DNA from: Actinacidiphila bryophytorum
GTDB lineage: Bacteria > Actinomycetota > Actinomycetes > Streptomycetales > Streptomycetaceae
Length of the DNA: 64,000 nucleotides
Reading direction: 5' to 3'
Assembly: GCF_016916835.1 (NCBI RefSeq)
Contig: NZ_JAFFIX010000001.1
Coordinates: 620,001-684,000 of the forward strand
Shown here: positions 1 to 64,000 of the stretch, piece after piece
How positions within the stretch are numbered: the stretch's first letter is position 1
Layout of the letters: each line of letters begins with the position of its first letter
Notes under the pieces: model-generated
What the model was told of the DNA's origin: nothing
Databases searched by the model: none
The model's input: the letters and a program-made list of their open reading frames with translations, nothing else
Translations under genes and position numbers: made by a program

Positions 1-422
1 CGTCGCCCACCGCGTCGCAGCAGAAGCTCGCCAAGACCCGCTTCGTGGCCAACGCCGGGCTCGCCGCGGGAGCCGCATACCAGTGGATCATCAAGCCCTA
101 CCGCAAGGGCTCGTTCAAGAAGGGCGCCAAGGGCCGCACGGTGTCGCTGATCAAGGCGGGCCTGGCCGGCACCTTCGCGTACAACAGGCTCAAGGCCGCG
201 TCCAAGAACGCCAAGGGCGACCCGACGCTGAGCAAGTACATGGCGCCGGTCACCGCGGGCATCGACGCGCTCAAGGACCTGCCCAAGAAACTGCGCAAGG
301 GCGACGGCAGCGCCGTCAACAGCTACGACGACGTCATCAACAAGGTCAAGGAGGCCGGCAAGAACGCCGGCGCCGACGTCAAGGACCAGGTCCCCTCGCT
401 CGACCAGCTCAAGAGCGGCTGA
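1..422 (+). CDS. Hypothetical protein, 5' end outside window
   Basis: The reading frame is already open at base 3, so the gene probably begins before the window. A GTG at 45 would give 125 residues but has no ribosome-binding site. The visible part is rich in Lys, Ala and Gly, strongly basic in its first half (IIKPYRKGSFKKGAKGR), and ends in a more acidic, probably helical tail. I see no membrane span or enzyme motif and do not recognise the family. A strong hairpin follows the stop. Coding is supported by codon bias and an intact frame. Confidence 0.6.
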   Translation, partial: SPTASQQKLAKTRFVANAGLAAGAAYQWIIKPYRKGSFKKGAKGRTVSLIKAGLAGTFAYNRLKAASKNAKGDPTLSKYMAPVTAGIDALKDLPKKLRKGDGSAVNSYDDVINKVKEAGKNAGADVKDQVPSLDQLKSG

Positions 423-436
423 ACTCCCGTACGCAG

Positions 437-479
437 CACGGCGGCCGGCCATCCCGTGACGGGAGGGCCGGCCGCCGTG
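437..479. terminator. Bidirectional hairpin terminator between convergent genes
   Basis: A perfect 14-bp inverted repeat (CACGGCGGCCGGCC at 437-450 and its complement at 466-479) encloses a second short stem. It lies between the convergent genes ending at 422 and 496. There is no T-run, as is usual for Streptomyces hairpins. Confidence 0.75.
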
Positions 480-495
480 GCCGTGGAGATACGGT

Positions 496-1308
496 TCAGC
501 CGCGCTGGATGCCGCTGCTGTCCTGCAGCACACCGCGGCGGCCGTCCTGGGTCTGCGCGATCAGCGCGGCACCGCGCTGGTCGACGGCCAGGTACCAGGT
601 GCCCGGGGTCAGTTCCGCGATCTGCGCACCGGAGTTGTCCTCCGCGAACAGCGGGCGCGGCACCGGCACCGCGAACCAGAACGCGGTGAAGTCCGAGGCG
701 GGCGCCGCCGCCGCGGGCTGCGGCTGCGGCGCCGCGGCCTGCGCACCGTACGGCTGCTGGCCGAAGGCCGGGTCGACGGACTGCGCGCCGCCCGGGTAGC
801 CGTAACCGGCCTGCTGCGGTGCGGCACCGTAGGGGGCCGCACCGCCCACCGCGTACGGCTGCTGCTGGCCGGCCGGCGAAGGGGCGCCCATCAGCGGGGC
901 CTTGAGCGCCGGCAGCCGGCTGGACAGCGGCGCGACGATCGCGATGGCCAGACCGAACAGCAGCGTCAGCCAGTTGCCCGAGCCCTTGTCGAGGCCGTCG
1001 GGGTTGTGGAAGAGCGTCGCCCACACCGCGGACCAGCCGACGTAGATCGACAGCGACACGGCCCACTGCTCCAGCGACAGCCCGAGCACCTGCTTGCCGG
1101 TGAACTGCGGGGAGCGGGCCATGAGTACGGCGCCTGCTGCCACGAGCGCAGCGAGCGTCACCGACGGCAGAGTCGGGAACCAGTCCGAGTGCCACAGGTT
1201 CCGGGACTCGGACCCCACGCTGTAGAACGGCAGGAAAGAGGCGATCAGGAGCAGCACCGCTGCTCCGATCACCGCGCCGTCTCCTCGGGTCAGGGAGCGG
1301 ATGTTCAC
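496..1308 (-). CDS. Membrane protein with Pro/Gly/Gln-rich linker
   Basis: A 270-residue protein with a GTG start preceded by AGGA. The first 135 residues hold about four hydrophobic segments (near 11-31, 50-66, 83-101 and 114-130). A low-complexity linker rich in Gln, Pro, Tyr, Gly and Ala follows at about 140-200. A compact C-terminal part (about 205-270) ends the protein and is probably cytoplasmic. This layout resembles the DUF5336-like membrane proteins of actinobacteria, but I cannot name the family firmly. It is the last gene before a shared hairpin terminator and is likely monocistronic. Confidence 0.75.
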   Translation of the reverse strand: MNIRSLTRGDGAVIGAAVLLLIASFLPFYSVGSESRNLWHSDWFPTLPSVTLAALVAAGAVLMARSPQFTGKQVLGLSLEQWAVSLSIYVGWSAVWATLFHNPDGLDKGSGNWLTLLFGLAIAIVAPLSSRLPALKAPLMGAPSPAGQQQPYAVGGAAPYGAAPQQAGYGYPGGAQSVDPAFGQQPYGAQAAAPQPQPAAAAPASDFTAFWFAVPVPRPLFAEDNSGAQIAELTPGTWYLAVDQRGAALIAQTQDGRRGVLQDSSGIQRG

Positions 1309-1446
1309 GTCAGGTCCTGTCCTTTGTCAGTTCTGTCAGTTCTCTTGGGTCACTCGGGGCGGTGCCCCATGGTACGAGGATGATCTTGGCCGGGTGGCCG
1401 GGTATGGGCATTGGTGCACGATCCATACCGGACTGCTACAGCCCCG

Positions 1447-2379
1447 TCACCTCTTCCCTTCCAGGAAGGCGGTGATTCCGTCGGCGATACCCCGCGCAGC
1501 CTGCTGCCGCCAGGCGGCGTTCGTCAACGCGGCGGCGTCGTGCGCGTTGCGCATGTTGCCGCACTCGATGAAGACCTTCGGCACCCTGGTCAGGTTGAGC
1601 CCGCCGAGGTCGTCGCGGATCGTCAGACCCTTCCCGCCCAGGTAGTTGGCCACCGGCTCGCCGGTGGCGGCGTTGAAGTGCGAGCGCAGGGTCGTCGCGA
1701 GCAGCAGCGAGGGGCCGGCGACGGCGCGGGTGTCCGCCGCGCCCTTGTGCACCGACTTGGGCGCGATCACATGGAAGCCGAACTTGTCCGCGGGCGCGCC
1801 GTCCGCGTGGATCGACAGCGCCGCGTCCGCGTGCGCCTCATTGCCGATCCTGGCCCGCTCGTCCACGCACGGCCCCCACGCCCGGTCGCCGTCGTAGGTC
1901 AGCACGACCTTCGCGCCGCGCGCCTGCAGCAGCGCCCGCACCCGGTGGGACACGTCCAGCGTGTACGTCGCCTCCGGGTAGCCGGCGTCGGTCGCGGTGC
2001 CGGTGGTGTCGCACGCCTTGCGGTTGGTGCCGATGTCGACCAGCTTGTCGATCTCCGCGGTGTGCTTGGCATTGCCCAGGTTGTGCCCCGGGTCGATGAC
2101 GACCGTCCTGCCCGCCAGTTCCTTGGCGCGCGTCGGGGCCGGTACCGGTGACGTGGCGCCGGGCGTACCGCTCGCGTCACCCTGCGCCACCGGCGAGCCG
2201 CCGGCGGCGGGCGTCGCGGACGGCGTACCGGCGGGGCCGAGGCCGGCCGCGGGGCCGGAGTCGGAGCCGCGGTGTGCGTCGTACACGAACCAGCCCGCGA
2301 CCACTGCCGCGGCCACCACCACCGCGGTGACGACCAGCGACCGGCCCCGAGCGCCCCCGTGTGACTCGTTGCTGAACAC
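1447..2379 (-). CDS. N-acetylmuramoyl-L-alanine amidase (Amidase_3)
   Basis: A zinc-dependent amidase that would cleave the MurNAc-L-Ala bond of peptidoglycan outside the membrane. From the GTG at 2379 there is a short cytoplasmic tail and one membrane anchor (residues 14-32), then a Gly/Pro/Ala-rich linker. The Amidase_3 domain follows with zinc-ligand motif IDPGHNLGN, a second histidine in SIHADGA and the catalytic glutamate in FIECGN. An in-frame upstream start at 2442 would add 21 basic residues before the anchor and is less likely. The gene follows the methyltransferase gene on the same strand. Family assignment is secure; the exact start is not. Confidence 0.88.
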   Translation of the reverse strand: MFSNESHGGARGRSLVVTAVVVAAAVVAGWFVYDAHRGSDSGPAAGLGPAGTPSATPAAGGSPVAQGDASGTPGATSPVPAPTRAKELAGRTVVIDPGHNLGNAKHTAEIDKLVDIGTNRKACDTTGTATDAGYPEATYTLDVSHRVRALLQARGAKVVLTYDGDRAWGPCVDERARIGNEAHADAALSIHADGAPADKFGFHVIAPKSVHKGAADTRAVAGPSLLLATTLRSHFNAATGEPVANYLGGKGLTIRDDLGGLNLTRVPKVFIECGNMRNAHDAAALTNAAWRQQAARGIADGITAFLEGKR

Positions 2380-2454
2380 GCCCGCGACTCTATCGGCCCT
2401 TCTCGCCGCCCCGCACGGCCCCCGGTGAACAGGGCCGCGCACCGGACCGGCCTA

Positions 2455-3093
2455 CTACCGTACGGTGCCGCCGGTCACGCAGCGCAACACCCGCAGCGAT
2501 CGCGTCACCGACTCCTCGACGAAACCGCCGGACTTCAGCGCCCGCCGGTAGATGCGGTACGGCGCCTGCCCGCCGTCGGCCGGGTCGGGGAAGACGTCGT
2601 GGATCGCCAGCACCCCGCCCGGCGCGACCCGCGGCGCCCACCCCTCGTAGTCGGCCACCGCGTGCTCGTCGGTGTGCCCGCCGTCGATGAAGACCAGGCT
2701 GAACGGCTGCGTCCACAGCGCCGCCACCTGCGGCGACCGCCCCACGACCGCCACCACGTGCTCTTCAAGACCGGCCGCGTGCAGGGTGCGGCGGAAGTGC
2801 GGCACCGTGTCGATCAGCCCGGTCTCCGGGTCCACGAGCGCCGGGTCGTGATACTCCCACCCGGGCTGCTGCTCCTCGCTCCCGCGGTGGTGGTCCACGG
2901 TCACCACGACCGTCCCCGCCCGCCTGGCCGCATCCGCCAGCAGAATGGTCGACCGCCCGCAGTACGTCCCGACCTCCAGCACCGGCAGCCCGCTGCCCCC
3001 GGCCGCATCCACCGCCGCCCGATGGAGCGCCATGCCCTCATCCACGGGCATGAACCCCTTGGCGGCTTCGAACGCCGCGAACACGTCAGTCAT
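2455..3093 (-). CDS. Class I SAM-dependent methyltransferase
   Basis: A 212-residue protein of the Methyltransf_24 type. Motif I is seen as LEVGTYCGRST (about residues 43-53). An acidic strand-2 end follows (VTVDHHRG), then FIDGGHTDEHAVADYE and GGVLAIHDVF, the usual later Rossmann strands. The substrate cannot be read from sequence; relatives modify sugars, small metabolites or wall precursors. It lies just upstream of the amidase gene on the same strand, with about 75 bases between stop and likely amidase start, so co-transcription is possible. Confidence 0.85.
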   Translation of the reverse strand: MTDVFAAFEAAKGFMPVDEGMALHRAAVDAAGGSGLPVLEVGTYCGRSTILLADAARRAGTVVVTVDHHRGSEEQQPGWEYHDPALVDPETGLIDTVPHFRRTLHAAGLEEHVVAVVGRSPQVAALWTQPFSLVFIDGGHTDEHAVADYEGWAPRVAPGGVLAIHDVFPDPADGGQAPYRIYRRALKSGGFVEESVTRSLRVLRCVTGGTVR

Positions 3094-3246
3094 CCGGGCA
3101 TCCTACGAACCTGCCGGCCCGGCGGGCCGCGCCGGGTCTCGGCCTCCGGCCGTGGGCCGCAGGGACGGGGACGGAGGGACGGGGCCGCAGGTCGTAGGGC
3201 GAAATCCCGATGCCGCGCGGGCGGGCGCAGGAGCAGAGTGGGGGCC

Positions 3247-4710
3247 GTGAGTGACATCCTCGGACAGCGCAGCCCCGCCGGACCCGCCAGGAACCTGACC
3301 CGCCGCCCCAAGCGGGCGGCACCCGCGTGGGCGGTGCTGCTCGCGGTGTGCGCCGGGCAGTTCCTCGTCGTGCTCGACGTGTCGGTGGTCAACGTCGCGC
3401 TGCCGTCGATGCGCACCGCCCTCGGCTTCGGCGAGACCGGCCAGCAGTGGGTCGTCAACGGTTACGCGCTCGCCTTCGCCGGTTTCCTGCTGCTCGGCGG
3501 GCGGGCCGCCGACCTTTTCGGGCGCAAGGCGACCTTCCTGACCGGCCTCGGCCTCTTCACCGCCGCGAGCCTGGCCGGCGGGCTCGCCCAGAGCCCGTGG
3601 ATGCTGATCACCGCCCGGGCGATCCAGGGCCTGGGCTCCGCGGTGCTCGCCCCGACGACGCTGTCCATCCTCACCACCTCCTTCCCCGAAGGCCCCGAGC
3701 GGACCCGGGCCATCGGCACCTGGACCGCGGTCGGCGCGGGCGGCGGCGCGGCGGGCGGCCTGGTCGGCGGGCTGCTCACCGACCTGCTGTCCTGGCGCTG
3801 GGTGCTGCTGGTCAACGTGCCGATCGGCGCCCTGGTCCTGGTCGGCGCGGCCCTGTGGCTCACCGAGAGCCGCGGCGCCGCCGCCCGCCGCCTCGACGTC
3901 CCCGGGGCGCTGCTGGTCACCGGCGGCGTGACAGCACTCGCGTACGGCATCGCCGAGACCGAGTCGCACGGCTGGACCTCGCCGGTCTCGCTCGGCCCGC
4001 TGCTGGGCGGCCTCGCGGTCCTCGCGCTGTTCACGCTGGTGGAGGCGCGCACCGCCCATCCCCTGATCCCCTTGCGGCTGTTCACCATCCGCTCGGTGGC
4101 CTCGGCCAACACCGTTCTCTTCACGGCGGGCGCCGCGACCTTCTCCGTCTGGTACTTCCTGTCGCTCTACATGCAGCAGGTGCTGCACTACAGCCCGATC
4201 CGCGCGGGCCTGTCCTTCCTGCCGCACACGGTCGCGATCATCATCGGCTCCAAGCTCGCCCCGCGGCTCATGGGCCGTATCGACGCCCGGGTGATCGCCG
4301 CGGTGGGCGGGGCCGTCGCGGTCGCCGGGGTGGTGTGGCAGAGCCGGATCACCGCGGACGGCACCTTCCTCGGCGTCATCCTGGGCCCGGGAATCCTGAC
4401 CATGCTGGGCGCGGGCCTGCTGCTCACCCCGGTCGCCGCGATCGCCATGTCCGGTGTCGGGCGCGGCGACCAGGGCCTGGTCTCCGGCCTGCTCAACACC
4501 TCACGCCAGCTGGGCGGCGCCCTGGGCCTGACCGTCCTGGCGACGGCGGCCGCGTCTCGTATCGCCTCGCGCGCGTCGGGCGGTGCGAGCCCCGGGCAGG
4601 CGCTGTCCGACGGCTACGGCCTCGCCTTCCTCATCGGTGCGGCTTTCCTGGCGGTCGGTACGTGCCTGATCGTGCTGCTGCCCAAGCCTGACCCGCGGCC
4701 CGCTCCGTAA
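3247..4710 (+). CDS. MFS drug exporter, DHA2 (EmrB/QacA) family
   Basis: A 487-residue inner-membrane proton antiporter, probably with 14 membrane segments as in DHA2 exporters. Segment 1 carries the family signature VVLDVSVVNVALPSM. Motif A is present as GGRAADLFGRK, and the antiporter motif C region reads GAGGGAAGGLVGG. I chose the GTG at 3247 because it precedes a short basic tail and the first helix. The open frame extends much further upstream, but that part is antisense to the methyltransferase gene. The substrate is unknown, and no dedicated regulator is adjacent. Confidence 0.9.
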   Translation: MSDILGQRSPAGPARNLTRRPKRAAPAWAVLLAVCAGQFLVVLDVSVVNVALPSMRTALGFGETGQQWVVNGYALAFAGFLLLGGRAADLFGRKATFLTGLGLFTAASLAGGLAQSPWMLITARAIQGLGSAVLAPTTLSILTTSFPEGPERTRAIGTWTAVGAGGGAAGGLVGGLLTDLLSWRWVLLVNVPIGALVLVGAALWLTESRGAAARRLDVPGALLVTGGVTALAYGIAETESHGWTSPVSLGPLLGGLAVLALFTLVEARTAHPLIPLRLFTIRSVASANTVLFTAGAATFSVWYFLSLYMQQVLHYSPIRAGLSFLPHTVAIIIGSKLAPRLMGRIDARVIAAVGGAVAVAGVVWQSRITADGTFLGVILGPGILTMLGAGLLLTPVAAIAMSGVGRGDQGLVSGLLNTSRQLGGALGLTVLATAAASRIASRASGGASPGQALSDGYGLAFLIGAAFLAVGTCLIVLLPKPDPRPAP

Positions 4711-4737
4711 CACCCGCTGTCTGAGCAGCCGCCCGGG

Positions 4738-5361
4738 TCAGAGCCAGCCGTTCTGCCGGGCGGTGCGCAGCGCCTCCATGCGGTTGCGGGTGCCGGTCTT
4801 GCCGATCGCCGCCGACAGGTAGTTGCGTACCGTCGACTCCGACAGGAACAGCCGCCCGGCGATGTCCGCGACGGTCGCGCCGTCCGCGGCGGCGTTGAGC
4901 ACGTCCTGCTCGCGCTGGGTCAGCGGGCTCGGCCCCGCGCTGAGCGCCGCCGCGGCAAGGGCCGGGTCGATCACCCGCTCCCCGCCCAGCACCCGCCGGA
5001 TCGCCCCGGCCAGCTCCTCCACCGGGCCGTCCTTGACCAGGAAGCCGGCCGCGCCCGCCTCCATCGCCCGGCGCAGATACCCCGGCCGCCCGAACGTCGT
5101 CAGGATCAGCACCCGGCACTCGGGCAGCCGCTCACGCAGCTCCGCCGCCGCGTCAAGACCGCTGCGCCCGGGCAGTTCGATGTCGAGCAGCGCCACGTCC
5201 GGCCGTACGGCCAGCGCCTCGTCGACGATCCGGTCGCCCGCCGCGACCTGGGCGACGACCTCCATGTCGTCCTCCAGGTCGAGCAGCAGCGCCAGCGCCC
5301 CCCGCATCATGCCCTGGTCCTCGGCGAGCAGGACCCGTACGGGCTTGTCCTCATCCCTCAC
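4738..5361 (-). CDS. NarL/FixJ-family response regulator (DesR-like), orphan
   Basis: A 207-residue two-component regulator. The receiver domain has the acidic pocket LLAEDQ, phosphoacceptor Asp60 in LLDIELPG, and the Lys of FLVKDGP. The LuxR-type HTH (about 145-205) shows LTQREQDVLNAAADG and SESTVRNYLSAAIGKT. This subtype is normally encoded directly behind a DesK-type kinase in ABC-transporter operons. Here it stands alone on the minus strand, while a kinase of the right type, without a regulator, lies at 10855-12159. GTG start; the ribosome site is weak. Confidence 0.9.
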   Translation of the reverse strand: MRDEDKPVRVLLAEDQGMMRGALALLLDLEDDMEVVAQVAAGDRIVDEALAVRPDVALLDIELPGRSGLDAAAELRERLPECRVLILTTFGRPGYLRRAMEAGAAGFLVKDGPVEELAGAIRRVLGGERVIDPALAAAALSAGPSPLTQREQDVLNAAADGATVADIAGRLFLSESTVRNYLSAAIGKTGTRNRMEALRTARQNGWL

Positions 5362-5454
5362 CCGCTCAGCGTAACCAGCCAGGTGGCGCCGCCCCGCCGC
5401 CGCGGCCGTACGGGAACGCGGCTGTACCGGACCACCCCCGCCCGGGGGAAGGCG

Positions 5455-5955
5455 ATGTCACAGGACGGGCGGCTGCCCCGTCCTCCGGACATGAACGCTG
5501 CAAGCCGCCGAGTCCTGCTGCTCCTGCTGGCCGCCGCCGGTGCGTACGTCGGTGTGTGGGCGTACTTCGCCACCGGCTCCTGGTACCGGTCATTCCCCGG
5601 CTTCGGCCTGCACTGGCTGCCGGTGCTCGGGCCGTACAACGAGCACCTGTCCAAGGACGTCGGGGCGCTGTACATGGCGCTGGCCGTGCTCAGCCTGGGC
5701 GCCGCGCGGCGGCCGGACAACGGGCAGGTCGTCGCGCTGACCGTCCTGACGTGGCTGGTCTTCAGCGTGCCGCACTTCGTCTACCACATGCAGCACCTGG
5801 ACATGTACAACGGCCGCGACCAGGTGCTCAACGTGATCTCGCTGGGCGCCTTCGTCCTGGCCGGTGCGGCCCTGCTGCTCCCGGCCCGCGGCGGCCCTGA
5901 CCCGCGCGTGTCCGGGACGGCGGGCCGGGGCGGCGGTGGGAGACTGGGCCGGTGA
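5455..5955 (+). CDS. Small integral membrane protein upstream of ECF sigma gene
   Basis: From the ATG at 5455 (GGGGGAAGG just upstream) the protein has 166 residues and about four hydrophobic segments. The first starts near residue 18 and the last near residue 135. The loop GSWYRSFPGFGLHWLPVLGPYNEHLSKDVG would face outside. No enzyme motif is seen. Its stop overlaps the sigma factor start by 4 bases (GTGA), so the two are translationally coupled and this protein may act with, or be controlled with, the sigma factor. An ATG at 5491 is an alternative start. Confidence 0.75.
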   Translation: MSQDGRLPRPPDMNAASRRVLLLLLAAAGAYVGVWAYFATGSWYRSFPGFGLHWLPVLGPYNEHLSKDVGALYMALAVLSLGAARRPDNGQVVALTVLTWLVFSVPHFVYHMQHLDMYNGRDQVLNVISLGAFVLAGAALLLPARGGPDPRVSGTAGRGGGGRLGR

Positions 5956-6878
5956 GCGACCAGACCGCGTTGGCCGAGGCGTTCACCAGGGCGCGACCGC
6001 GGCTGATCCGTATGGCGTACGGCCTGCTCGGCAGCCACAGCGAGGCCGAGGACGTCGTCGCCGAGTGCTGGCTGCGGCTGGCCGCCGCCGACGCTGCCGA
6101 GCCGGTGCGCGATGTCGAAGGCTGGGCCGTCGTCGCCGTGGCCCGCGGCGCCCTCGACACCCTGCGCTCGGCGCGCGTACGGCGCGAGACGTACGTCGGC
6201 GAGTGGCTGCCGGAACCCCTCGTACCCGGCATAGGCGGCGCGCCCGACCCCGCCGACCAGGTGACGCTCGACGAGTCCATCAGCTTCGCGCTCATGGTGG
6301 TGCTGGAGACGCTGAGCCCGGCCGAGCGCACCGCGTGGGTGCTGCACGACGTGTTCGGCATCGGCTTCACCGAGGTCGGCCAGGTCGTCGGCCGCAGCAG
6401 TGCGGCCGTACGCCAGCTCGCCGCCCGCGCCCGCCGCCACCTCGGCGAGCGCACCCCGCGGATCGACGTGGCCTCCGCCGAGCACGACGCGGTCGTGGAC
6501 GCCTTCAGCCGCGCCACCGCGGAAGGCGACCTCAAGGGGCTCATGGCGATCCTCGACCCGGCCGCCCAGCTCACCAGCGACGGCGGCGGCCAGGTCAGCG
6601 CCGCACGCAGGCCCGTCGTCGGCGCCGACCGGATCGCCCGCTACATGCTTGGCGTCTCCGGCCGGGTGCCGCCCGGCGGCCGGGTCGTCCCGATCGCCGT
6701 CAACGCCGCCACCGGCCTTGCCGTCCTCGACGCGGACGGCGGCTTCACCGCCGTCATCTCGCTGACCACCCGGGGCGCCCGCATCTTCCGGGTGGACATC
6801 GTCCTGGCACCGGAGAAACTCCCGGAGGTGTCACATCCGCCGGGGCTGCGCCGTCCTCACGGTGACCATCCGAGGTGA
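5952..6878 (+). CDS. ECF41-type RNA polymerase sigma factor with SnoaL-like C-terminal domain
   Basis: A 308-residue ECF sigma factor (SigJ/ECF41 type). Sigma region 2 covers about residues 5-75 and region 4 about 110-165 (LSPAERTAWVLHDVFG then the HTH). The linker holds WLPEPL, the ECF41 hallmark. A SnoaL-like extension follows (about 175-295) with a DGGG motif, known in ECF41 as an in-cis modulator in place of an anti-sigma factor. The usual partner of this group is a small redox or epimerase protein, and the next gene is an NmrA-like protein. A matching promoter lies in its 3' end. It overlaps the preceding gene by 4 bases. Confidence 0.93.
   Translation: MSDQTALAEAFTRARPRLIRMAYGLLGSHSEAEDVVAECWLRLAAADAAEPVRDVEGWAVVAVARGALDTLRSARVRRETYVGEWLPEPLVPGIGGAPDPADQVTLDESISFALMVVLETLSPAERTAWVLHDVFGIGFTEVGQVVGRSSAAVRQLAARARRHLGERTPRIDVASAEHDAVVDAFSRATAEGDLKGLMAILDPAAQLTSDGGGQVSAARRPVVGADRIARYMLGVSGRVPPGGRVVPIAVNAATGLAVLDADGGFTAVISLTTRGARIFRVDIVLAPEKLPEVSHPPGLRRPHGDHPR
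6829..6855 (+). promoter_or_regulatory. Predicted ECF41 sigma-dependent promoter
   Basis: TGTCACA at 6829-6835, exactly 16 bases, then CGTC at 6852-6855. This equals the published ECF41 promoter pattern TGTCACA-N16-CGTC. It lies in the 3' end of the sigma gene and would start transcription about 40 bases before the NmrA-like gene at 6905. Confidence 0.7.
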
Positions 6879-6904
6879 CCATCCCAGATGAAGGGGACGA
6901 GGAC

Positions 6905-7642
6905 ATGCGCATCGCAGTCGCAGGAGGCACCGGCTGGACCGGGAAACTGGTCGTGGCGGCGCTCCGGGAGGCCGGGCACCAGCCCCAGGTGATCGCGCGC
7001 TCCACGGGCGTGGACCTCACCACCGGGCGCGGCCTCGACCAGGCCCTCGACGGCGTCGAGCGCGTCATCGACACCAGCAACATCACCAGCCTCAGCCGCG
7101 CGAAGGCCGTGGCCTTCTTCGACACGGCCTCGACGCATCTGCTGCGCGCCGAGCAGGCCGCAGGCGTCACCCACCACGTGGTGCTGTCCATCGTGGGCGT
7201 CGACCGCGTCGACTACGGCTACTACGCGGGCAAGCTCGCGCAGGAGTCCGCGGCCGAGGCGTCCGGCATCCCCTACACCGTGCTGCGGGCCACGCAGTTC
7301 CACGAGTTCGCCGCGCAGATGCTGGAACGGGGCGGCCCGTTCGCCGTCGCCCCCCGGATGCGCTGCCAGCCGGTCGCGGCCCGGGAAGTCGCCCAGGCCC
7401 TGGTCGACCTGGCCCTCGGCGCCCCCCAGGGCATGGCCCCGGAACTGGCAGGACCCGAGGAGCGCGACATGGTCCAGATGGTCCGCCAGCTCCACCGCGC
7501 CCGCGGCGGGCGCCGCCCCGTCCTCCCGCTGAAGATGCCCGGCAAGGCGGGCAGGGCCATGGTCGGCGGGGCGCTGCTGCCGACCGGCCCCGGGCCGCGC
7601 GGCAAGATCACCTACGACGAGTGGGTCGCCGCCAACGCGTGA
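6905..7642 (+). CDS. NmrA-like NAD(P)-binding protein (ECF41 partner)
   Basis: A 245-residue atypical short-chain dehydrogenase with a clear N-terminal nucleotide-binding motif (AGGTGWTGKLV). The region VVLSIVGVDRVDYGYYAGK supplies the YxxxK-like pair. The rest follows the NmrA/epimerase pattern (TVLRATQFHEF). The start at 6905 has a strong AGGGGACGAGG site. ECF41 sigma factors typically control one such gene next door, so this is the expected target and may sense or process a redox metabolite. Its substrate is unknown. Confidence 0.88.
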   Translation: MRIAVAGGTGWTGKLVVAALREAGHQPQVIARSTGVDLTTGRGLDQALDGVERVIDTSNITSLSRAKAVAFFDTASTHLLRAEQAAGVTHHVVLSIVGVDRVDYGYYAGKLAQESAAEASGIPYTVLRATQFHEFAAQMLERGGPFAVAPRMRCQPVAAREVAQALVDLALGAPQGMAPELAGPEERDMVQMVRQLHRARGGRRPVLPLKMPGKAGRAMVGGALLPTGPGPRGKITYDEWVAANA

Positions 7643-7720
7643 CGGCCGAGGCCTCGGGCCTCGGACCTGAGGACCCAGTCCCCGTGCCGTGCCTGCCGCC
7701 TGTGCCTGCGTCGTCCGGCC

Positions 7721-8494
7721 TCAGAAGTCCCACTCCCAGGAGTGGCGGCCCACATGCCCCGAGAACAGCGAGCACGCCCCCGTGTCGTCCGGCCCGTGCG
7801 CCGGGCAGTCCGCCAGCACCGCAACGGACGCGGGGGTGCCGTCGCCCCAGCGCATCCACACCGCCCCTGCGGCGGCCCCTTCGAGGTGGTCGTAGACCAG
7901 GCCGAAGTGGCCGCCGGGGTGGCCGAACTCCAGGAAGCACAGCACCTTGTGGGCGACCAGGTCGGGGGCGGCGCCCCCGCCGAGGGCCAGCACCCGGGTC
8001 GCCAGGTTCAGCCCGAGCCGGTCGTCGGCGGTGCAGTAGTCCGCCCGGTCCGACACCAAGGCCCCCAGGTGCGCCCAGATCAGCTTCCCGGGCGCCCCCT
8101 CCCGGGTCCGCACCCCCCACATGTGCCGGGTGACCGCGTCCACCAGCTGCAGCCCCCGCCCGCCGGTGTCGTCCGGCAGCGGCGCCCGCAGCGCGGGCAT
8201 GCGGTACGGGTCCCCGTCGTGCACCTCGATCCGTACCCCCGCAGAACGGGGCAGCGGGATGCACCGCGTCTCGATCTCCCCGCCCACGGCACGCGAATGC
8301 TGCACGGCGTTCGTCACCAACTCCCCGACGACCAGGGCCGCGTCGTCCGCGAGCGCCGACATCCCCCAGGCGGCGACCGCCTCCCGCACACTGAGCCGCG
8401 CCCGCCCCACCGACGCGGCCGTCCGCGGCCACACCCCCACGACCGCCGCGGGCGCTGCGACCACGGCCGCCGCCGCGGTTCCTGCTGTTGCCAT
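7721..8494 (-). CDS. ATP-binding regulatory protein (RsbW/HATPase_c_2 type)
   Basis: A 257-residue protein. Residues about 20-140 form a histidine-kinase-like ATPase domain of the anti-sigma kind, with an N box (ALVVGELVTNAVQHS) and a G box (DDTGGRGLQLVDAV). The C-terminal 110 residues are an extra domain, rich in Trp, Gly and His, that I do not recognise. It is divergent from an XRE-type regulator and a DUF397 gene, the gene trio seen at abaA/whiJ-like developmental loci in Streptomyces. It probably binds or phosphorylates a regulatory partner; no kinase histidine box is present. Confidence 0.87.
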   Translation of the reverse strand: MATAGTAAAAVVAAPAAVVGVWPRTAASVGRARLSVREAVAAWGMSALADDAALVVGELVTNAVQHSRAVGGEIETRCIPLPRSAGVRIEVHDGDPYRMPALRAPLPDDTGGRGLQLVDAVTRHMWGVRTREGAPGKLIWAHLGALVSDRADYCTADDRLGLNLATRVLALGGGAAPDLVAHKVLCFLEFGHPGGHFGLVYDHLEGAAAGAVWMRWGDGTPASVAVLADCPAHGPDDTGACSLFSGHVGRHSWEWDF

Positions 8495-8622
8495 TGGGCT
8501 TGCCTTTCCCTGTGTTTCACCCCCACGACCTGGGAGGTACCTCTAGGTTGGGACGCGTCTACGGTCAGTGACAGGTGGGGCGCGTATTCGGAACGGGCTG
8601 AATACGCAAGGAGGGCAGTGCG

Positions 8623-9477
8623 ATGGGTTCCGCGAATCGCGACGGGGACAAGTACGAGACCGTCGACGGCAGCAACTCCAAGTCGTGGCTTGCCTACTTC
8701 GGCGAAGAGCTGCGGTTGGCGCGCGAGCTGCGCCAAATGTCGGTACGCCAACTCGCCTCGCACACCTCGTACTCGTACCAGCAGGTCAGCAATGTGGAGG
8801 CCGGTCGCCGTACGCCCTCCGAGCCGTTCGCCAACGAGGTGGACGCTGCCTTGGACACAGGCGGCCGGTTCTCCCGCATCCTCCGCCGGGTCCTGGCGGA
8901 CGCACTGCCGGACTGGTTCCAAGGCGCGGCACGGGAGGAGGCTCAGGCGGTCCGTGTCAGGACGTACCAGAGCCAGGTCGTGCACGGCTTGTTGCAAACC
9001 GAGGCCTACGCCCGGGCACTGCTGCGTGCCGGAAGGCCCAGGGACTCGACGGAGCGCATCGAAGCGCTGCTGGCAGGACGTCTGAGCAGGCAACTGGTCC
9101 TCGCCTCCGAGGCCCCGCCCTTTCTCTGGGCCATCCTGGACGAGGCGGTCCTACGCCGTCCGGTGGGCGGCCCGGCCGTTATGGCCGAGCAGCTCGAAGA
9201 ACTCCTGAAGCAGGCCCAGAACCCCAACGTGATGATCCAGATCCTGCCCTTCGCGGCCGGGGCTCACGTGGCAACCGACGGCTCCTTCACCCTGTGGTCG
9301 TACCAGGAACGTCCCGATGTGCTTTACGTGGAAGGTCTGTTGAGCGCGAACCTCGTGGAGCGCGCGGTAAGCCTGGAGAGCGCCCGCCTGTCATACGATC
9401 TGCTGCAGGCTGCCTCGCTCCCAGGTGAGCACTCGGCCGACCTGATCCGTGACGCCTTGAAGGGATACACCACATGA
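8623..9477 (+). CDS. XRE-family HTH regulator with DUF5753 domain
   Basis: A 284-residue WhiJ-like DNA-binding protein. The N-terminal HTH (about residues 25-85) includes LRLARELRQMSVRQLASHTS and SYQQVSNVEAG. The long C-terminal DUF5753 part contains RVRTYQSQVVHGLLQTEAYARA and FLWAILDEAVL, both typical of the family. The start has GGAGGGCAG upstream. Its stop overlaps the DUF397 start by 4 bases (ATGA), so the two are coupled. Third codon positions are somewhat less GC-rich than in neighbours, consistent with the mobile, often-duplicated nature of these loci. Confidence 0.93.
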   Translation: MGSANRDGDKYETVDGSNSKSWLAYFGEELRLARELRQMSVRQLASHTSYSYQQVSNVEAGRRTPSEPFANEVDAALDTGGRFSRILRRVLADALPDWFQGAAREEAQAVRVRTYQSQVVHGLLQTEAYARALLRAGRPRDSTERIEALLAGRLSRQLVLASEAPPFLWAILDEAVLRRPVGGPAVMAEQLEELLKQAQNPNVMIQILPFAAGAHVATDGSFTLWSYQERPDVLYVEGLLSANLVERAVSLESARLSYDLLQAASLPGEHSADLIRDALKGYTT

Positions 9478-9674
9478 TCGATCTGACCGGTGCCACCTGG
9501 CGGAAGAGCACGTACAGCGGCGGACAGGGCGGCGAGTGCGTCGAGGTCGCCGACGGCTTCACGGTGGTCCCGGTGCGGGACTCGAAGGACCCGGAGGGTC
9601 CGGCGCTGCTGTTCTCGGCCGACGCCTGGTCCGCCTTCGTCGCCGAGCTGAAGGCGGACGGTTTCCGGGCCTGA
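9474..9674 (+). CDS. DUF397 small protein
   Basis: A 66-residue DUF397 protein with the family pattern WRKSTYSGGQGGECVEVA, then VPVRDSKDPEGPALLFSADAWSAF. Such proteins are encoded directly behind DUF5753 regulators and are thought to work with them in development. The ATG overlaps the regulator's stop by 4 bases. A very large palindromic repeat begins 23 bases after the stop and may terminate transcription. Confidence 0.93.
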   Translation: MIDLTGATWRKSTYSGGQGGECVEVADGFTVVPVRDSKDPEGPALLFSADAWSAFVAELKADGFRA

Positions 9675-9697
9675 CCCTGCCCGGGAGGGCAACCATC

Positions 9698-9824
9698 AGG
9701 GGCGCGGGGAACTGCGCGCTCAGCCGTCCACCGGCCGGTGGTCCGGCACGGACCGAACAGCCCCTTCGGGTCGGTGACGACCCGCGCCCCGGTGGGGGCT
9801 GAGCGCGCAGTTCCCCGCGCCCCT
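9698..9824. repeat. Large palindromic intergenic repeat, copy 1
   Basis: A perfect 27-bp inverted repeat: the left arm at 9698-9724 starts AGGGGCGCGGGGAACTGCGC and the right arm is at 9798-9824. The loop of 73 bases carries a conserved core (GGTCCGGCACGGACCGAACA). The same core is found in the opposite orientation near 14300 and 50690. The rest of 9675-9944 holds no gene. Confidence 0.85.
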
Positions 9825-9944
9825 ATGTGCTCGGCCCTGCCGAAGAGGCAGCCCGCGCCCGCCGCGGCCGGAGGACATTTGTACTGGTCGACGGGGGACA
9901 TCCGGGGCTGCCCCCGGGTGGGGGCTCGTGCGTAACGTCGTCGC

Positions 9945-10790
9945 ATGGACATGACGGGGGCCGCCCGGTTCCGGGCGGTGCGGAAGAGATTCGGCAGCGT
10001 CGAGGCGCTGGCAGGCCTCGACTTCACGCTCGCCGCAGGCGAAACCGTGGCGCTGCTCGGACGCAATGGCGCGGGCAAGTCGACGACGATCGCGCTGCTG
10101 CTGGGGCTGGACCGGCCGGACGCCGGCGAGGTGCGGGTGTTCGGCGGGGCGCCGCGGGAGGCCGTGCGGGCGGGGCGGGTGGGGGCGATGCTGCAGGTCG
10201 GGCAGCCGATCCCGCGGGCCACCGTCAAGGAGCTGGTGGGGTTCGTGGCGTCCACGTACCCCCGCCCGCTCACCACCGCAGAGGCACTCGACCTCGCCGG
10301 GATCGGCGAGCTGGCGGGGCGGCGGGTGGACAAGCTGTCGGGCGGCCAGGCCCAGCGGCTGCGCTTCGCGCTGGCAGTGGCGGGCGGCCCCGAGCTGCTC
10401 GTGCTGGACGAGCCGACCGCGGCCCTGGACGTGGAGGCGCGGCGCGCCTTCTGGCGGTCGATGCGCGGCTACGCGGCCCGCGGCAACACCGTGCTGTTCT
10501 CCACGCACTACCTGGAGGAGGCGGACGGCAACGCTGACCGCGTCGTCGTCATCGACCAGGGCCGTACGGTCGCCGACGGCACCGGTGAGGCCATCAAGCG
10601 CCGGGTCGGCGCGACGCTGGTGTCCTTCGACCTGGCGGGCGGCGGCACGGAGGGCCTGCGCGGCCTGCCGGGCGTGACCGCCCTTGAGGTCCGCGGCGAC
10701 CGGGCGATCCTGCGCAGCGCCGACTCCGACGCGACGGTGCCGGCCCTGGCACGGGCCGGCCTCGTACGCAGCCTCGCCGTCGCACCGGCC
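9945..10790 (+). CDS. ABC-2 type transporter ATP-binding protein, 3' end lost
   Basis: An ABC ATPase complete in its catalytic motifs: Walker A GRNGAGKST, Q loop LQVGQPI, signature LSGGQAQRL, Walker B LLVLDEPTAALD and switch His FSTHYLEEAD. Homologous sequence stops at about residue 282, in VAPA. Relatives continue there with a short helical tail. Instead the sequence jumps into the last 21 codons of a permease gene in another frame. No stop ends the ATPase frame, which stays open through the kinase gene to 12482, so a long nonsense tail is predicted. With its permease gone, the transporter is presumably non-functional. Confidence 0.8.
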
Positions 10791-10855
10791 AGGTGCTCGC
10801 TCTTTTGGCCGGTTACGCTGTGTTCTCCTACCGGCGGAGCGCACGGACCGTGTGA
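10790..10855 (+). pseudogene. Remnant of ABC-2 permease gene (last 21 codons)
   Basis: In the frame starting CAG at 10790 the sequence reads QVLALLAGYAVFSYRRSART and then V-stop. That is a hydrophobic helix followed by a basic tail, as at the C-terminus of ABC-2 permeases. Its TGA (10853-10855) overlaps the kinase ATG as TGATG, the junction expected in an ATPase-permease-kinase operon. The rest of the permease, normally some 240 residues, is missing. Confidence 0.7.
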
Positions 10856-12159
10856 TGGGTGGCGCAGAGGAAGGCCGCAGGCCGCGGCTCCCCGGCAGGC
10901 GCTCGATGGACGCGATGCCGACGGGGACGGGGACCGAGATGGCGACGAAGGACGATCCGGGCGGGCAGCGCTGCCGCCGCACACCGTGGTGGAAGCGCGG
11001 CCCGATGGAGTTCGAGCAGGAGATCGAGCACCTCAACGCACCCGACGGCGGTGCGCTGATCCCGTGGATCCTGATGGTGATCGGCCCGGGCACCGACGTG
11101 CTCAAGGGGGAGGTGCCCGTGCCGTGGCTGGCCGCGGCGGGCCTTGCCGCCTTCTGCGCGCTGTACGTGTGCACGATCAGGGCCGCGTTCAGCCCGCGCC
11201 GCCTGCCCACCACCCGGCTGCCGTACGTCCTGCTGGGCGCGCTCGCCGCCCTCACGCTGTCGCTGTCGATCGGCTACGGCGGCAACTTCATGCTGCTGTT
11301 CGTGCTGGTGTCGCTGTGCGCGGGCAGCGTCTCGCGCAGCCGGCGCACCCTCGGGGTGATGCTGATGCCGCTCAGCGCCGCCGCCGGCACCACCTCGGGC
11401 CTGCACCACGAGGGCTTCTGGAGCACCGCAAGCCTCTCGTACGGCACCTTCCTTTCCGGCCTGGTCGTCTCGGTGATCATCACCCTCTTCCACGCGGTGG
11501 ACCAGCTCAAGCGGACCCGGCAGGAGCTGGCGCGCAACGCCGTCGCCGAGGAGCGGCTGCGCTTCTCCCGCGACCTGCACGACCTGCTCGGCCACACCCT
11601 GTCCGTGGTCGTCGTGAAGGCCGAGGCGGCCAGGCGGCTGGCGCCGCGCAACCTGGACGCGGCCCTCACGCAGGTCGGCGACATCGAGTCGGTCGGGCGG
11701 CAGGCGCTCACCGAGATCCGCGAGGCCGTCACCGGCTACCGCGAGGGCAGCCTGTCCACCGAGCTGGACCGGGCGCGCTCGGCGCTGGCCGCCTCCGACA
11801 TCGAGGTCGTCCTGCAGGAGTCGGGGCCGCCGCTGCCGCCGCAGACCGAGGCGCTGCTGGGCTGGGTGGTACGCGAGGGCGTCACCAACGTCGTACGCCA
11901 CAGCGGCGCGACCCGTACCCGTATAGAACTGCACGCCGACGACGGCCAGGCCCACCTGACCATCACCGACAACGGCCGCGGGCTCACCCCGCCGCCCGCC
12001 GCCGGTACGACCGCCACGCTCCAGACCACCCGCACCGGAACCGGCCTGCGCGGCCTGACCGAACGCCTCGCCGCCGCGGGCGGCTCCCTCACCTCGGGTC
12101 CCGCCCCCGAGGGCGGCTTCCGGGTCGCGGCCGTCCTCCCGGTCGGCGAGGACGTCTGA
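10855..12159 (+). CDS. DesK-type sensor histidine kinase (HisKA_3)
   Basis: A 434-residue membrane kinase. A basic cytoplasmic N-terminus of about 70 residues is followed by five or six hydrophobic segments (about 65-215). The HisKA_3 box follows with phosphoacceptor His242 in RDLHDLLGHTLS. The ATPase domain has the N box VREGVTNVVRHS and G boxes ITDNGRG and GTGLRGL. The ATG overlaps the stop of the permease remnant. No response regulator follows; the next gene is on the other strand. The best-matching regulator in the window is the orphan at 4738-5361. Confidence 0.92.
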   Translation: MGGAEEGRRPRLPGRRSMDAMPTGTGTEMATKDDPGGQRCRRTPWWKRGPMEFEQEIEHLNAPDGGALIPWILMVIGPGTDVLKGEVPVPWLAAAGLAAFCALYVCTIRAAFSPRRLPTTRLPYVLLGALAALTLSLSIGYGGNFMLLFVLVSLCAGSVSRSRRTLGVMLMPLSAAAGTTSGLHHEGFWSTASLSYGTFLSGLVVSVIITLFHAVDQLKRTRQELARNAVAEERLRFSRDLHDLLGHTLSVVVVKAEAARRLAPRNLDAALTQVGDIESVGRQALTEIREAVTGYREGSLSTELDRARSALAASDIEVVLQESGPPLPPQTEALLGWVVREGVTNVVRHSGATRTRIELHADDGQAHLTITDNGRGLTPPPAAGTTATLQTTRTGTGLRGLTERLAAAGGSLTSGPAPEGGFRVAAVLPVGEDV

Positions 12160-12163
12160 GGCC

Positions 12164-12616
12164 TCAGCTCTTTGTGCCCCTGAGGTCGGCCACGAGCCGG
12201 AAGCGCTGCAGCACCAGCGGGGTGTCGTCGTCCACGGTGAAGTCCGGGTCGTCCATCGCGGCCCGCATCTCCGGGCTGTGCCAGAACTCCTCGTGCCCGC
12301 GCCGCCACGCGGCGACGCTGTCGTACCCCTCGCCCTCGTCCAGCGCGTGCGCCAGATCCACGTCCCGCAGCGGCGCAACCCGCACCTCGGTCGTCTCGAT
12401 GACGGCGACGGCCCGCTCGTCGGAGTCCACCACGACCCCCCGCTCCCCGACCTCGGGCAGCGCCTCCCCTTCGTGCTCGTAGTCCGCGACCACCCCGGTC
12501 GTCGACGTCTTGCTCCCGTCCAGCACGGCCCCCACGAGCTGATCCCGCAACTCCCCGGGAAACCCGAACTGCACGATGCCCAGCCCGGCGAGGTCCACGT
12601 CTGCGCTGTCTGCCAT
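12164..12616 (-). CDS. ASCH-domain protein (YhfF-like)
   Basis: A 150-residue protein of the ASCH fold, a PUA-related domain thought to bind RNA or nucleotides. Visible family features are GSKTSTTGVVADYEHEGEALP (a glycine- and threonine-rich binding loop) and VVVDSDERAVAVIETTEVRV. The C-terminal motif includes WRRGHEEFW. The ATG at 12616 is preferred; a GTG two codons upstream is possible. Neither has a clear ribosome site, and the preceding AAA gene stops 10 bases upstream, so coupling is likely. It converges on the kinase gene with a 4-base gap. Confidence 0.85.
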   Translation of the reverse strand: MADSADVDLAGLGIVQFGFPGELRDQLVGAVLDGSKTSTTGVVADYEHEGEALPEVGERGVVVDSDERAVAVIETTEVRVAPLRDVDLAHALDEGEGYDSVAAWRRGHEEFWHSPEMRAAMDDPDFTVDDDTPLVLQRFRLVADLRGTKS

Positions 12617-12626
12617 GGGCACCACG

Positions 12627-14078
12627 CTAGCCCGCGGGCCAGGCGGCGAGGACGTCGGCCGGGGACCAGACCACGTCCACGGCTCCCGACGGGAGTTCGG
12701 CCCCTGACCGGGTGGCGACCACCAGGCCGCTGGTCCCGGGGACGAAGCCGGGGATCTGGGGCGCGGCGCGGGTGAGGGCGGCGAGGTCGCGGGCGTCGAA
12801 GGCGGAGTCGAGCCACTTGACCGAGCCGGCGAAGTACACGGTGCCTGCGACGGGTGCGCGATCGGCGCCGACGAGGTCGACCTCGGGGTCGAAACGCCGG
12901 TTCCACCAGCCCCCGACGGTCTCGGCGTCCGGCCACGGAAGGTCGCCTGCGATGGCGGCCAGCTCCAGGGACTCCCTGACCAGCGGCTCGACCGCCCGGC
13001 CGCGCCAGGCCGACCAGCGCCGCCGCACCACGTCGAAAGCCGAGTCGGGTCTGCCCCTGCGGGCCTGCTCCTGCGCGGAGCGCAGGGCCGCCAGGTAAAG
13101 GCGCAGGTTGCTGTCGGCCACCCGGTAGAGGGCGGGCTTGCCCGCCTTGGTGGACAGCGGCCGGTCGGTGGCGAGTACCCGCTTCTCGTCCACCAGGCGG
13201 TGCAGCAGCGGGGACAGCGCCCCCGAGGCGAGCCCGCCCTGCCTGCCGCCGGCCGCAGCCGCGATGTTCGCGTGGGTGCGGTCCCCGCTGCCGACCGCCT
13301 CAAGGACCCGGCGGGTCTGGTCGGGTGCGGGGAACTCGGCCATCAGTGCGGACTCGGGCACGCCGAAGAGCGGTGACGCCGGGTCGGCGCACTCGTCCTC
13401 GATGAAGGCCGTCGCGGGCGTGCCGTGCGGCCAGACCCGCAGGATGCCGGGCAGGCCGCCGGACACCAGATGGGCGTCGATGGCGTCGGCCGCGTCCAGT
13501 CCCAGCGCCCGGCCGGTCTCGGCGGGGTTGAGCGGGCCGAGGGCCATCGTGTCGGCACGGCCGTAGAAGGGCCGGTCGTACGCGGTGAGGCGCTCCATCA
13601 TGTGCAGGTCGCTGCCCAGGAGCAGCAGCAGGACCGGCCGCCTGGCCAGCAGGCGGTCCCACGCGGTCTGCAGCGCACCGTCGAAGAGGTCGTCCTGCTC
13701 CGCCAGCCAGGGCAGCTCGTCGACGACCACGACGCAGGGCCGGTCGGGCAGGACGGAGGCCAGCACGCGGAAGGCGTCGGGCCAGCTGCCGGACCCGGCT
13801 GCCGGGACCAGCTCGGGGTCGCTGGGCACCCCGGACTCCCGCAGCTCCGTGAGGAAGGCGCTCACCGCTTCCACCGGGGACGCGCCCTTGGTGGCGGTGA
13901 AGAAGAGGTACGGGACCTCGGCGCGGTCGCAGAACTCCTGCACAAGCCGGGACTTCCCGACCTGCCGCCGCCCGCGCAGGGCGACGGCCGTCCCGTCGCC
14001 GGAATCCGCCACCCGGTCGAGCCGCTTGCGCAGCAGGGCCAGCTCTTGCCGCCGCCCGACAAATGTCTCCGCCATCAC
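12627..14078 (-). CDS. AAA-family ATPase with DUF234-like C-terminus
   Basis: A 483-residue protein of the archaeal-type ATPase/DUF234 group. Walker A is RGRRQVGKSRLV (about residues 35-46) and Walker B is CVVVVDELPWL. A sensor region follows (LLLLLGSDLHMM). The middle holds a winged-helix-like segment. The C-terminal domain has a PD-(D/E)xK-like layout (FDPEVDLVG, then GSVKWL), but the usual acidic residue before the Lys is Ser, so nuclease activity is doubtful. The start may be GTG 14078 or ATG 14075. A striking inverted repeat lies just upstream. The role is unknown; relatives are often linked to mobile or stress loci. Confidence 0.85.
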   Translation of the reverse strand: MMAETFVGRRQELALLRKRLDRVADSGDGTAVALRGRRQVGKSRLVQEFCDRAEVPYLFFTATKGASPVEAVSAFLTELRESGVPSDPELVPAAGSGSWPDAFRVLASVLPDRPCVVVVDELPWLAEQDDLFDGALQTAWDRLLARRPVLLLLLGSDLHMMERLTAYDRPFYGRADTMALGPLNPAETGRALGLDAADAIDAHLVSGGLPGILRVWPHGTPATAFIEDECADPASPLFGVPESALMAEFPAPDQTRRVLEAVGSGDRTHANIAAAAGGRQGGLASGALSPLLHRLVDEKRVLATDRPLSTKAGKPALYRVADSNLRLYLAALRSAQEQARRGRPDSAFDVVRRRWSAWRGRAVEPLVRESLELAAIAGDLPWPDAETVGGWWNRRFDPEVDLVGADRAPVAGTVYFAGSVKWLDSAFDARDLAALTRAAPQIPGFVPGTSGLVVATRSGAELPSGAVDVVWSPADVLAAWPAG

Positions 14079-14089
14079 CCTGCTCCCGT

Positions 14090-14140
14090 CTAGGTAGAAA
14101 CTTTCTCCGTAGATTCTATCTACCTAGATTGCATCTACCT
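14090..14140 (-). promoter_or_regulatory. Inverted/direct repeat operator and promoter of the AAA gene
   Basis: CTAGGTAGA at 14090-14098 and TCTACCTAG at 14119-14127 form a perfect 9-bp inverted repeat. A third half-site (TCTACCT) lies at 14134-14140. The stretch is AT-rich for this genome, and a minus-strand −10-like TAGAAT lies at 14113-14118. It is probably an operator overlapping the promoter. Confidence 0.55.
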
Positions 14141-14222
14141 GAACCCACGCTACAGAGCGGGGCGCGCAGCCGCTGGCCGCGGTGGCTGGGGGTGCCCTTG
14201 CGCAGGGCGGGGAGCGTTTTTC

Positions 14223-14350
14223 AGGGGCGCGGGGAACTGCGCGCCCAGCCCCCACCGGGCGCGCGGGTCGTCTCCGTCTGAAAGGGGCTGTTCGGTCCGT
14301 GCCGGACCACCGGCCGGTGGGGGGCTGGGCGCGCAGTTCCCCGCGCCCCT
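14223..14350. repeat. Large palindromic intergenic repeat, copy 2
   Basis: The left arm starts at 14223 (AGGGGCGCGGGGAACTGCGC) and the right arm ends at 14350 (GCGCAGTTCCCCGCGCCCCT). They pair over more than 30 bases with one bulge. The core GGGGCTGTTCGGTCCGTGCC matches copies at about 9760 (inverted) and 50694. The preceding GCGCAGGGCGGGGAGCGTTT is also shared with other copies. Confidence 0.85.
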
Positions 14351-14427
14351 GGGCGTCGCCCCCCCTGCGGAAGCGGACCGCCCGCCGCAAAGGGCGCCGC
14401 TCAAGCCGCCGCGGCCAGCGGAAGGGG

Positions 14428-14556
14428 TCAGGTTGGGGGGAGTTTGCGGTGGCGGCCCGGGGGTGGTGGGGGAGGGGTGTCCGGGAGCTCCGGGGAAGCG
14501 GGGCCGCGGTGGCGGCCGGGCTGGGGCTCGGCGGCAGAGGTGCTCGGCTCGGACAT
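14428..14556 (-). CDS. Possible small proline-rich protein
   Basis: A 42-residue frame that starts ATG at 14556 with GGGGAG upstream. The product is rich in Pro, Ser and Arg (MSEPSTSAAEPQPGRHRGP at the start, GRHRKLPPT at the end) and has no domain I recognise. The twice-repeated GRHR motif and the decent ribosome site favour a real gene, but the length and composition leave this open. Bases 14557-14693 hold nothing else I can identify. Confidence 0.4.
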   Translation of the reverse strand: MSEPSTSAAEPQPGRHRGPASPELPDTPPPPPPGRHRKLPPT

Positions 14557-14693
14557 GTTCGTACTCCCCGTGGAAACGCGTTGGCGCCGCCGAAAGCGGG
14601 CAAGCAGGGAGAACCCTCCGTCACGTTGGGTTCCCCGATGCCCGACGGCGAGTGGCGAGTCTACTGGCCTGCGCAGCACCCCCGTCACGCGGG

Positions 14694-15890
14694 TCACCCC
14701 GCGAGCGGTGCCTGCTGCAAGGGCAGCACACACCACTCCCGGCGAGCGGGGAGCGCGGGGAGCGCAGGCCGAGCCGGGAGCGCCGGGAGGGCGCGCGCCA
14801 CGACACCCGCACCCCCGGCGGAGCCGCCCGGCTCGGGCCACCCCGCCGGCGGCTCGTAAGCCGCCAGCCCGGCAGGGCACTGTTCGTCGGCGTACGGCAG
14901 CCGCAGCTCGTCGCCCGGCAGCCACATGCCGGCCGCGCCCAGCCACCCGGGCGGCGACGCCCGCCAGTGCAGGCGGCGTTCGCCGGGGCGCCACAGCGCC
15001 AGCGACTCGGCCCCGCCGGGGACCTCGGCCCGCAGTGCGACGACCGACGCCTCGGGCATGAGGATCTGGCCGGGCTGCGCGGCGACCGGGGTGAGCAGCA
15101 CGCCGGGCACCCGCAGGGCGTCGGGGAAGCGCACCGGGCGCCTGCTGCCGAGCACCCCCCACCCGAGCCGCGCCTCACCGGTGGCGTCGCTGCGCAGCAG
15201 CAGGAGTCCGCTGTCGGGCTCGGCGAGCAGCAGCCGGTCGTCGCTGTCCTCGGTGATCTCCAGCAGCGGGCTGGTGCGCCCGGTGTGCAGGTCGGCGGCG
15301 ACGGCCTTGGTCCGCCCGTCCTGTTCGCTGTCGACGGCGAGCAGCCGCCCGGCCCGGTCGAGCCAGACCCCGCCGGTGCACCGGCCCGGCACGGCCATGA
15401 CCGGTTCTGGTACGCCCTCGGACGTGCGGTGTACACGCCAGACGCCGGTGCGGTCGCCGTCCTCGTCGTAGGCGAGCGCGTACGCGGCACCGCCGGGTGC
15501 GGGCGGCAGCAGGCGTACGTCGGCGCCGACGAGCGAACCGACCGGCAGCTCGCCGGTGTCGGGTCCTGTCGGGTAGAGCAGGGCGAGGTCGTGCCGGTCG
15601 GCGACGCGGCGCCTGATCAGCACCCGCCCGTCGGTGAGCGGCAGCACCTGGGTGCCGGGCTCCTCCGGCTGCGGCCCGGGCAGCGGTACGGCGTACGGCT
15701 CGGGTCCTGCGAGCGTCCACCGCTCGGCGAGCAGGCCCCCGCCTGCGGAACCCCCCGCCGGCGGAACGGTCTCGGCGAGGCAGGCCGCGTACGAACCGTC
15801 CGCGGCGACGGTGAATCCCGACCGGCGCACGGTACGCGGTGCGCCCGCCGTACGGAGCGCGCTCATGGCGCCTACTGCACTGACGGTCAT
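14694..15890 (-). CDS. Beta-propeller-like hypothetical protein
   Basis: A 398-residue protein without signal peptide or membrane segment. It shows repeated strand-rich units with Asp/Gly turns (VWLDRAGRLLAVDSEQDGR, LLEITEDSDDRLLLAEPDSG), suggesting a cytoplasmic beta-propeller. The last 40 residues are unusual: a Gly-rich stretch, then a repeated ALPALPAR unit, then REWCVLPLQ. The ATG at 15890 is preceded by GGAGGTGG. It is divergent from the iron-regulated binding-protein gene. No enzymatic role can be assigned. Confidence 0.75.
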   Translation of the reverse strand: MTVSAVGAMSALRTAGAPRTVRRSGFTVAADGSYAACLAETVPPAGGSAGGGLLAERWTLAGPEPYAVPLPGPQPEEPGTQVLPLTDGRVLIRRRVADRHDLALLYPTGPDTGELPVGSLVGADVRLLPPAPGGAAYALAYDEDGDRTGVWRVHRTSEGVPEPVMAVPGRCTGGVWLDRAGRLLAVDSEQDGRTKAVAADLHTGRTSPLLEITEDSDDRLLLAEPDSGLLLLRSDATGEARLGWGVLGSRRPVRFPDALRVPGVLLTPVAAQPGQILMPEASVVALRAEVPGGAESLALWRPGERRLHWRASPPGWLGAAGMWLPGDELRLPYADEQCPAGLAAYEPPAGWPEPGGSAGGAGVVARALPALPARPALPALPARREWCVLPLQQAPLAG

Positions 15891-16052
15891 ATGAATCGTC
15901 CACCTCCGGCTCAGGACCGTACTTTTCGTACTTCCGGACGATCAACGCGAGTGGGTGCAGTTCACACGTAAGGGTGTCGGTTCGCGTGAATTCGCCTCGC
16001 GCGCAGGGCGGTTGTGCTCCCGGAGGGGGGCGGAGGAGGTCATTCCGCACGC

Positions 16053-16071
16053 TCAGGTTAGGCTCACCTAA
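16053..16071. promoter_or_regulatory. Iron box (DmdR1/IdeR-type operator)
   Basis: TCAGGTTAGGCTCACCTAA at 16053-16071 matches the 19-bp actinobacterial iron-box consensus (TTAGGTTAGGCTAACCTAA) at nearly all positions. It lies 45 bases before the siderophore-binding lipoprotein start, so that gene should be repressed when iron is plentiful. Confidence 0.88.
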
Positions 16072-16116
16072 GAAAGTGCCCGAGAAGTTGCTGAGAACCG
16101 TTCCAGGAGTGCCCCC

Positions 16117-17181
16117 ATGTCTCTTCGGCGCCGCCACACCGCCGTCGTCGCCCTCGTCGTCGCCGCAGGCCTGTCCCTCGCCGCCTGTGGAAGCTCCTCC
16201 GACAGTGCCGGGAGCGGCACCGGCAACGGCGCCGCGGCCAAGGGCAAGGACAAGCAGTCCGTCGCCAAGGGCGGCAAGGACTTCGGGTCGGCCGCCGACA
16301 AGACCGCCGCGATGGGCACCGACGCGGCGCCGGGCCGGTTCCCGCGCACCGTCACCCACGCCATGGGCACCACCGTGATCAAGACGCGGCCCACCCGGGT
16401 CGTCGTCCTGGACGTCGGCGAGCTGGACAACGTCGTCTCCCTCGGCGTCAAGCCGGTCGGCTACGCGCCCAGCGAGGGTTCGCCGGAGCTGCCGTCGTAC
16501 CTGAAGAAGGACGGCGGGCAGCCGAAGAGCGTCGGCACCATCAACAGCCTCAACCTGGAGGCCATCGCGGGCCTCCACCCCGACCTCATCCTCGGCAGCC
16601 AGCTGCGCGCCGCCCCGCAGTACGCGGCTCTCAGCAAGATCGCCCCGACCGTCTTCTCCATCCGCCCCGGCTTCACGTGGAAGCAGAACTACCTGCTCAA
16701 CGCAGCCGCCCTGGACAAGACCGCCGAGGCCAAGGCGAAGCTCGCCGACTACGACACCCGCATCAAGGCGCTCGACGCCAAGCTCGACGGGAGGTTCGGC
16801 GCGCACAAGCCCGTCGTGTCGATGGTCCGCTACATGCAGGACGGCAAGACCCGGCTGTACGGCAACGCGTCCTTCATCGGCACGATCCTCAAGGACGCCG
16901 GCATCCCGCGGCCCAAGATCCAGGACATCGACGACCTGGCCGTGGAGATCTCCGCCGAGAACATCGACAAGGCCGACGGCGACTACATCTTCACCGGCGT
17001 CTACGGCGACCCCGGCACCACCGACAAGGCCCGCGCCCAGTCCAACCCGCTGTGGAAGAACCTCCGCGCGGTCAAGGCCGGCCACGCCTTCGACGTCCCC
17101 GACGAGACCTGGTACCTGGGCCTGGGCGTCACCGCGGCCGACCAGGTCGTCGCCGACCTGACCCACTACCTGGCGGGCTGA
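16117..17181 (+). CDS. Iron-siderophore ABC transporter substrate-binding lipoprotein
   Basis: A 354-residue FecB/FepB-like lipoprotein anchored outside the membrane. The signal peptide ends in lipobox LSLAAC with Cys24 as the lipid-modified residue. A Lys/Gly/Ala linker follows. The periplasmic-binding fold of siderophore receptors has the family pattern RPTRVVVLDVGELDNVVSLGV, EAIAGLHPDLILGS and a C-terminal ADQVVADLTHYL. The iron box just upstream supports the assignment. No permease or ATPase gene is adjacent, so it must use a transporter encoded elsewhere. The siderophore type cannot be decided. Confidence 0.92.
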   Translation: MSLRRRHTAVVALVVAAGLSLAACGSSSDSAGSGTGNGAAAKGKDKQSVAKGGKDFGSAADKTAAMGTDAAPGRFPRTVTHAMGTTVIKTRPTRVVVLDVGELDNVVSLGVKPVGYAPSEGSPELPSYLKKDGGQPKSVGTINSLNLEAIAGLHPDLILGSQLRAAPQYAALSKIAPTVFSIRPGFTWKQNYLLNAAALDKTAEAKAKLADYDTRIKALDAKLDGRFGAHKPVVSMVRYMQDGKTRLYGNASFIGTILKDAGIPRPKIQDIDDLAVEISAENIDKADGDYIFTGVYGDPGTTDKARAQSNPLWKNLRAVKAGHAFDVPDETWYLGLGVTAADQVVADLTHYLAG

Positions 17182-17293
17182 GCCCGGGCCCGTCCGTACG
17201 CGGTCCCGGCCCCTCCCCGCGGTGACCATCGCACTGACCATCGCGGCGACCACCGCGGGGCGGCCCGGGCGGCAACCCGGGTAACCTTCATAC

Positions 17294-18172
17294 GTGCCTC
17301 GCCTCTCCGACGTCATCGCCGCCCTCGACGCCCTCTGGCCCCCGGCACTGGCCGAGTCCTGGGACGCCGTGGGCCTGGTGTGCGGCGACCCGGCGGCGGA
17401 CGTCACCCGGGTCGTCTTCGCCGTCGACCCCGTCCAGGAGGTCGTGGACGAGGCCGTCGAGGCCGGCGCCGACCTGCTGGTCACCCACCACCCGCTGTAT
17501 CTGCGCGGCACCACCACCGTCGCCCCGGTCGGCCCGGCCGGCTTCAAGGGCCGGGTCGTGCACGACCTGATCCGCGCCGGCGTCGCCCTCTACGTCGCGC
17601 ACACCAACGCCGACCGCGCCGACCCCGGCGTCTCCGACGCCCTCGCCGCCGCCGTCGGCCTGCGCGTCACAGGCCCGCTCGTACCCGACCCCGCCGACCC
17701 CGAGGGCCGCCGCGGCCTCGGCCGTATCGGCGTACTCGACGAAACGCTCAGCCTGGCCGAGTTCGCCGAGCAGGCCGCCCGCGGGCTGCCCACCACCGCG
17801 ACCGGTCTGCGGATCGCCGGCGACCCGGCGGCCCCGATCCGTAGCGTCGCCGTCTGCGGCGGCTCGGGCGACAGCCTCTTCGCACAGGTGCGGGCCGCGG
17901 GCGTCGACGCCTACCTGACCGCGGACCTGCGCCACCACCCCGCGTCCGAGGCCCGCCAGGCCGCCGGCGGCACCCCCGCCCTGCTCGACGCCGCCCACTG
18001 GGCCACCGAGTGGCCGTGGTGCCCGCAGGCCGCCCGCGAGGTCGACGCGCTCGCCGAGCGGAACGGCTGGGCGCTGAGCACCCAGGTCTCGTACGCCGTC
18101 ACCGACCCGTGGACGGCGCACGCACCCTCCGCTTCTCCCGTCCCTTCCAGCAGCCCAGGAGCCCCCCGCTGA
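17294..18172 (+). CDS. Nif3-like dinuclear metal-centre protein
   Basis: A 292-residue member of the Nif3/YbgI/DUF34 family, a toroidal hexamer with a two-metal site whose biochemical role is unsettled. Metal-ligand motifs are visible: VTHHPLYLRG (about residues 63-72), AHTNADRADPG (about 101-111) and the C-terminal LLDAAHWATEWP. GTG start. It is the first gene of a tight operon with the zinc-ribbon protein (4-base overlap) and the phosphatase, an arrangement conserved in Streptomyces. Confidence 0.92.
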   Translation: MPRLSDVIAALDALWPPALAESWDAVGLVCGDPAADVTRVVFAVDPVQEVVDEAVEAGADLLVTHHPLYLRGTTTVAPVGPAGFKGRVVHDLIRAGVALYVAHTNADRADPGVSDALAAAVGLRVTGPLVPDPADPEGRRGLGRIGVLDETLSLAEFAEQAARGLPTTATGLRIAGDPAAPIRSVAVCGGSGDSLFAQVRAAGVDAYLTADLRHHPASEARQAAGGTPALLDAAHWATEWPWCPQAAREVDALAERNGWALSTQVSYAVTDPWTAHAPSASPVPSSSPGAPR

Positions 18173-18909
18173 ACGCCGAGCCCGCCGACCAGATCCGCCT
18201 CCTCGAAGTCCAGGCCCTCGACGCGCGCATCGCGCAGCTGGACCACAGGCGCAGGACCCTTCCCGAGCACACCGAGCTGGAACGCCTCGGCGCCGACCTC
18301 GCCCAGCTGCGCTCCCTGCTGGTCGCCGCGCAGACCGAGGAGAGCGACACCGCACGCGAGCAGACCAAGGCGGAGCAGGACGTCGACCAGGTACGCCAGC
18401 GCGCCGCACGCGACCAGCAGCGGCTGGACTCCGGCGCGCTCGGCCCGAAGGACCTGGAGAACGTGCAGCGCGAACTGGCCTCGCTGGCCAGGCGGCAGTC
18501 CGACCTCGAAGACGTCGTGCTCGACGTCATGGAGCGCCGCGAGGCCGCCCAGGAGCGGGCCACCGAGCTGGCAGGCCGCGTCGAGGCCGTACAGGCCGAG
18601 GCCGCGCAGGCCGAGACCCGCAAGTCCGCGGCGCTCGAAGGCATCGACGCCGAGGGCTTCACCGCGGCCAAGGAACGCGAGGTGCTCGCCGCGCAGGTCC
18701 CCGACGACCTGATCAAGCTCTACGACAAGCTGCGCGCCCAGCAGGGCGGCGTCGGCGCCGCCCGCCTCTACCAGAAGCGCTGCGAAGGCTGCCGCCTGGA
18801 ACTGAACATCACCGAGCTGAACGAGGTGCGGGCCGCGCCCGCCAACGAGGTCGTGCGCTGCGAGAACTGCCGGCGGATCCTGGTGCGCACGGCGGACTCC
18901 GGGCTGTAG
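18169..18909 (+). CDS. Coiled-coil zinc-ribbon protein (C4-type)
   Basis: A 246-residue protein. A long coiled coil (about residues 5-180) is followed by a C4 zinc ribbon with CEGCRLELN and CENCRR. Such proteins are conserved beside nif3 in actinobacteria and may bind nucleic acid. The start is most likely CTG at 18169: homology begins with NAEPADQIRLLEVQALD, AGGAG lies 7 bases before it, and no ATG, GTG or TTG occurs nearby in frame. The CTG overlaps the Nif3 stop (CTGA). The next gene begins 3 bases after its stop. Confidence 0.9.
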   Translation: MNAEPADQIRLLEVQALDARIAQLDHRRRTLPEHTELERLGADLAQLRSLLVAAQTEESDTAREQTKAEQDVDQVRQRAARDQQRLDSGALGPKDLENVQRELASLARRQSDLEDVVLDVMERREAAQERATELAGRVEAVQAEAAQAETRKSAALEGIDAEGFTAAKEREVLAAQVPDDLIKLYDKLRAQQGGVGAARLYQKRCEGCRLELNITELNEVRAAPANEVVRCENCRRILVRTADSGL

Positions 18910-18912
18910 CCG

Positions 18913-19539
18913 GTGGCTGACGCCACGGTTCTTGTGCTGCTGCGGCACGGGGAGACCGCGCACACCGAGCAGCGGCGCTTCTCCGGCAGCGGCGGGGACG
19001 ATCCCGCGCTGTCGGAGCGCGGACTGGCACAGGCGGGGCAGGCGGCGTCGGCCCTCGTCGCGGGCCGCCACGGGATCGACGCCGTCGTCACCTCGCCGCT
19101 GGCCCGCTGCCGGCAGACCGCGCAGGCCGCCGCCGACCGCCTCGGCCTGCCCGTCGCCGTCGCGGACGGCCTGCGCGAGACCGCCTTCGGCGCATGGGAA
19201 GGCCTCACCTTCGCGGAAGTGCGGTCACGCTACCCGGCCGAACTGGACGCCTGGTTCGCCTCCCCGGCCGCCGCACCGCCGGGCGGTGAGAGCTTCGACG
19301 ACGTCACCGCCCGCGTCACCCGCACCCGCGACGAGCTGCTCGCCGCGCACTGCGGCCGTACGGTGCTGCTCGTCAGCCACGTCACACCGCTCAAGACCCT
19401 GATACGCCTCGCGCTGGGCGCCCCCCACGAGGCCGTCTTCCGCATGGACCTGGCCCCCGCGTCCCTGTCCGCGACCGCCCACTACACCGACGGCAACGCG
19501 TCCCTGCGCTTCCTCAACTCCACCACCCACCTGACGTGA
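18913..19539 (+). CDS. Histidine phosphatase, lacking the usual RNase H domain
   Basis: A 208-residue phosphoglycerate-mutase-like phosphatase with the RHGE motif (LLRHGETAH), the second arginine in SPLARCRQT, catalytic Glu in FGAWEGLTF and second histidine in VSHVTPLKT. At this locus Streptomyces usually encode a bifunctional RNase H/acid phosphatase whose C-terminal half closely resembles this protein. Here the GTG start is only 3 bases behind the zinc-ribbon stop, so the N-terminal RNase H half is absent. Phosphatase activity should be intact; RNase HI activity would have to come from elsewhere. Confidence 0.88.
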   Translation: MADATVLVLLRHGETAHTEQRRFSGSGGDDPALSERGLAQAGQAASALVAGRHGIDAVVTSPLARCRQTAQAAADRLGLPVAVADGLRETAFGAWEGLTFAEVRSRYPAELDAWFASPAAAPPGGESFDDVTARVTRTRDELLAAHCGRTVLLVSHVTPLKTLIRLALGAPHEAVFRMDLAPASLSATAHYTDGNASLRFLNSTTHLT

Positions 19540-19558
19540 GCCTGCGGGTCTCCCTGCC

Positions 19559-20191
19559 TCAGCTTCGCGGTGCGGCTGGGGCGAGCCCCGCGGCCTCCTT
19601 GGCCAGTGCGGTGACGCCCTCCCAGTTGCGGGCCGCGAGCAGGTCCTTGGGCAGCATCCAACTCCCGCCCACGCACGCGACGTTCGGCAGCGCCAGATAG
19701 TGCGGCGCCCGCGCCGCGTCGATCCCCCCGGTCGGGCAGAACCGCGCCCGAGGCAGCGGCGACGCCAGCGAGCGCAGGAACGGTACGCCCCCGGCGGCCT
19801 CCGCCGGGAAGAACTTCATGTCCGTGACACCGCGGTCGAGCAGGTCGATGACCTCCGAGGGCGTCGAGACACCCGGCAGGTACGGCAGCCCCGTCCCGCA
19901 CATCGCGTCGAGCAGCCGCTCCGTCCACCCGGGACTGACCAGGAACCGCGCCCCCGCGGCCGCCGCCGCCGCGGCATGGTCCGGCGTCAGTACGGTCCCG
20001 GCGCCGACCACGGCCTCCGGCACCTCGTGCGCCACGACCTGGATCGCCTCCAGCGCGGCGGGCGTCCGCAACGTGATCTCGATCGCCCCGAGCCCCCCGG
20101 CGAGCAGTGCGCGCGCGAGCGGTACGGCGTCGTCGGCGTCTTCGACGACGACGACCGGTATCACGGGCGCGATCCCAACCACGGAGTCCAT
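19559..20191 (-). CDS. eda: 2-dehydro-3-deoxy-phosphogluconate aldolase
   Basis: A 210-residue class I aldolase (KDPG/KHG aldolase) that would split 2-keto-3-deoxy-6-phosphogluconate into pyruvate and glyceraldehyde 3-phosphate in the cytoplasm. The general-base Glu38 is in AIEITLRT and the Schiff-base Lys126 in TDMKFFPAE. Phosphate-binding glycines are in CPTGGID and GGSWM. The ATG at 20191 fits the family start; the open frame upstream runs through repeat sequence. No kdgK or edd gene is adjacent, so the physiological substrate (Entner-Doudoroff or uronate-derived) is open. Confidence 0.92.
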   Translation of the reverse strand: MDSVVGIAPVIPVVVVEDADDAVPLARALLAGGLGAIEITLRTPAALEAIQVVAHEVPEAVVGAGTVLTPDHAAAAAAAGARFLVSPGWTERLLDAMCGTGLPYLPGVSTPSEVIDLLDRGVTDMKFFPAEAAGGVPFLRSLASPLPRARFCPTGGIDAARAPHYLALPNVACVGGSWMLPKDLLAARNWEGVTALAKEAAGLAPAAPRS

Positions 20192-20299
20192 GCCACCATC
20201 CTGTCCCCCCGCCCACACTCTCTGCAACGCCCGTTGCGCCCTCTGCAACCCCCTTCGCGGGGTGCGCCACGGGTGTACCTGCCCCTTGCGGCGGGCGGC

Positions 20300-20710
20300 C
20301 GCCTTTCCCGGGGCGGGGGGGTACGCAGGTGGGTGCCACTTCCTGTGGCGTCGCGCCTCTCCCGCCCGTGGGGCTGGCACTTCCCCGCGCCCCTGGGGAG
20401 GTGGCTGCCGTCACCACACGACGGTCCGTGGTGGTTGCTCGCGCCGTTCCCCGCGCCCCTGACGGTTGCCCTCTGCCCGCAGGGCTGGCGCTTTCAGGCG
20501 GCGCCCTCTGCGCAGGAGGGTGAGCGTTTTCAGGGGCGCGGGTAACTGCGCGCCCAGCCCGAGGAGTGGGAAAGCAGCAACGCCACAGCAAGTGGCAATC
20601 ACCCAGGGGCTCGGGGAACTGCGAGCCCAATCACCCACTCACCGGAAGGTGCGAGCCAACAGCAAGTGGCATTCACCCAGGGGCGCGGGGAACTGCGCGA
20701 CAAGCCACCA
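20300..20710. repeat. Cluster of palindromic repeat modules, copies 3a-3e
   Basis: At least five partial copies of the repeat arms lie between eda and yaaA: right-arm pieces ending near 20397 and 20460, and left-arm pieces starting near 20530, 20613 and 20680 (GGGGCGCGGGGAACTGCGCG and variants). Two copies of CAGCAAGTGGCA (near 20580 and 20660) and one of its inverse near 20335 form a second module. Nothing else is recognisable in 20192-20770. Confidence 0.8.
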
Positions 20711-20770
20711 CGGCGCGCAGGCCGGAAGCCCACCGCGAGGGGCAGGATCCCCCCAAGCTCCCGGCAGGGC

Positions 20771-21550
20771 TCAGTGGAGGTCCCGCACGAGGACGTCCAG
20801 ACGTCCCCCGTCGGCCTCGACGGTGAACCCGAGATCGCGAAGGTCCCGCGCAAGCGCCGCCGGGGTCCGGGGCGAAGCCCCGGAGGTCATCAGCGCCCGG
20901 ACAAGGCGACCCTTGGTCGCCTTGTTGAAGTGGGACACGACACTGCGCCGCTCGACGCCGTCGACAACCGTCACCTGCAGCACCCGCACGGTGGCAGTGC
21001 GCGCCCCGACCTCCCCCTGAGCCCGCCAGGCCCCGGCATACGCCGAGGACCTCAGGTCGAGAACGAGCCCACCCCCCACCACCTCGGCCAGCGCCGGCTC
21101 AAGATGCGGCTTCCAGTACGCCGCAAGCCCCCCGGCGGCGGGCAGCCGCACCGCCATCGAGCAGCGGTACGCCGGGATCCGGTCGCCCAACCGCACCGCC
21201 CCCCACAGCCCGGAGAAGACCAGCAGCGACCTGGCGGCCCGCCGCTTCGCGGCGGTGTCGAGCGTCGCGAGGCCGAGCGCGTCGTAGAGCACCCCGGTGT
21301 AGAGCCGCCCTGCGGGCATCGCGGGGGCGGTGCGCAGCGCGGCGTTCCTGGCGACCTCGCCGCGCAACCCGGGGCTGAGTCCCAGGATTTCCGCGGCCTT
21401 GTCCTCGTCATCGGCGCACAGGGCGACGAGTTCGTCGAGTACGGCTTCGCGTGCCGCACCGAGCCCCGGCAGGGACAGCCCGTCGAGCGCGACCGGCCGC
21501 CCGCGTACGGCGGTGGCCTTGCCTTCGGACGGCGGCAGCAGGACGAGCAC
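20771..21550 (-). CDS. yaaA: Peroxide stress protein YaaA (DUF328)
   Basis: A 259-residue DUF328/YaaA protein. The diagnostic N-terminus MLVLLPPSEGK, then LYTGVLYDALG, the central SGLWGAVRLGDRIPAYRCSM and the late SHFNKATKGRLVRAL are all present. In E. coli the protein lowers free iron during peroxide stress and binds DNA. Length agrees with the family. It is transcribed away from the broken RNB gene, sharing an intergenic region of about 160 bases. Confidence 0.95.
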   Translation of the reverse strand: MLVLLPPSEGKATAVRGRPVALDGLSLPGLGAAREAVLDELVALCADDEDKAAEILGLSPGLRGEVARNAALRTAPAMPAGRLYTGVLYDALGLATLDTAAKRRAARSLLVFSGLWGAVRLGDRIPAYRCSMAVRLPAAGGLAAYWKPHLEPALAEVVGGGLVLDLRSSAYAGAWRAQGEVGARTATVRVLQVTVVDGVERRSVVSHFNKATKGRLVRALMTSGASPRTPAALARDLRDLGFTVEADGGRLDVLVRDLH

Positions 21551-21712
21551 GACTTGTCTCCTTCACGATCCGCGGCTCCGGCGAGTGCGTCCCGCGGGCG
21601 GGCCTCAGGCCCGGGTGCGGGTGTCACACGGACGGACCCGCGCCAGCCTACGCGGCGCGGCCGGGCGGTGTGGTGCCCGGCCGCACCCGCGCCGCGGCCG
21701 TAATGCCGCGGC

Positions 21713-22695
21713 ATGCCCCGCCGCCACCTGCGCGTTCCCGTGCAAGACGCCACCGCGCTGCGGACCGCGCCGGCCGCGCTGCGTACCGCCCCGGGAGTGC
21801 CGGGGGACTTCCCGCCCGAGGTGCTGGCGGCGGCCGCGCGGGCGGCGGCATCTCCCTGAACGTCCCCGAGCAGGAGATCACCCGCAGCGGCGGCGGCTAC
21901 GTACTCGGCTACCGCGCCCCGCTGCCCGCCGACGCCTGGAACGCCCAGGTCTCCCTGCTCACCGGTATGGCAGCCGCCGACCTGCGGCTGCGCTCGGGCA
22001 CCGGGATCCTGCGGACCCTGCCCAGCGCCCCCGACGGTTCCGTGGCGCGGCTGCGCCGGGTCGCGCACGCGCTGGGCGCGGACTGGCCGGAGGGCACGCC
22101 GTACTCGGCGGTCGTCCGCGCCCTGGACCCGCACCGCACCCGGGACGCGGCATTCGCGCAGGAGTGCACGACGCTGCTGCGGGGCGCCGGCTACACCGTC
22201 TTCCGCGACGGCCACGTCCCCGAGCACGCGGTGCACGCGGCCGTCGCGGCCCCGTACACGCACTGCACCGCCCCGCTGCGGCGGCTCGTCGACCGTTACG
22301 CGGGCGAACTGTGCGTGGCGGCTGCCGCCGGCAGCCCGCCGCCCGAGTGGGTGCCGGCCGCGCTCGACGCGCTGCCGCCGGAAATGGCCGGCGGCTCCCG
22401 GCGGGCCGCCCAGGCCGAACGCGCGAGCCTGGACCTGGTCGAGGCGGCGCTGCTCAAGGACCGGGTCGGCGAGGTCTTCGACGCCGTCGTGATCGACGTC
22501 AAGGACACCCGCCCCACCGCGGGCACCGTCCACCTCGACACCCTCGCGGTCGTGGCGCCCGTCGAATCCTCCCCCAAAGCTTCGCCTGGGGGCGCCCCCA
22601 CCGGCGCCCCGCCCCTCCCGCTCGGCGACCGCCTGCGCGTCCGCCTCACCGAGGCCGACCCCGCCCGCCCCGGCGTGCTCTTCGCCCCCGCCTGA
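21713..22695 (+). pseudogene. RNB-domain ribonuclease, internal deletion with frameshift
   Basis: The ATG at 21713 opens the N-terminus of an RNB (RNase II/R-like) exonuclease (MPRRHLRVPVQDATAL) but reaches a TGA at 21857-21859 after 48 codons. The C-terminal half continues in a different frame from GGGISLNVPEQEI (21841 on) to the stop at 22695. The roughly 150 residues that normally lie between, with the catalytic acidic residues of the RNB domain, are gone. The junction sits in GGCGGCGGC at 21841-21849. The remaining half is otherwise intact, so the loss looks recent. A 33-bp palindrome lies inside the 3' part. Confidence 0.82.
22568..22600. repeat. 33-bp palindromic mini-element inside RNB remnant
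   Basis: Starting CCTCCCCCAAAGCTTCGCC, this 33-bp element is the reverse complement, with about three mismatches, of 50738-50770. In the RNB frame it codes for Ser/Pro/Gly-rich residues between VVAPVE and LGDRLRV, which looks like an in-frame insertion. Confidence 0.65.
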
Positions 22696-22713
22696 TCCAC
22701 TACGATGGCGTTA

Positions 22714-23126
22714 CGGCAGACGAGCCGGGCGGACGGCCGCGTCAGGACCCCCGGGTCCTGCCGAGGAAGGTCCGGGCTCCACAGGGCAGGGTGATGGCTA
22801 ACGGCCACCCGGGGTGACCCGCGGGACAGTGCCACAGAAAACAGACCGCCGGGGACCTCGGTCCCCGGTAAGGGTGAAACGGTGGTGTAAGAGACCACCA
22901 GTGCCCAGGGCGACCTGGGCAGCTAGGTAAACCCCACCCGGAGCAAGGTCAAGAGGGCGTCGTAGCGATACGCCGCCCGCGCGGACGTCCGAGGGCTGCC
23001 CGCCCGAGTCCGCGGGTAGACCGCACGAGGCTGCCGGCAACGGCAGCCCTAGATGGATGGCCGCCACCCGACGGGCCGCGAGGCCCCCGGGAACAGAACC
23101 CGGCCTACAGCCCGACTCGTCTGCCG
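22714..23126 (+). ncRNA. rnpB: RNase P RNA, class A
   Basis: About 413 nt. Helix P1 forms from 22714-22730 (CGGCAGACGAGCCGGGC) and 23110-23126 with one mismatch. The conserved CR-I/P4 5' strand GAGGAAGGTCCGGGCTCCAC and the 3' strand ACAGAACCCGGCCTAC are present, as is the internal GGTAAGGGTGAAACGGTG block. It is the catalytic RNA that matures tRNA 5' ends. Exact ends are inferred from P1. Confidence 0.96.
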
Positions 23127-23189
23127 CCCATGCCCTGAGCTGGGCTTGTGGCCCGGTCGGGGCCTCTTCCCGGGGCGTTTCGTATCCCG

Positions 23190-23262
23190 CGATTTCCCGG
23201 GCCGGCGGGAGTAACGGCTCCACCAACGCCCACTGCCCATCCGTCAGGTCCGACGGATACCC
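23190..23262 (-). mobile_element. Remnant of IS5-like transposase N-terminus
   Basis: On the minus strand this reads YPSDLTDGQWALVEPLLP followed by PAR, the N-terminal signature of DUF4096-type IS5-group transposases. Homology ends after about 23 residues, with no start codon and no catalytic domain. It lies between rnpB and the DUF4365-TPR gene and is a scar of an insertion sequence. Confidence 0.65.
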
Positions 23263-23288
23263 ACCCCCCCGCGTTGTAGCATCCTGAT

Positions 23289-25112
23289 GTGGCCACCGCA
23301 GACGACACGGGAAGAGCGGGTGTGCACGGTGTCGGGCTCTTGGTGCACCGGGAACTGCAATGGAAGTTCCGGGAACAGCATGAGTCCGATGTGGGCATCG
23401 ATGCCGTGATCGAGGTTGCCAGTGCGGGAAATGCGACGGGCAAGCTGATTGCGGCGCAGATCAAAGCGGGTGCGAGTTGGTTCCGCGAGCCGGCCAAGAG
23501 TGAGCGCGGCTGGGTGTTCCGGGCGAAGAAGCGCTTGCTTGACTACTGGCTGGGCTATGAGATTCCCGTCGTGGTGGTTCTCTACAACGAGGCTACGCAG
23601 CAGGCGTACTGGCAGCACGTCAGCATGACCCACGTGACCCTCACGCGTTCGGGATTCCGCATGACGGTGCCGGAATCGCAGCAGTTGGAGCATTCTGCCG
23701 CAGGTAAACTCTCTGCGCTTGCGGCCTTCCCTCTCGCGGCGCCTTTGCTCAGGCATGTCGCAGAGTTACGCGATACCCTCGGCGCGGATCACCCCCAGAC
23801 CCTGTCCGCCACCGCCGATGCTGCGGCCGCTTTCCAGAAGGCAGGCGAATACCGTGTGGCCGTCGATTACGGTAAGGACGCGCTTGCACGGTTTCGCAGC
23901 GTGTCCGGGGCAGATCATCCGGACACGCTGGAAACTGCTTACGGCTTAATATGCTCCCTGAATCTCAACGGCGAGCACGAAGCCGCGAGAAGGCTGGCAG
24001 AGGACACGCTGGCCCGGCGTCGACGCGTCCTGGGGGCCGATGACTACCGCGCCCTGCTCACCGCGGAAGCCCTCGTGACGACCCTGTCCCGGCTCGGCGA
24101 CTACGACGCGGCGCGCTCGCTCGGCCGCGACACCCTCACCCGTCTGCGCAGCACGCTGGGCGAGGAGCACTCCGAGACCGTCGATTTCGCAGAGGTCTTC
24201 GTCACCATCCTGGCTCGTATGGGCGACCGCGAGGGGGTGCTCGACCACGTTCGCCAGGCACTGATGATCAAGCGACAGAAGTTGGGCAGCGACCATCCGC
24301 ACACCCTGATCGCCGCCCACAACCTGGTGTACACGCTCGCCCACCTGGGCGAGGACGAGGCCGCGCGCAAACTGGCCGAGGACACGCTGGCCCGACGCCG
24401 CCGCGTCCTCGGACCGGACGATTTCCGGACCTTGCGAACCGCGGAAGCCCTCGTTTCCCTTCTGTCCCGGCTCGGCGACTACGACGCGGCGCGGGCACTG
24501 TGCCTGGACACCCTTCTACGCCGGCGCACCACGCTGGGCAACGACCATCCCGAGACCACCGAGCTGGCCAGAATGCTCCTCGCGATCCCGGACAACATGG
24601 GCGAGGACATGGCACTGGACGCAGCGCAGTACAAGTATCTGCGGGAGGCACTCGGCGACGACCATCCCGACACCTTGGCCGCCGCGAGCGCGCTCGCGCT
24701 ACTGCTCGGGGAATTCGGGGAGAACGAGACCGCCTTGGAAGTCGGTGAGGACACGCTCGCCCGCCGCCGTCGCGTGCTCGGGCCGGATCACCCGCACACA
24801 CTCGTCACCGCCCACAACGTGGCCGTCACCCTCAACGAACTGGGACACTACGAAGCTGCGCGCAAGCTGGCCGAGGACACGCTCCCGCTCTGCCGTCGCG
24901 CACTGGCAGGCGATCACTTCGTGACCCTGCGCATGGCGATCGCTCTCGCGTTCGCCCTGTCGCGGCTCGGTGATCACGAGGCGGCGCGGTCCTTGGGTCA
25001 GGACACCCTTACCCGCCTGTGTGCGACTCTCGGTCCGGGCGATCCAGAGGTCACCAGCTTCGCCGACTTCCTCGCCACCCTCCCGCCCCGCCCAGACGGC
25101 GCCAACGCCTGA
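23289..25112 (+). CDS. DUF4365 nuclease-like domain fused to TPR array
   Basis: A 607-residue protein. Residues about 10-150 match DUF4365, a PD-(D/E)xK-like fold: SDVGIDAVIEV with Asp38, then AAQIKAG with Gln57 and Lys59 (Q-x-K in place of E-x-K), then WFREP and the strand EIPVVVVLYNEA. From about 165 to 590 there are some ten kinesin-light-chain-type repeats of about 42 residues (LGADHPQTL..., AARKLAEDTLARRRRVLG). No NTPase domain lies between. GTG start. Codon 220 is TTA and 221 ATA, both very rare here; TTA implies bldA control. GC is visibly lower than in flanking genes, suggesting transfer. A defence or stress effector is plausible but unproven. Confidence 0.85.
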   Translation: MATADDTGRAGVHGVGLLVHRELQWKFREQHESDVGIDAVIEVASAGNATGKLIAAQIKAGASWFREPAKSERGWVFRAKKRLLDYWLGYEIPVVVVLYNEATQQAYWQHVSMTHVTLTRSGFRMTVPESQQLEHSAAGKLSALAAFPLAAPLLRHVAELRDTLGADHPQTLSATADAAAAFQKAGEYRVAVDYGKDALARFRSVSGADHPDTLETAYGLICSLNLNGEHEAARRLAEDTLARRRRVLGADDYRALLTAEALVTTLSRLGDYDAARSLGRDTLTRLRSTLGEEHSETVDFAEVFVTILARMGDREGVLDHVRQALMIKRQKLGSDHPHTLIAAHNLVYTLAHLGEDEAARKLAEDTLARRRRVLGPDDFRTLRTAEALVSLLSRLGDYDAARALCLDTLLRRRTTLGNDHPETTELARMLLAIPDNMGEDMALDAAQYKYLREALGDDHPDTLAAASALALLLGEFGENETALEVGEDTLARRRRVLGPDHPHTLVTAHNVAVTLNELGHYEAARKLAEDTLPLCRRALAGDHFVTLRMAIALAFALSRLGDHEAARSLGQDTLTRLCATLGPGDPEVTSFADFLATLPPRPDGANA

Positions 25113-25171
25113 ACCCGACAAGGGTCCCGGGGCTGATGCAACGTTCTCGGCCGCCCCGGGCGCCTGGCGGC

Positions 25172-25199
25172 TTGACGTATGCTGATATGGGAATACGAT
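25172..25199 (+). promoter_or_regulatory. Promoter of ArsR-type regulator, probably leaderless
   Basis: TTGACG at 25172-25177, a 16-base spacer and TACGAT at 25194-25199. A start about 7 bases downstream coincides with the ATG at 25207, so the mRNA would be leaderless. Confidence 0.55.
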
Positions 25200-25206
25200 G
25201 GCTGGT

Positions 25207-25548
25207 ATGGCACGAGCAGCGACGACGTCGGACGCGTTCAACGCGATAGCGGAGCCGCAGCGGCGGGAGATTCTCGGGCTGTTGCGGGCGGGGGAGCGGG
25301 CGGTGACGGATGTGGCGCGGGAGTTGGGGATCAGTCAGCCGGGGGCGTCGAAGCATCTGCGGGTGCTTCGGGAGGTGGGGCTGGTGCGGGTCAGGGGGGA
25401 CGGGAAGCAGCGGCTTTACGGGCTGGACGCGCGGGGGCTGCGGCCGATCCACGAGTGGGTCGGCGGCTTCGAGCGGTACTGGAACGAGAGTTTCGACCGG
25501 CTGGACGCCTACGTGCAGGACCTGAAGCAGACACGTCAGGAGGAGTGA
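25207..25548 (+). CDS. ArsR-family winged-helix regulator
   Basis: A 113-residue regulator from the ATG at 25207 (ATG 25198 would add three residues). The winged helix shows AIAEPQRREILGLLRAGERAV, the recognition helix region ISQPGASKHLRVLREVGLV and the wing RVRGDGKQRLYGL. No metal-binding cysteines are present. It belongs to the subgroup encoded directly before AHSA1/SRPBCC genes, and the next gene is one, 3 bases downstream. It probably represses this three-gene operon in response to a small molecule. Confidence 0.9.
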   Translation: MARAATTSDAFNAIAEPQRREILGLLRAGERAVTDVARELGISQPGASKHLRVLREVGLVRVRGDGKQRLYGLDARGLRPIHEWVGGFERYWNESFDRLDAYVQDLKQTRQEE

Positions 25549-25551
25549 CCG

Positions 25552-26088
25552 ATGGCAGGGGCAAGGCAGGGAGCGCGGGCGGAGGCGGTGGCCGACCGGG
25601 AGATCGTGGTCTCCCGGGTCATCGACGCACCGCGGGACCTGGTGTTCGAGGCGTTCACCGAGGTGCGGCACCTGGGGCGGTGGTGGGGGCCTGCGGGCTT
25701 CACCACGACCACGCGGTCCTTCGACTTCCGCGAGGGCGGGGTGTGGGACTTCGTCCTGCACGGTCCTGACGGCACCGACTACCAGGAGTGGATCACCTGG
25801 ACCGAGATCGTCCCGCCGGAGCGGATCGCCCTGGTGCACGGCGAGTCGCGCGACGACCCGAACGCCTTCGAGTCGCTGCTGACCTTCACCTCGGAGGGCG
25901 CCGGCGCCGGGACGCGGATCGTGATGCGCACCGTCTTCCCCAGCAGGGAGCTGCGCGACGAGGCCGTCGAGAAGTACCACGCCGTCGAGGGCGGGCAGCA
26001 GACGCTGGACAACCTGGCGGCGTACGTCGCCGAGTCCGTCCGGCAGGACCGGGAAGTCCGGGGGAGCCGGGAGAAGGAGGGCCACTGA
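25552..26088 (+). CDS. SRPBCC (AHSA1-like) protein
   Basis: A 178-residue START-like beta-alpha fold protein that typically binds a hydrophobic ligand in the cytoplasm. Family features are SRVIDAPRDLVFEAFTEVRHL, RWWGPAGFTTTT and WDFVLHGPDGTDY, then VEKYHAVEGGQQTLDNLAAY near the C-terminus. The start lies 3 bases behind the ArsR gene after GGAGGAGTGACCG. Its TGA overlaps the ATG of the next gene (TGATG). It probably senses or sequesters the compound to which the regulator responds. Confidence 0.92.
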   Translation: MAGARQGARAEAVADREIVVSRVIDAPRDLVFEAFTEVRHLGRWWGPAGFTTTTRSFDFREGGVWDFVLHGPDGTDYQEWITWTEIVPPERIALVHGESRDDPNAFESLLTFTSEGAGAGTRIVMRTVFPSRELRDEAVEKYHAVEGGQQTLDNLAAYVAESVRQDREVRGSREKEGH

Positions 26089-26753
26089 TGGCCGGGAAAG
26101 TGTTCGTCAGCGTATCGATGTCCCTGGACGGCTTCAGCGCGCCCGAGTCGATGGAAGGCATCGCCGCCACGGCCGAGCAGCGCGAGCAGGACCCGCGGCT
26201 GGACCGCTGGGTGGCGCAGTGGATGGCCCTGCACGCGTGGGTCTTCCCGCTGCGGTTCTTCCAGGAGAACCTGAAGCTGGGCGAGGGCGGCGAGGAGGGC
26301 CGCGACAACGACATCGCCCGGGAGACCTTCGAGCGCACCGGCGCGAGCGTCATGGGCCGGCGCATGTTCGACCTCGGTGAGCGGACGTGGCCGCAGGAGG
26401 CGCCCTTCCACACCCCGGTCTTCGTCCTCACACACGACAAGCGCGACCCCTGGGAGCGGCCGGGCGGGACGACCTTCCACTTCGTGACGGACGGCATCCA
26501 CAGCGCCCTGGACCAGGCCCGCGAGGCCGCGGGCGACCGCGATGTCCGCATCGCGGGCGGCAGCGAGACGGTCGTCCAGTACGTCAACGCCGGCCTGGTC
26601 GACGAGGTCTCGATCGCCCTGGCCCCCGTCCTCTTCGGCGCCGGCTCCCGCCTGTTCGAGGGCGTGGACGCATCGAGGGTCGAGCTGGAACAGATCCGCT
26701 CCGAGCCGTCCCCCCGGGTGACCCACCTGACGTACGCGGTGCACAGGCGCTAG
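26088..26753 (+). CDS. Dihydrofolate reductase-like (RibD C-terminal) protein
   Basis: A 221-residue protein of the RibD_C/DHFR-like superfamily. It begins GKVFVSVSMSLDGFSAP and has GASVMGRRMFDLGERTW, the NADPH-binding segment VRIAGGSETVVQYVNAGLVDE and the C-terminal APVLFGAGSRLFEG. An insertion at about 25-70 precedes the ARETFERTGAS helix. It is translationally coupled to the SRPBCC gene (TGATG). The reduced substrate is unknown; such genes often accompany ArsR/AHSA1 pairs. Confidence 0.9.
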   Translation: MAGKVFVSVSMSLDGFSAPESMEGIAATAEQREQDPRLDRWVAQWMALHAWVFPLRFFQENLKLGEGGEEGRDNDIARETFERTGASVMGRRMFDLGERTWPQEAPFHTPVFVLTHDKRDPWERPGGTTFHFVTDGIHSALDQAREAAGDRDVRIAGGSETVVQYVNAGLVDEVSIALAPVLFGAGSRLFEGVDASRVELEQIRSEPSPRVTHLTYAVHRR

Positions 26754-26774
26754 TACGGGACGGTCGCGGCCCGG

Positions 26775-27671
26775 TCAGCCGAGGGCTGCGGCCAGGGTCG
26801 GGGTGGTGGTGGTCAGGAGGGTCAGGAAGGCGGTGGCTGCCGGGGTCGGGGCGGTCGCGCTCCAGATCACGTACTCGACGCGGGCCGGGGCGTCGGTGAC
26901 CTCGATCGTGCGGACGCCGCTCAGGTGGGGGGCGTACGCGGACGGGAGGAGGGCCACGCCGAGGCCGGGGGCGACGAGGCGGGTGACGTAGTCGGCGCTG
27001 GTGACCTCGTAGGCGACGTCGCGGGTGAGGCCGGCCGCGGCGAAGGCCTGGTCGGACTGGGCGCGGCCGGCGGTGCCCGCGGGGAGGTCGACGAAGACCT
27101 CGCGGGAGAGCCGGCGCAGGCTCACCGAGGGTTCGCCGGCCAGCGGGTGCTCGGGGGCGACGACCGCGAGGAGGTTGCCGCGGGCCAGTTCGTGGGCGGC
27201 GACGCCGCGCGGCTGCTTGGTCGTGGGCAGCCCGAGGAAGGCCACGTCCGCGGTGCCAGCCGCGGTCTGCTCGATGAGTTCGTCGCTCGCGCCGATGCGC
27301 AGGCTGATCCGCACCTGCGGGTACCGCTCGTGGAAGTCGCGCAGCGCGGCGGGGACGTCGACCGCGGTGACCGTGGGGATCAGGCCGATCGCGAGGCGGC
27401 CGCGTACCTCGCCGACGGCCGCCGCGACCTCGGCCGCGGCGCGCTCGGCGGCGTCCAGGCACTGCCGGGCGGCGGGCAGGAAGGCCTCACCCGCGGGGGT
27501 CAGCCGCACGCGGCGGCTGGTGCGTTCGAAGAGCCGGGCGCCCAGCTCCTTCTCCAGCCGCGCGACCTGGTGGCTGAGCGCGGACTGCACGACCAGGCAC
27601 CGCTCCGCGGCCCGGGTGAAGCTGTTGGTCTCGGCGACGGCGACGACGTACCGCATCTGCTGCAGCTCCAT
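26775..27671 (-). CDS. LysR-family transcriptional regulator
   Basis: A 298-residue regulator. The N-terminal HTH (MELQQMRYVVAVAETNSFTRAAE and SALSHQVARLEKELGARLFERT) is followed by the effector domain from about residue 90 (RGRLAIGLIPTVTAVDVPAAL). The ATG at 27671 fits the family start. It is divergent from an EamA transporter gene with an 80-base gap containing dyads, the classical LysR arrangement, so it probably controls that transporter. The effector is unknown. Confidence 0.94.
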   Translation of the reverse strand: MELQQMRYVVAVAETNSFTRAAERCLVVQSALSHQVARLEKELGARLFERTSRRVRLTPAGEAFLPAARQCLDAAERAAAEVAAAVGEVRGRLAIGLIPTVTAVDVPAALRDFHERYPQVRISLRIGASDELIEQTAAGTADVAFLGLPTTKQPRGVAAHELARGNLLAVVAPEHPLAGEPSVSLRRLSREVFVDLPAGTAGRAQSDQAFAAAGLTRDVAYEVTSADYVTRLVAPGLGVALLPSAYAPHLSGVRTIEVTDAPARVEYVIWSATAPTPAATAFLTLLTTTTPTLAAALG

Positions 27672-27720
27672 GCATCCATGATGCATCGCGATCGATGGCG
27701 TGACAAACATGTGTTGGACT

Positions 27721-27738
27721 CATCGATCGCCCGCGATG
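27721..27738. promoter_or_regulatory. Candidate LysR operator
   Basis: CATCG-N8-CGATG is a perfect dyad at 27721-27738, between the divergent lysR and transporter starts. A related imperfect dyad (GCATCGCGATCGATG) lies at about 27682-27697. Confidence 0.45.
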
Positions 27739-27750
27739 AGACTGGTGGGC

Positions 27751-28794
27751 ATGACAACCCAGACCGTCGAAAGACCGGGCGGCGGCGGCACCGGGGGCCT
27801 GCGCGGCAGCGGCGGGGCGGCCCGCCCCGCGAACCTGCCGCGTATCGCACTGACCGCGCTCGCGCCTGCCGTATGGGGCACGACCTACATCGTCACGACC
27901 GAACTCCTGCCCGACGGGCACCCGTTGTTCGCGGGCCTGCTGCGTGCGCTGCCCGCGGGGCTGATCGCGCTGGCCTTCACCAGGACGCTGCCGCGCGGCA
28001 CTTGGTGGTGGAAGGCCGCGGCCCTCGGGGTGCTGAACATCGGGCTGTTCCTGCCGCTGCTGTTCACCGCGGCGGAACGGCTGCCCGGCGGCGTCGCCGC
28101 GACCCTGGGGGCCGCGCAACCGCTCGCCGTCGCCTTCCTCGCGGTCGGCGTCCTCGGTGAACGGCTGTCCGCCTGGCGGCTGTTGGGGGGTGTGGTGGGG
28201 GTGGCCGGCGTCGGCCTGGTGGTGATCGGGCCGGACGCGGCGCTCGACGGCGTCGGCATCGCGGCGGGACTTGCGGGCGCGGCGACGATGGCGCTCGGCG
28301 TGACGCTCACCCGGCGCTGGGGCCGTCCGGCCGGTGTCAGCCCCACCGCCTTCGCCGGCTGGCAACTCACCGCGGGTGGGCTCTTCCTGCTCCCGGTGAC
28401 CTTCCTCGCCGAGGGGGCGCCGCCGGAGATCGGCGGGAAGGCCGCGCTGGGCTACCTGTGGCTGGGGCTGGTGGGCGGGCTGATCACCTACGCCCTGTGG
28501 TTCCAGGGCATCACCACCCTGCCGGTCACCTCCGCCGCCCTGCTGGGCCTGCTCTCCCCGCTGGTCGCCGCCGTACTCGGCGCCGCCGTGCTCGACCAGA
28601 CCCTCGGCCCCGTCCAACTCCTGGGCTTCGCACTGTCGTTGGCCGCGCTCGTGGCCGGGCAGCTGCCACCGCCGGGGAGCGTACGGAAGCCGGCGGACCC
28701 GGAGCCGGTGGACCTGAAGCCGGGCGCCGCCAAACCGTCCGCCGCCGAACCCTCCGCCGTCGCCCCGAACACCCCGAAGGGAACACCCCGTTGA
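27751..28794 (+). CDS. EamA/DMT-family transporter
   Basis: A 347-residue inner-membrane protein with ten predicted segments in two EamA repeats. The first repeat begins with ALAPAVWGTTYIVTTELLP and ends with GGVVGVAGVGLVVIGP; the second ends with GFALSLAALVAGQL. A Pro/Ala-rich cytoplasmic tail of about 35 residues follows. It probably exports a small metabolite under the divergent LysR protein. The TGA overlaps the TTG start of the next gene. Confidence 0.9.
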   Translation: MTTQTVERPGGGGTGGLRGSGGAARPANLPRIALTALAPAVWGTTYIVTTELLPDGHPLFAGLLRALPAGLIALAFTRTLPRGTWWWKAAALGVLNIGLFLPLLFTAAERLPGGVAATLGAAQPLAVAFLAVGVLGERLSAWRLLGGVVGVAGVGLVVIGPDAALDGVGIAAGLAGAATMALGVTLTRRWGRPAGVSPTAFAGWQLTAGGLFLLPVTFLAEGAPPEIGGKAALGYLWLGLVGGLITYALWFQGITTLPVTSAALLGLLSPLVAAVLGAAVLDQTLGPVQLLGFALSLAALVAGQLPPPGSVRKPADPEPVDLKPGAAKPSAAEPSAVAPNTPKGTPR

Positions 28795-29429
28795 AGATCA
28801 CCGTCGTCGGAGCCGCCGGCATGGTCGGCTCCCGCGTCCTCGCCGAGGCCGCCCGCCGCGGCCACGACCTCGTCGCCGTCTTCCGTAACCGGCGCCCCGC
28901 CGCGGTGCCGGACGGCGTGACCGCCGTCGAGGGCGACGCCGACGACCCCGCCCGCATCAGCCGGCTGCTCGGCGACGCCGGCACCGACGTGGTCGTCGCC
29001 GCGACCCGCCCGCCCGCGGGCCGCGAAGCAACCCTGGCCGCGACCACGAACTCCCTGCTGGACGCGGCAGCCGCCGCCGGCACGCGCATCCTGGTCGTCG
29101 GCGGCGCCGCACCCCTGCGGCTGCCGGGGGAACCGGAAGGCCTGGTCGCCGACAGCCCGGTGTACGTACCGGCGGAGTACCGCGCCGCCGCGGCGGCCAG
29201 CGCCGCCCAACTCGACGTCTGCCGCGCCCACATGGCCGACTGGGTCTACCTCAGCCCGCCCGCGCTCCTCGAACCCGGCGCCCGCACCGGCACGTACCGC
29301 CGCGCGACGACGACCCTGCTGACCCGTCCCGACGGCACGTCCGGCATCTCGGCGGAGGACCTGGCGGTGGCGGTGCTGGACGAGCTGGAACAGCCGGGCG
29401 GCGTACGGCACTTCACCGTCGGATACTGA
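28791..29429 (+). CDS. NAD(P)H-binding oxidoreductase/epimerase
   Basis: A 212-residue atypical SDR with an N-terminal nucleotide-binding loop (ITVVGAAGMVGSRV), AVEGDADDPARI and RILVVGGAAPLRLPGE. The late ADWVYLSPPALLEPGARTG and ISAEDLAVAVLDELEQP follow the YwnB/NmrA-like pattern. The start is TTG at 28791, overlapping the transporter's stop by 4 bases with AAGGGA 8 bases before it. It is co-transcribed with the EamA gene, so it may modify the exported compound or cope with its stress. Confidence 0.88.
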   Translation: MKITVVGAAGMVGSRVLAEAARRGHDLVAVFRNRRPAAVPDGVTAVEGDADDPARISRLLGDAGTDVVVAATRPPAGREATLAATTNSLLDAAAAAGTRILVVGGAAPLRLPGEPEGLVADSPVYVPAEYRAAAAASAAQLDVCRAHMADWVYLSPPALLEPGARTGTYRRATTTLLTRPDGTSGISAEDLAVAVLDELEQPGGVRHFTVGY

Positions 29430-29449
29430 CGGGCGGGGGTCCCCGGCCG

Positions 29450-30466
29450 CTACCGCCGCACCGTCGAGTCGCGGATCACCAGGCTGCACGGCATGCGGTG
29501 CACCCCGGACGCGGCCCGCCCGCCGATCGCGGCGAAGAGGTACTGCGCGGCGGTGCGGCCCAGCACTTCGAGGTTCATGTCGACGGTCGTCAGCGGAGGC
29601 CGGGTCTCGGCGGACAGGACCTCCCAGTTGTCGTAGCCGATGACCGCGATGTCGTCGGGCACCCGGCGCCCCCGCTCCCGTACCGCCTCCACGAAGCCCG
29701 CGGCGATCTGGTCGCTGCCGCAGACCACCGCGTCGATGCCGGGCTCGGCGGCGAGGGCGATCTCGGCGGCCTGCCGCCCCCACCGCTGCGACCAGGCACC
29801 GAAGAGGACCTCGCCGCCCGCCAGTTCGAGCCCCGCCTCCGCCAGGGCCTCCAGGGTGCCGGCGGCCCGGTCCTGGGCGGCCCGGTAGTGCGGGGACCCG
29901 GCGATGTGCGCGATACGCCGCCGCCCCGCGGTCACCAGGTGCTGTACGGCGATACGGGCGCCGCCGACGTCGTCGGGCACGAACGAGACGTCGTCGGGGT
30001 CGGCGGACGGGGCGTACGCGTAGACGACGGGCACGGGCAGGTCGCGGCTGATCGAGGGGCGCGGGTCGGTGCTCTCGCCGACGACGATGATCCCGTCCAC
30101 CCGGCGGGCCGACAGGGTGCGGATGTAGTGCTGTTCGCGGATGGAGTCGCCGCGCGCGTCGCAGAGCAGGACGGCCATCTCACCGGTGCCGAAGGCGTCC
30201 TCCGCGCCGAGCAGCACGGGGATGCCGAAGCGGCCGACGCTGTCGCCGGTGAGCAGCCCGACGGTGCGGGTCCGCCCTGATATCAGGCTCTGGGCAAGGG
30301 CGTTGGGCTGGTAGGACAGCTCTTCCGCTGCCCGCAGCACCCGTTGCAGCGTCTCGGGCCGCACCTGGCCGCGGCCGTTGAGCGCCTTGGACGCGGTAGC
30401 GATCGACACCCCGGCGAGCTTGGCCACATCGGTGATCGTGGTCGCGCGCCGCCGCCGAGGTGCCAT
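29450..30466 (-). CDS. LacI-family transcriptional regulator
   Basis: A 338-residue repressor from the ATG at 30466. A GTG at 30529, with a reasonable AAGGG site, would add 21 basic residues. The LacI HTH reads TTITDVAKLAGVSIATASKALNG, followed by the hinge NALAQSLISGRTRTVGLL. The sugar-binding core has VDGIIVVGESTD, DDVGGARIAVQHLV and AVIGYDNWEVLSAETRPPLTTVD. The local target is unclear. The two LacI-type operators near 34.8 and 35.1 kb are possible sites, but no operator was found beside its own gene. Confidence 0.92.
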   Translation of the reverse strand: MAPRRRRATTITDVAKLAGVSIATASKALNGRGQVRPETLQRVLRAAEELSYQPNALAQSLISGRTRTVGLLTGDSVGRFGIPVLLGAEDAFGTGEMAVLLCDARGDSIREQHYIRTLSARRVDGIIVVGESTDPRPSISRDLPVPVVYAYAPSADPDDVSFVPDDVGGARIAVQHLVTAGRRRIAHIAGSPHYRAAQDRAAGTLEALAEAGLELAGGEVLFGAWSQRWGRQAAEIALAAEPGIDAVVCGSDQIAAGFVEAVRERGRRVPDDIAVIGYDNWEVLSAETRPPLTTVDMNLEVLGRTAAQYLFAAIGGRAASGVHRMPCSLVIRDSTVRR

Positions 30467-30595
30467 CGCCAGGAACGCCTTCTCGTCCGCAGGGAGCCGA
30501 CGCCGCTCATCTTGCCTGCGCAAAGCCACGCGGGCACCCTTGCGCGGAATCCGGGTGGGCGCGCGGGCGACGCCGGCTGCTTCGGCGGACGGCCG

Positions 30596-31552
30596 TCACA
30601 TGTCGCCGACGGCCATCCACAGTTGCACGTCGGACATGTAGAGCCGGCCCGGCCGCTGGGCGGAGGTGTCCGGGACGGTCGTACGCACCACCGGGTGGTC
30701 GCCCTTGGTGACGGTCACCTCGGCGCCGGCGTACCGCTCGTTCTGCTTGGTGATGACGCCGCGGAGCTTCTCCGCCAGCTTGTCCGCGGTCGCCTCATCC
30801 TTGACAGCCGCGCACAGGATCTCGGTGTTCTTGCCCGAGTCGTCGGCCTGCTGGCCGAGTCCGCTGAGCAGCACCGGCTTCCCGGTGGCCAGCGTGTTGA
30901 AGTCGGCGCGGTAGACGTCGCCCATGCAGCCCGCGACGACCTGATACTCCTTCGTGTCGGCCAGCGACTTCCCGTGCGCGGGGTCGGTGGGGGAGAAGCC
31001 CTTGGCCTCGGTGGAGTACCGGATCTGGTCCTTGGCGATCACGAAGACCGGCCCCGAGCCGTCGGACGGCTTCCAGACCTGCTCGCCGTCCTGCTCGTCG
31101 GCGGTGTAGCCGCTCTTCCGCAGCGACGCCTCGATGGCGGCCGGGTCGAACCTGCCGTCCCAGTGGCCGAGTTGACCGCTGTCGACGGCCGCGTCGATCT
31201 GGTCCTGCTTCATGGTGTCCGCCCACGGCCCCGCGGTGTAGCTGCCGAGCACCGCGCTGGCGGGGTTCCCGATGAGGCTGAACCGCTTCGGGTCCGTCGT
31301 GCCCAACTCCCGCGCCCTGGCGGTGTCCACGTACGTCACCGCCTTCGCCGCGGCACCGGCCGGCATGTGCCGCAGCGACTTCAACGCCTCGGACCCGCCC
31401 CCGCCCGACCCCGACGAACACCCGGCGACACCGGCGAGCAGCGCCACCGCCCCCGCGAGGGCGGCGACAGCCGGTACGTGCGCCTGGCGGCGGGCGTCGG
31501 CGGGGGCCTGGACGTGGGCGGACGGGTCGGGGGATCTCCGGGCTATGTGCAT
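30596..31552 (-). CDS. Secreted lipoprotein (DUF7373-like)
   Basis: A 318-residue lipoprotein with signal-peptide hydrophobic core (VAALAGAVALLAGVAG) and lipobox Cys45. A Gly/Ser linker follows, and the mature part resembles actinobacterial lipoproteins containing YVDTARARELGTTDP and YSTEAKGFSPTDP. The function of the family is unknown. The start at 31552 gives a long but basic n-region. It sits behind the MFS gene on the same strand with a 55-base gap. The name DUF7373 is from recall and should be treated as tentative. Confidence 0.8.
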   Translation of the reverse strand: MHIARRSPDPSAHVQAPADARRQAHVPAVAALAGAVALLAGVAGCSSGSGGGGSEALKSLRHMPAGAAAKAVTYVDTARARELGTTDPKRFSLIGNPASAVLGSYTAGPWADTMKQDQIDAAVDSGQLGHWDGRFDPAAIEASLRKSGYTADEQDGEQVWKPSDGSGPVFVIAKDQIRYSTEAKGFSPTDPAHGKSLADTKEYQVVAGCMGDVYRADFNTLATGKPVLLSGLGQQADDSGKNTEILCAAVKDEATADKLAEKLRGVITKQNERYAGAEVTVTKGDHPVVRTTVPDTSAQRPGRLYMSDVQLWMAVGDM

Positions 31553-31607
31553 GACAGCGGAGTCTATGGGCCGGCACGCGGCCCGTCGGCGGGAACGCCG
31601 CCCTCCG

Positions 31608-32894
31608 CTACGGCAGGTCACCGCGCGGGACGGCGGCCCGCGGGACGGCGGCGGCCAGCGCGGCAAGGGCGGCCACTCCCGCCGCGAGGGAGAGGGCGGC
31701 GGTGAGCGACCTGGCCGCCGGCGGGCCGGCGACCGCGGCCCCCAGGGCGTACCCCGTGGTCTTCATGCTGGCGCCGGTGGTGAAGATCTGGCCGCGGAGT
31801 CGGTCGGGGGACTCGCGGTGGCGGACGGCGAACAGGGCGGCCAGTTGCGGGCCTTCACCGACGCCGGCGACGAGCGCGGCCACGACCAGCACGGCGGGGC
31901 CGCCCGCGGCGGCCAGCGCCAGAGCCGCTGCCTGGACGAGGGCGCCGGCCCGCACGATGGTGTCCGGCGCGAGGGCGAGCGGGAAGCGGGCGAGGACGGC
32001 GTTCGCGGCCAGGCCCGAGACCGCCGTGCAGGAGAGCAGCACCGCACCGCGGCCCGCCCCGCCCAGGACCTCCGCCCCGAGCAGTGGGACGCAGGCCACC
32101 AGCATGCCCTGGGCGACGCAGCAGACGACCGAGGTGAACGTCGCCCGCGCCAGAGCCGGCCGCCCCGCGATGACCCGCATCCCGGCGGCGAGATCACGGA
32201 CCACGGACGAGCCGGCGCCCGAGGACCCGGTGCCCGGCGGCGCGTGTGGGAATCCGGCATCCGACGGTCCGGGGCCTGCGGGCCGGTCGGCTGGGGACCC
32301 GGCGCTCGACGGCCCGGCGTCGGGCGCCCCGCGGTGGCGGGCGGGCAGCAGCCATGCGGCGGGCACGGCGGTGGCGATGAGCGCGGCGGCGGCCAGCACG
32401 GCCGTCGGGGCTCCCAGCGTCTGCGCCGCGACGCCGGCGAGCGCCGGTCCCGCCAGGGTCGCGGCGCCGAACGTCATCGCGTCGAACGTGGTCGCCCGGG
32501 ACAGGTCTTCGCTCCTGACGACATCGGCCAGTTGGGCGGTCCAGCCGCCCGACAACGCAGGCCCCAGCAATCCCGTGACGACGGCGACCGCGAGGGTGGC
32601 CGCGAACGGGAGCCTGCCGAGCCCGAGCAGGATCGCCCCGAGTCCCGCTGCGTACAGGGCAAGTGCCGAGGCCAGCAGGCGTCCTGGCCGTCCCGCCCGG
32701 TCGAGGAGCGCCCCGAGGACCGGCCCGCCGACGGCGGCGGAGACCGTGATGCACGCGAGCAGCGACGACGCGTCGACGGCCGACCCGGCCAGGGCGAAGC
32801 CCGCCAGCAGCAGCGCGGGGCCTGACATCTCGTCCCCGGTGCGGGCCGCCACCGCTCCGGCGAGATGGCGGCGTAGGGCGTAACGCTTTTGCAT
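31608..32894 (-). CDS. MFS transporter
   Basis: A 428-residue membrane protein with about 12 segments. The first half includes LLAGFALAGSAVDASSLLACITVSAAVGGPVLGALLD split by a short motif-A-like loop (GALLDRAGRPGRLL). A Pro/Ser/Gly-rich cytoplasmic loop (about 190-235) separates the halves. The ATG at 32894 is divergent from a CGNR zinc-finger regulator gene 38 bases away, with a GTTAC/GTAAC dyad between. Export of a toxic or signalling compound under control of that regulator is likely; the substrate is unknown. Confidence 0.88.
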   Translation of the reverse strand: MQKRYALRRHLAGAVAARTGDEMSGPALLLAGFALAGSAVDASSLLACITVSAAVGGPVLGALLDRAGRPGRLLASALALYAAGLGAILLGLGRLPFAATLAVAVVTGLLGPALSGGWTAQLADVVRSEDLSRATTFDAMTFGAATLAGPALAGVAAQTLGAPTAVLAAAALIATAVPAAWLLPARHRGAPDAGPSSAGSPADRPAGPGPSDAGFPHAPPGTGSSGAGSSVVRDLAAGMRVIAGRPALARATFTSVVCCVAQGMLVACVPLLGAEVLGGAGRGAVLLSCTAVSGLAANAVLARFPLALAPDTIVRAGALVQAAALALAAAGGPAVLVVAALVAGVGEGPQLAALFAVRHRESPDRLRGQIFTTGASMKTTGYALGAAVAGPPAARSLTAALSLAAGVAALAALAAAVPRAAVPRGDLP

Positions 32895-32903
32895 GGCCAG
32901 GAC

Positions 32904-32917
32904 GTTACGGAGGTAAC
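32904..32917. promoter_or_regulatory. Candidate operator between MFS and CGNR genes
   Basis: GTTACGGAGGTAAC is a perfect 5-bp dyad with a 4-base spacer. Further GTAAC/GTTAC half-sites lie at about 32880 and 32936. The sites bracket both divergent starts, as expected for autoregulation. Confidence 0.5.
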
Positions 32918-32932
32918 TCAGAAGTCGGCAAG

Positions 32933-33505
32933 ATGCGTTACATTCACCGGGTGCCCACCACGAGCGGCGACCGGTCCGCCCTGTCTTCCGTCCTGACCGC
33001 CGCGCGGCGCACCGCCGCCCTGGTCAACGTCCTCGCCGCCGACCGCCCGGACCCGGTGGAAGTCGCCGGCGTACTCCGGGAGTTCGGCGAGGCGGAACCC
33101 CTCGACCTCACCGCCGACGACGTCGCCGGGATGCGGGCCGCCGCCGCGCTGCTGCGACCGGTCTTCGCCGCCGGGAGCGCCGACGAGGCCGCCGCCGTGC
33201 TCAACCGCCTGCTGCGGGAGCACACCGGACCGCTCCGGCTGACCTCGCACGGCGGCGGCAGCCCGTGGCACCCGCATCTGGACCGCGACGACGACGCGCC
33301 CTGGGACGAGTGGCTCGTCGCCTCGTCCTGCATGGCCCTGACCGTCCTGGTCTGGGACCGGCAGCGCCCGCCGGGCAGGATCTGCGCGTCCCCCGCCTGC
33401 GGGAACACCTTCGTCGCCCAGGGCAGCGGCCCGGAGCGCCGCTACTGCTCCCGCCGGTGCGCCACCCGCGAGCGCGTCGCGGCCCACCGCCGCGCCCGCG
33501 CATGA
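32933..33505 (+). CDS. CGNR zinc-finger regulator
   Basis: A 190-residue protein. The N-terminal part (about 1-140) is an ABATE-like stress-sensing domain. The C-terminus carries the CGNR-type zinc finger CASPACGNTF and YCSRRCATRERVAAHR. The family regulates divergent transporter genes, and an MFS gene lies opposite. ATG 32933 is used; GTG 32951 is an alternative. The gene ends at a strong hairpin shared with the convergent cellulase gene. Confidence 0.9.
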   Translation: MRYIHRVPTTSGDRSALSSVLTAARRTAALVNVLAADRPDPVEVAGVLREFGEAEPLDLTADDVAGMRAAAALLRPVFAAGSADEAAAVLNRLLREHTGPLRLTSHGGGSPWHPHLDRDDDAPWDEWLVASSCMALTVLVWDRQRPPGRICASPACGNTFVAQGSGPERRYCSRRCATRERVAAHRRARA

Positions 33506-33507
33506 AA

Positions 33508-33540
33508 GCGCCGCCCGCCTGACGGGCAGGCGGGCGGCGC
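33508..33540. terminator. Bidirectional hairpin terminator
   Basis: A perfect 14-bp stem (GCGCCGCCCGCCTG at 33508-33521, complement at 33527-33540) with a 5-base loop lies 2 bases after the CGNR stop and before the end of the convergent cellulase gene. Confidence 0.85.
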
Positions 33541-33571
33541 GGGTCGAGCGGTGGGGCTCAGGGAGCGGGGA

Positions 33572-34744
33572 TCAGGAGCAGGCCGTGCCGTTCAGGGTGA
33601 AGCCGGTGGGGGCGGCGTAGGCGCCGCTGGTGGTGCCCTGGAAGCCGAAGGACTGGGAGCCCCCGGCCGGGATCTGGGCGTTGTAGGCGAGGCTGGTGGC
33701 GGTCACCGAGCCGGAGGAGGGGGACACGGTCGCGTTCCAGGCGCTGGTGATCGTCTGGCCGGAGGGCAGGGTGAAGCCGAGCTTCCAGCCGTTGACGGCG
33801 CTGGAGCCGGTGTTGGCCACGGTGACGTTGGCGGTGAAGCCGCCGGACCAGCTCTGCGGGGTGACGGTCACCTTGCAGCCGGACGAGCCGCTGCCGCCGG
33901 TGGTGCCGCCGCTGGTCGTACCGCCGTTCGTGGTACCGCCGTCGGTCGAGCTGCCGCCGAGGTTCACCGAGGACGAGAAGGACGTGACGGCCAGGCCCGC
34001 GCCGTTCTGCCAGGGCTCGAAACCGGCCTGGACGCTGGTGAGGTACCAGTTGCTCTGGGCCAGGCCGCGGCTGATCGTCTCGTTGGCGAAGGCCTTGACG
34101 TCGAAGCTCCAGCTGCTGATCGCCGAGGGCGCGACGAAGGAGATCACGTCGTTGCCGCCGTTGTTGCCGGTCCACACGTCCCATGTGCGCCCGGCGACGT
34201 TCGCGCTGCCGACCTTGGAGCCGACCGGCTGGATCGAGCCGACGTGGTTGAACCAGACCATGATCTCGGTCTTGTTGACGCCGTCCTTCTTGGCCGTCGG
34301 GTCGAGCCAGATGTCGTAGGCGGCGTCGAAGACGGCGTTGCCGACGTAGGAGTAGGAGATGCTGGTCGGCGCGCTGCTGATCGAGCTGAGCTGCGCCGGC
34401 AGGTTGGTGCCGGGGGAGCAGTTGGTGTAGTGGCAGCCGTTGTAGATCGACGGGTACGACTTGGGGGCGCCGTTGGTGGCCACCGAGCCGTCGGCCTGGG
34501 TGATCTGGAAGCCGGAGCTGGTGACGTTGATGCACTGGGTCGCGGTGGTGCCCCACCGGTTGTTCTGGACCACGTAGCGGCCCTGGATGGTGGTCGTGCC
34601 GTACTGGTCGCAGATCTGGGTGTCCGCGTGGGCCGCGGGCGCCGAGGTCAGCGTGATCAGGCCGCCGGCGGCGACGCCGAGGGCGGCGAGGGCCGCGATC
34701 GCGGCCTTGCGGGTGGACCGGAGAGCTTGCTGCAGAGACTTCAT
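33572..34744 (-). CDS. Secreted GH12 endoglucanase with CBM2
   Basis: A 390-residue extracellular endo-beta-1,4-glucanase resembling S. lividans CelB. A Sec signal peptide (about 1-40, ending APAAHA) precedes the GH12 domain (about 41-255) with nucleophile Glu160 in NKTEIMVWFNH and acid/base Glu243 in GFEPWQNG. A Gly/Thr/Ser linker leads to a C-terminal cellulose-binding CBM2 (about 289-390, between two cysteines). The ATG at 34744 has an AAAGGGA site. A perfect CebR-type box lies 86 bases upstream, so induction by cello-oligosaccharides is expected. Confidence 0.95.
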   Translation of the reverse strand: MKSLQQALRSTRKAAIAALAALGVAAGGLITLTSAPAAHADTQICDQYGTTTIQGRYVVQNNRWGTTATQCINVTSSGFQITQADGSVATNGAPKSYPSIYNGCHYTNCSPGTNLPAQLSSISSAPTSISYSYVGNAVFDAAYDIWLDPTAKKDGVNKTEIMVWFNHVGSIQPVGSKVGSANVAGRTWDVWTGNNGGNDVISFVAPSAISSWSFDVKAFANETISRGLAQSNWYLTSVQAGFEPWQNGAGLAVTSFSSSVNLGGSSTDGGTTNGGTTSGGTTGGSGSSGCKVTVTPQSWSGGFTANVTVANTGSSAVNGWKLGFTLPSGQTITSAWNATVSPSSGSVTATSLAYNAQIPAGGSQSFGFQGTTSGAYAAPTGFTLNGTACS

Positions 34745-34827
34745 GCTGTCCCTTTCGACAGGCACGGAGGTGGGGGGATGTGCAGGCGTTGGCGGGAGTT
34801 GTCCCATTCGGTTTCGACGAATTCGAT

Positions 34828-34845
34828 TATGGGAGCGCTCCCATA
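34828..34845. promoter_or_regulatory. CebR box upstream of GH12 cellulase
   Basis: TATGGGAGCGCTCCCATA at 34828-34845 is a perfect palindrome containing the CebR consensus TGGGAGCGCTCCCA. CebR is the LacI-type repressor of cellulose and cellobiose use in Streptomyces. The rest of the 470-base divergent region holds no gene. Confidence 0.9.
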
Positions 34846-35067
34846 CCGCTCCGAGCACGGGACGATAGGGGGGTGGCCGCACGTGTGGCAAGAGTTGCGT
34901 ACGTATCGGCTTGAACGCGCGAGTAGCGGGTGGGGTGTTTCTGCGGTTGCGGGGTGGGCGGACTCGCCCGCCGAAACCCCCGCCGACGTGCGGCGATGAA
35001 GCCGATCTTGTCCAGCGCCTTGACGCGTGCGCGTCACGCGCTGACACTCCATGTCGAGCCTGGCGGC

Positions 35068-35081
35068 TGAGAGCGCTCTCA
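35068..35081. promoter_or_regulatory. LacI-type operator upstream of GH16 glucanase
   Basis: TGAGAGCGCTCTCA is a perfect palindrome 137 bases before the GH16 start. It differs from the CebR core by one symmetric base pair per half-site (GGGAG versus GAGAG), which points to a different LacI-family repressor. Confidence 0.7.
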
Positions 35082-35217
35082 AACGGCTTCTCCCTTCACT
35101 TCCCGAACGGATCCGAGCGGATGCAGGCGGATCCCGAACGGACGGGGTTCCGGCGCCGGTTGCGGCCCGGCTCGCGACGCGACCGCTTCGACTACCCCAC
35201 GAGTGGAGAAGGTCACC

Positions 35218-36573
35218 ATGCTCATGAGGAAGAACGCACCCGCCGGCCGGCGCGCCCTGCCGGCCGTACTCGGCGCGCTGCTGCTGCTTCTCGCCGGCGC
35301 CCTGGGCCTGTCGGTCACCGGCGGCTCGGCCGCCGCGGCCGTGCCGGGGCCGCCGGCCGGCTGGACCACGGTCTTCAGCGACGACTTCAACGGCGCGTCG
35401 GGGTCCGGCCTGAACCGGGCCGACTGGCTCTACGACACCGGTACGGGCTACGGCTACCCGGGCGCCGCGACCATGTGGGGCACCGGCGAGATCGAGACGG
35501 CCACCGACTCGACCGCCAACGTCTACCAGGACGGATCAGGGCACCTGGTGATCAAGCCGATCAAGGACGCGTCAGGGCACTGGACCTCGGGCCGGATCGA
35601 GACCCAGCGCACCGACTTCGCGGCGCCCGCGGGCGGCCAGTTGGAGATCAGCGCGTCGCTCAAGCAGCCCGCACCGGCCAGCGGCCTCGGCTACTGGCCC
35701 GCCTTCTGGGCGATGGGCGCCGACGCCCGCCCGGTCGGTGCGACCAACTGGCCGAGCATCGGCGAGCTGGACATCATGGAGGACGTCAACGCGCTGAGCC
35801 AGCACTCGACGACCTTCCACTGCGGTGTGTGGGCGGGCGAGTGCCACGACCCCGACGGCATCAGCAGCGGGCTGCAGGCGTGCAGTGGCTGCCAGACCGG
35901 CTTCCACACCTACTCGGTGGTCATCGACCGCACCAACACCGCGGCCGAGCAGCTGCGGTTCCTGCTCGACGGGCAGGTGACGTACACGGTCAACGAGAAC
36001 CAGGTCTCGACCGGCACCTGGCAGGCCGCTGTCGACCACGGCTTCTTCGCCATCTTCGACGTGGCGATCGGCGGTTCGTACCCGAACAAGGTGTGCGGGT
36101 GCACCTCGCCGTCTGCCGACATCAGCTCGGGCGCGGCGATGACGGTCGACTGGATCGCCGTCAACCGCACGAACAGCGGGAGTTCGTCGTCCGGTGCATC
36201 GACGGGTACGTCGTCTGGTACGTCCACCGGCGCCACGTCCGGTACGTCCACCGGCACGACGTCCGGCACCACCAACGGCGGCTCCAGCGGCGGCAGTACG
36301 AGCGCCCCCGACTACACCGCGGGCGCGGCGACCACCGGTTCGGGGCAGGTGCGGATCACCTTCGTGCCGACGACGCCCGCCGCGTACGTGGACGTGCACT
36401 ACCTCGTCAACGGCGCGGGCCAGCAGAACTTCCGGATGGCCAACAGCGGCGGCACCTGGACGCAGACCGTCAACGGGCTCGCGAACGGCACCGTGTTGAC
36501 GTACTGGTTCACGTACGAGAAGAACGGCCCGCAGTACGACACCCCGCACTTCACGTACACCTACAGCGGTTAG
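35218..36573 (+). CDS. Secreted GH16 beta-glucanase with CBM56-like module
   Basis: A 451-residue extracellular endo-beta-glucanase, probably a laminarinase (beta-1,3). A signal peptide (about 1-42) is followed by the GH16 domain (about 45-320) with catalytic Glu183 and Glu188 in GELDIMEDVN. A Thr/Ser/Gly linker (about 325-365) leads to a C-terminal CBM56-like beta-1,3-glucan-binding module (YVDVHYLVNGAGQQNFRM). ATG 35218 follows GGAGAAGG. It is divergent from the cellulase gene, has its own LacI-type operator, and ends at a strong hairpin. Confidence 0.93.
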   Translation: MLMRKNAPAGRRALPAVLGALLLLLAGALGLSVTGGSAAAAVPGPPAGWTTVFSDDFNGASGSGLNRADWLYDTGTGYGYPGAATMWGTGEIETATDSTANVYQDGSGHLVIKPIKDASGHWTSGRIETQRTDFAAPAGGQLEISASLKQPAPASGLGYWPAFWAMGADARPVGATNWPSIGELDIMEDVNALSQHSTTFHCGVWAGECHDPDGISSGLQACSGCQTGFHTYSVVIDRTNTAAEQLRFLLDGQVTYTVNENQVSTGTWQAAVDHGFFAIFDVAIGGSYPNKVCGCTSPSADISSGAAMTVDWIAVNRTNSGSSSSGASTGTSSGTSTGATSGTSTGTTSGTTNGGSSGGSTSAPDYTAGAATTGSGQVRITFVPTTPAAYVDVHYLVNGAGQQNFRMANSGGTWTQTVNGLANGTVLTYWFTYEKNGPQYDTPHFTYTYSG

Positions 36574-36590
36574 CGCACGGTCGGCTCGCA

Positions 36591-36623
36591 CCGCCGCCCC
36601 GGCCGGATGCGCCGGGGCGGCGG
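36591..36623. terminator. Hairpin terminator after GH16 gene
   Basis: A perfect 13-bp stem (CCGCCGCCCCGGC at 36591-36603, complement at 36611-36623) with a 7-base loop, 17 bases after the stop. Confidence 0.8.
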
Positions 36624-36703
36624 GGCGCCGCCTCATGCGGCGGCGTCGAGGACCACCCGGAAGCGGGCGCGGCCCGACAGCATGTGCGCACAGGCCCGCA
36701 GCG

Positions 36704-37450
36704 TCAGGGCAGCGCGAGGACGCAGAACTCGTGACCCTCCGGGTCGACCAGGCACGTCCACGGCACGTCGCCCTGTCCGACGTCGAGGTCGGCGGCACCG
36801 AGGGCCTTGAGGCGCGCGACCTCCGCCTCCTTGTCGTCACCGGGGTAGGGCAGCAGGTCGAGGTGGACGCGGTCCGGCACCGTCTTCCCGCCCGCCTTGC
36901 GCAGGAACTCCAGGTACGGGCCGACGCCCGCCGCCGAGCGCAACGACGCATGGGTGTCGGCCACTTCGTGCACGGCCCAGTCCGACGCCCCGCCCCAGAA
37001 CCGGGCCATGGCCCGGGGGTCCGCGCAGTCGACGACCACCGCGGCGATCGGCCCGGTGTCCCGGTAGACCTCCCGCGGCTCCAGCACGCAGAACTCGTTC
37101 CCCTCCGGGTCCGCGAGTACCGTCCAGGGCACATCGCCCTGCCCGACGTCGGCGGGCGTCGCGCCGAGATCCCGCAGCCGCGCGACCAACTCCCGCTGGT
37201 GCTGCCCGGAGGTGCTGGCCAGATCCAGGTGTGCGCGGTTCTTCACCGCCGACTTGGCCTCGGGCACGCCGACCACGTCGATCCCGACGCCGACCGCGGG
37301 CGGCCACCCGAGCCCGTCCCCCGGCCCCGCATAGCTCGTCCCGCCGGCCTCCCCGCCGACGACCCCCCACCCGAGCGCCGCGGCCCAGAACCGCCCGACC
37401 GCGGCGTGGTCGACCGCCTTGATGTTCACCTGCACGGGTCGCAGCGCCAT
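36704..37450 (-). CDS. VOC-family protein with two glyoxalase-like domains
   Basis: A 248-residue protein made of two similar halves, each a Glyoxalase_6-type VOC unit. Matching segments are DVGQGDVPWTVLADPEGNEF in half one and DVGQGDVPWTCLVDPEGHEF in half two, and MARFWGGASDWAV against VGRFWAAALGWGV. The duplication builds a complete two-domain barrel in one chain. Metal ligands and substrate cannot be assigned. ATG 37450; an upstream in-frame start would add an unrelated tail. Confidence 0.88.
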   Translation of the reverse strand: MALRPVQVNIKAVDHAAVGRFWAAALGWGVVGGEAGGTSYAGPGDGLGWPPAVGVGIDVVGVPEAKSAVKNRAHLDLASTSGQHQRELVARLRDLGATPADVGQGDVPWTVLADPEGNEFCVLEPREVYRDTGPIAAVVVDCADPRAMARFWGGASDWAVHEVADTHASLRSAAGVGPYLEFLRKAGGKTVPDRVHLDLLPYPGDDKEAEVARLKALGAADLDVGQGDVPWTCLVDPEGHEFCVLALP

Positions 37451-37679
37451 ACGCCCGATCGTAGGCCCGTGCTCACCAGAGCGCGGGGGGGATCCATTGA
37501 CCCCCTTCGCAGGGACCCACAGCAGCATGCGGTCACTGACCGTGACCACAGGCTCCCGCGTACCGGCTGGTAGTCCCGTCCGGTACGCGGGGGACGGCGG
37601 TTTTTCCCGCCGACCGCACCGCGCTGACCTGCGGGGACGCCCGTCCGGGCGGCCGGGGGGAACATTCCGCCCGGCAAGG

Positions 37680-37736
37680 GGGTGTGTTTTTCACGATTAG
37701 TCGTATTGTGGTGATCGACAACAAATAAGGCCGCAG
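37680..37736 (+). promoter_or_regulatory. AT-rich promoter region
   Basis: An AT-rich island with CGATTAGTCG (palindromic), a −10-like TATTGT near 37705 and ACAACAAATAAGG. It probably drives the ATPase gene that follows. No gene is supported in 37451-37892, although a weak in-frame GTG with AAGG exists at 37737. Confidence 0.45.
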
Positions 37737-37892
37737 GTGAAGCAGTGTGGAATGTGCCCGTGGCCATGTGCCGCCACCGCGCCCTCCAGAGGTGACGAAA
37801 CCGGCCCCCGACGCAGAGCGTCACGCACCCAGTGCCGCGCCCACCGCCCTCGGGCGGCGGACCGGGACCCGCCTACACGCCCAGGTACCGAC

Positions 37893-38459
37893 ATGCGCAT
37901 CCTTTCCCCCGACTCAGCACCCTCGGCCCTCCGCCCGGCTCCCTCGCCGAAGTGGGCAGGCCGCGGCCAGTCACGGCTTCCGTGGCCGGCCGGCACCCGG
38001 GGCGGCGGCGTACCGCACCCCGTCCGCGGCAGCGCTGACACCGGCGCGGGGACGGACACCGCCGCGTCAGGCACCGACACCGGGATCGGCTGCCTCCCGC
38101 TGCCGCACCGCCCCGAGGCGGGCTGCGAGGCCCGCAGGGCGGCGCAGGCCGTGCTCGACGGCTGGCAGGTACCGGAGGAGACCGCCGCCGACGTCGTCCT
38201 GGTGATATCGGAGCTGGTCACCAACGCCCTCAACCACGCCCTTCCCGCGGTGTGCCTGCACATGACCCGGCTGAGCTGCGGCACCGTACGGGTCGAGGTC
38301 ACCGACGGCGGACCGTGCGGTGCGCCGCTGCAGCGCGACCCCGGCGACGGAGGGCGCGGCCTGGCCCTGGTGCAGGCGCTCGCGCAGGCCCACGGCCGCC
38401 ACGTCGGCCCCGGCGGCACGCTCGCCTGGGCCGAGTTCGCAGGCCCCGCGCCCGCCTGA
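37893..38459 (+). CDS. Anti-sigma-like ATP-binding protein (HATPase_c_2)
   Basis: A 188-residue protein from the ATG at 37893. A GTG at 37737 with AAGG nearby would add 52 residues of poor coding character. The N-terminal 65 residues are low complexity. The ATPase domain (about 70-185) has N box VVLVISELVTNALNHALP, VEVTDGG and the G box DGGRGLALVQALA. Proteins of this kind bind anti-sigma antagonists or sigma factors. It stands alone between a VOC gene and a ROK regulator gene, so its partner is unknown. Confidence 0.8.
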   Translation: MRILSPDSAPSALRPAPSPKWAGRGQSRLPWPAGTRGGGVPHPVRGSADTGAGTDTAASGTDTGIGCLPLPHRPEAGCEARRAAQAVLDGWQVPEETAADVVLVISELVTNALNHALPAVCLHMTRLSCGTVRVEVTDGGPCGAPLQRDPGDGGRGLALVQALAQAHGRHVGPGGTLAWAEFAGPAPA

Positions 38460-38583
38460 GCGCCGGGCGGCGCCCGTACGGTACGTCCGCGTGGCGGCCG
38501 CCCCCCGGCTGCTGCCGACCGCCCCCCTTCACCGCGGCGCCGCCGCCCGCCTCCGCGGGCGACCCCCAGGCGAGGAGGCCGCC

Positions 38584-39816
38584 ATGTCCGTCCCCCCGGA
38601 CCACCTGCAGGGCGGCCATGTGCCGCACGCCGAGATGCGGCAGCACAACCTCAGCGTCGTCCTTCGCCGCGTCCACACCGAAGGCGCCGTCTCGCGCTCG
38701 GAGCTGACCCGGGCCACCGGGGTCAACCGCAGCACCACGGCCGCACTGGTGGCCGCCCTGGCCCGGGCGGGGCTGGTGCGCGAGGAGATCCCGCGCACCC
38801 ACCGCACGGCCGGCCGGCCCTCGCCGATGGTGCTGCCCGTGCCGGAACGCGCCCAGGTCGTCGCCCTGGAGGTCGGCGTGGAGCGGATCAGGGCCGAGCG
38901 GGTGGGCCTGGGCGGCACGGTGCTCGCCGAACGCACCCTGCTGCCGCCCTCCGACGGCCCCACCCCCTTCGAGCAGACCGTCGGCCGGCTCGCGGGCCTG
39001 GTCGAGTCGCTGGGCGAACCGGCGGCGGACGCCGGGCGCTGCACCGGCATCGGTATCGCGGTGCCGGGACTGGTCAGGCGGGCCGACGGCCTGGTGCGCT
39101 TCGCCCCGAACCTGGAGTGGCGCGACGAGCCGCTCGCCGCGGCGCTCGCCGACCGCCTGGCACCGCCCTGGTCGCGGGTGCCGATCGCCGTCGGCAACGA
39201 CGCCGACCTGGGCGCACTCGGCGAGTACGCGCGCGGCGCGGCCCGCGGTTACGACGACTTCGTCTACATCTCGGCCAACGTCGGTGTCGGCGGCGGCCTG
39301 TTCTGCGGCGGCCGGCCCGTGCGCGGGCAGCGCGGCTACGCGGGCGAGATCGGCCACATGATCGTCAACCCGCAGGGGCGGCAGTGCCGTTGCGGTGCGC
39401 GCGGCTGCTGGGAGACCGAGATCGGCACCGACGTCATCACCGAGGCGGCCGGCCTGCAGGTGCCGCCCGACCACTCGCTGCACGGCGTCGTCGAGGCGGC
39501 GGCGGCCGGCGACGAGCGGGCGGAGCGCGCCCTGGACGACGCGGCCCGCTGGCTGGCGATCGGCCTGGGCAACCTGGCCGTGGTGCTCAGCCCGCGGCTG
39601 GTGATCTTCGGCGGCGGGCTCCAGGACATCTACGAGGCCACCTTCGACCGGATCGAGCTGTACAGCGCCACCACCGGCCTGGCCCGCAGCCGCGCACCCT
39701 ACACCCACCGCAGGTCCGCGCTCGCCCACCGCGCGCCGCTGGTGGGCGCCGCGGAATTGGCCATGGCCCCGCTGCTCGACGACCCGCTCGGCCTGCCGCG
39801 ACCCGATGTTCGGTGA
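38584..39816 (+). CDS. ROK-family transcriptional regulator
   Basis: A 410-residue ROK repressor. An N-terminal winged helix (SVVLRRVHTEGAVSRSELTRATGVNRST) precedes the sugar-kinase-like ROK domain with AVPGLVR, GNDADLGALGEYARGA and the ROK signature (GVGGGLFCGGRPVRG, GYAGEIGHM). The zinc motif CRCGARGCWE is present. The sugar-contacting E and H of GEIGH are kept, so a sugar effector is likely. The ATG at 38584 has GAGGAGG upstream. No sugar operon is adjacent; the glucanase genes 3 kb away are possible targets. Confidence 0.93.
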   Translation: MSVPPDHLQGGHVPHAEMRQHNLSVVLRRVHTEGAVSRSELTRATGVNRSTTAALVAALARAGLVREEIPRTHRTAGRPSPMVLPVPERAQVVALEVGVERIRAERVGLGGTVLAERTLLPPSDGPTPFEQTVGRLAGLVESLGEPAADAGRCTGIGIAVPGLVRRADGLVRFAPNLEWRDEPLAAALADRLAPPWSRVPIAVGNDADLGALGEYARGAARGYDDFVYISANVGVGGGLFCGGRPVRGQRGYAGEIGHMIVNPQGRQCRCGARGCWETEIGTDVITEAAGLQVPPDHSLHGVVEAAAAGDERAERALDDAARWLAIGLGNLAVVLSPRLVIFGGGLQDIYEATFDRIELYSATTGLARSRAPYTHRRSALAHRAPLVGAAELAMAPLLDDPLGLPRPDVR

Positions 39817-39922
39817 CAGCTTCCTGATGGCCGCGCGACGACATGTGACCGTCCGGCAGGCGGACCGGGTGCGCAGACGCTCCGGATCCGCACGAATCTC
39901 CAACGAATTTTGCCGCCAAACC

Positions 39923-39950
39923 TTGTGGCGGGATTTCGCCACGGCATAAT
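39923..39950 (+). promoter_or_regulatory. Conservon promoter with embedded operator
   Basis: TTGTGG (39923-39928), 16 bases, then CATAAT (39945-39950), 35 bases before the cvnA start. The spacer contains a perfect dyad GTGGCG-N6-CGCCAC at 39925-39942, so a repressor could sit between −35 and −10. Confidence 0.6.
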
Positions 39951-39985
39951 CACGCTTCAAGACTGTTCCAGGGTGGGGTCGCGTC

Positions 39986-41338
39986 GTGCTCATAGCATTC
40001 ATCGGTGTTCTCGTGGTCGCCGTCCTCGGTGGCATCTGGTCCGCCCTCAGACACGTGCGGGACGCCCAACTGGTGCGGATGGCACGGACCACCGTCCAGA
40101 CCGCCGAGGTCAGGGCCAAGAACTCCGACGAGCAACTGCGGATCGCCATCGAGGAGTTGCGCTTCCTCGCCAGCGACCGCATCCCCGCCGCCGTCCTCGC
40201 CCTGACCCACGAGCACGCCCCTGTACCCGGCCTGCTGCACCCGCAGGAGGCCAACGCCACGCTGGCCAAGGCGATGCGGGACGTGCTGTCCGCGACCGGC
40301 GCCGCCGCGGCCGGCGAACGCGACCGGGTCGACGCGGCGGCCAGGGCCGCGATGCGCGGCGCCACCGCCAAGGTGCAGTCGCTGCTCTACCAGACCCAGA
40401 GCGTCCTGCAGGACCTCCAGCACGAACTCGACGACCCCCGGCTGCTCGAACTGGACTTCCGCAACGAGCTGGCCCTGCGGCGAATTCAGGCCACCGCGGT
40501 GCTCTGCGAGGCCTGGCCCGGCCTGGCCCGCAGCGACTCGCCGCTCGCCGAGGTCGTCATCGGCGCGCAGTCCAGGGTCGCCGGCTACGCCCGCATCAAG
40601 ATGTCCAACCACCTGCGCGAGCAGCGCCTCGCGGTCGTCGCACGGGCCGCGGAACCGCTGGCCATCGCGGTCGCGGAACTCCTCGCCAACGCCACCTCGT
40701 ACTCGCACCCCGACACCGCGGTGCCCGTCACGATCCAGCAGAGCGGCGGGCGCGGCGCGCTCATCGTGGTGGACGACGGCGGCATCGGCATGGACGACGA
40801 GACCCTCGCCCGCGCCCGGCGGCTGCTGGCAGGCCCCGAGGTGCTGCTGCTGACCGAGCTGGGCAACCCGCCGCAGGCCGGCTTCGCCGTGGTGGGCCGG
40901 CTGGTGCGGCAGTACGGCTTCTCCTGCCACGTCGAGTCCTCGCCCTACGGCGGGGTCCGGGCGATGCTGCGGGTGCCGGCCGAGCTGCTGACCGTACTCG
41001 ACGAGGAGCACACGCTGTCCGTGCTGGTACCCGCCCCGGCCGAGACCGCGGCACCGGCCAGGCCCGCGGAGGAGCCGGCCGGCGACCAGGGGCCGATGGC
41101 CGAGGCCACCCCGCTGCCCTCGCGCCGCCGCCGCAGCCCCAGAACCGCCGCCGCCCGCCCCGTCGCACCGGTCCAGCCGGCCGCCGAGGCACCCGCGGCG
41201 CGCACACCAGAGCAGGCGGGCGCGCTGTGGGGCGCGCTCCAGGACGGCACCCGCAGCGGCAGGTCCGCGGCAGGAGGCGACACGACCGCCACCGGGGGAA
41301 CCGCCGCAGCCGACAAGCAAGGAGACGACCGTTCATGA
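39986..41338 (+). CDS. cvnA: CvnA: conservon sensor-kinase-like membrane protein
   Basis: A 450-residue protein with one N-terminal membrane anchor (LIAFIGVLVVAVLGGIWSAL). A helical region (about 25-200) is followed by a HATPase_c domain: N box IAVAELLANATSYSHP, G box VVDDGGIGMDDE and GFAVVGRLVRQYG. No phosphoacceptor His box is seen. A disordered Pro/Ala/Arg tail of about 105 residues follows. In S. coelicolor conservons, CvnA forms a membrane complex with CvnB-D resembling a eukaryotic G-protein relay. GTG start; cvnB overlaps its end by 4 bases. Confidence 0.93.
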   Translation: MLIAFIGVLVVAVLGGIWSALRHVRDAQLVRMARTTVQTAEVRAKNSDEQLRIAIEELRFLASDRIPAAVLALTHEHAPVPGLLHPQEANATLAKAMRDVLSATGAAAAGERDRVDAAARAAMRGATAKVQSLLYQTQSVLQDLQHELDDPRLLELDFRNELALRRIQATAVLCEAWPGLARSDSPLAEVVIGAQSRVAGYARIKMSNHLREQRLAVVARAAEPLAIAVAELLANATSYSHPDTAVPVTIQQSGGRGALIVVDDGGIGMDDETLARARRLLAGPEVLLLTELGNPPQAGFAVVGRLVRQYGFSCHVESSPYGGVRAMLRVPAELLTVLDEEHTLSVLVPAPAETAAPARPAEEPAGDQGPMAEATPLPSRRRRSPRTAAARPVAPVQPAAEAPAARTPEQAGALWGALQDGTRSGRSAAGGDTTATGGTAAADKQGDDRS

Positions 41339-41760
41339 CCACCCGCCGACCGATGGCAGAGGACCTGGCCTGGGTGCTGGAACCGCTGCTCGAACTCCCG
41401 GGCGTCCAGCACGCGTTGATCGCCACCGGCGACGGCCTGCTGGAAGGGGCCTCACCCGGCCTCGACCGGGCGGCCGCGGAACGGGTGGCCGCGATGACCG
41501 CCACCCTGCACGCCTCCGCCCGCGCCTTCACCACCGCCTTCACCGAGAACGAGTCGCCGCGGCTGGCGCAGACCGTGGTGGAGTCCGAGCAGGGCTTCGC
41601 CATCGTGGTGCCCGCGGGGCAGAACACCTCGCTCGCGGTCTTCGCCGCCCCCGACACCCAACTGGGCAACATCGCCTACCAGATGCAGGTACAGGTCGCC
41701 GCGCTGGCCAGAGCGATGAGCGCACCCGCCCGCGAGCCGGACGCAGCCGGCCGGCCATGA
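41335..41760 (+). CDS. cvnB: CvnB: roadblock/LC7-domain protein
   Basis: A 141-residue roadblock/LC7 protein (LAWVLEPLLELPGVQHALIATGDGLLEGASPG). Its bacterial relatives act as GTPase-activating or scaffold partners of small GTPases. The central sheet is seen in GFAIVVPAGQNTSLAVFAAPD. The ATG at 41335 has AAGGAG and overlaps cvnA (ATGA); its own TGA overlaps the cvnC ATG. It is expected to pair with CvnD. Confidence 0.95.
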   Translation: MTTRRPMAEDLAWVLEPLLELPGVQHALIATGDGLLEGASPGLDRAAAERVAAMTATLHASARAFTTAFTENESPRLAQTVVESEQGFAIVVPAGQNTSLAVFAAPDTQLGNIAYQMQVQVAALARAMSAPAREPDAAGRP

Positions 41761-42170
41761 CACCCGGCAGGCCCGGCACCTCAGGGGCGGCCGCCGCGCC
41801 GGAACCGGGGACACCAGGCGGCCGCGGGCGCCGCCTGGTCCCCGCCTACCTGGCCACCGGCGGGCGGGAACGCCCGCGCGGCACCGCCGACTTCGACCGG
41901 CTCACCGTGCTGCTGTCCACCGACCAGCAGCCGCCCGAGACGGACTTCGGCCCCGAACACCGCAGGCTGTGGACGCTCCTGCGCCCCGGCGCGCTGACCG
42001 TGGTGGAATGCGCGGCCCACCTGGGGCTGCCCGTCAGCGCCACCGTCTTCCTGGCCGCCGACCTCGTCGGCGGCGGCCACCTGCTCGCCCGGTCGCCGGT
42101 CCCCAAGGCCGAGGCGATCGACCGAACGCTCATCGAGAGGCTGCTCGTTGGACTCCGTGCCCTCCCCTGA
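41757..42170 (+). CDS. cvnC: CvnC: DUF742 protein
   Basis: A 137-residue DUF742 protein. A Pro/Gly-rich N-terminus is followed by the signature RLVPAYLATGGRERP. A winged-helix-like part (LWTLLRPGALTVVECAAHLGLPVSA) ends the protein. It is fixed in conservons between the roadblock and GTPase genes; its role is unknown. The ATG overlaps the cvnB stop by 4 bases, and the cvnD TTG start lies 20 bases inside its end. Confidence 0.94.
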   Translation: MTPGRPGTSGAAAAPEPGTPGGRGRRLVPAYLATGGRERPRGTADFDRLTVLLSTDQQPPETDFGPEHRRLWTLLRPGALTVVECAAHLGLPVSATVFLAADLVGGGHLLARSPVPKAEAIDRTLIERLLVGLRALP

Positions 42171-42822
42171 ACCGGCGACCGCGCTGGTCGCCCCACCGCG
42201 GTCCGAGCCGCGGGCCGAGGCCGGACCCGAGTCCGGCCCCGGGACCGTCCGCTACCTGCCCTCCACCGGGCAGACCCTGATGAAGCTGGTCGTCACCGGC
42301 CCCTTCGGCGTCGGCAAGACCACGCTGATCCGCACCCTCTCGGAGATCCCCACCCTGCACACCGAGGAGGTGATGACCAGCTCCAGCGTCGGCCACGACG
42401 ACCTGCGCGGACTGCCCGAGAAGTCCACGACCACCGTCGCCGTCGACTTCGGCCGGCTCACCGTCCCCGGCGACCTGGTGCTCTACCTGTTCGGCACACC
42501 GGGGCAGGAACGCTTCTTCCCGCTGTGGCAGGACATCGCCCGCGGCGCGCTGGGCGCCCTGGTGATGGCCGACACCCGGCGGCTGGCCGACTCCTTCCCG
42601 GTGATGGACATGGTCGAGGAGCAGGGCCTGCCCTACGCCGTCGCCGTCAACCGCTTCCCCGGCGCCCCCGCCTACGCCGACGACGTACTGCGCAGGCACC
42701 TCGACCTGGCGCCCGAGACCCCCCTCGTGCAGTGCGACGCCCGCAACCGCCGCGACAGCATCGGCACGCTCATCGCGCTCGCCGAGTACGTACTGACCCG
42801 ACTGCCCCAGGACGCGCCATGA
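42148..42822 (+). CDS. cvnD: CvnD: Ras-like GTP-binding protein
   Basis: A 224-residue GTPase. A disordered N-terminus of about 40 residues precedes the G domain: G1 TGPFGVGKTTL, G3 FGTPGQERF, and an NRFP element in the G4 position (the usual NKxD Asp is Pro). This matches the conservon GTPase family, in which G4 is degenerate. It is the switch of the CvnA-D complex. The TTG start at 42148 overlaps cvnC by 23 bases. Its TGA overlaps the P450 ATG. Confidence 0.95.
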   Translation: MDSVPSPEPATALVAPPRSEPRAEAGPESGPGTVRYLPSTGQTLMKLVVTGPFGVGKTTLIRTLSEIPTLHTEEVMTSSSVGHDDLRGLPEKSTTTVAVDFGRLTVPGDLVLYLFGTPGQERFFPLWQDIARGALGALVMADTRRLADSFPVMDMVEEQGLPYAVAVNRFPGAPAYADDVLRRHLDLAPETPLVQCDARNRRDSIGTLIALAEYVLTRLPQDAP

Positions 42823-44033
42823 CCGCCGGTACGCTCCCCGCGCTGTACGGCGAGGACTTCGCCGCCGACCCGGGCTTCCACTACGAACAGCTGCGCCTCC
42901 AGGGGCCGCTGGCGCGCGTCGAGATCGCCCCCGGGGCCGAGGCGGTGCTCGTCACCGACTACCAGGCCGCACTCGACGTGCTGCGCGACACCCACACCTT
43001 CTCCAAGGACCCGCGGCCCTGGCCCGACACCATCCCCGAGGACTCCCCGGTCCGCTCGGTGCTCGCCTACCGCCCCGCCGTCGTCTTCTCCGACGGCGAC
43101 AGCCACGCACGGCACCGCAAGGTCATCGGCGAGAGCCTCGGCCTGCTCGGCCCGCACCTGCTGCAGAACCAGGTCGCCGAGGCCGCAGCCGCCCTCATCG
43201 GCCGCTTCGCCGCCGCCGGCAGCGGCGACCTCGTCACGGGGTACGCCCGGCAGATACCGCTGCGGGTCTTCAACACCTGGTTCGGCGTCCCCGACGCGGA
43301 AGGCGAGATCCTCGCCGACCGGCTCACCTCGATGTTCGCCTCGGGCGACGACGCGCAGTCCGCGACCGCCGAACTCAACGAGATCCTCGGCGCCCTCGTC
43401 GCCGACCGGCGCCGCCGCCCGCAGCGCGACCTCACCTCGTACTTCCTCCAGCACCCGGTCGGCCTCACCGACGACGAAGCGGTCATGCAGATCGCCGTCA
43501 CCTTCAGCGGCGGCTACGAGTTCACCGCGAACCTCATCGCCAACACACTGCTCCACATGCTCGCCGACCCGCGCTACGACGGCTCCGTCTACGCCGGCGC
43601 CATGACCGCGCACGAGGCCATCAACGAGGTGCTGTGGCGCAACCCGCCGCAGTCCACGTCCTCCGGCTACTACGTGCGCTACGACACGACCTTCCACGGG
43701 GTAGGCCTGCGCGCCGGGCAACTCGTCCTGGTCTCCTACGCCGCCGCCAACGGGCAGTCGTCGCCGGGGGGTTCCACCGATGCGTGGGGGGCGAGCGAGA
43801 GCGCTCACCTCGCGTGGGGGGCCGGGCCGCACTCCTGCCCCGCCAGGCAGCCGGCGATGCTCATCGCCATCTCGGCGGTCGAGCAACTCACGAGCCGCCT
43901 CTGCGATATGCGGCTCGCTCGGCCGGCCTCCACCCTGCGCTGGCGCCCAGGCCCCTTCCAGCGCTCCCTGCTGACCCTCCCGGTCGACTTCACCCCCTGG
44001 GCCCCGAAGCCGCCCCCTCCGGCGGAGGAATAG
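42819..44033 (+). CDS. Conservon cytochrome P450 (CYP157-like), ExxR motif lost
   Basis: A 404-residue P450 coupled to cvnD by a 4-base overlap. The heme-ligand cysteine is Cys340 in GAGPHSCPAR. The K-helix reads NEVLWRNPP with Glu270, and Trp273 stands where ExxR has Arg, so ExxR is broken. Loss of ExxR is documented for the CYP157 family of conservon P450s. The I-helix also lacks the usual AGxxT (GGYEFTANLI). A palindromic stretch at about 43792-43815 encodes part of a loop just before the Cys region. Substrate unknown; it may serve a regulatory rather than catalytic role. Confidence 0.88.
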   Translation: MTAGTLPALYGEDFAADPGFHYEQLRLQGPLARVEIAPGAEAVLVTDYQAALDVLRDTHTFSKDPRPWPDTIPEDSPVRSVLAYRPAVVFSDGDSHARHRKVIGESLGLLGPHLLQNQVAEAAAALIGRFAAAGSGDLVTGYARQIPLRVFNTWFGVPDAEGEILADRLTSMFASGDDAQSATAELNEILGALVADRRRRPQRDLTSYFLQHPVGLTDDEAVMQIAVTFSGGYEFTANLIANTLLHMLADPRYDGSVYAGAMTAHEAINEVLWRNPPQSTSSGYYVRYDTTFHGVGLRAGQLVLVSYAAANGQSSPGGSTDAWGASESAHLAWGAGPHSCPARQPAMLIAISAVEQLTSRLCDMRLARPASTLRWRPGPFQRSLLTLPVDFTPWAPKPPPPAEE

Positions 44034-44086
44034 CCCTCCTCGGACGGCGGTACGTCTTTCCCCCGGTGGTGGGTTGCGCCCTCCGT

Positions 44087-44215
44087 GGGTGCCACGTGCT
44101 GTGGCGTTGCGTCTTTCCCGCCCCCCGGGCTGGGCGCGCAGTTCCCCGCGCCCCCTAAAAAACGCTCACCCTCCGCGCGAGAGGGCACCCCCCAGGGTCG
44201 CGGCGAACTGCGTGA
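44087..44215. repeat. Palindromic repeat modules, copy 4
   Basis: GTGCCACGTGCTGTGGCGTT (44091 on) is followed by the right arm GCGCGCAGTTCCCCGCGCCC (about 44134-44155) and the inverse of the GAGCGTTTT flank at about 44157-44170. A diverged left arm lies near 44198-44215. Nothing else is seen in 44034-44288. Confidence 0.75.
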
Positions 44216-44288
44216 CCGGGCAGGACGGCGGGGGAGGCGCGATGTCACTGCAAGTGGCAGGTCGGTGGGCGCGTGGGAGGATGAAGAC

Positions 44289-44597
44289 ATGGGTTACGCG
44301 GACGCGCTTGGCGCGGAAGAGGTCGAGGCGAGGCTCGGGCAGCTGCCCGGGTGGGAGGTGGAGGAGGGGCGGACGCTGCGGCGGACGTACCGCCTTCCGC
44401 ACCTGCCTGCGGCGATCTTCGCCGTGCACGTCGCCGGGATCCAGGACGAGCTGAACCACCACTCGGACCTGACCCTCGGCTACGACACCCTCGCCGTGGC
44501 GATCACGACGCACGCCGCCGGCGGACGGCTGACCGGCAAGGACTTCGACCTCGCCGCCCGTATCCAGGCCGTCGCGCCGGGCCACGGCGCCGAGTAA
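44289..44597 (+). CDS. 4a-hydroxytetrahydrobiopterin dehydratase (PCD/DCoH)
   Basis: A 102-residue pterin-4-alpha-carbinolamine dehydratase-like protein that would recycle 4a-hydroxytetrahydropterin. Active-site segments are NHHSDLTLGYDTLAVAITTH and GKDFDLAARI. Family length is typical. The ATG at 44289 follows GAGGATGAAG. No aromatic amino-acid hydroxylase gene is nearby, so the partner enzyme must lie elsewhere or the protein has another role. Confidence 0.92.
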   Translation: MGYADALGAEEVEARLGQLPGWEVEEGRTLRRTYRLPHLPAAIFAVHVAGIQDELNHHSDLTLGYDTLAVAITTHAAGGRLTGKDFDLAARIQAVAPGHGAE

Positions 44598-44619
44598 CGC
44601 CCAGCAGAGGGGCCGGGGG

Positions 44620-45633
44620 TCAGTCGACCCCGGGATAGTGGACGCCGATGCGCTCGCGCACGGCGTCCAGCGTGCGCATCACCGACAGCGAGCCGGCCAG
44701 CGGCACGAGCGGGGACTGGGTCAGCCCCTGCTGGAGGCAGCGGGTGACCTCGGCGGCCTCGTAGCGCATGGTGCCGCGGTCCAGGCCGTCGTCGGTGACG
44801 TCGGAGAAGTGCACGGTGTGCGGGGCCTCGCCCTGACGGTGCAGGACGAAGCGGTCGGGGTTGAAGAAGCCCTCGGGGATCTCGATGCGGCCCCGGGTCC
44901 CGGTGACCGTCGCGGGCGCTCCGGTGTCCGCGGCGAAGGTGCAGGTCAAGGTGGCGAGGGCGCCGTCGTTCCAGCCCAGCAGGATGCCGGTGTTGTCGTC
45001 GACGCGCTCGGGCGTCAGGTGCGCCCAGGCGTGCACGCTGTCGGGTTCGCCGAGCAGCAGTTGCGCGAAGGACACCGGGTAGACGCCGAGGTCGAGGAGT
45101 GCGCCGCCGCCCTGTGCGGGGTCGCGCAGCCGGTGCTCGGGCGGGAAGTCCCCGCCGAAGCCGAAGTCGGCGGAGATGTTGCGGATCTCCCCGATGGCGC
45201 CGTCGGCGACGACCGCGGCGAGGTGCCGTATCAGCGGGTTGCAGTAGGTCCACATGGCTTCCATGAGGAAGAGCCCGCGGTCCTGCGCGAGGTCGACCAG
45301 CTCGCGCGCCTCGCGTGAGTTGATCGTGAACGCCTTCTCGCACAGCACGGCCTTGCCCGCTTCGAGGCAGATCCCGGCGGCGGCCCGGTGCGCGGAGTGC
45401 GGGGTGGCCACGTAGACCACGTCCACCGCGTCGTCCGCGGCCAGTTCGGCCCAACTGCCGTACGCCCGGGGGATGCCGAAGCGTTCGGCGAAGGCCTTGG
45501 CGCCCTCGGGGCTGCGCGAGCCCACCGCGACGGCCTCGGCGCCCGGCACGGTGGCCAGCGCCTCGGTGAAGGTCGCGGCGATGCCGCCGGTCGCCAGGAT
45601 GCCCCAGCGGATTGTGCGCTGCACGTCACTCAT
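44620..45633 (-). CDS. Gfo/Idh/MocA-family oxidoreductase
   Basis: A 337-residue NAD(P)-dependent sugar or cyclitol dehydrogenase. The Rossmann domain starts IRWGILATGGIAATF. The EKxx motif is VLCEKAFTIN (about residues 94-103), and the C-terminal domain has GGGALLDLGVYPVSFA. This resembles the dihydrodiol/aldose dehydrogenase branch. The ATG is at 45633. It is convergent with the dehydratase gene and divergent from the Bcr/CflA exporter gene. Substrate cannot be read from sequence. Confidence 0.9.
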   Translation of the reverse strand: MSDVQRTIRWGILATGGIAATFTEALATVPGAEAVAVGSRSPEGAKAFAERFGIPRAYGSWAELAADDAVDVVYVATPHSAHRAAAGICLEAGKAVLCEKAFTINSREARELVDLAQDRGLFLMEAMWTYCNPLIRHLAAVVADGAIGEIRNISADFGFGGDFPPEHRLRDPAQGGGALLDLGVYPVSFAQLLLGEPDSVHAWAHLTPERVDDNTGILLGWNDGALATLTCTFAADTGAPATVTGTRGRIEIPEGFFNPDRFVLHRQGEAPHTVHFSDVTDDGLDRGTMRYEAAEVTRCLQQGLTQSPLVPLAGSLSVMRTLDAVRERIGVHYPGVD

Positions 45634-45717
45634 CGATGCCTCATAAACGTCGTCTCGGCGTCCCCGATGACTGAAAGAATAGGCAACGATTCAACGACCC
45701 CGATGGAGAGTGCCACC

Positions 45718-47007
45718 GTGCAGGACGCCGGGCCGAGATCCCCCGCTCAGGCCAACGCCCCGACCGCTTCCGCCACCCTCACCCCCGCCGCCGGCCGCCA
45801 GGCCCGCGTCGGCCTGCTCGTCACCCTGGTACTCGGCGGTCTGACCGCGCTGCCGCCGCTGTCCATGGACATGTACCTGCCCGCGCTGCCCCAGGTCACC
45901 GACGCCCTGCACAGCAACTCCTCGACCGTCCAGCTCACCCTGACCGCGTGCCTGGCCGGCATGGCGCTCGGCCAGCTGGTGGTCGGCCCGCTCAGCGACC
46001 GCTTCGGGCGCCGCCGGCCGCTGCTGATCGGGATGGTCGTCTACGTCCTGGCCACCGCCGTGTGCGCGCTGGCGCCCACCGCCCCGCTGCTGGTCGGCTT
46101 CCGGCTGCTGCAGGGCCTGGCGGGCGCCGCGGGCATCGTGATCTCCCGGGCGATCGTGCGGGACCTCTACGACGGGGTGGAGATGGCACGCTTCTACTCC
46201 ACCCTGATGCTCATCTCCGGGGTGGCCCCGATCGTCGCACCGGTCATCGGCGGCCAGATCCTGCGGCTCACCGACTGGCGGGGCGTCTTCGTGGTGTGCA
46301 CCGCGATCGGGGTGCTGCTGACCGCCGTGGTGTGGCGATCGCTGGGCGAGACGCTGCCGCCGCAGGAGCGGCACCCCGGCGGGCTGGCGGGCACCTTCGG
46401 CGCCTTCCGCGGCCTGCTCGCCGACCGGGTTTTCACCGGTTACGTCATCGCCGGGAGCTTCGGATTCGCGGCCCTCTTCACGTACGTGTCCGCGTCGTCC
46501 TTCGTCGTGCAGGACATCTACGGCGCCTCGCCGCAGACCTTCAGCCTGCTGTTCGGCCTGAACTCCATCGGCATCGTCGGCATCGGCCAGCTCAACGGCA
46601 AGGTGCTGGTCGGCCGGGTCCCGATGGACCGGGTGCTCGCGGTGGGCCTGGCGCTGATCACCGCCGCCTCGCTCGCGCTGGTGCTGCTCACCACCGGGGT
46701 CTTCGGGCGGGCCTCGCTCGCCGAGGTCGCCGCCGCGCTCTTCGTGCTGATGGCGTCGATGGGCCTGGTGCTGCCCACCACCAACACGCAGGCGCTGCTG
46801 CGGACCAAGCGCAACGCCGGGGCGGCCTCCGCGCTGATCGGCACGTCGTCCTTCCTGATCGGCGCGCTGATCGCGCCGCTCGCCGGGGTGGCGGGCGACG
46901 GCACCGCGATTCCGATGGCGATCACCCAGCTGACCTGCACACTCATCGCCTGCGCCGCCTTCGTTGGGCTGTGTGTCCCGGGCCGACGTACCGTGGAGGG
47001 ACCGTAG
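45718..47007 (+). CDS. Bcr/CflA-family multidrug efflux MFS transporter
   Basis: A 429-residue, 12-segment exporter. The family signature PPLSMDMYLPALP is in segment 1 and motif A is GPLSDRFGRRRPLL. The long loop after segment 6 (SLGETLPPQERHPGG) is also typical. I chose the GTG at 45718 because GGAGAG stands 7 bases before it. ATGs at 45703 and 45667 in the same frame lack a ribosome site. It is divergent from the oxidoreductase gene. Drug substrate unknown. Confidence 0.9.
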   Translation: MQDAGPRSPAQANAPTASATLTPAAGRQARVGLLVTLVLGGLTALPPLSMDMYLPALPQVTDALHSNSSTVQLTLTACLAGMALGQLVVGPLSDRFGRRRPLLIGMVVYVLATAVCALAPTAPLLVGFRLLQGLAGAAGIVISRAIVRDLYDGVEMARFYSTLMLISGVAPIVAPVIGGQILRLTDWRGVFVVCTAIGVLLTAVVWRSLGETLPPQERHPGGLAGTFGAFRGLLADRVFTGYVIAGSFGFAALFTYVSASSFVVQDIYGASPQTFSLLFGLNSIGIVGIGQLNGKVLVGRVPMDRVLAVGLALITAASLALVLLTTGVFGRASLAEVAAALFVLMASMGLVLPTTNTQALLRTKRNAGAASALIGTSSFLIGALIAPLAGVAGDGTAIPMAITQLTCTLIACAAFVGLCVPGRRTVEGP

Positions 47008-47047
47008 GCCGGAAAGGCGAACGGCCTGAGGCCAGCAGGAGGAAGCG

Positions 47048-47242
47048 ATGTCCGATCCGGACGAACGCACCTGGGCGTTCAAGACAGCCGACAGCTCACT
47101 GCACACCGGCGCCGAGAGCACCGTCGATCCGGAGGACCTGGTCATGGCCTCCGGCCGGGACTGCACCCCGGAACTGATCGAGAAGGCCCGCAAGGATCTG
47201 GAGGAGCATGGCCCCGCCGCTGTCGAGAGGTACCTGCCCTGA
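47048..47242 (+). CDS. Small acidic hypothetical protein
   Basis: A 64-residue acidic protein (MSDPDERTWAFKTADSSLHT, then ASGRDCTPELIEKARKDLEE and ERYLP). The ATG has AGGAGGAAG upstream. The C-terminal half looks helical. It overlaps the serine hydrolase start by 35 bases, so the two are probably translated together. I do not recognise a named family, though short proteins with this ending are common in Streptomyces. Confidence 0.75.
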   Translation: MSDPDERTWAFKTADSSLHTGAESTVDPEDLVMASGRDCTPELIEKARKDLEEHGPAAVERYLP

Positions 47243-48302
47243 GGCGGGTCTCGACGCCGACGAGATCGGCAGGATCGTCCCCGGGCTGTCGGCCGCGCTG
47301 GAGACGGCGCCCGGCCCCGCGTGGTGCGCGGGCGCCGTGGTGCTCGCCGGGCGCGGCCGGGTCGTCGCGCTGCACGAGGCCGTCGGCTGGGCGGCGCGCT
47401 ACGGGTCGTACGACGAGCTGACCGGCCGCGGGGTGGAGCTGCCGCCCGGGCGGCAGGAGCCGATGCGGCCGGGAACGGTGTTCGACCTGGCGTCGCTCAC
47501 CAAGCTCTTCACCAGCACCGTCGCCGTCCAGCAGGTCCGGGCCGGGCGGCTGGACCCGGACGCGCCGGTCGCCACGTACGTCCCCCGGCTCCAGCCCGGC
47601 ATCACCCTGCGGCACCTGCTCACCCACACCTCCGGCCTGCAGCCCGAGCTGCCGCTCTACGAGCTTGCCGGGCCCGAGCAGCGCGCCGCAGCCCTGGCCG
47701 CCGAGCAGCCGCGTACACCGCCCGGCGAGCAGCGCTGCTACTCCGACCTCAACCTGCTGCTCACCCAGACGGTGCTGGAGCAGGTCACCGGCCGCCCGCT
47801 GGACGACCTGGTCGCCGACGGCATCACCGGGCCGCTCGGCATGGCGTCCACCCGCTTCGCGCCGCCGCCGTCCTGGCGGGGCCGCACCGCCGCGACCGAG
47901 GACCAGCGGCGCCCCTGGGGCAAGCTCGACCGGGGCATGGTGCGCGGCACCGTCCACGACGAGAACGCGTACGCCATGGGCGGCGTCGCAGGCCACGCCG
48001 GGCTGTTCTCCACCGCGTGGGACCTGGCGCTGTTCGCTGCGGCCCTGCTCGACGGCACCCTGCCGGTGCTGCCCGGCTTCGGTTTCGAGACCGACCAGGC
48101 GTGGTTCATGGGCGAGCTGGCGGGCCGCGGCGCCCTGGGCCACACCGGCTTCACCGGCACCTGCCTGGTCCTGGACCCGGCCTCGGGCGCCTTCCTGGTG
48201 CTGCTGGCCAACACCGTCCACCCGGTGCGCCACACCCAGGGCAGCGCGCCCAGGGCCGCGGCGGCGACCCGGCTGGCACGGGCGCTGCCCGCGGGCGCCT
48301 GA
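47208..48302 (+). CDS. Serine hydrolase, class C beta-lactamase-like
   Basis: A 364-residue protein without signal peptide. The catalytic SxxK is in DLASLTKLFT (about residues 94-103). The second motif is CYSDLNLL (YSD rather than YxN), and the third is GHTGFTG (HTG in place of KTG). Class C-like esterases carry the same YSD/HTG variation. It probably hydrolyses an ester or D-amino-acid peptide in the cytoplasm. The ATG at 47208 lies inside the 3' end of the small upstream gene. Confidence 0.88.
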   Translation: MAPPLSRGTCPEAGLDADEIGRIVPGLSAALETAPGPAWCAGAVVLAGRGRVVALHEAVGWAARYGSYDELTGRGVELPPGRQEPMRPGTVFDLASLTKLFTSTVAVQQVRAGRLDPDAPVATYVPRLQPGITLRHLLTHTSGLQPELPLYELAGPEQRAAALAAEQPRTPPGEQRCYSDLNLLLTQTVLEQVTGRPLDDLVADGITGPLGMASTRFAPPPSWRGRTAATEDQRRPWGKLDRGMVRGTVHDENAYAMGGVAGHAGLFSTAWDLALFAAALLDGTLPVLPGFGFETDQAWFMGELAGRGALGHTGFTGTCLVLDPASGAFLVLLANTVHPVRHTQGSAPRAAAATRLARALPAGA

Positions 48303-48317
48303 CGGGCGCCCGCCCGG

Positions 48318-49538
48318 TCAGCGGAAGACGCCGGTGTGGCCCAGCGAGTAGCGGCCGGGCTGCGGGTAGACGGCCAGGCCGTGCGGGCCCGCGCCGACCG
48401 GGATCTTGGCCAGGGTGCGGCCCGTGGCGGTGTCCAGGGCGTACACCTCCGCGTCGTAGCGCCCGGTCAGCCACAGCACCTTGCCGTCGGCGGAGACCCC
48501 GCCCATGTCGGGGCTTCCGCCGCCGGCGATGTGCCACTTGGTGACCAGCCTGCCGGTCGCGAAGTCCAGCAGCGACACCGAGCCCTCGCCGCGGTTGGTG
48601 ATGTAGAGGTACTTCGAGTCGCGGGACACGTACAGGCCGTGCGCGCCCTTGCCGGTGGGCAGCAGCACCGGCTTGGAAAAGGTGTCGCCGTTCATCGTCC
48701 ACACCCCGCCCGCGACCATGTCGGCGATGTACCAGGTGCTGCCGTCCGGCGAGATCTTCACGTCCTGCGGCATCGCCCCGTCCAGCGGCAGCTTCTGCTG
48801 GCCGACGACCTTCATGGCGGCGGTGTCGACCTTCAGCAGCTCGCCCGAGAACTCGCAGGAGACGATGAAGTAGCGGCCGTCGGGGGAGAAGTCGGCGTGG
48901 TTGACGCCGTAGCAGCTCACCGGCACGACCTTCCTGACCGCCATGGTGTGCGCGTCCCTGAAGACCAGCTGCCGGTCGAGCGAGGCCATCACGATCGCGT
49001 ATCTGCCGTTCGGCGTGAAGTACAGGTTGTACGGGTCGTGCACGTCGACCGGCTTGCCGACGTGCCCGTTGGCCGGGTCGATCGGGGTGAGGCTGTTGCC
49101 GACGTCGTTGTTGACCCACAGCGTCTTCAGGTCCCACGACGGCACCACGTGCTGCGGCTGCTGCCCCACCGGGATCGTCCTGACCACCTTGTACGTTTTC
49201 GGGTCGATCACCGACACCGTGTTGGACTCGGTGTTGGGCACATAGACCAGCGAAGGGAAGCCGCGGACCACCGGCGACAGCGCGTTCGGGCGGTCGGCCG
49301 CGTAGACGTCCTTCTGGTCCAGCAGCGGTGGCATCCCGGCCAGGCCCGGGTGCGCGGCGGCGGCCATCCGCTGCGTCCTCGCGGCGGCCGCCGCCGCTGC
49401 CGCCTGCGCCGCCACGGCGGCCACGGCAGGGGACGGGGCGGGCGAGCGGGTGCCGCTGTCGCCGCACCCGGCGGCCAGGACGGCGGTGACGGCGGCGGTG
49501 ACGGCGGCGCGGCGCAGGGGACTGAGGTGACGGCGCAT
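48318..49538 (-). CDS. YncE/YVTN beta-propeller lipoprotein
   Basis: A 406-residue lipoprotein with lipobox VLAAGC (Cys25) and an Ala-rich spacer. A seven-bladed YVTN-type propeller is seen from blades such as VYVPNTESNTVSVIDPKTYKV and VWTMNGDTFSKPVLLPTGKG. Such proteins bind surface or redox ligands; the exact role is unknown. The ATG overlaps the stop of the deacetylase-like gene (TGATG), so the two are one operon and probably act together at the cell surface. Confidence 0.88.
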   Translation of the reverse strand: MRRHLSPLRRAAVTAAVTAVLAAGCGDSGTRSPAPSPAVAAVAAQAAAAAAAARTQRMAAAAHPGLAGMPPLLDQKDVYAADRPNALSPVVRGFPSLVYVPNTESNTVSVIDPKTYKVVRTIPVGQQPQHVVPSWDLKTLWVNNDVGNSLTPIDPANGHVGKPVDVHDPYNLYFTPNGRYAIVMASLDRQLVFRDAHTMAVRKVVPVSCYGVNHADFSPDGRYFIVSCEFSGELLKVDTAAMKVVGQQKLPLDGAMPQDVKISPDGSTWYIADMVAGGVWTMNGDTFSKPVLLPTGKGAHGLYVSRDSKYLYITNRGEGSVSLLDFATGRLVTKWHIAGGGSPDMGGVSADGKVLWLTGRYDAEVYALDTATGRTLAKIPVGAGPHGLAVYPQPGRYSLGHTGVFR

Positions 49539-50335
49539 CAGGTCAGCAGCTCCGAGGTCGTGACCGCACGCAGACCGCGGCGGTTCAGGTCGTCGAGGAT
49601 CCCGGGCAGCGCGGCGACCGTGCCGGAGTGCCCGAAGTGCAGCGAGACCACCGACCCCGGTCCCGCCTTCGCGGCCACGGCGGAACGCACCGCCTCGGGG
49701 CCGGGGTCGGTGTAGTCCAGCGGGTCCACGTCGTACGCCAGCAGGTGCGGGTAGCCCGCCTTCTGTGCCAGCGACACCACCAGCGGGGTCGTCAGCCGGG
49801 CCTGCGACGCCCGGAACCAGCGCCCCGGCGACCCGGTCAGCTCCCGCAGCCTGCGGGCGCACCCCTCGATCTCCGCGGTGGCCGCATCCGCGTCCATCGA
49901 CCCGATGTCGCCGTGCGTCTGCGTGTGGTTCCCCAGCTCGTGCCCGCCCGCCAGCACCCGCGCGGCCAGCTGCGGATACGCGTCCAGCCAGTCCCCGACG
50001 GCCAGCACCGTCACCCGCGCGCCGAACCGCTCCACGGCGGTCAGCAGCGACTCGGCCATGGCGGGGTCGCCCTGGCCGTGGAAGGTCAGCGCCAGCTGCT
50101 GCTTCGTCCGCGGCCCGTGCTCGATCTGGTCGGGCAGCCCCGGCGGCAGCGGCGGCAGCGGTGCCACTGCCGTGGGGGTGCTCTGCGGGGTGCCCGCGCC
50201 CCCGGTCTGCGGCGCCCCCGCCGCGGGCGGCGGCATCGCGGGATCAGGACCCGCGGAGGCGGCCCTGCCGCCGGTGCAGCCGGACAGCAGCGCCTCGGAG
50301 GCGGTGACCTGGAGGAGGTTGCGGCGAGAGATCAT
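49538..50335 (-). CDS. Polysaccharide deacetylase-like (NodB) lipoprotein
   Basis: A 265-residue lipoprotein (lipobox LLSGC, Cys20; the twin-arginine-like SRRNLL precedes it) with a Pro/Ala linker and a NodB-fold domain. Motif 2 is present as HTQTH. Motif 1, normally TFDDG with the catalytic Asp and a metal Asp, reads TFHGQGD here, so classical deacetylase chemistry is unlikely or altered. The later motif LHFGHSG is kept. It is coupled to the YVTN-propeller gene. The ATG at 50335 begins the signal. Confidence 0.85.
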   Translation of the reverse strand: MISRRNLLQVTASEALLSGCTGGRAASAGPDPAMPPPAAGAPQTGGAGTPQSTPTAVAPLPPLPPGLPDQIEHGPRTKQQLALTFHGQGDPAMAESLLTAVERFGARVTVLAVGDWLDAYPQLAARVLAGGHELGNHTQTHGDIGSMDADAATAEIEGCARRLRELTGSPGRWFRASQARLTTPLVVSLAQKAGYPHLLAYDVDPLDYTDPGPEAVRSAVAAKAGPGSVVSLHFGHSGTVAALPGILDDLNRRGLRAVTTSELLT

Positions 50336-50606
50336 CGGCGCCACATTAGGGCGTAATGTCTGGTTTATCGTACCGGCGGGCCGGTCCGGTCCGACCCGTC
50401 CCCCCAATGCCACATCGCCAGGGGCGGTGCCCCTGCCATCATTGCTCCACCTCCCCCCGGTGTGGGGCTTCCCCCGTCCCGGGGGGTGTCTCCTCCGGAG
50501 GGTGCCATGCCCTTGCGCCGGGCGGCGTTTTCTGGGCCGCCTGGCCTGGGGTGGGTGCCTTAGCGCAGGGCGGTGCGTTTTTCGCTGGCCGCGATGGCGG
50601 CTTGCT

Positions 50607-50797
50607 TGCGCAGGGCGGTGAGCGTTTTTAGGGGCGCGGGGAACTGCGCGACCAGCCCCCACCGGGGGCGCGGGTCGTCACCGTCCGAAAGGGGCTGTTC
50701 GGTCCGTGCCGGACCACCGGCCGCGAGCGAAGCGAGATGGGGGCACCCCCAGGCGAAGCCCTGGGGGAGGGCTGGGTGCGCAGTTCCCCGCGCCCCT
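50607..50797. repeat. Large palindromic intergenic repeat, copy 5, with inserted mini-element
   Basis: Flank GCGCAGGGCGGTGAGCG (50604 on), left arm from 50631 (GGGGCGCGGGGAACTGCGCG), conserved core near 50694 and right arm ending near 50797. A 33-bp palindromic mini-element (50738-50770) interrupts the right half. The rest of 50336-50902 is short GC-rich sequence without a gene. Confidence 0.85.
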
Positions 50798-50902
50798 GAG
50801 GTGGTGGCGGTCCGTCGCCAGGTGGCGGTGGAGTGGGGGGCGGCACGCGCCCCTGGGGTGGTGGCGGTCCGTCGCCATGGGACGGTGAGTGGGGGAGTGG
50901 GG

Positions 50903-51610
50903 ATGCGGGAGCTGAGTTACCGGGGAGCCGTCGAACGGCTGGCGTTGGCCCAGAAGGGCGCCAAAGGCGTGTCGCTGTACTCGCGGTACGTGAACCGGCC
51001 GGTCGGGCGGGTGCTGGCCGCGGGGGCGTACCGTGCGGGGTTGACGCCCAACCAGGTGACGCTGCTGAGCGCAGCGCTCAGCGGTGCCGGGATCGCCACC
51101 GTGGCGGTCGCGGAACCGTCGTGGGGGGTCGCGGTCGCGGTCTATGCGGCCCTGGCGCTGGGGTTCGCCTTCGACTCCGCCGACGGGCAGCTCGCCCGGC
51201 TGCTGGGGGCGGGCGGCCCGGCAGGGGAGTGGCTGGACCACGTCGTGGACTGCGCGAAGATCACCGCGGTGCACGCGGCCGTGCTGATCACCTTCTACCG
51301 GCACTTCGCCCTGCCGGGCGACACCTGGCTCCTGCTGCCGCTCGGCTTCCAGCTGGCCGCCGTCATGATCTTCTTCGGCGGCCTGCTGACCGACAAGCTC
51401 AAGCCGAAGGCGCCGCCCGGGGCGGCGGCACCGTCACGGGTGCGGGCCGTGGCGCTGCTCCCCGTCGACTACGGGGTCTTCTGCGCGGTCTTCCTGCTGC
51501 TGGGCAGCCAGGACGCCTTCCGCTACGGCTATCTCGCCCTCTTCTGCGTGCACGCCGTCTTCCTGGCCGCTTTTCTGGCCAAGTGGTTCAGAGAGCTTCG
51601 GAGGGTCTGA
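50903..51610 (+). CDS. CDP-alcohol phosphatidyltransferase family protein
   Basis: A 235-residue membrane enzyme with about six segments. The CDP-alcohol motif D-x2-DG-x2-AR-x8-G-x3-D-x3-D is complete in DSADGQLAR...GEWLDHVVD (about residues 91-113), so it should be catalytically active. It transfers a phospho-alcohol from a CDP-alcohol donor at the membrane. Start 50903 has GGGGAG upstream. It converges with a cytidylyltransferase gene, a 23-base tail overlap, which could supply a CDP-activated substrate for it. It opens the exopolysaccharide region. Confidence 0.9.
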   Translation: MRELSYRGAVERLALAQKGAKGVSLYSRYVNRPVGRVLAAGAYRAGLTPNQVTLLSAALSGAGIATVAVAEPSWGVAVAVYAALALGFAFDSADGQLARLLGAGGPAGEWLDHVVDCAKITAVHAAVLITFYRHFALPGDTWLLLPLGFQLAAVMIFFGGLLTDKLKPKAPPGAAAPSRVRAVALLPVDYGVFCAVFLLLGSQDAFRYGYLALFCVHAVFLAAFLAKWFRELRRV

Positions 51611-52049
51611 CCTGGTCGGCCAGTACGTCGAGTGCCCGGCGCAGCTGGGTGCTCGACGTGTGCACCGTGTAGGGGAAGTAGACGATCTCCACGCCGACTT
51701 CGGCGAAGTCCCGCTCCAGGCGCGCACCCTTGTCGGTGCCGCGCCAGTCGTCGCCCTTGAACAGCACGTCGAACCTGACCTGCCGCCAGGTCTCCACCTT
51801 GTCCGGCACCGTCTCCACGAAGGCGGCGTCCACGAAGCGCACGCTGCGGACGATCTCCAGGCGCTCCACGAGCGGCACCACCGGGGCGCGGCCCTTGGCG
51901 AGTTGGGCCATCTCGTCGGAGACGACGCCGGCCACCAGGTAGTCGCACTGGCTGCGGGCGTGCCGCAGGATGTTGAGGTGCCCGACGTGGAAGAGGTCGT
52001 AGACCCCTGGTGCGTAGCCGACCCGGTGCGTACCGATCCGCTGTGTCAT
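51588..52049 (-). CDS. Glycerol-3-phosphate cytidylyltransferase-like nucleotidyltransferase
   Basis: A 153-residue nucleotidyltransferase (TagD/ECT type). The HxGH motif is in GVYDLFHVGHLNILRHA, and the RSxxxS/T-like segment is VHTSSTQLRR. The FKGDDW signature resembles glycerol-phosphate and ethanolamine-phosphate cytidylyltransferases. It would make a CDP-alcohol for wall or capsule polymers. The ATG is at 52049. Its end overlaps the convergent CDP-alcohol transferase gene, and it is divergent from the first glycosyltransferase gene. Confidence 0.9.
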   Translation of the reverse strand: MTQRIGTHRVGYAPGVYDLFHVGHLNILRHARSQCDYLVAGVVSDEMAQLAKGRAPVVPLVERLEIVRSVRFVDAAFVETVPDKVETWRQVRFDVLFKGDDWRGTDKGARLERDFAEVGVEIVYFPYTVHTSSTQLRRALDVLADQVRPSEAL

Positions 52050-52145
52050 GACACGACCCCCCAGTCGCACGGAAATCCGTACAACGCTCCCCGGCGTTGC
52101 GGAGTCTCAGACGATAGCCGGGCGGCCGTGCGGTCAAGCGGCGAT

Positions 52146-52169
52146 TTGCCAAAGTCCAACGCTTGGCAA
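52146..52169. promoter_or_regulatory. Inverted repeat in the divergent exopolysaccharide promoter region
   Basis: TTGCCAA-N10-TTGGCAA (52146-52152 and 52163-52169) lies in the 203-base region between the cytidylyltransferase and glycosyltransferase genes. A −10-like TAGTGT follows at 52198-52203. It is a candidate operator for both. Confidence 0.5.
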
Positions 52170-52252
52170 GACCGGGCGTGATGCCCCGGTGAACGGCTAG
52201 TGTGGGCAGTTGTTCGTCTGTGGGTTGTTCGTCTGGGGGGAAGGAACACGCC

Positions 52253-53545
52253 GTGGCCGGTTCCGGCACGCGCCGCCGACTGCTGCTGGTCTCCACCAAC
52301 TACGCGCCCGAGCACGCCGGAATCGGCCCCTACGCCACGCAGATCGCCGAGCACTGGGCGGCGGGCGGCGACGAGGTGCACGTGCTCGCCGGGATGCCGC
52401 ACTATCCGGCGTGGCGGGTCGACCCGGCCTATGCGGGGGTGTGGCGTACGGAGGAGGAGCGCGCCGGGGTGCGGGTGCACCGGCGGCGCCACACGGTGCC
52501 GCCGCGGCAGACCGCGGTGCGCCGGGCGCTGTTCGAGGCGTCGGTGCTCGGGCACGGCCTGTACGCGCCGCCCGCGATGGGCAGGCCCGACGCGGTCGTC
52601 GCCCAACTCCCCAGCCTGGCGGGCGGGATACTCGGCGCCCGGCTGGCCCGCCGCCACCGCGTGCCGTATGTGCCGGTGGTGCAGGACCTGATGGGCGCGG
52701 CGGCCCGGCAGAGCGGGATACGCGGCGGCGGCCGGGTCGCCGCGGCGGCCGGTGCGGCCGAGTCGTACGCCCTGCGCAGGGCCACCCTGGTCGGGGTGAT
52801 CCACGAGACGTTCGTCCCCAAGGTCGCCGCGCTCGGGGTGCCGGAGGAGCGGATACGCCTGGTGCCCAACTGGTCGCATGTGCGCAGCCCTTCCCGTCCC
52901 CGGGAGGAGATGCGCGCCCGGCTGGGCTGGCGGGAGGGGCGCACGGTGCTGCTGCACTCGGGCAACATGGGCCTCAAGCAGGGGCTGGACGTCCTGGTGG
53001 AGGCCGCCAGGCTCGACCCGGAGGTGCAGGTCGTGCTGATGGGCGACGGCAACCAGCGCGCGCAGCTGCGGGAGCTGGCGGGCAACCTGCCCAACCTGCA
53101 CTTCGCGCCGCCCGCCGACGACGCGGACTTCCCCGACGTGCTGGCCGCCGCCGACGTCCTGGTGGTCACCCAGCGGGCGTCGGTGCTGGACATGAGCATC
53201 CCGTCCAAGCTCACCTCCTACTTCGCCGCGGGCCGCCCGGTGCTCGCCTCGGTCGCGGCGGCCGGCGGCACCGCCGCGGAGGTCGAGCGCTCCGGCGCCG
53301 GAGTCGTCGTCGCCCCCGAGGACCCGCGCGCCCTGCTGGACGCGGTGCGCGCACTGGCCGATGATCCTGACAGGGCCGACGCGCTGGGGGCGCGCGGACC
53401 GGTCTACGTACGCGACCACCTCAGCCGGGACGCGGGCCTGGCGCGGATCGACGCGCTGCTCGCCGAAGCGCTGGGCGAACAGCCGCGCCGGGCGGACGCG
53501 GGCGGGCCGGGGGCCGGGGAAGACGAGGGGGCGAAGGCCAAGTGA
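52253..53545 (+). CDS. Glycosyltransferase family 4 (WcaI-like)
   Basis: A 430-residue GT-B enzyme. The N-terminal domain begins LLLVSTNYAPEHAGIGPYATQ, as in WcaI/fucosyltransferase-like GT4 proteins. The donor-binding half shows LLHSGNMGLKQGLDVLVEA and PSKLTSYFAAGRPVLAS. The GTG at 52253 follows AAGGAA. It is the first gene of a coupled set: its end overlaps the Wzz-like gene by 4 bases. It probably adds one sugar to the lipid-linked repeat unit. Confidence 0.92.
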   Translation: MAGSGTRRRLLLVSTNYAPEHAGIGPYATQIAEHWAAGGDEVHVLAGMPHYPAWRVDPAYAGVWRTEEERAGVRVHRRRHTVPPRQTAVRRALFEASVLGHGLYAPPAMGRPDAVVAQLPSLAGGILGARLARRHRVPYVPVVQDLMGAAARQSGIRGGGRVAAAAGAAESYALRRATLVGVIHETFVPKVAALGVPEERIRLVPNWSHVRSPSRPREEMRARLGWREGRTVLLHSGNMGLKQGLDVLVEAARLDPEVQVVLMGDGNQRAQLRELAGNLPNLHFAPPADDADFPDVLAAADVLVVTQRASVLDMSIPSKLTSYFAAGRPVLASVAAAGGTAAEVERSGAGVVVAPEDPRALLDAVRALADDPDRADALGARGPVYVRDHLSRDAGLARIDALLAEALGEQPRRADAGGPGAGEDEGAKAK

Positions 53546-55221
53546 CCGACGTGACGCGGGCGGAGCAGCCGTCGCAGGACGAACCCGACCTGCTGCGCGA
53601 CCAGTTCAAGCAGCTGGTCCGCTACCGGGCGCTGCTGGTGGCCGGGGTGCTCGTCGGCCTGCTCGGCGGCGCCTACCTCGCCTTCAGCGGCGCCGACTCG
53701 TACACCGCCACCAGCGAGGTGCGGGTCAGGGCCGCCATAGAGGACCCGTTCGTGGCCGGGGCCACCGCCGACAAGAACATCGACATCGGCACCGAGCGGC
53801 AGAGCGCGCTGAGCAGCACCGTCGCCGACGCGGCGGCGAAGACCGCGGGGGCGCAGGTCGCCACCATGTCCAGGTGCCTGCAGGTGACCAACCCGCCCAA
53901 CACGCTGGTGCTGCGCTTCACCTGTACCGCGGGCACCGCACAGCACGCGGCGGACTGGGTCAACGCCTTCACGAAGGCCTACTTGGACGACCGGCAGGCG
54001 CAGACCAGGGCCACCGTCGCCCGGATGGTGGCCAGTTACCAGTCGCAGCTGGAGCCGATGGTCACCCAGCGCAACGATCTGCTGGACCAGATCGCCCGCG
54101 CCAAGAGCAGCCAGGTCGTCGGCACCCTGGTCTCCTCGCAGACCAACCTGCTCAGCCGGATCACCGAACTCAACGGCGACATCAGCGGGTTGCGCGCCCT
54201 GGACACCACGCCCGGCGTCGTCATCAAGCCCGGCGTCGCGCCCTCCGCGCCCTCGGGACCCGGGCTGCCGATGATGCTCGGCCTCGGCCTCGGGGTCGGT
54301 ATCGCGCTCGGCCTGCTGTTCGCCTGGGTGCGGCTGGTCTTCGACCCGACCGTGCGCAGTGACGCCGAGGTCACCCGCGCCCTGGGCGCCCCCGTGCTCG
54401 GCACCCTGCCCCGGCTGCGCGGCAGGGCCGCGGCGGGCGGACCCGGCGGGAGCCTGCTCGCGGGCGGGCGCGGCGACGGCCGGCTCGCCGAGGAGTACCG
54501 GGCCGTCGCCTTCCGGCTCACCCACGACAAGCGCTTCTCCGAGCGGCGCAGGCTGCTGGTCGTCGCCCCGCGCGGCACCGGCGAGACGCCCGCGGCCGTC
54601 GCGGTCAACCTGGCCGCGTCCTTCGCCGAGATGGGCATGGAGGTGCTGCTGGTCGAGGCCGACCTGCGCACCCCCGCACTGTCGGCCCGGCTGCGCACCG
54701 CGGACGGCGCCAGGCCCGGCTGGGCCAGGACGCCGGGACTGGGCGAGGGCGGCTGGCCCGCGGGGCTGCAAGTGCCCATCGACGCGGGGGAGTCCGGCTC
54801 CTTCGACCTGGTGCCCGGCCGCCGGGTGCGCAACGTGGCCCGTGCGCTGACGTCCGCGCCCGCGGGGCGGCTGTTCGCCGAGGCCGACGAGCCCGGCTCC
54901 GTCGTCGTCGTCCTCGCGCCGCCCGTCCTGGGGTACGCCGACGCCATCGCGCTCGCCGACCGCGTCGACGGCGTCGTGGTGGTGTGCGACCCGCGGGCCG
55001 TGCACCGCGCCGACCTCGAACGCGTCCACGAACTCGTCGACGCGGCAGGCGCCGCGGTGCTCGGCGTCGTCCTGCACCCGGCGGAACCCGGCACCCGGCG
55101 CCGCTTCGGCCTGGGCCGCCCCGCCCGCCCGGCACGGCAGGCCGCACCGGCCGACCGGCGCGACGGCGACCTCCCGCAGGAAGCAGCCCCCGCCTCCCCG
55201 GAGCGCCACCCGGTCCCTTGA
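53542..55221 (+). CDS. Wzz/BY-kinase-like chain-length protein with dead P-loop
   Basis: A 559-residue fusion. A Wzz domain (about 15-255) has membrane segments near 30-48 and 238-258 around an extracellular helical part. A cytoplasmic CpsD/BY-kinase-like domain follows (about 310-520). The Walker A reads PRGTGETPAA with Glu348 where Lys is required. Walker A' is LLVEADLRTP (first Asp is Glu), and Walker B is VVVLAPPVLG (Asp lost). ATP hydrolysis is therefore unlikely and no Tyr cluster is seen. It probably sets polymer length structurally. GTG start overlapping the glycosyltransferase. Confidence 0.9.
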   Translation: MTDVTRAEQPSQDEPDLLRDQFKQLVRYRALLVAGVLVGLLGGAYLAFSGADSYTATSEVRVRAAIEDPFVAGATADKNIDIGTERQSALSSTVADAAAKTAGAQVATMSRCLQVTNPPNTLVLRFTCTAGTAQHAADWVNAFTKAYLDDRQAQTRATVARMVASYQSQLEPMVTQRNDLLDQIARAKSSQVVGTLVSSQTNLLSRITELNGDISGLRALDTTPGVVIKPGVAPSAPSGPGLPMMLGLGLGVGIALGLLFAWVRLVFDPTVRSDAEVTRALGAPVLGTLPRLRGRAAAGGPGGSLLAGGRGDGRLAEEYRAVAFRLTHDKRFSERRRLLVVAPRGTGETPAAVAVNLAASFAEMGMEVLLVEADLRTPALSARLRTADGARPGWARTPGLGEGGWPAGLQVPIDAGESGSFDLVPGRRVRNVARALTSAPAGRLFAEADEPGSVVVVLAPPVLGYADAIALADRVDGVVVVCDPRAVHRADLERVHELVDAAGAAVLGVVLHPAEPGTRRRFGLGRPARPARQAAPADRRDGDLPQEAAPASPERHPVP

Positions 55222-56858
55222 CCGGCCCCGCCCCGCGGCACACCACCGCGGCCGGGGCCGCCCCGCAAACCGCGCAGACCAGCGCGGCCGATGTGCCATG
55301 CCCCCGTACGGTGTCGAGCCGTACGCCGAGTCCGGCGGCGGACGGCGACCGGCAAGGCGACGGCGTGCGCCCGCTCGCCGCGGACGCGCACACGGCGTCT
55401 GGCAGCACGCCGGGCGACCTGGTGTCGGGCCGTACGCCGAGTCCGGTGCCAGGCGGCGGTGTGCGCCCGCCCGCTGCGGACGCGCACACGGCGTCGGGTA
55501 CCACGCCGGGCGACCCTACCGGCGCCGGGCCCGGCACGTACGGGCCTGCGCCGGACGGCAGCACCGCCCCCGGTGCCGAGGCCGGCGGCCTCGGGACCAA
55601 GGCCGCCATCGCCAGCTCCGTCGCCGACCAGGGAGTGGCCGCCTTCACCAACATCGTCGTCCTGGTCGTCGCCGCCCGGCTGTCGAGCGCCGCGGGCTTC
55701 GCGGTGTTCTCGATGGTCTACATGATCTTCACGGTTCTGCTCGGCGTCGGCGTGTCCTACGTCGGCCAGGCGCTGGTCCTGGAACGCGGCACCGAGCGCG
55801 TACGGTCCGCCTGCCGGTCCGCCGCCGCCTTCACCGCCGCCGCCTCCACCGCGATCGGCCTGGCCATGGCCGCCTGCCTCGCCTTCGTGGACGGCGCGAC
55901 CGCCCACGGGCTCGCCGTCCTGGGCCTGGTCCTGCCGATCGTGCTCACCCAGGACGGCCTGCGCTACTGCTTCTCCGCGCTGCGGCTGCCGCACTACGCC
56001 CTGGCCGGCGACACCCTGCGGCTGCTCGTCGCGGTGCCCGCGCTGGCCGTGCAGCCGCACGGGGCGGGGCCGCAGCGGCTGGTCGCGGTGTGGGGCCTGT
56101 CCGCGCTGCCCGCGCTGCTGGTGGCCGCGGGGCTGCTGCGGCCGCACGTCAAGGGCGCACCGCTGGACCTGCGCAAGTTCGTCCGCCGCGGGCACCTCGG
56201 GCAGCGCTTCGTGGTCGAGTTCGGCGTCGGCAACGCCACCAGCCAGCTCGCCGTGGTCGGCCTCGGCCTGTTCGCCGCGCCCCTCGCGGTCGGCGCCCTG
56301 CGCGGCGCCACCACCCTCTTCGGCCCGATGAACGTGCTGTTCAACTCGGCCACCGCCTTCGGGCCGCCGCTGCTGAACCGGGTACGCGGCACCGACAGCA
56401 AGGTCCGCGCCACCGCCGTGCTGGCCGTCACGCTCGCCTGGGTCGCCGCGGTCTGGACGATCGTGCTGATGCTGCTCCCCGACGGTGCGGGCCGGCAGCT
56501 CCTCGGCGACACCTGGGGCGCCTCCTCCGCCCTGCTCGCCGCGTCCGGCAGCCAGTACGCGGGCATCGCGCTGGGCACCAGCGCCCTGCTCACCCTGCGG
56601 GTGCTGCAGCCCAGGGCGACGCTGCCCATCCAGGTCGCCTTCTCGCTCGCCTCGGTCGCCTTCATGCTCGGCGGCTACCGCATCGACGGCGTCTACGGCG
56701 CCGCCTGGGGCCTGTGCCTGGGCTCCGCCCTCAAGGCCGCCGCACTGTGGCTGCGGATCGCCGCCGTACGCCGCCGCCCGGCTCCCGCGGACGACCAGCA
56801 GGCGCCGGGCGGCACCGGCGAGGCCGTCACCGCAGGATCTTCCGCCGGTCCTCGCTGA
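55218..56858 (+). CDS. Polysaccharide flippase (Wzx/MATE-like)
   Basis: From the TTG at 55218, which overlaps the previous stop by 4 bases, the protein has 546 residues. The first 120 are disordered with a near-duplicate unit (GVRPLAADAHTASG and GVRPPAADAHTASG). The rest has about 12 to 14 membrane segments starting at GTKAAIASSVADQGVAAFTN, as in oligosaccharide-lipid flippases. It would move lipid-linked repeat units across the membrane. The true start could lie further inside. Its 3' end overlaps the convergent polymerase gene by 32 bases. Confidence 0.85.
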   Translation: MTGPAPRHTTAAGAAPQTAQTSAADVPCPRTVSSRTPSPAADGDRQGDGVRPLAADAHTASGSTPGDLVSGRTPSPVPGGGVRPPAADAHTASGTTPGDPTGAGPGTYGPAPDGSTAPGAEAGGLGTKAAIASSVADQGVAAFTNIVVLVVAARLSSAAGFAVFSMVYMIFTVLLGVGVSYVGQALVLERGTERVRSACRSAAAFTAAASTAIGLAMAACLAFVDGATAHGLAVLGLVLPIVLTQDGLRYCFSALRLPHYALAGDTLRLLVAVPALAVQPHGAGPQRLVAVWGLSALPALLVAAGLLRPHVKGAPLDLRKFVRRGHLGQRFVVEFGVGNATSQLAVVGLGLFAAPLAVGALRGATTLFGPMNVLFNSATAFGPPLLNRVRGTDSKVRATAVLAVTLAWVAAVWTIVLMLLPDGAGRQLLGDTWGASSALLAASGSQYAGIALGTSALLTLRVLQPRATLPIQVAFSLASVAFMLGGYRIDGVYGAAWGLCLGSALKAAALWLRIAAVRRRPAPADDQQAPGGTGEAVTAGSSAGPR

Positions 56859-58245
56859 AGGTCGTCACCAGCGCCAGGCACAGCGCCGCGATGCCGATAC
56901 GCCCCGACGCCTGCAGCAGCGGCCCGCGCAGCAGGATGAACGAATACCCGCACACCAGCGGGATCACCACCGCCATCACCGTGCCGGGCCGCCCGTCCTC
57001 CAACGTCCGCTGTGCATACCGCCGGTCGCCCCGCGCACACAGGTAGCCCAGCGCCAGGAAACCGCCCGCCATCCCCACCGGGCCGAAGTCCAGCCACAGT
57101 TCGGCCCACAGCGGCGACGACAGGTTGGTGTTGGTCATCCCCATCCACTGGCCGACCTGCACACCCGAGTCCAGCGGCTTGCCGTGCCACACCGAGCGCG
57201 GCACGAAGAAGAAGACGTCGGCGGCCAGTTGCCGCCCGTGCGTGTGCCCGTGGCCCGCGTGCACGAAGGTCAGGGTGTTCGCGAACATCCCCACCTGGTC
57301 GTAGTCCTTGATGGTCAGCGGCTCCAGCACCGACGTCGACTCCACCGGGTGGTAGCCGCCGGAGTCGTAGCGGAAGCGGTCGAGGAAGGGGAAGAGCACC
57401 AGCGCCGCGACCACCCCGGTCACCAGCGCCGCCCGGTACATCACCGGGCTGCGCGGGAAAGCGGTGAAGATCAGCGAGAAGACGACGGTCAGGAACCAGT
57501 AACGCGGGTTCGAGATCGGGTTGTTGACGACCGCGTTCACCACGACGAGGCCGCCGAGCGCGGCGATCGCCAGCGGGGTGCGGCGGGCCATCCGGGAGGT
57601 GATCATCCAGCGCACCAGGATCAGCATCGCCAGCAGCGCGGGGACCGTGCCGAAGCCGCGCACGAAGGCCGAGCCGACATGGCTGTCGCCGCCGCCACTC
57701 GCCTCGCTGATCGCCTGGCGGCTGTCGAAGAAGACGGCGGGGCCGCCGAGTTTGGCGATCGAGATCGCGCTGCCCACATAGGCGACGGCGATCAGCAGCC
57801 ACAGCCTGCGGCGGGAGACCTGCGCAGAAGGGCGGGCCTTGCGCACCCGGGCCGCCGGGCGGTGCCGGGCCAGCAGGGCGCCCACGTCGAAGGCGACACA
57901 GCCGACCAGGACCAGGGTGATCGCGGTCGTGGTGTCCGAGCGCGGCCCCAGCACCGGGGTCGGGACCTGGCCGATCACCTCCTGGGCGAGCGGGGCCACG
58001 CCCATGGCGACGTACACGAACAGCCAGAAGGCGCCCTGGATCAGGCGGCGGCGGCGCGTCAGGACCATGGCGGCGAGGCGGCCGCCGGCGTACACGGTGA
58101 GCGTCAGTTGCAGCCAGTAGGCCGCGTCCCGCCCTCCCGGGCCGGGCTGGGCGGTCACGTAACCGGGCAGAAAGGCCACGAGGGCCAGCGCGAGGGGGAC
58201 CGCGAGCGCCCTGGACAGTGCCGCTCGCGGCACTGACCGGGTCAT
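56827..58245 (-). CDS. Wzy-like polysaccharide polymerase
   Basis: A 472-residue membrane protein with about 11 to 12 segments and one long external loop (about 300-385), as in O-antigen polymerases (oligosaccharide repeat unit polymerase). The loop contains GHGHTHGRQLAADVFFFVPRS and TNTNLSSPLWAELWLDFG; a conserved W-E-x-x-x-D-F-G-like pattern is typical. The ATG at 58245 lies at the start of the first helix. The longer open frame upstream is antisense to the next gene. Together with Wzz and Wzx it completes a Wzy-type pathway. Confidence 0.87.
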   Translation of the reverse strand: MTRSVPRAALSRALAVPLALALVAFLPGYVTAQPGPGGRDAAYWLQLTLTVYAGGRLAAMVLTRRRRLIQGAFWLFVYVAMGVAPLAQEVIGQVPTPVLGPRSDTTTAITLVLVGCVAFDVGALLARHRPAARVRKARPSAQVSRRRLWLLIAVAYVGSAISIAKLGGPAVFFDSRQAISEASGGGDSHVGSAFVRGFGTVPALLAMLILVRWMITSRMARRTPLAIAALGGLVVVNAVVNNPISNPRYWFLTVVFSLIFTAFPRSPVMYRAALVTGVVAALVLFPFLDRFRYDSGGYHPVESTSVLEPLTIKDYDQVGMFANTLTFVHAGHGHTHGRQLAADVFFFVPRSVWHGKPLDSGVQVGQWMGMTNTNLSSPLWAELWLDFGPVGMAGGFLALGYLCARGDRRYAQRTLEDGRPGTVMAVVIPLVCGYSFILLRGPLLQASGRIGIAALCLALVTTFSEDRRKILR

Positions 58246-58345
58246 GCCGCGGACCCCGGTCCGCACCTCGGCCCCCACCGCCACGCGCCCACCACCCCCG
58301 ACGGGGAGTCTATTCCGGCTTCCCCCCGGCCGGGGGCCCGCTGCT

Positions 58346-58520
58346 GTGATTGCCACTTGCGGTGGCCTCGCATCTTTCGGTGGGTGGGCGATTGGTCGCG
58401 CAGTTCCCCGCGCCCCTGGGGGGTGCCCCTTCCGCAGAGGGTGAGCGTTTTCAGGGGCGCGGGGAACTGCGCGACCAGCCCACCGGGCGGGGAAAGACGC
58501 AACGACACAGCAAGTGGCTC
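58346..58520. repeat. Palindromic repeat modules, copy 6
   Basis: ATTGCCACTTGCGGTGGCCT (58350 on), right arm near 58395-58418, GAGCGTTTT flank and left arm near 58443-58475 (TCAGGGGCGCGGGGAACTGC), then the inverse outer module GAAAGACGCAACGACACAGC (58492 on). Together they are a full inverted pair. No gene is seen in 58246-58609. Confidence 0.85.
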
Positions 58521-58609
58521 GTCCTTGGGCGAGAGGCCACCCACCGGGGGAAAGACGGATAAAGTGGCGGGACAGGGGGCCGGGGGGCGCCCGGGGGAAA
58601 GGGGGAGAC

Positions 58610-59776
58610 ATGCGGGTCCTGCATGTCGTGACGCTGCACACGCCCAGCAATGACTTCGGCGGCCCCACCAGGGTCGCCCTGAACCTGTCGCAAGGCCTGC
58701 GCCGCAAAGGCGTGGACGCCCGCATCGCCACGCTGGGCGACAAGTTCACGGGGCCGCTGCCCACGGAAGTGGAGGGCGTGCCCTCCTTCGTGCACCAGGC
58801 ACGCCACGTACTGCCCGCGTTCGAGGTGAGCGGCATCACCTCACCGTCACTGCTGCGCAAGGCACACCGCATGGTGAAGGGCGCGGACGTCGTCCACGTG
58901 CATCTGATGCGCGACCTGATCACCCTCCCTTTCGCCCTGGTCGCACTGGACGCGAAGGTCCCGCTCGTGGTGCAGACGCACGGGATGATCGACCCGACGG
59001 AGAAGCTGTTCGCGAAGGCAGTGGACGTGCTGGGCATGAAGCGGGTGCTGCGCCGCGCGGACGCGGTGCTGCACCTGACGCAGATGGAGCGCGACGGTGT
59101 GCAGGCGGTGGTGCCGGGGACGCCGCTGCGTACGTTCCACCGGCTGGTCAACGGCGTGGCCTTGCAGGACGCCCGGCCGCCGCGCGGCGACCGCCCGCCG
59201 ACGGTGCTGTATCTGGCACGGGTGCAGAAGCGCAAGCGGCCGGAGGACTTCGTCAATGCGATGCCGACGGTGCTCGAGCACTACCCGGATGCGCGTTTCG
59301 TGCTGGCGGGGCCTGACACGGGAGATCTGACCGGCCCCATGCGGAAGCTGGCCGCGGACCTGGGGGTCGCGGGGTCGCTGGAGTGCGTGGGGGCGCTGGG
59401 CCACGCGGAGGTGCTGGCGCAGTTGCGGGCGGCGGACGTGTACGTCCTGCCGTCGGTGGTCGAGCCGTTCGCCGTGTCGATCCTGGAGGCGATGTCGGTG
59501 GGGCTGCCGGTGGTGGTGGCCCGTACCGGCGGGCTGTCGCCGGACGTGGAGGCGGCGGGGGCCGGCCGGGTCACCGACAGCCTGCCGGACGCCGACAACG
59601 GCCCGCTCGTGGGCCGGGCGGTGCTGGAGCTGCTCGACCCGGCGGCGAACGAGCAGGCGTCGCGTGCCGCACGGCAGCTGGTCCACGACCGCTTCTCGAT
59701 CGACGCGGTCGTGGACACCCTGCTGGACGTCTACGGCGGTGTCATGGCGCGGGGCGGCGCTGTTCGCGGGTCTTGA
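58610..59776 (+). CDS. Glycosyltransferase family 4
   Basis: A 388-residue GT-B enzyme. The N-terminus is MRVLHVVTLHTPSNDFGGPT, the acceptor domain has VVHVHLMRDL and VVQTHGMID, and the donor half carries VLYLARVQKRKRPEDFV and the EX7E motif (VVEPFAVSILEAMSVG). ATG 58610 follows GGGGGAG. It lies in the exopolysaccharide region opposite the polymerase gene. Its end overlaps the convergent family-2 enzyme gene by 35 bases. Confidence 0.92.
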   Translation: MRVLHVVTLHTPSNDFGGPTRVALNLSQGLRRKGVDARIATLGDKFTGPLPTEVEGVPSFVHQARHVLPAFEVSGITSPSLLRKAHRMVKGADVVHVHLMRDLITLPFALVALDAKVPLVVQTHGMIDPTEKLFAKAVDVLGMKRVLRRADAVLHLTQMERDGVQAVVPGTPLRTFHRLVNGVALQDARPPRGDRPPTVLYLARVQKRKRPEDFVNAMPTVLEHYPDARFVLAGPDTGDLTGPMRKLAADLGVAGSLECVGALGHAEVLAQLRAADVYVLPSVVEPFAVSILEAMSVGLPVVVARTGGLSPDVEAAGAGRVTDSLPDADNGPLVGRAVLELLDPAANEQASRAARQLVHDRFSIDAVVDTLLDVYGGVMARGGAVRGS

Positions 59777-60572
59777 GCCCGATCTGCCAGCGGTAGAAGC
59801 TCATGGCGAGGGCGTAGTCGAGGCCTGCCCTGCCGTCGAGGAAGCCGCGCTTGTAGACGTAGGCGTAGCCGAAGGACACCAGCGGTTTGAACGGCACCTT
59901 GTGGAAGATCTGGCCCTGCCGGGTCTTGACCTTCCTGATCTGCTCCTTGACCTGCGGGTTGACCTCCAGCCAGGCCTCCCAGTCGGAGTAGCGGTTGTGC
60001 CGGTCGAACCAGGTGCGCACCGGGTCGAGGTCCTCGTGCTCGATGGGGGAGCGCAGCCGGGCGGCCGACTCGGCCACCGGCTGGTAGTGGCCTTCCTGTT
60101 CGCCCATGCCGGGCGCGTCGAGGTCGCCGACCTCGGGGAAGCGGCAGCGGGTGCGGTCCATCAGGGCGCGTTTGACGATGGTGTAGCCGTGCCGCAGCCT
60201 GCGCCCCGCGAACCAGTAGCCGAGCGGGATGTCGAAGGCCGCGACCGACGGCGGGCCGGCGGCGAACACCGCCCGCAGCTCGCCGAGGAGTTCGGGGCTG
60301 GGGGTCTCGTCGCCGTCGAGGAAGAGCAGCCACGGGATCTCCGGGTGGACGTGGTCCAGGCACCACTGCTTCTTCTTCGGGTAGCGGCCGTCCCAGGTGT
60401 AGTCGACGGTCTCCGCGCCGAGTTCCGCGGCGATCTTGCACGTGTCGTCGGTGCTGTGCGAGTCGACCACGACGACGGCCTGGACATGGCCGATGACCGA
60501 GGACACCGTCCGGGCGATGTTCTCGGCCTCGTTCTTGGTCGGTATCGCCACGACGAGCGGCAGCTTGTCCAT
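59742..60572 (-). CDS. Glycosyltransferase family 2
   Basis: A 276-residue GT-A enzyme with VVAIPTKNEAENIARTVSSV, VVVDSHSTDDT and the DxD-type FLDGDETPSPELL (about residues 92-104). WDGRYPKKKQWCLDH is typical of the KdtX/WaaE-like group that adds glucose or heptose to polysaccharide cores. The ATG at 60572 follows GGAGGGA and overlaps the stop of the upstream lipoprotein gene (TGATG). It belongs to the minus-strand set running from the gmd end through the LamG and lipoprotein genes. Confidence 0.92.
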   Translation of the reverse strand: MDKLPLVVAIPTKNEAENIARTVSSVIGHVQAVVVVDSHSTDDTCKIAAELGAETVDYTWDGRYPKKKQWCLDHVHPEIPWLLFLDGDETPSPELLGELRAVFAAGPPSVAAFDIPLGYWFAGRRLRHGYTIVKRALMDRTRCRFPEVGDLDAPGMGEQEGHYQPVAESAARLRSPIEHEDLDPVRTWFDRHNRYSDWEAWLEVNPQVKEQIRKVKTRQGQIFHKVPFKPLVSFGYAYVYKRGFLDGRAGLDYALAMSFYRWQIGLKTREQRRPAP

Positions 60573-61414
60573 CAGGTCCCTCCGGTGGCCAGCCAGGCGT
60601 AGCACCCGCTGGAGGTGATGCCGCGCGCGGCGGCCGGTACGGTCAGCCGGGCACCGCTGCCCGAGGTCAGGGTGGTGCCGCCCGCGCCGGTGACGCGCCA
60701 GCTGCACGCGGGCGACGGGTTCGGCGCCCGGTAGGCGCCCGGCGCAACCGCCTTGCCGGGTACGGGCTTTGCGGCCACCGTGAAGGTGCCGTCGGCGAAG
60801 CCGTGCGACGCGGCGGTGATGACGGGCTGCTGGCCGGGGCACAGGGCGCTGACGGCCGCGGCGGCCCCTGACATGCTGATGTCCCCGGTGACGATGGCGG
60901 TGGCCGCCGCGTCCTTGTCGATCTTCGCGGTACGCGTCAGCCGCTCGCAGATCTCCTGGCCGCCTTCCAGGACCGCGGCCGGGTCGGTGCCCTTGGGGAC
61001 CCGCCCCGACAGGTACGACTTCTGCTGCGCGGTGAAGCTGCCGCCGCCGGGCGGGGTGAGCTGGGCGTCCGGCACCTTGGGGGCGTCGGCGGCGGAGCCG
61101 GGCGCCTCGGCGCCCGAGGTGTCGCCGGAGGCGGCCCCCGCGTCACCCGGGGCGGCGGTGGAGGTGCCCGCCGGGTCGCCCGCGGGGGCGGACACGGCTG
61201 CCGTGGGCCGGTCCGCGGCCTTGCCGTCGCCGGAGCCGCCGGAGCCGCAGCCGGCGAGCAGCAGCGCTGCCGCCGCCGTCACGAGGACGGCGGCGGCAGG
61301 GCTGACGCCCGACCTTCCGCAGCGGTCGGCCGAGGAACGAGGCCGCCCGCGAAGGAAGGGAGCAGGAAGACCGCCCGACAGAGCGGCAGCGGCCGGGCGG
61401 CGGGTGGGGCTCAC
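60572..61414 (-). CDS. Putative secreted lipoprotein in exopolysaccharide operon
   Basis: A 280-residue protein with a long basic n-region, hydrophobic core AAVLVTAAAALLLAGC and lipobox Cys56. A Thr/Ala/Gly-rich spacer of about 60 residues follows. The mature domain has SYLSGRVPKGTDPAAVLEGGQEICERL and the C-terminal pair SPACSWRVTGAGG and SSGCYAWLATGG, perhaps a disulfide. The function is unknown; part resembles DUF732-like helical regions. The GTG at 61414 overlaps the LamG gene's stop (GTGA), so both are coupled. Confidence 0.75.
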   Translation of the reverse strand: MSPTRRPAAAALSGGLPAPFLRGRPRSSADRCGRSGVSPAAAVLVTAAAALLLAGCGSGGSGDGKAADRPTAAVSAPAGDPAGTSTAAPGDAGAASGDTSGAEAPGSAADAPKVPDAQLTPPGGGSFTAQQKSYLSGRVPKGTDPAAVLEGGQEICERLTRTAKIDKDAAATAIVTGDISMSGAAAAVSALCPGQQPVITAASHGFADGTFTVAAKPVPGKAVAPGAYRAPNPSPACSWRVTGAGGTTLTSGSGARLTVPAAARGITSSGCYAWLATGGT

Positions 61415-63630
61415 CCGGCGGTCCCGAGGGCGTAGTGGTTCGCGATCTGCGCCGCGCTGAGGACCGTCGGGTAGACGGCGGCCTCGTCGAAGGACCCGGC
61501 GAAGTAGGCGCTGGACGGCGCCGACGGCCAGCTGCCGAGGCTGTCGTAGCCGATGTGCCAGTAGCCCTGGTAGTTCTGGCTGGTGGTGACCGACGGGTTG
61601 GACGCCCGCAGGACCCCGTCGACGTACAGGCGCATGCCGTTCGCTCCCTGGGTGGCGGCCACCAGGTGCCAGTTGCCGTCGTTGTAGGCGGCCGGTGTGC
61701 TGATGACCCGGGTGGTGCCGGCGTAGACGCCGAAGTTCAGCCGGCCGCTGTTGGACATGTAGATGTGCTTGTCGTAACTGCCGCTCGGGTGGGTGGAGTT
61801 GCTGCCGAAGCCCATCAGTTTGCCACCCGAGGTGGTGGTCGTCCTGAACCACGTCTCGATGGTGTACTGCGAGGGCGTCGGGTGCAGCCGGTCGCTGTAG
61901 GTCCACTGCGAGGTGCCGTTGAAGGTGTACGCCTTGGAGCCCGGGACCGCGCCCGGTGTCACACCGTGCACCGGACCGCCGACGCTGATGCCGCTGTCGT
62001 CACCGGTGGAGGAGTCCGCGGTGTACGACCCGGCCGCCGCGTCGTAGCGCCAGTAGAGGGTGGCCCCGTCGGCGAGGACCTGCGCCGGGTAGGCCTCCGC
62101 CGCCGTCGGCACGGTGGCCGACGCGTTGGGGGACAGGGCGCTGGTGTTGGTGCCGTCGCTGGCCGAGACCCGGTAGGTGTACTTCACGCCGGGTGTGACG
62201 TCGGTGTCGGTGTAGGTGAGCTGCGGCCGGACCCACGGCAGGGAGCTGCCGGTGACGGTGTAGACCGGGGTGCTGCCGCCGTTGCGGTAGACCCGGTAGG
62301 TCAGCAGGCCGTCGTCGTTGTCGGTGCTCGACTGCCAGCTGACCTTCACCGAGCCCGGGTCGATGCTGGTCACCGACGTCTGCGGCAGCGTCGGCGCCCC
62401 GGTGTCGGGGCCGCTGGCGAAGCGCGTCAGGCCCTGCTGGGCCGTCCCGTTGACGGTGGTGAACTCGCCGCCCACCCACAGGTAGTCGGTGCCGCCGGAG
62501 GAGGCCAGCGCCATGACGCGGGGGCCGATCTTCTCGCCGATGCCGTCGTTGGTGTCGGGGAACCACGACAGCAGGTGCGGGTCGTCCACCGACTCGGCCA
62601 GCAGGTGCTTGCGCACCGAGTCGGGGTACTCGCCCATGCTGGAGCAGTCGTGGGCGTGGCTGCCGCTGTACAGCACGGTCTGGTAGACCGACAGCGACTG
62701 CGTGGCGCCCAGGCAGGTGTCCCGCCAGACCTGGTTGAAGTCGGTGAGGCTCAGCCGGATACGGCCGTCGAAGACTCCGCCGCCGGTGCCCTCGTTGGCG
62801 GTGTAGAAGCTGTTGCTCGCCGCGTCCACGACGATGTCCTTGGTCACCGAGGTCGCGGATATGAAGCCGGTCGGGTAGGCCTTGACCAGGGCGCCGGTCG
62901 AGGTGTCCACGATGGCGAGGGAGTGCGAGTTCACCCCGTCGACGGTGTCGAAGTCGCCGCCCAGGATGGCGTCCTGGCCGTCGGGGGTGAGCGCGAGCGC
63001 CCTGCCCGGGTTGTCCGCGTCGGGCGCCCACGGCAGCAGGGCTCCCGTGGTGCTGACCGCCGCGTAGCGGCCCCTGGCCTGGCCGTTGACGGAGGTGACG
63101 TCGCCGCCGAAGAAGACGGTGTCCGCGGTCGCCTCGATGGCCCTGACCGTGCCCGCGACCCCGGGGTGGAAGCTGCCGCTGACGGTGCAGGTGTCCAGGT
63201 CGATCGCGGCGAGGCTGCTCACCCCGACGCCGTTGACCTGGCCGAAGAAGCCGCCCGCGTAGAGGGTGTGGCCGTCGGGCGAGACCGCGAGCGCCCGGAC
63301 GGTCGCGTTGTTGGAGCCGACGGTGAAGTCCAGCTGGCAGCCGGTCGGCTGGCCGGTTGCCGCGTCGAAGGCCGCGAAGTCGGCGACCGGCGTCTCGTTG
63401 GTCCCGGCGGCGGAGCCGGCGGGCCGGATCGCGGAGAAGGTGCCCGCGGTGTAGACGACGCCGTTCGCCTGGGCCATGGCCCAGACGACGCCGTTGGTCT
63501 GGTACGTGCTGAGGTTGTCGGCGGTCAGTCCGACAGGTGGCTGGAGCGCTGTCGCCGATGGTGACGACAGTGCTCCCAGCGTTGCGGCTGCCAGAACGGC
63601 GGCAGCCGCGAACACCGGCCATTTACGCAT
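61411..63630 (-). CDS. Secreted beta-propeller/FN3/LamG protein
   Basis: A 739-residue exported protein. The signal peptide (about 1-30) is followed by a propeller-like region (about 35-400) with repeated units such as VYTAGTFSAI, LYAGGFFGQVNGV and FFGGDVTSVNGQARG. An FN3-like domain (about 410-505) and a C-terminal concanavalin-like LamG domain (about 515-735, FNGTSQWTYSDRLHP and NDGNWHLVAATQGANG) complete it. It probably binds the secreted polysaccharide or tethers it. ATG 63630 has GGGGGGCAAC upstream. Its stop overlaps the lipoprotein start by 4 bases. Confidence 0.88.
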   Translation of the reverse strand: MRKWPVFAAAAVLAAATLGALSSPSATALQPPVGLTADNLSTYQTNGVVWAMAQANGVVYTAGTFSAIRPAGSAAGTNETPVADFAAFDAATGQPTGCQLDFTVGSNNATVRALAVSPDGHTLYAGGFFGQVNGVGVSSLAAIDLDTCTVSGSFHPGVAGTVRAIEATADTVFFGGDVTSVNGQARGRYAAVSTTGALLPWAPDADNPGRALALTPDGQDAILGGDFDTVDGVNSHSLAIVDTSTGALVKAYPTGFISATSVTKDIVVDAASNSFYTANEGTGGGVFDGRIRLSLTDFNQVWRDTCLGATQSLSVYQTVLYSGSHAHDCSSMGEYPDSVRKHLLAESVDDPHLLSWFPDTNDGIGEKIGPRVMALASSGGTDYLWVGGEFTTVNGTAQQGLTRFASGPDTGAPTLPQTSVTSIDPGSVKVSWQSSTDNDDGLLTYRVYRNGGSTPVYTVTGSSLPWVRPQLTYTDTDVTPGVKYTYRVSASDGTNTSALSPNASATVPTAAEAYPAQVLADGATLYWRYDAAAGSYTADSSTGDDSGISVGGPVHGVTPGAVPGSKAYTFNGTSQWTYSDRLHPTPSQYTIETWFRTTTTSGGKLMGFGSNSTHPSGSYDKHIYMSNSGRLNFGVYAGTTRVISTPAAYNDGNWHLVAATQGANGMRLYVDGVLRASNPSVTTSQNYQGYWHIGYDSLGSWPSAPSSAYFAGSFDEAAVYPTVLSAAQIANHYALGTAG

Positions 63631-63804
63631 GAGTTGCCCCCCAAGCCCATGATGTGCGACGGCCATCCACGGCCGTTGCGGTGCACGGCAGATTAGGGGC
63701 TTCCGCTTGCTCCGGTCTCGCTTTTTGCCGAAACCGGTGAAGTACGGTGAAGTGGTCCGACATCAGGGCATCTGTCGGCCGCTCCGGGCCGCCGCCCTTC
63801 CGCT

Positions 63805-64000
63805 TCATCTGTCGATCCGGACGGTGGCCCCCGCGAGTTGGTCGGCGACCTGCCGGATGTCGGCCTCGACCATGATCCTGGCCAGGTCCGCGACCCGCAC
63901 CTTGGGCTCCCAGTCGAGCAGGTCGCGGGCTTTTCCTGCGTCGCCGATGAGCGCGTCGACCTCGGTGGGGCGCTCGTACTTGGGGTCGTAGCGGACGTGC
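63805..64000 (-). CDS. gmd: GDP-mannose 4,6-dehydratase, C-terminal part only
   Basis: The last 64 codons of a gene that continues beyond the window. The residues [20 protein letters not shown] and [20 protein letters not shown] match the C-terminus of GDP-mannose 4,6-dehydratase (EVD...LLGD..KA...LGW.P...). The enzyme makes GDP-4-keto-6-deoxymannose for fucose- or rhamnose-type sugars, which fits the polysaccharide locus. The stop at 63805 is followed by about 170 bases before the LamG gene. Confidence 0.85.

Follow-up and report, generated by a model that had tools for sequence, protein, structure and literature searches.

Repeated pump loss from a DesKR-type ABC transporter module in Actinacidiphila and a probable deletion scar in A. 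bryophytorum

In Bacillus subtilis, the response regulator DesR controls a desaturase. The pneumococcal TCS11 is a DesKR-like pair that shares one operon with ABC transporter genes and is positively autoregulated; for RR11, its regulator, no specific target other than this operon and its linked ABC genes was found (PMC11034029). The DesR operator of B. subtilis is quoted in the same study as ATGACA-N2-TGTCAT (PMC11034029). Also in B. subtilis, the two-component pair LnrJK targets the linked ABC transporter operon lnrLMN, and the transporter dampens signalling (PMC7472640).

Here, we analyzed a stretch of 64,000 nucleotides (the window) from Actinacidiphila bryophytorum (Streptomycetaceae) and compared it with relatives, mainly of the same genus. 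By its sequence, the locus described here is a broken descendant of an ABC-2 exporter/DesKR-type module and is no longer a working member of that class. A single recent deletion of approximately 750 bp very probably brought permease codon ~222 next to ATPase codon 282, as one of many separate pump losses in Streptomycetaceae in which the signalling pair was kept. The deletion, the repeated losses, the constraint on the kinase, and the conservation of operator and regulator are all read from sequence. The original prediction had addressed the deletion and had missed the response regulator, the operator and the repeated pump loss in the genus. Coordinates are collected in Table 1.

Table 1. Features of the broken module, in window coordinates.
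Feature	Position	Strand	Basis
DesR/NarL-type response regulator (Response_reg + GerE), probable kinase partner	4741..5349	-	Pfam and identity
Predicted DesR-type operator, GACATTTGTA-N13-GACATCC, upstream of ATPase	9874..9903	+	Conserved in relatives
Predicted -10 (TAACGT) of operon promoter; short leader or leaderless ATPase	9933..9938	+	Similar TANNNT hexamers in most relatives
ABC ATPase, codons 1-282 of ~309, catalytic motifs present	9945..10790	+	Orthologue alignment, Pfam PF00005
Deletion junction, ~744-750 bp missing	10788..10800	+	Comparison with intact operons
Permease 3' remnant of 21 codons and stop, out of frame with both ATPase and kinase	10790..10855	+	
Out-of-frame read-through tail of the ATPase frame, 1.7 kb without stop	10791..12482	+	
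Candidate -10 (TACGCT) within the permease 3' end, for an internal kinase promoter	10814..10819	+	
DesK-type sensor histidine kinase (HisKA_3 + HATPase_c), intact	10939..12159	+	Pfam, alignment

The three nearest pump-bearing relatives (G027, G024 and G030) have intact operons consisting of an ATPase of 308-310 aa, a permease of 243 aa and the kinase. The window ATPase matches their orthologues at 88-93% amino acid identity through codon 282, so that the homology ends at position 10790, as originally proposed. From there, another frame encodes QVLALLAGYAVFSYRRSARTV followed by a stop, which is the C-terminal end of the 243-aa permease (its final ~21 codons); this part of the proposal was likewise borne out. 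Comparison with the intact operons shows that the window is explained by one deletion from the ATPase 3' end to near the permease 3' end. Fixed anchors on either side are spaced 762, 765 and 759 apart in G027, G024 and G030, versus 15 in the window, which amounts to a shortfall of 747, 750 and 744 bp, respectively. The suggested alignment with intact ATPase-permease-kinase operons thus gave 744-750 bp more in relatives at the junction, and a relative sharing the short arrangement, which would have spoken against a deletion, was not found among the relatives. Same-genus intact operons match the window in two blocks, query 1-848 and then ~851-858 onward, which in the relatives are separated by ~740-760 bases. 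The breakpoint on the permease side is ambiguous by ~12 bp: we read the tail either as a gapless alignment or as VLAL and then a gap of four codons. The ABC-2 permease that an exporter-DesKR module requires is thus reduced to 21 codons in the window, and a PF01061 permease occurs in 19 relatives. Elsewhere in the window's genome the permease orthologue is absent, the best match being a 40% paralogue on contig C36.

An intact operon could exist on the true chromosome if the junction were an assembly or sequencing artefact. The genome is a draft of 96 contigs, and the ATPase fragment is undecayed, as expected of an intact gene. However, in the two relatives checked, exact matches between the breakpoint regions do not exceed 7 bp, and every 16-mer around the junction occurs only once within the window. 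With no flanking repeat able to cause a collapse, a real deletion is favored over an assembly error; a clean, repeat-free join inside two genes would be an unusual error, and comparable permease losses are seen in assemblies of 1-6 contigs (G029, G023, G011 and G034). An assembly collapse at the junction is therefore unlikely, and we regard an artefact of any kind as quite improbable.

With the deletion accepted, the ATPase frame lacks a stop for 1.7 kb and runs as an artificial tail through the kinase gene, as had been predicted; it is open to 12482 and comprises 845 aa. Given the intact ATPase motifs and the long open frame, the joined protein might be a functional fusion or a frameshifted product with a new role. 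This is extremely improbable: the tail arises from reading the kinase gene in a wrong frame, and very GC-rich DNA commonly contains long spurious frames; the tail is found in no relative; and ATPases of the ABC-2 type function together with a permease. Annotators should not take the 845-aa frame for a genuine fusion gene. The ATPase retains the ABC_tran domain (PF00005) apart from its 3' end, and its motifs are kept. In triplets with L036 as outgroup, the counts on its branch are ~5 nonsynonymous and 22-23 synonymous changes when L031 or L032 is the partner, and 8 and 25 with L033, a substitution pattern no worse than that of intact relatives. As relaxed selection is not visible in the ATPase, we take the deletion to be recent.

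The kinase was spared. The original prediction had the permease stop overlapping the kinase ATG; this did not hold, since the conserved kinase start is the ATG at 10939 (MATKDD) and not the ATG at 10855, whose counterpart in G027 does not share the kinase frame. The start at 10939 is placed by conservation and is preceded by a ACGGGGACGGGGA-type leader common to most relatives. The protein has the HisKA_3 and HATPase_c domains, the phospho-acceptor His and the ATP-binding boxes. Across 30 aligned kinases, neither the phospho-acceptor region (RDLHDLLGHT) nor the N box (REG-TN) varies, and the entire stretch between them is almost invariant. Its dN/dS between the window and relatives is 0.25-0.37, similar to that between pump-bearing relatives, which indicates that the kinase remains under selection. 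A literature search on this kinase in Actinacidiphila returned nothing.

A NarL/DesR-type response regulator is also present in the window, although not adjacent to the kinase: it lies ~5.6 kb away on the minus strand, and the copy in G004 is likewise upstream and inverted. The window protein shares 86-97% identity with the regulator that follows the kinase in early-branching lineages and lies nearby in others. The regulator starts no more than ~20 bp after the kinase in eight genomes (G006, G007, G013, G018, G019, G020, G025 and G029), and the ancestral order was likely ATPase-permease-kinase-regulator. It occurs in the locus or its neighborhood in 29 of 32 kinase-bearing genomes versus none of three without the kinase (one-sided Fisher test, 0.003, ignoring relatedness). 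These data make the window regulator the probable partner of the kinase. An initial regular-expression search for regulators near the kinase gave no match because the pattern was too strict; we had read the kinase as an orphan and withdrew this reading when tblastn with the real regulator matched in most loci and in the window.

Upstream of the ATPase, relatives carry GACATTTGTC-N13-GACATTC, usually followed by CTCTGCC and by TANNNT just before the ATG. In S. coelicolor, the -10 consensus reads TANNNT (PMC4895711). This predicted operator, a TGACA-N2-TGTCA palindrome with a further half-site, is clear in relatives. The window has it as GACATTTGTACTGGTCGACGGGGGACATCC (9874-9903), with an imperfect second arm (GACATTTGTA); it is similar to both the pneumococcal RR11 motif and the DesR site (PMC11034029). 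A strict operator pattern matched at most once per genome, in 19 of 35 genomes, and its reversed control gave zero matches in the 35. All but one of the 19 matches (18/19) are at this operon or kinase, and the remaining one, in G009, is at a relic locus. At that locus (L115, G009:C223, ~5995), operator and promoter are kept, the kinase is by eye an N-terminal remnant with a stop, and ATPase and permease are absent. Two other TGACA-N2-TGTCA sites, on G000 contig C11 and in G024, are at or next to gene 3' ends and look like chance. The predicted operator stands directly upstream of the kinase in several kinase-only loci, within the genus in G001, G013 and G029. We infer that the regulator binds the operator.

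An internal promoter for the kinase may lie in the permease 3' end. Codon columns in which at least half of the third bases are A/T number only five, all within the last 28 of 244 permease columns (mean, 5%), and they coincide with TTGGCT-16-TACGCT in some relatives and with TACGGT in others. Of these elements, the window has kept the -10-like TACGCT and lost the -35-like TTGGCT hexamer seen in some relatives. TAC[CG][CG]TG is found upstream of nine of 13 kinase-only genes versus 0.67 expected from shuffles; as the test ignores shared ancestry, this enrichment is suggestive only. Promoter-like sequence of the permease 3' end thus seems to be retained in scars, and it may drive the kinase.

The window is not an isolated case. 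The permease is present in 19 of 35 genus genomes, always at this locus; 13 have the kinase without it (G000, G001, G004, G006, G008, G010, G011, G013, G017, G023, G029, G032 and G034), and in three (G009, G021 and G022) the kinase is also lost. On a kinase tree of 30 of the 32 kinase-bearing genomes, with the window and its sister G004 counted as one, at least nine state changes are required, six of which are forced by well-supported branches. The scars differ in form. G004 has lost the ATPase and retains permease residues 182-243 with damage, unlike the window, where the ATPase is kept and permease residues 182-221 are missing. G006 is a close parallel to the window, with an ATPase fragment (codons 1 to about 77-91) joined to the permease tail. 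The relic in G017 is a permease tail, and another permease-tail scar (residues 208-241) is found outside the genus in G228. Beyond the genus, the pump is kept in four of 18 sampled loci. The 14 loci without it would also fit repeated gain of a pump upstream of an ancestral kinase-regulator pair across the family. However, at least five kinase-only loci, the window among them, contain remnants of the permease or ATPase that show loss there, and the intact operons have gene order, permease 3' sequence and operator in common, which makes repeated gain very improbable. These sequences are best read as ordinary, repeated loss of the exporter from a DesKR/LnrJK-like module that keeps its signalling arm.

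Several neighboring features were noted. Directly upstream of the operon (8623-9674) is a pair encoding an HTH_31/DUF5753 regulator and a DUF397 protein, which was not found at the same place in the relatives examined. Between this pair and the ATPase (9700-9823), inverted gggcgcggggaactgcgcgctcagc-type copies, seen by eye and possibly a dispersed repeat, flank a stretch of sequence. A conserved protein of ~400 aa without a Pfam match (14697-15884, minus strand) is near the kinase in most genus genomes and in some outside. In several species (L058, L059, L100, L103 and L108), a TAGAACGCGTTCTA-type palindrome and a TGTATAACGCATC-like element lie upstream of the kinase, probably serving a divergent gene.

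A very probable history can be outlined. The original module comprised an ABC ATPase, an ABC-2 permease, the kinase and an adjacent regulator behind a DesR-type operator. By analogy with LnrJK and LnrLMN, it most likely responded to a membrane-active compound by inducing its own exporter; export is its presumed function. The deletion of ~750 bp killed the exporter, leaving an ATPase frame whose translation would run, out of frame, across the kinase gene, and an intact kinase and regulator that may still signal as a pair.

What such a pair might control is suggested by a paralogous ABC operon with its own kinase, which has TGACATCTGTCA upstream of its ATPase in 10 of 11 genomes examined. At least one of the two permeases is retained in every kinase-bearing genome. 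G027 keeps the pump studied here, yet its paralogous operon is truncated; in L117 (G027:C1:3480000-3494000), this operon consists of the operator and ATPase residues 18-156, and its kinase and regulator are absent within that stretch. We hypothesize cross-regulation, or takeover, by the paralogous pump with its similar operator. A joint proposal, which we make only tentatively and consider doubtful as a whole, is that pump loss is tolerated through a second output, the paralogous ABC operon (G000 contig C36, TGACATCTGTCA operator), and that kinase expression outlasts the loss, either driven by promoter-like DNA in the 3' part of the permease gene or through fusion to the operon operator. This would explain why the deletions leave that DNA in place so often. 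A single scar of this kind is ordinary gene decay, and the whole set is more useful: some ten separate pump losses with a persisting sensor in one genus offer a natural experiment on whether a two-component system can survive its linked target and pass to a paralogue.

Among described systems, TCS11 is similar in combining a DesK/DesR-like pair with ABC genes, and its RR11 motif, ATGACATTTGTCAT-N7-AGTGACA, is close to the operator predicted here (PMC11034029). It differs in being a Firmicute operon, whereas in the window the permease is deleted and the regulator displaced. LnrJK-LnrLMN likewise joins a two-component pair to a linked ABC transporter operon, but with three transporter genes (lnrLMN) versus two here; polyene induction and transporter-mediated resistance are traits of the LnrJKLMN polyene-response system itself. 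With DesKR of B. subtilis, the module shares a DesK-type kinase and a NarL-type regulator. The target of DesR is a desaturase, whereas the conserved operators found here precede ABC operons.
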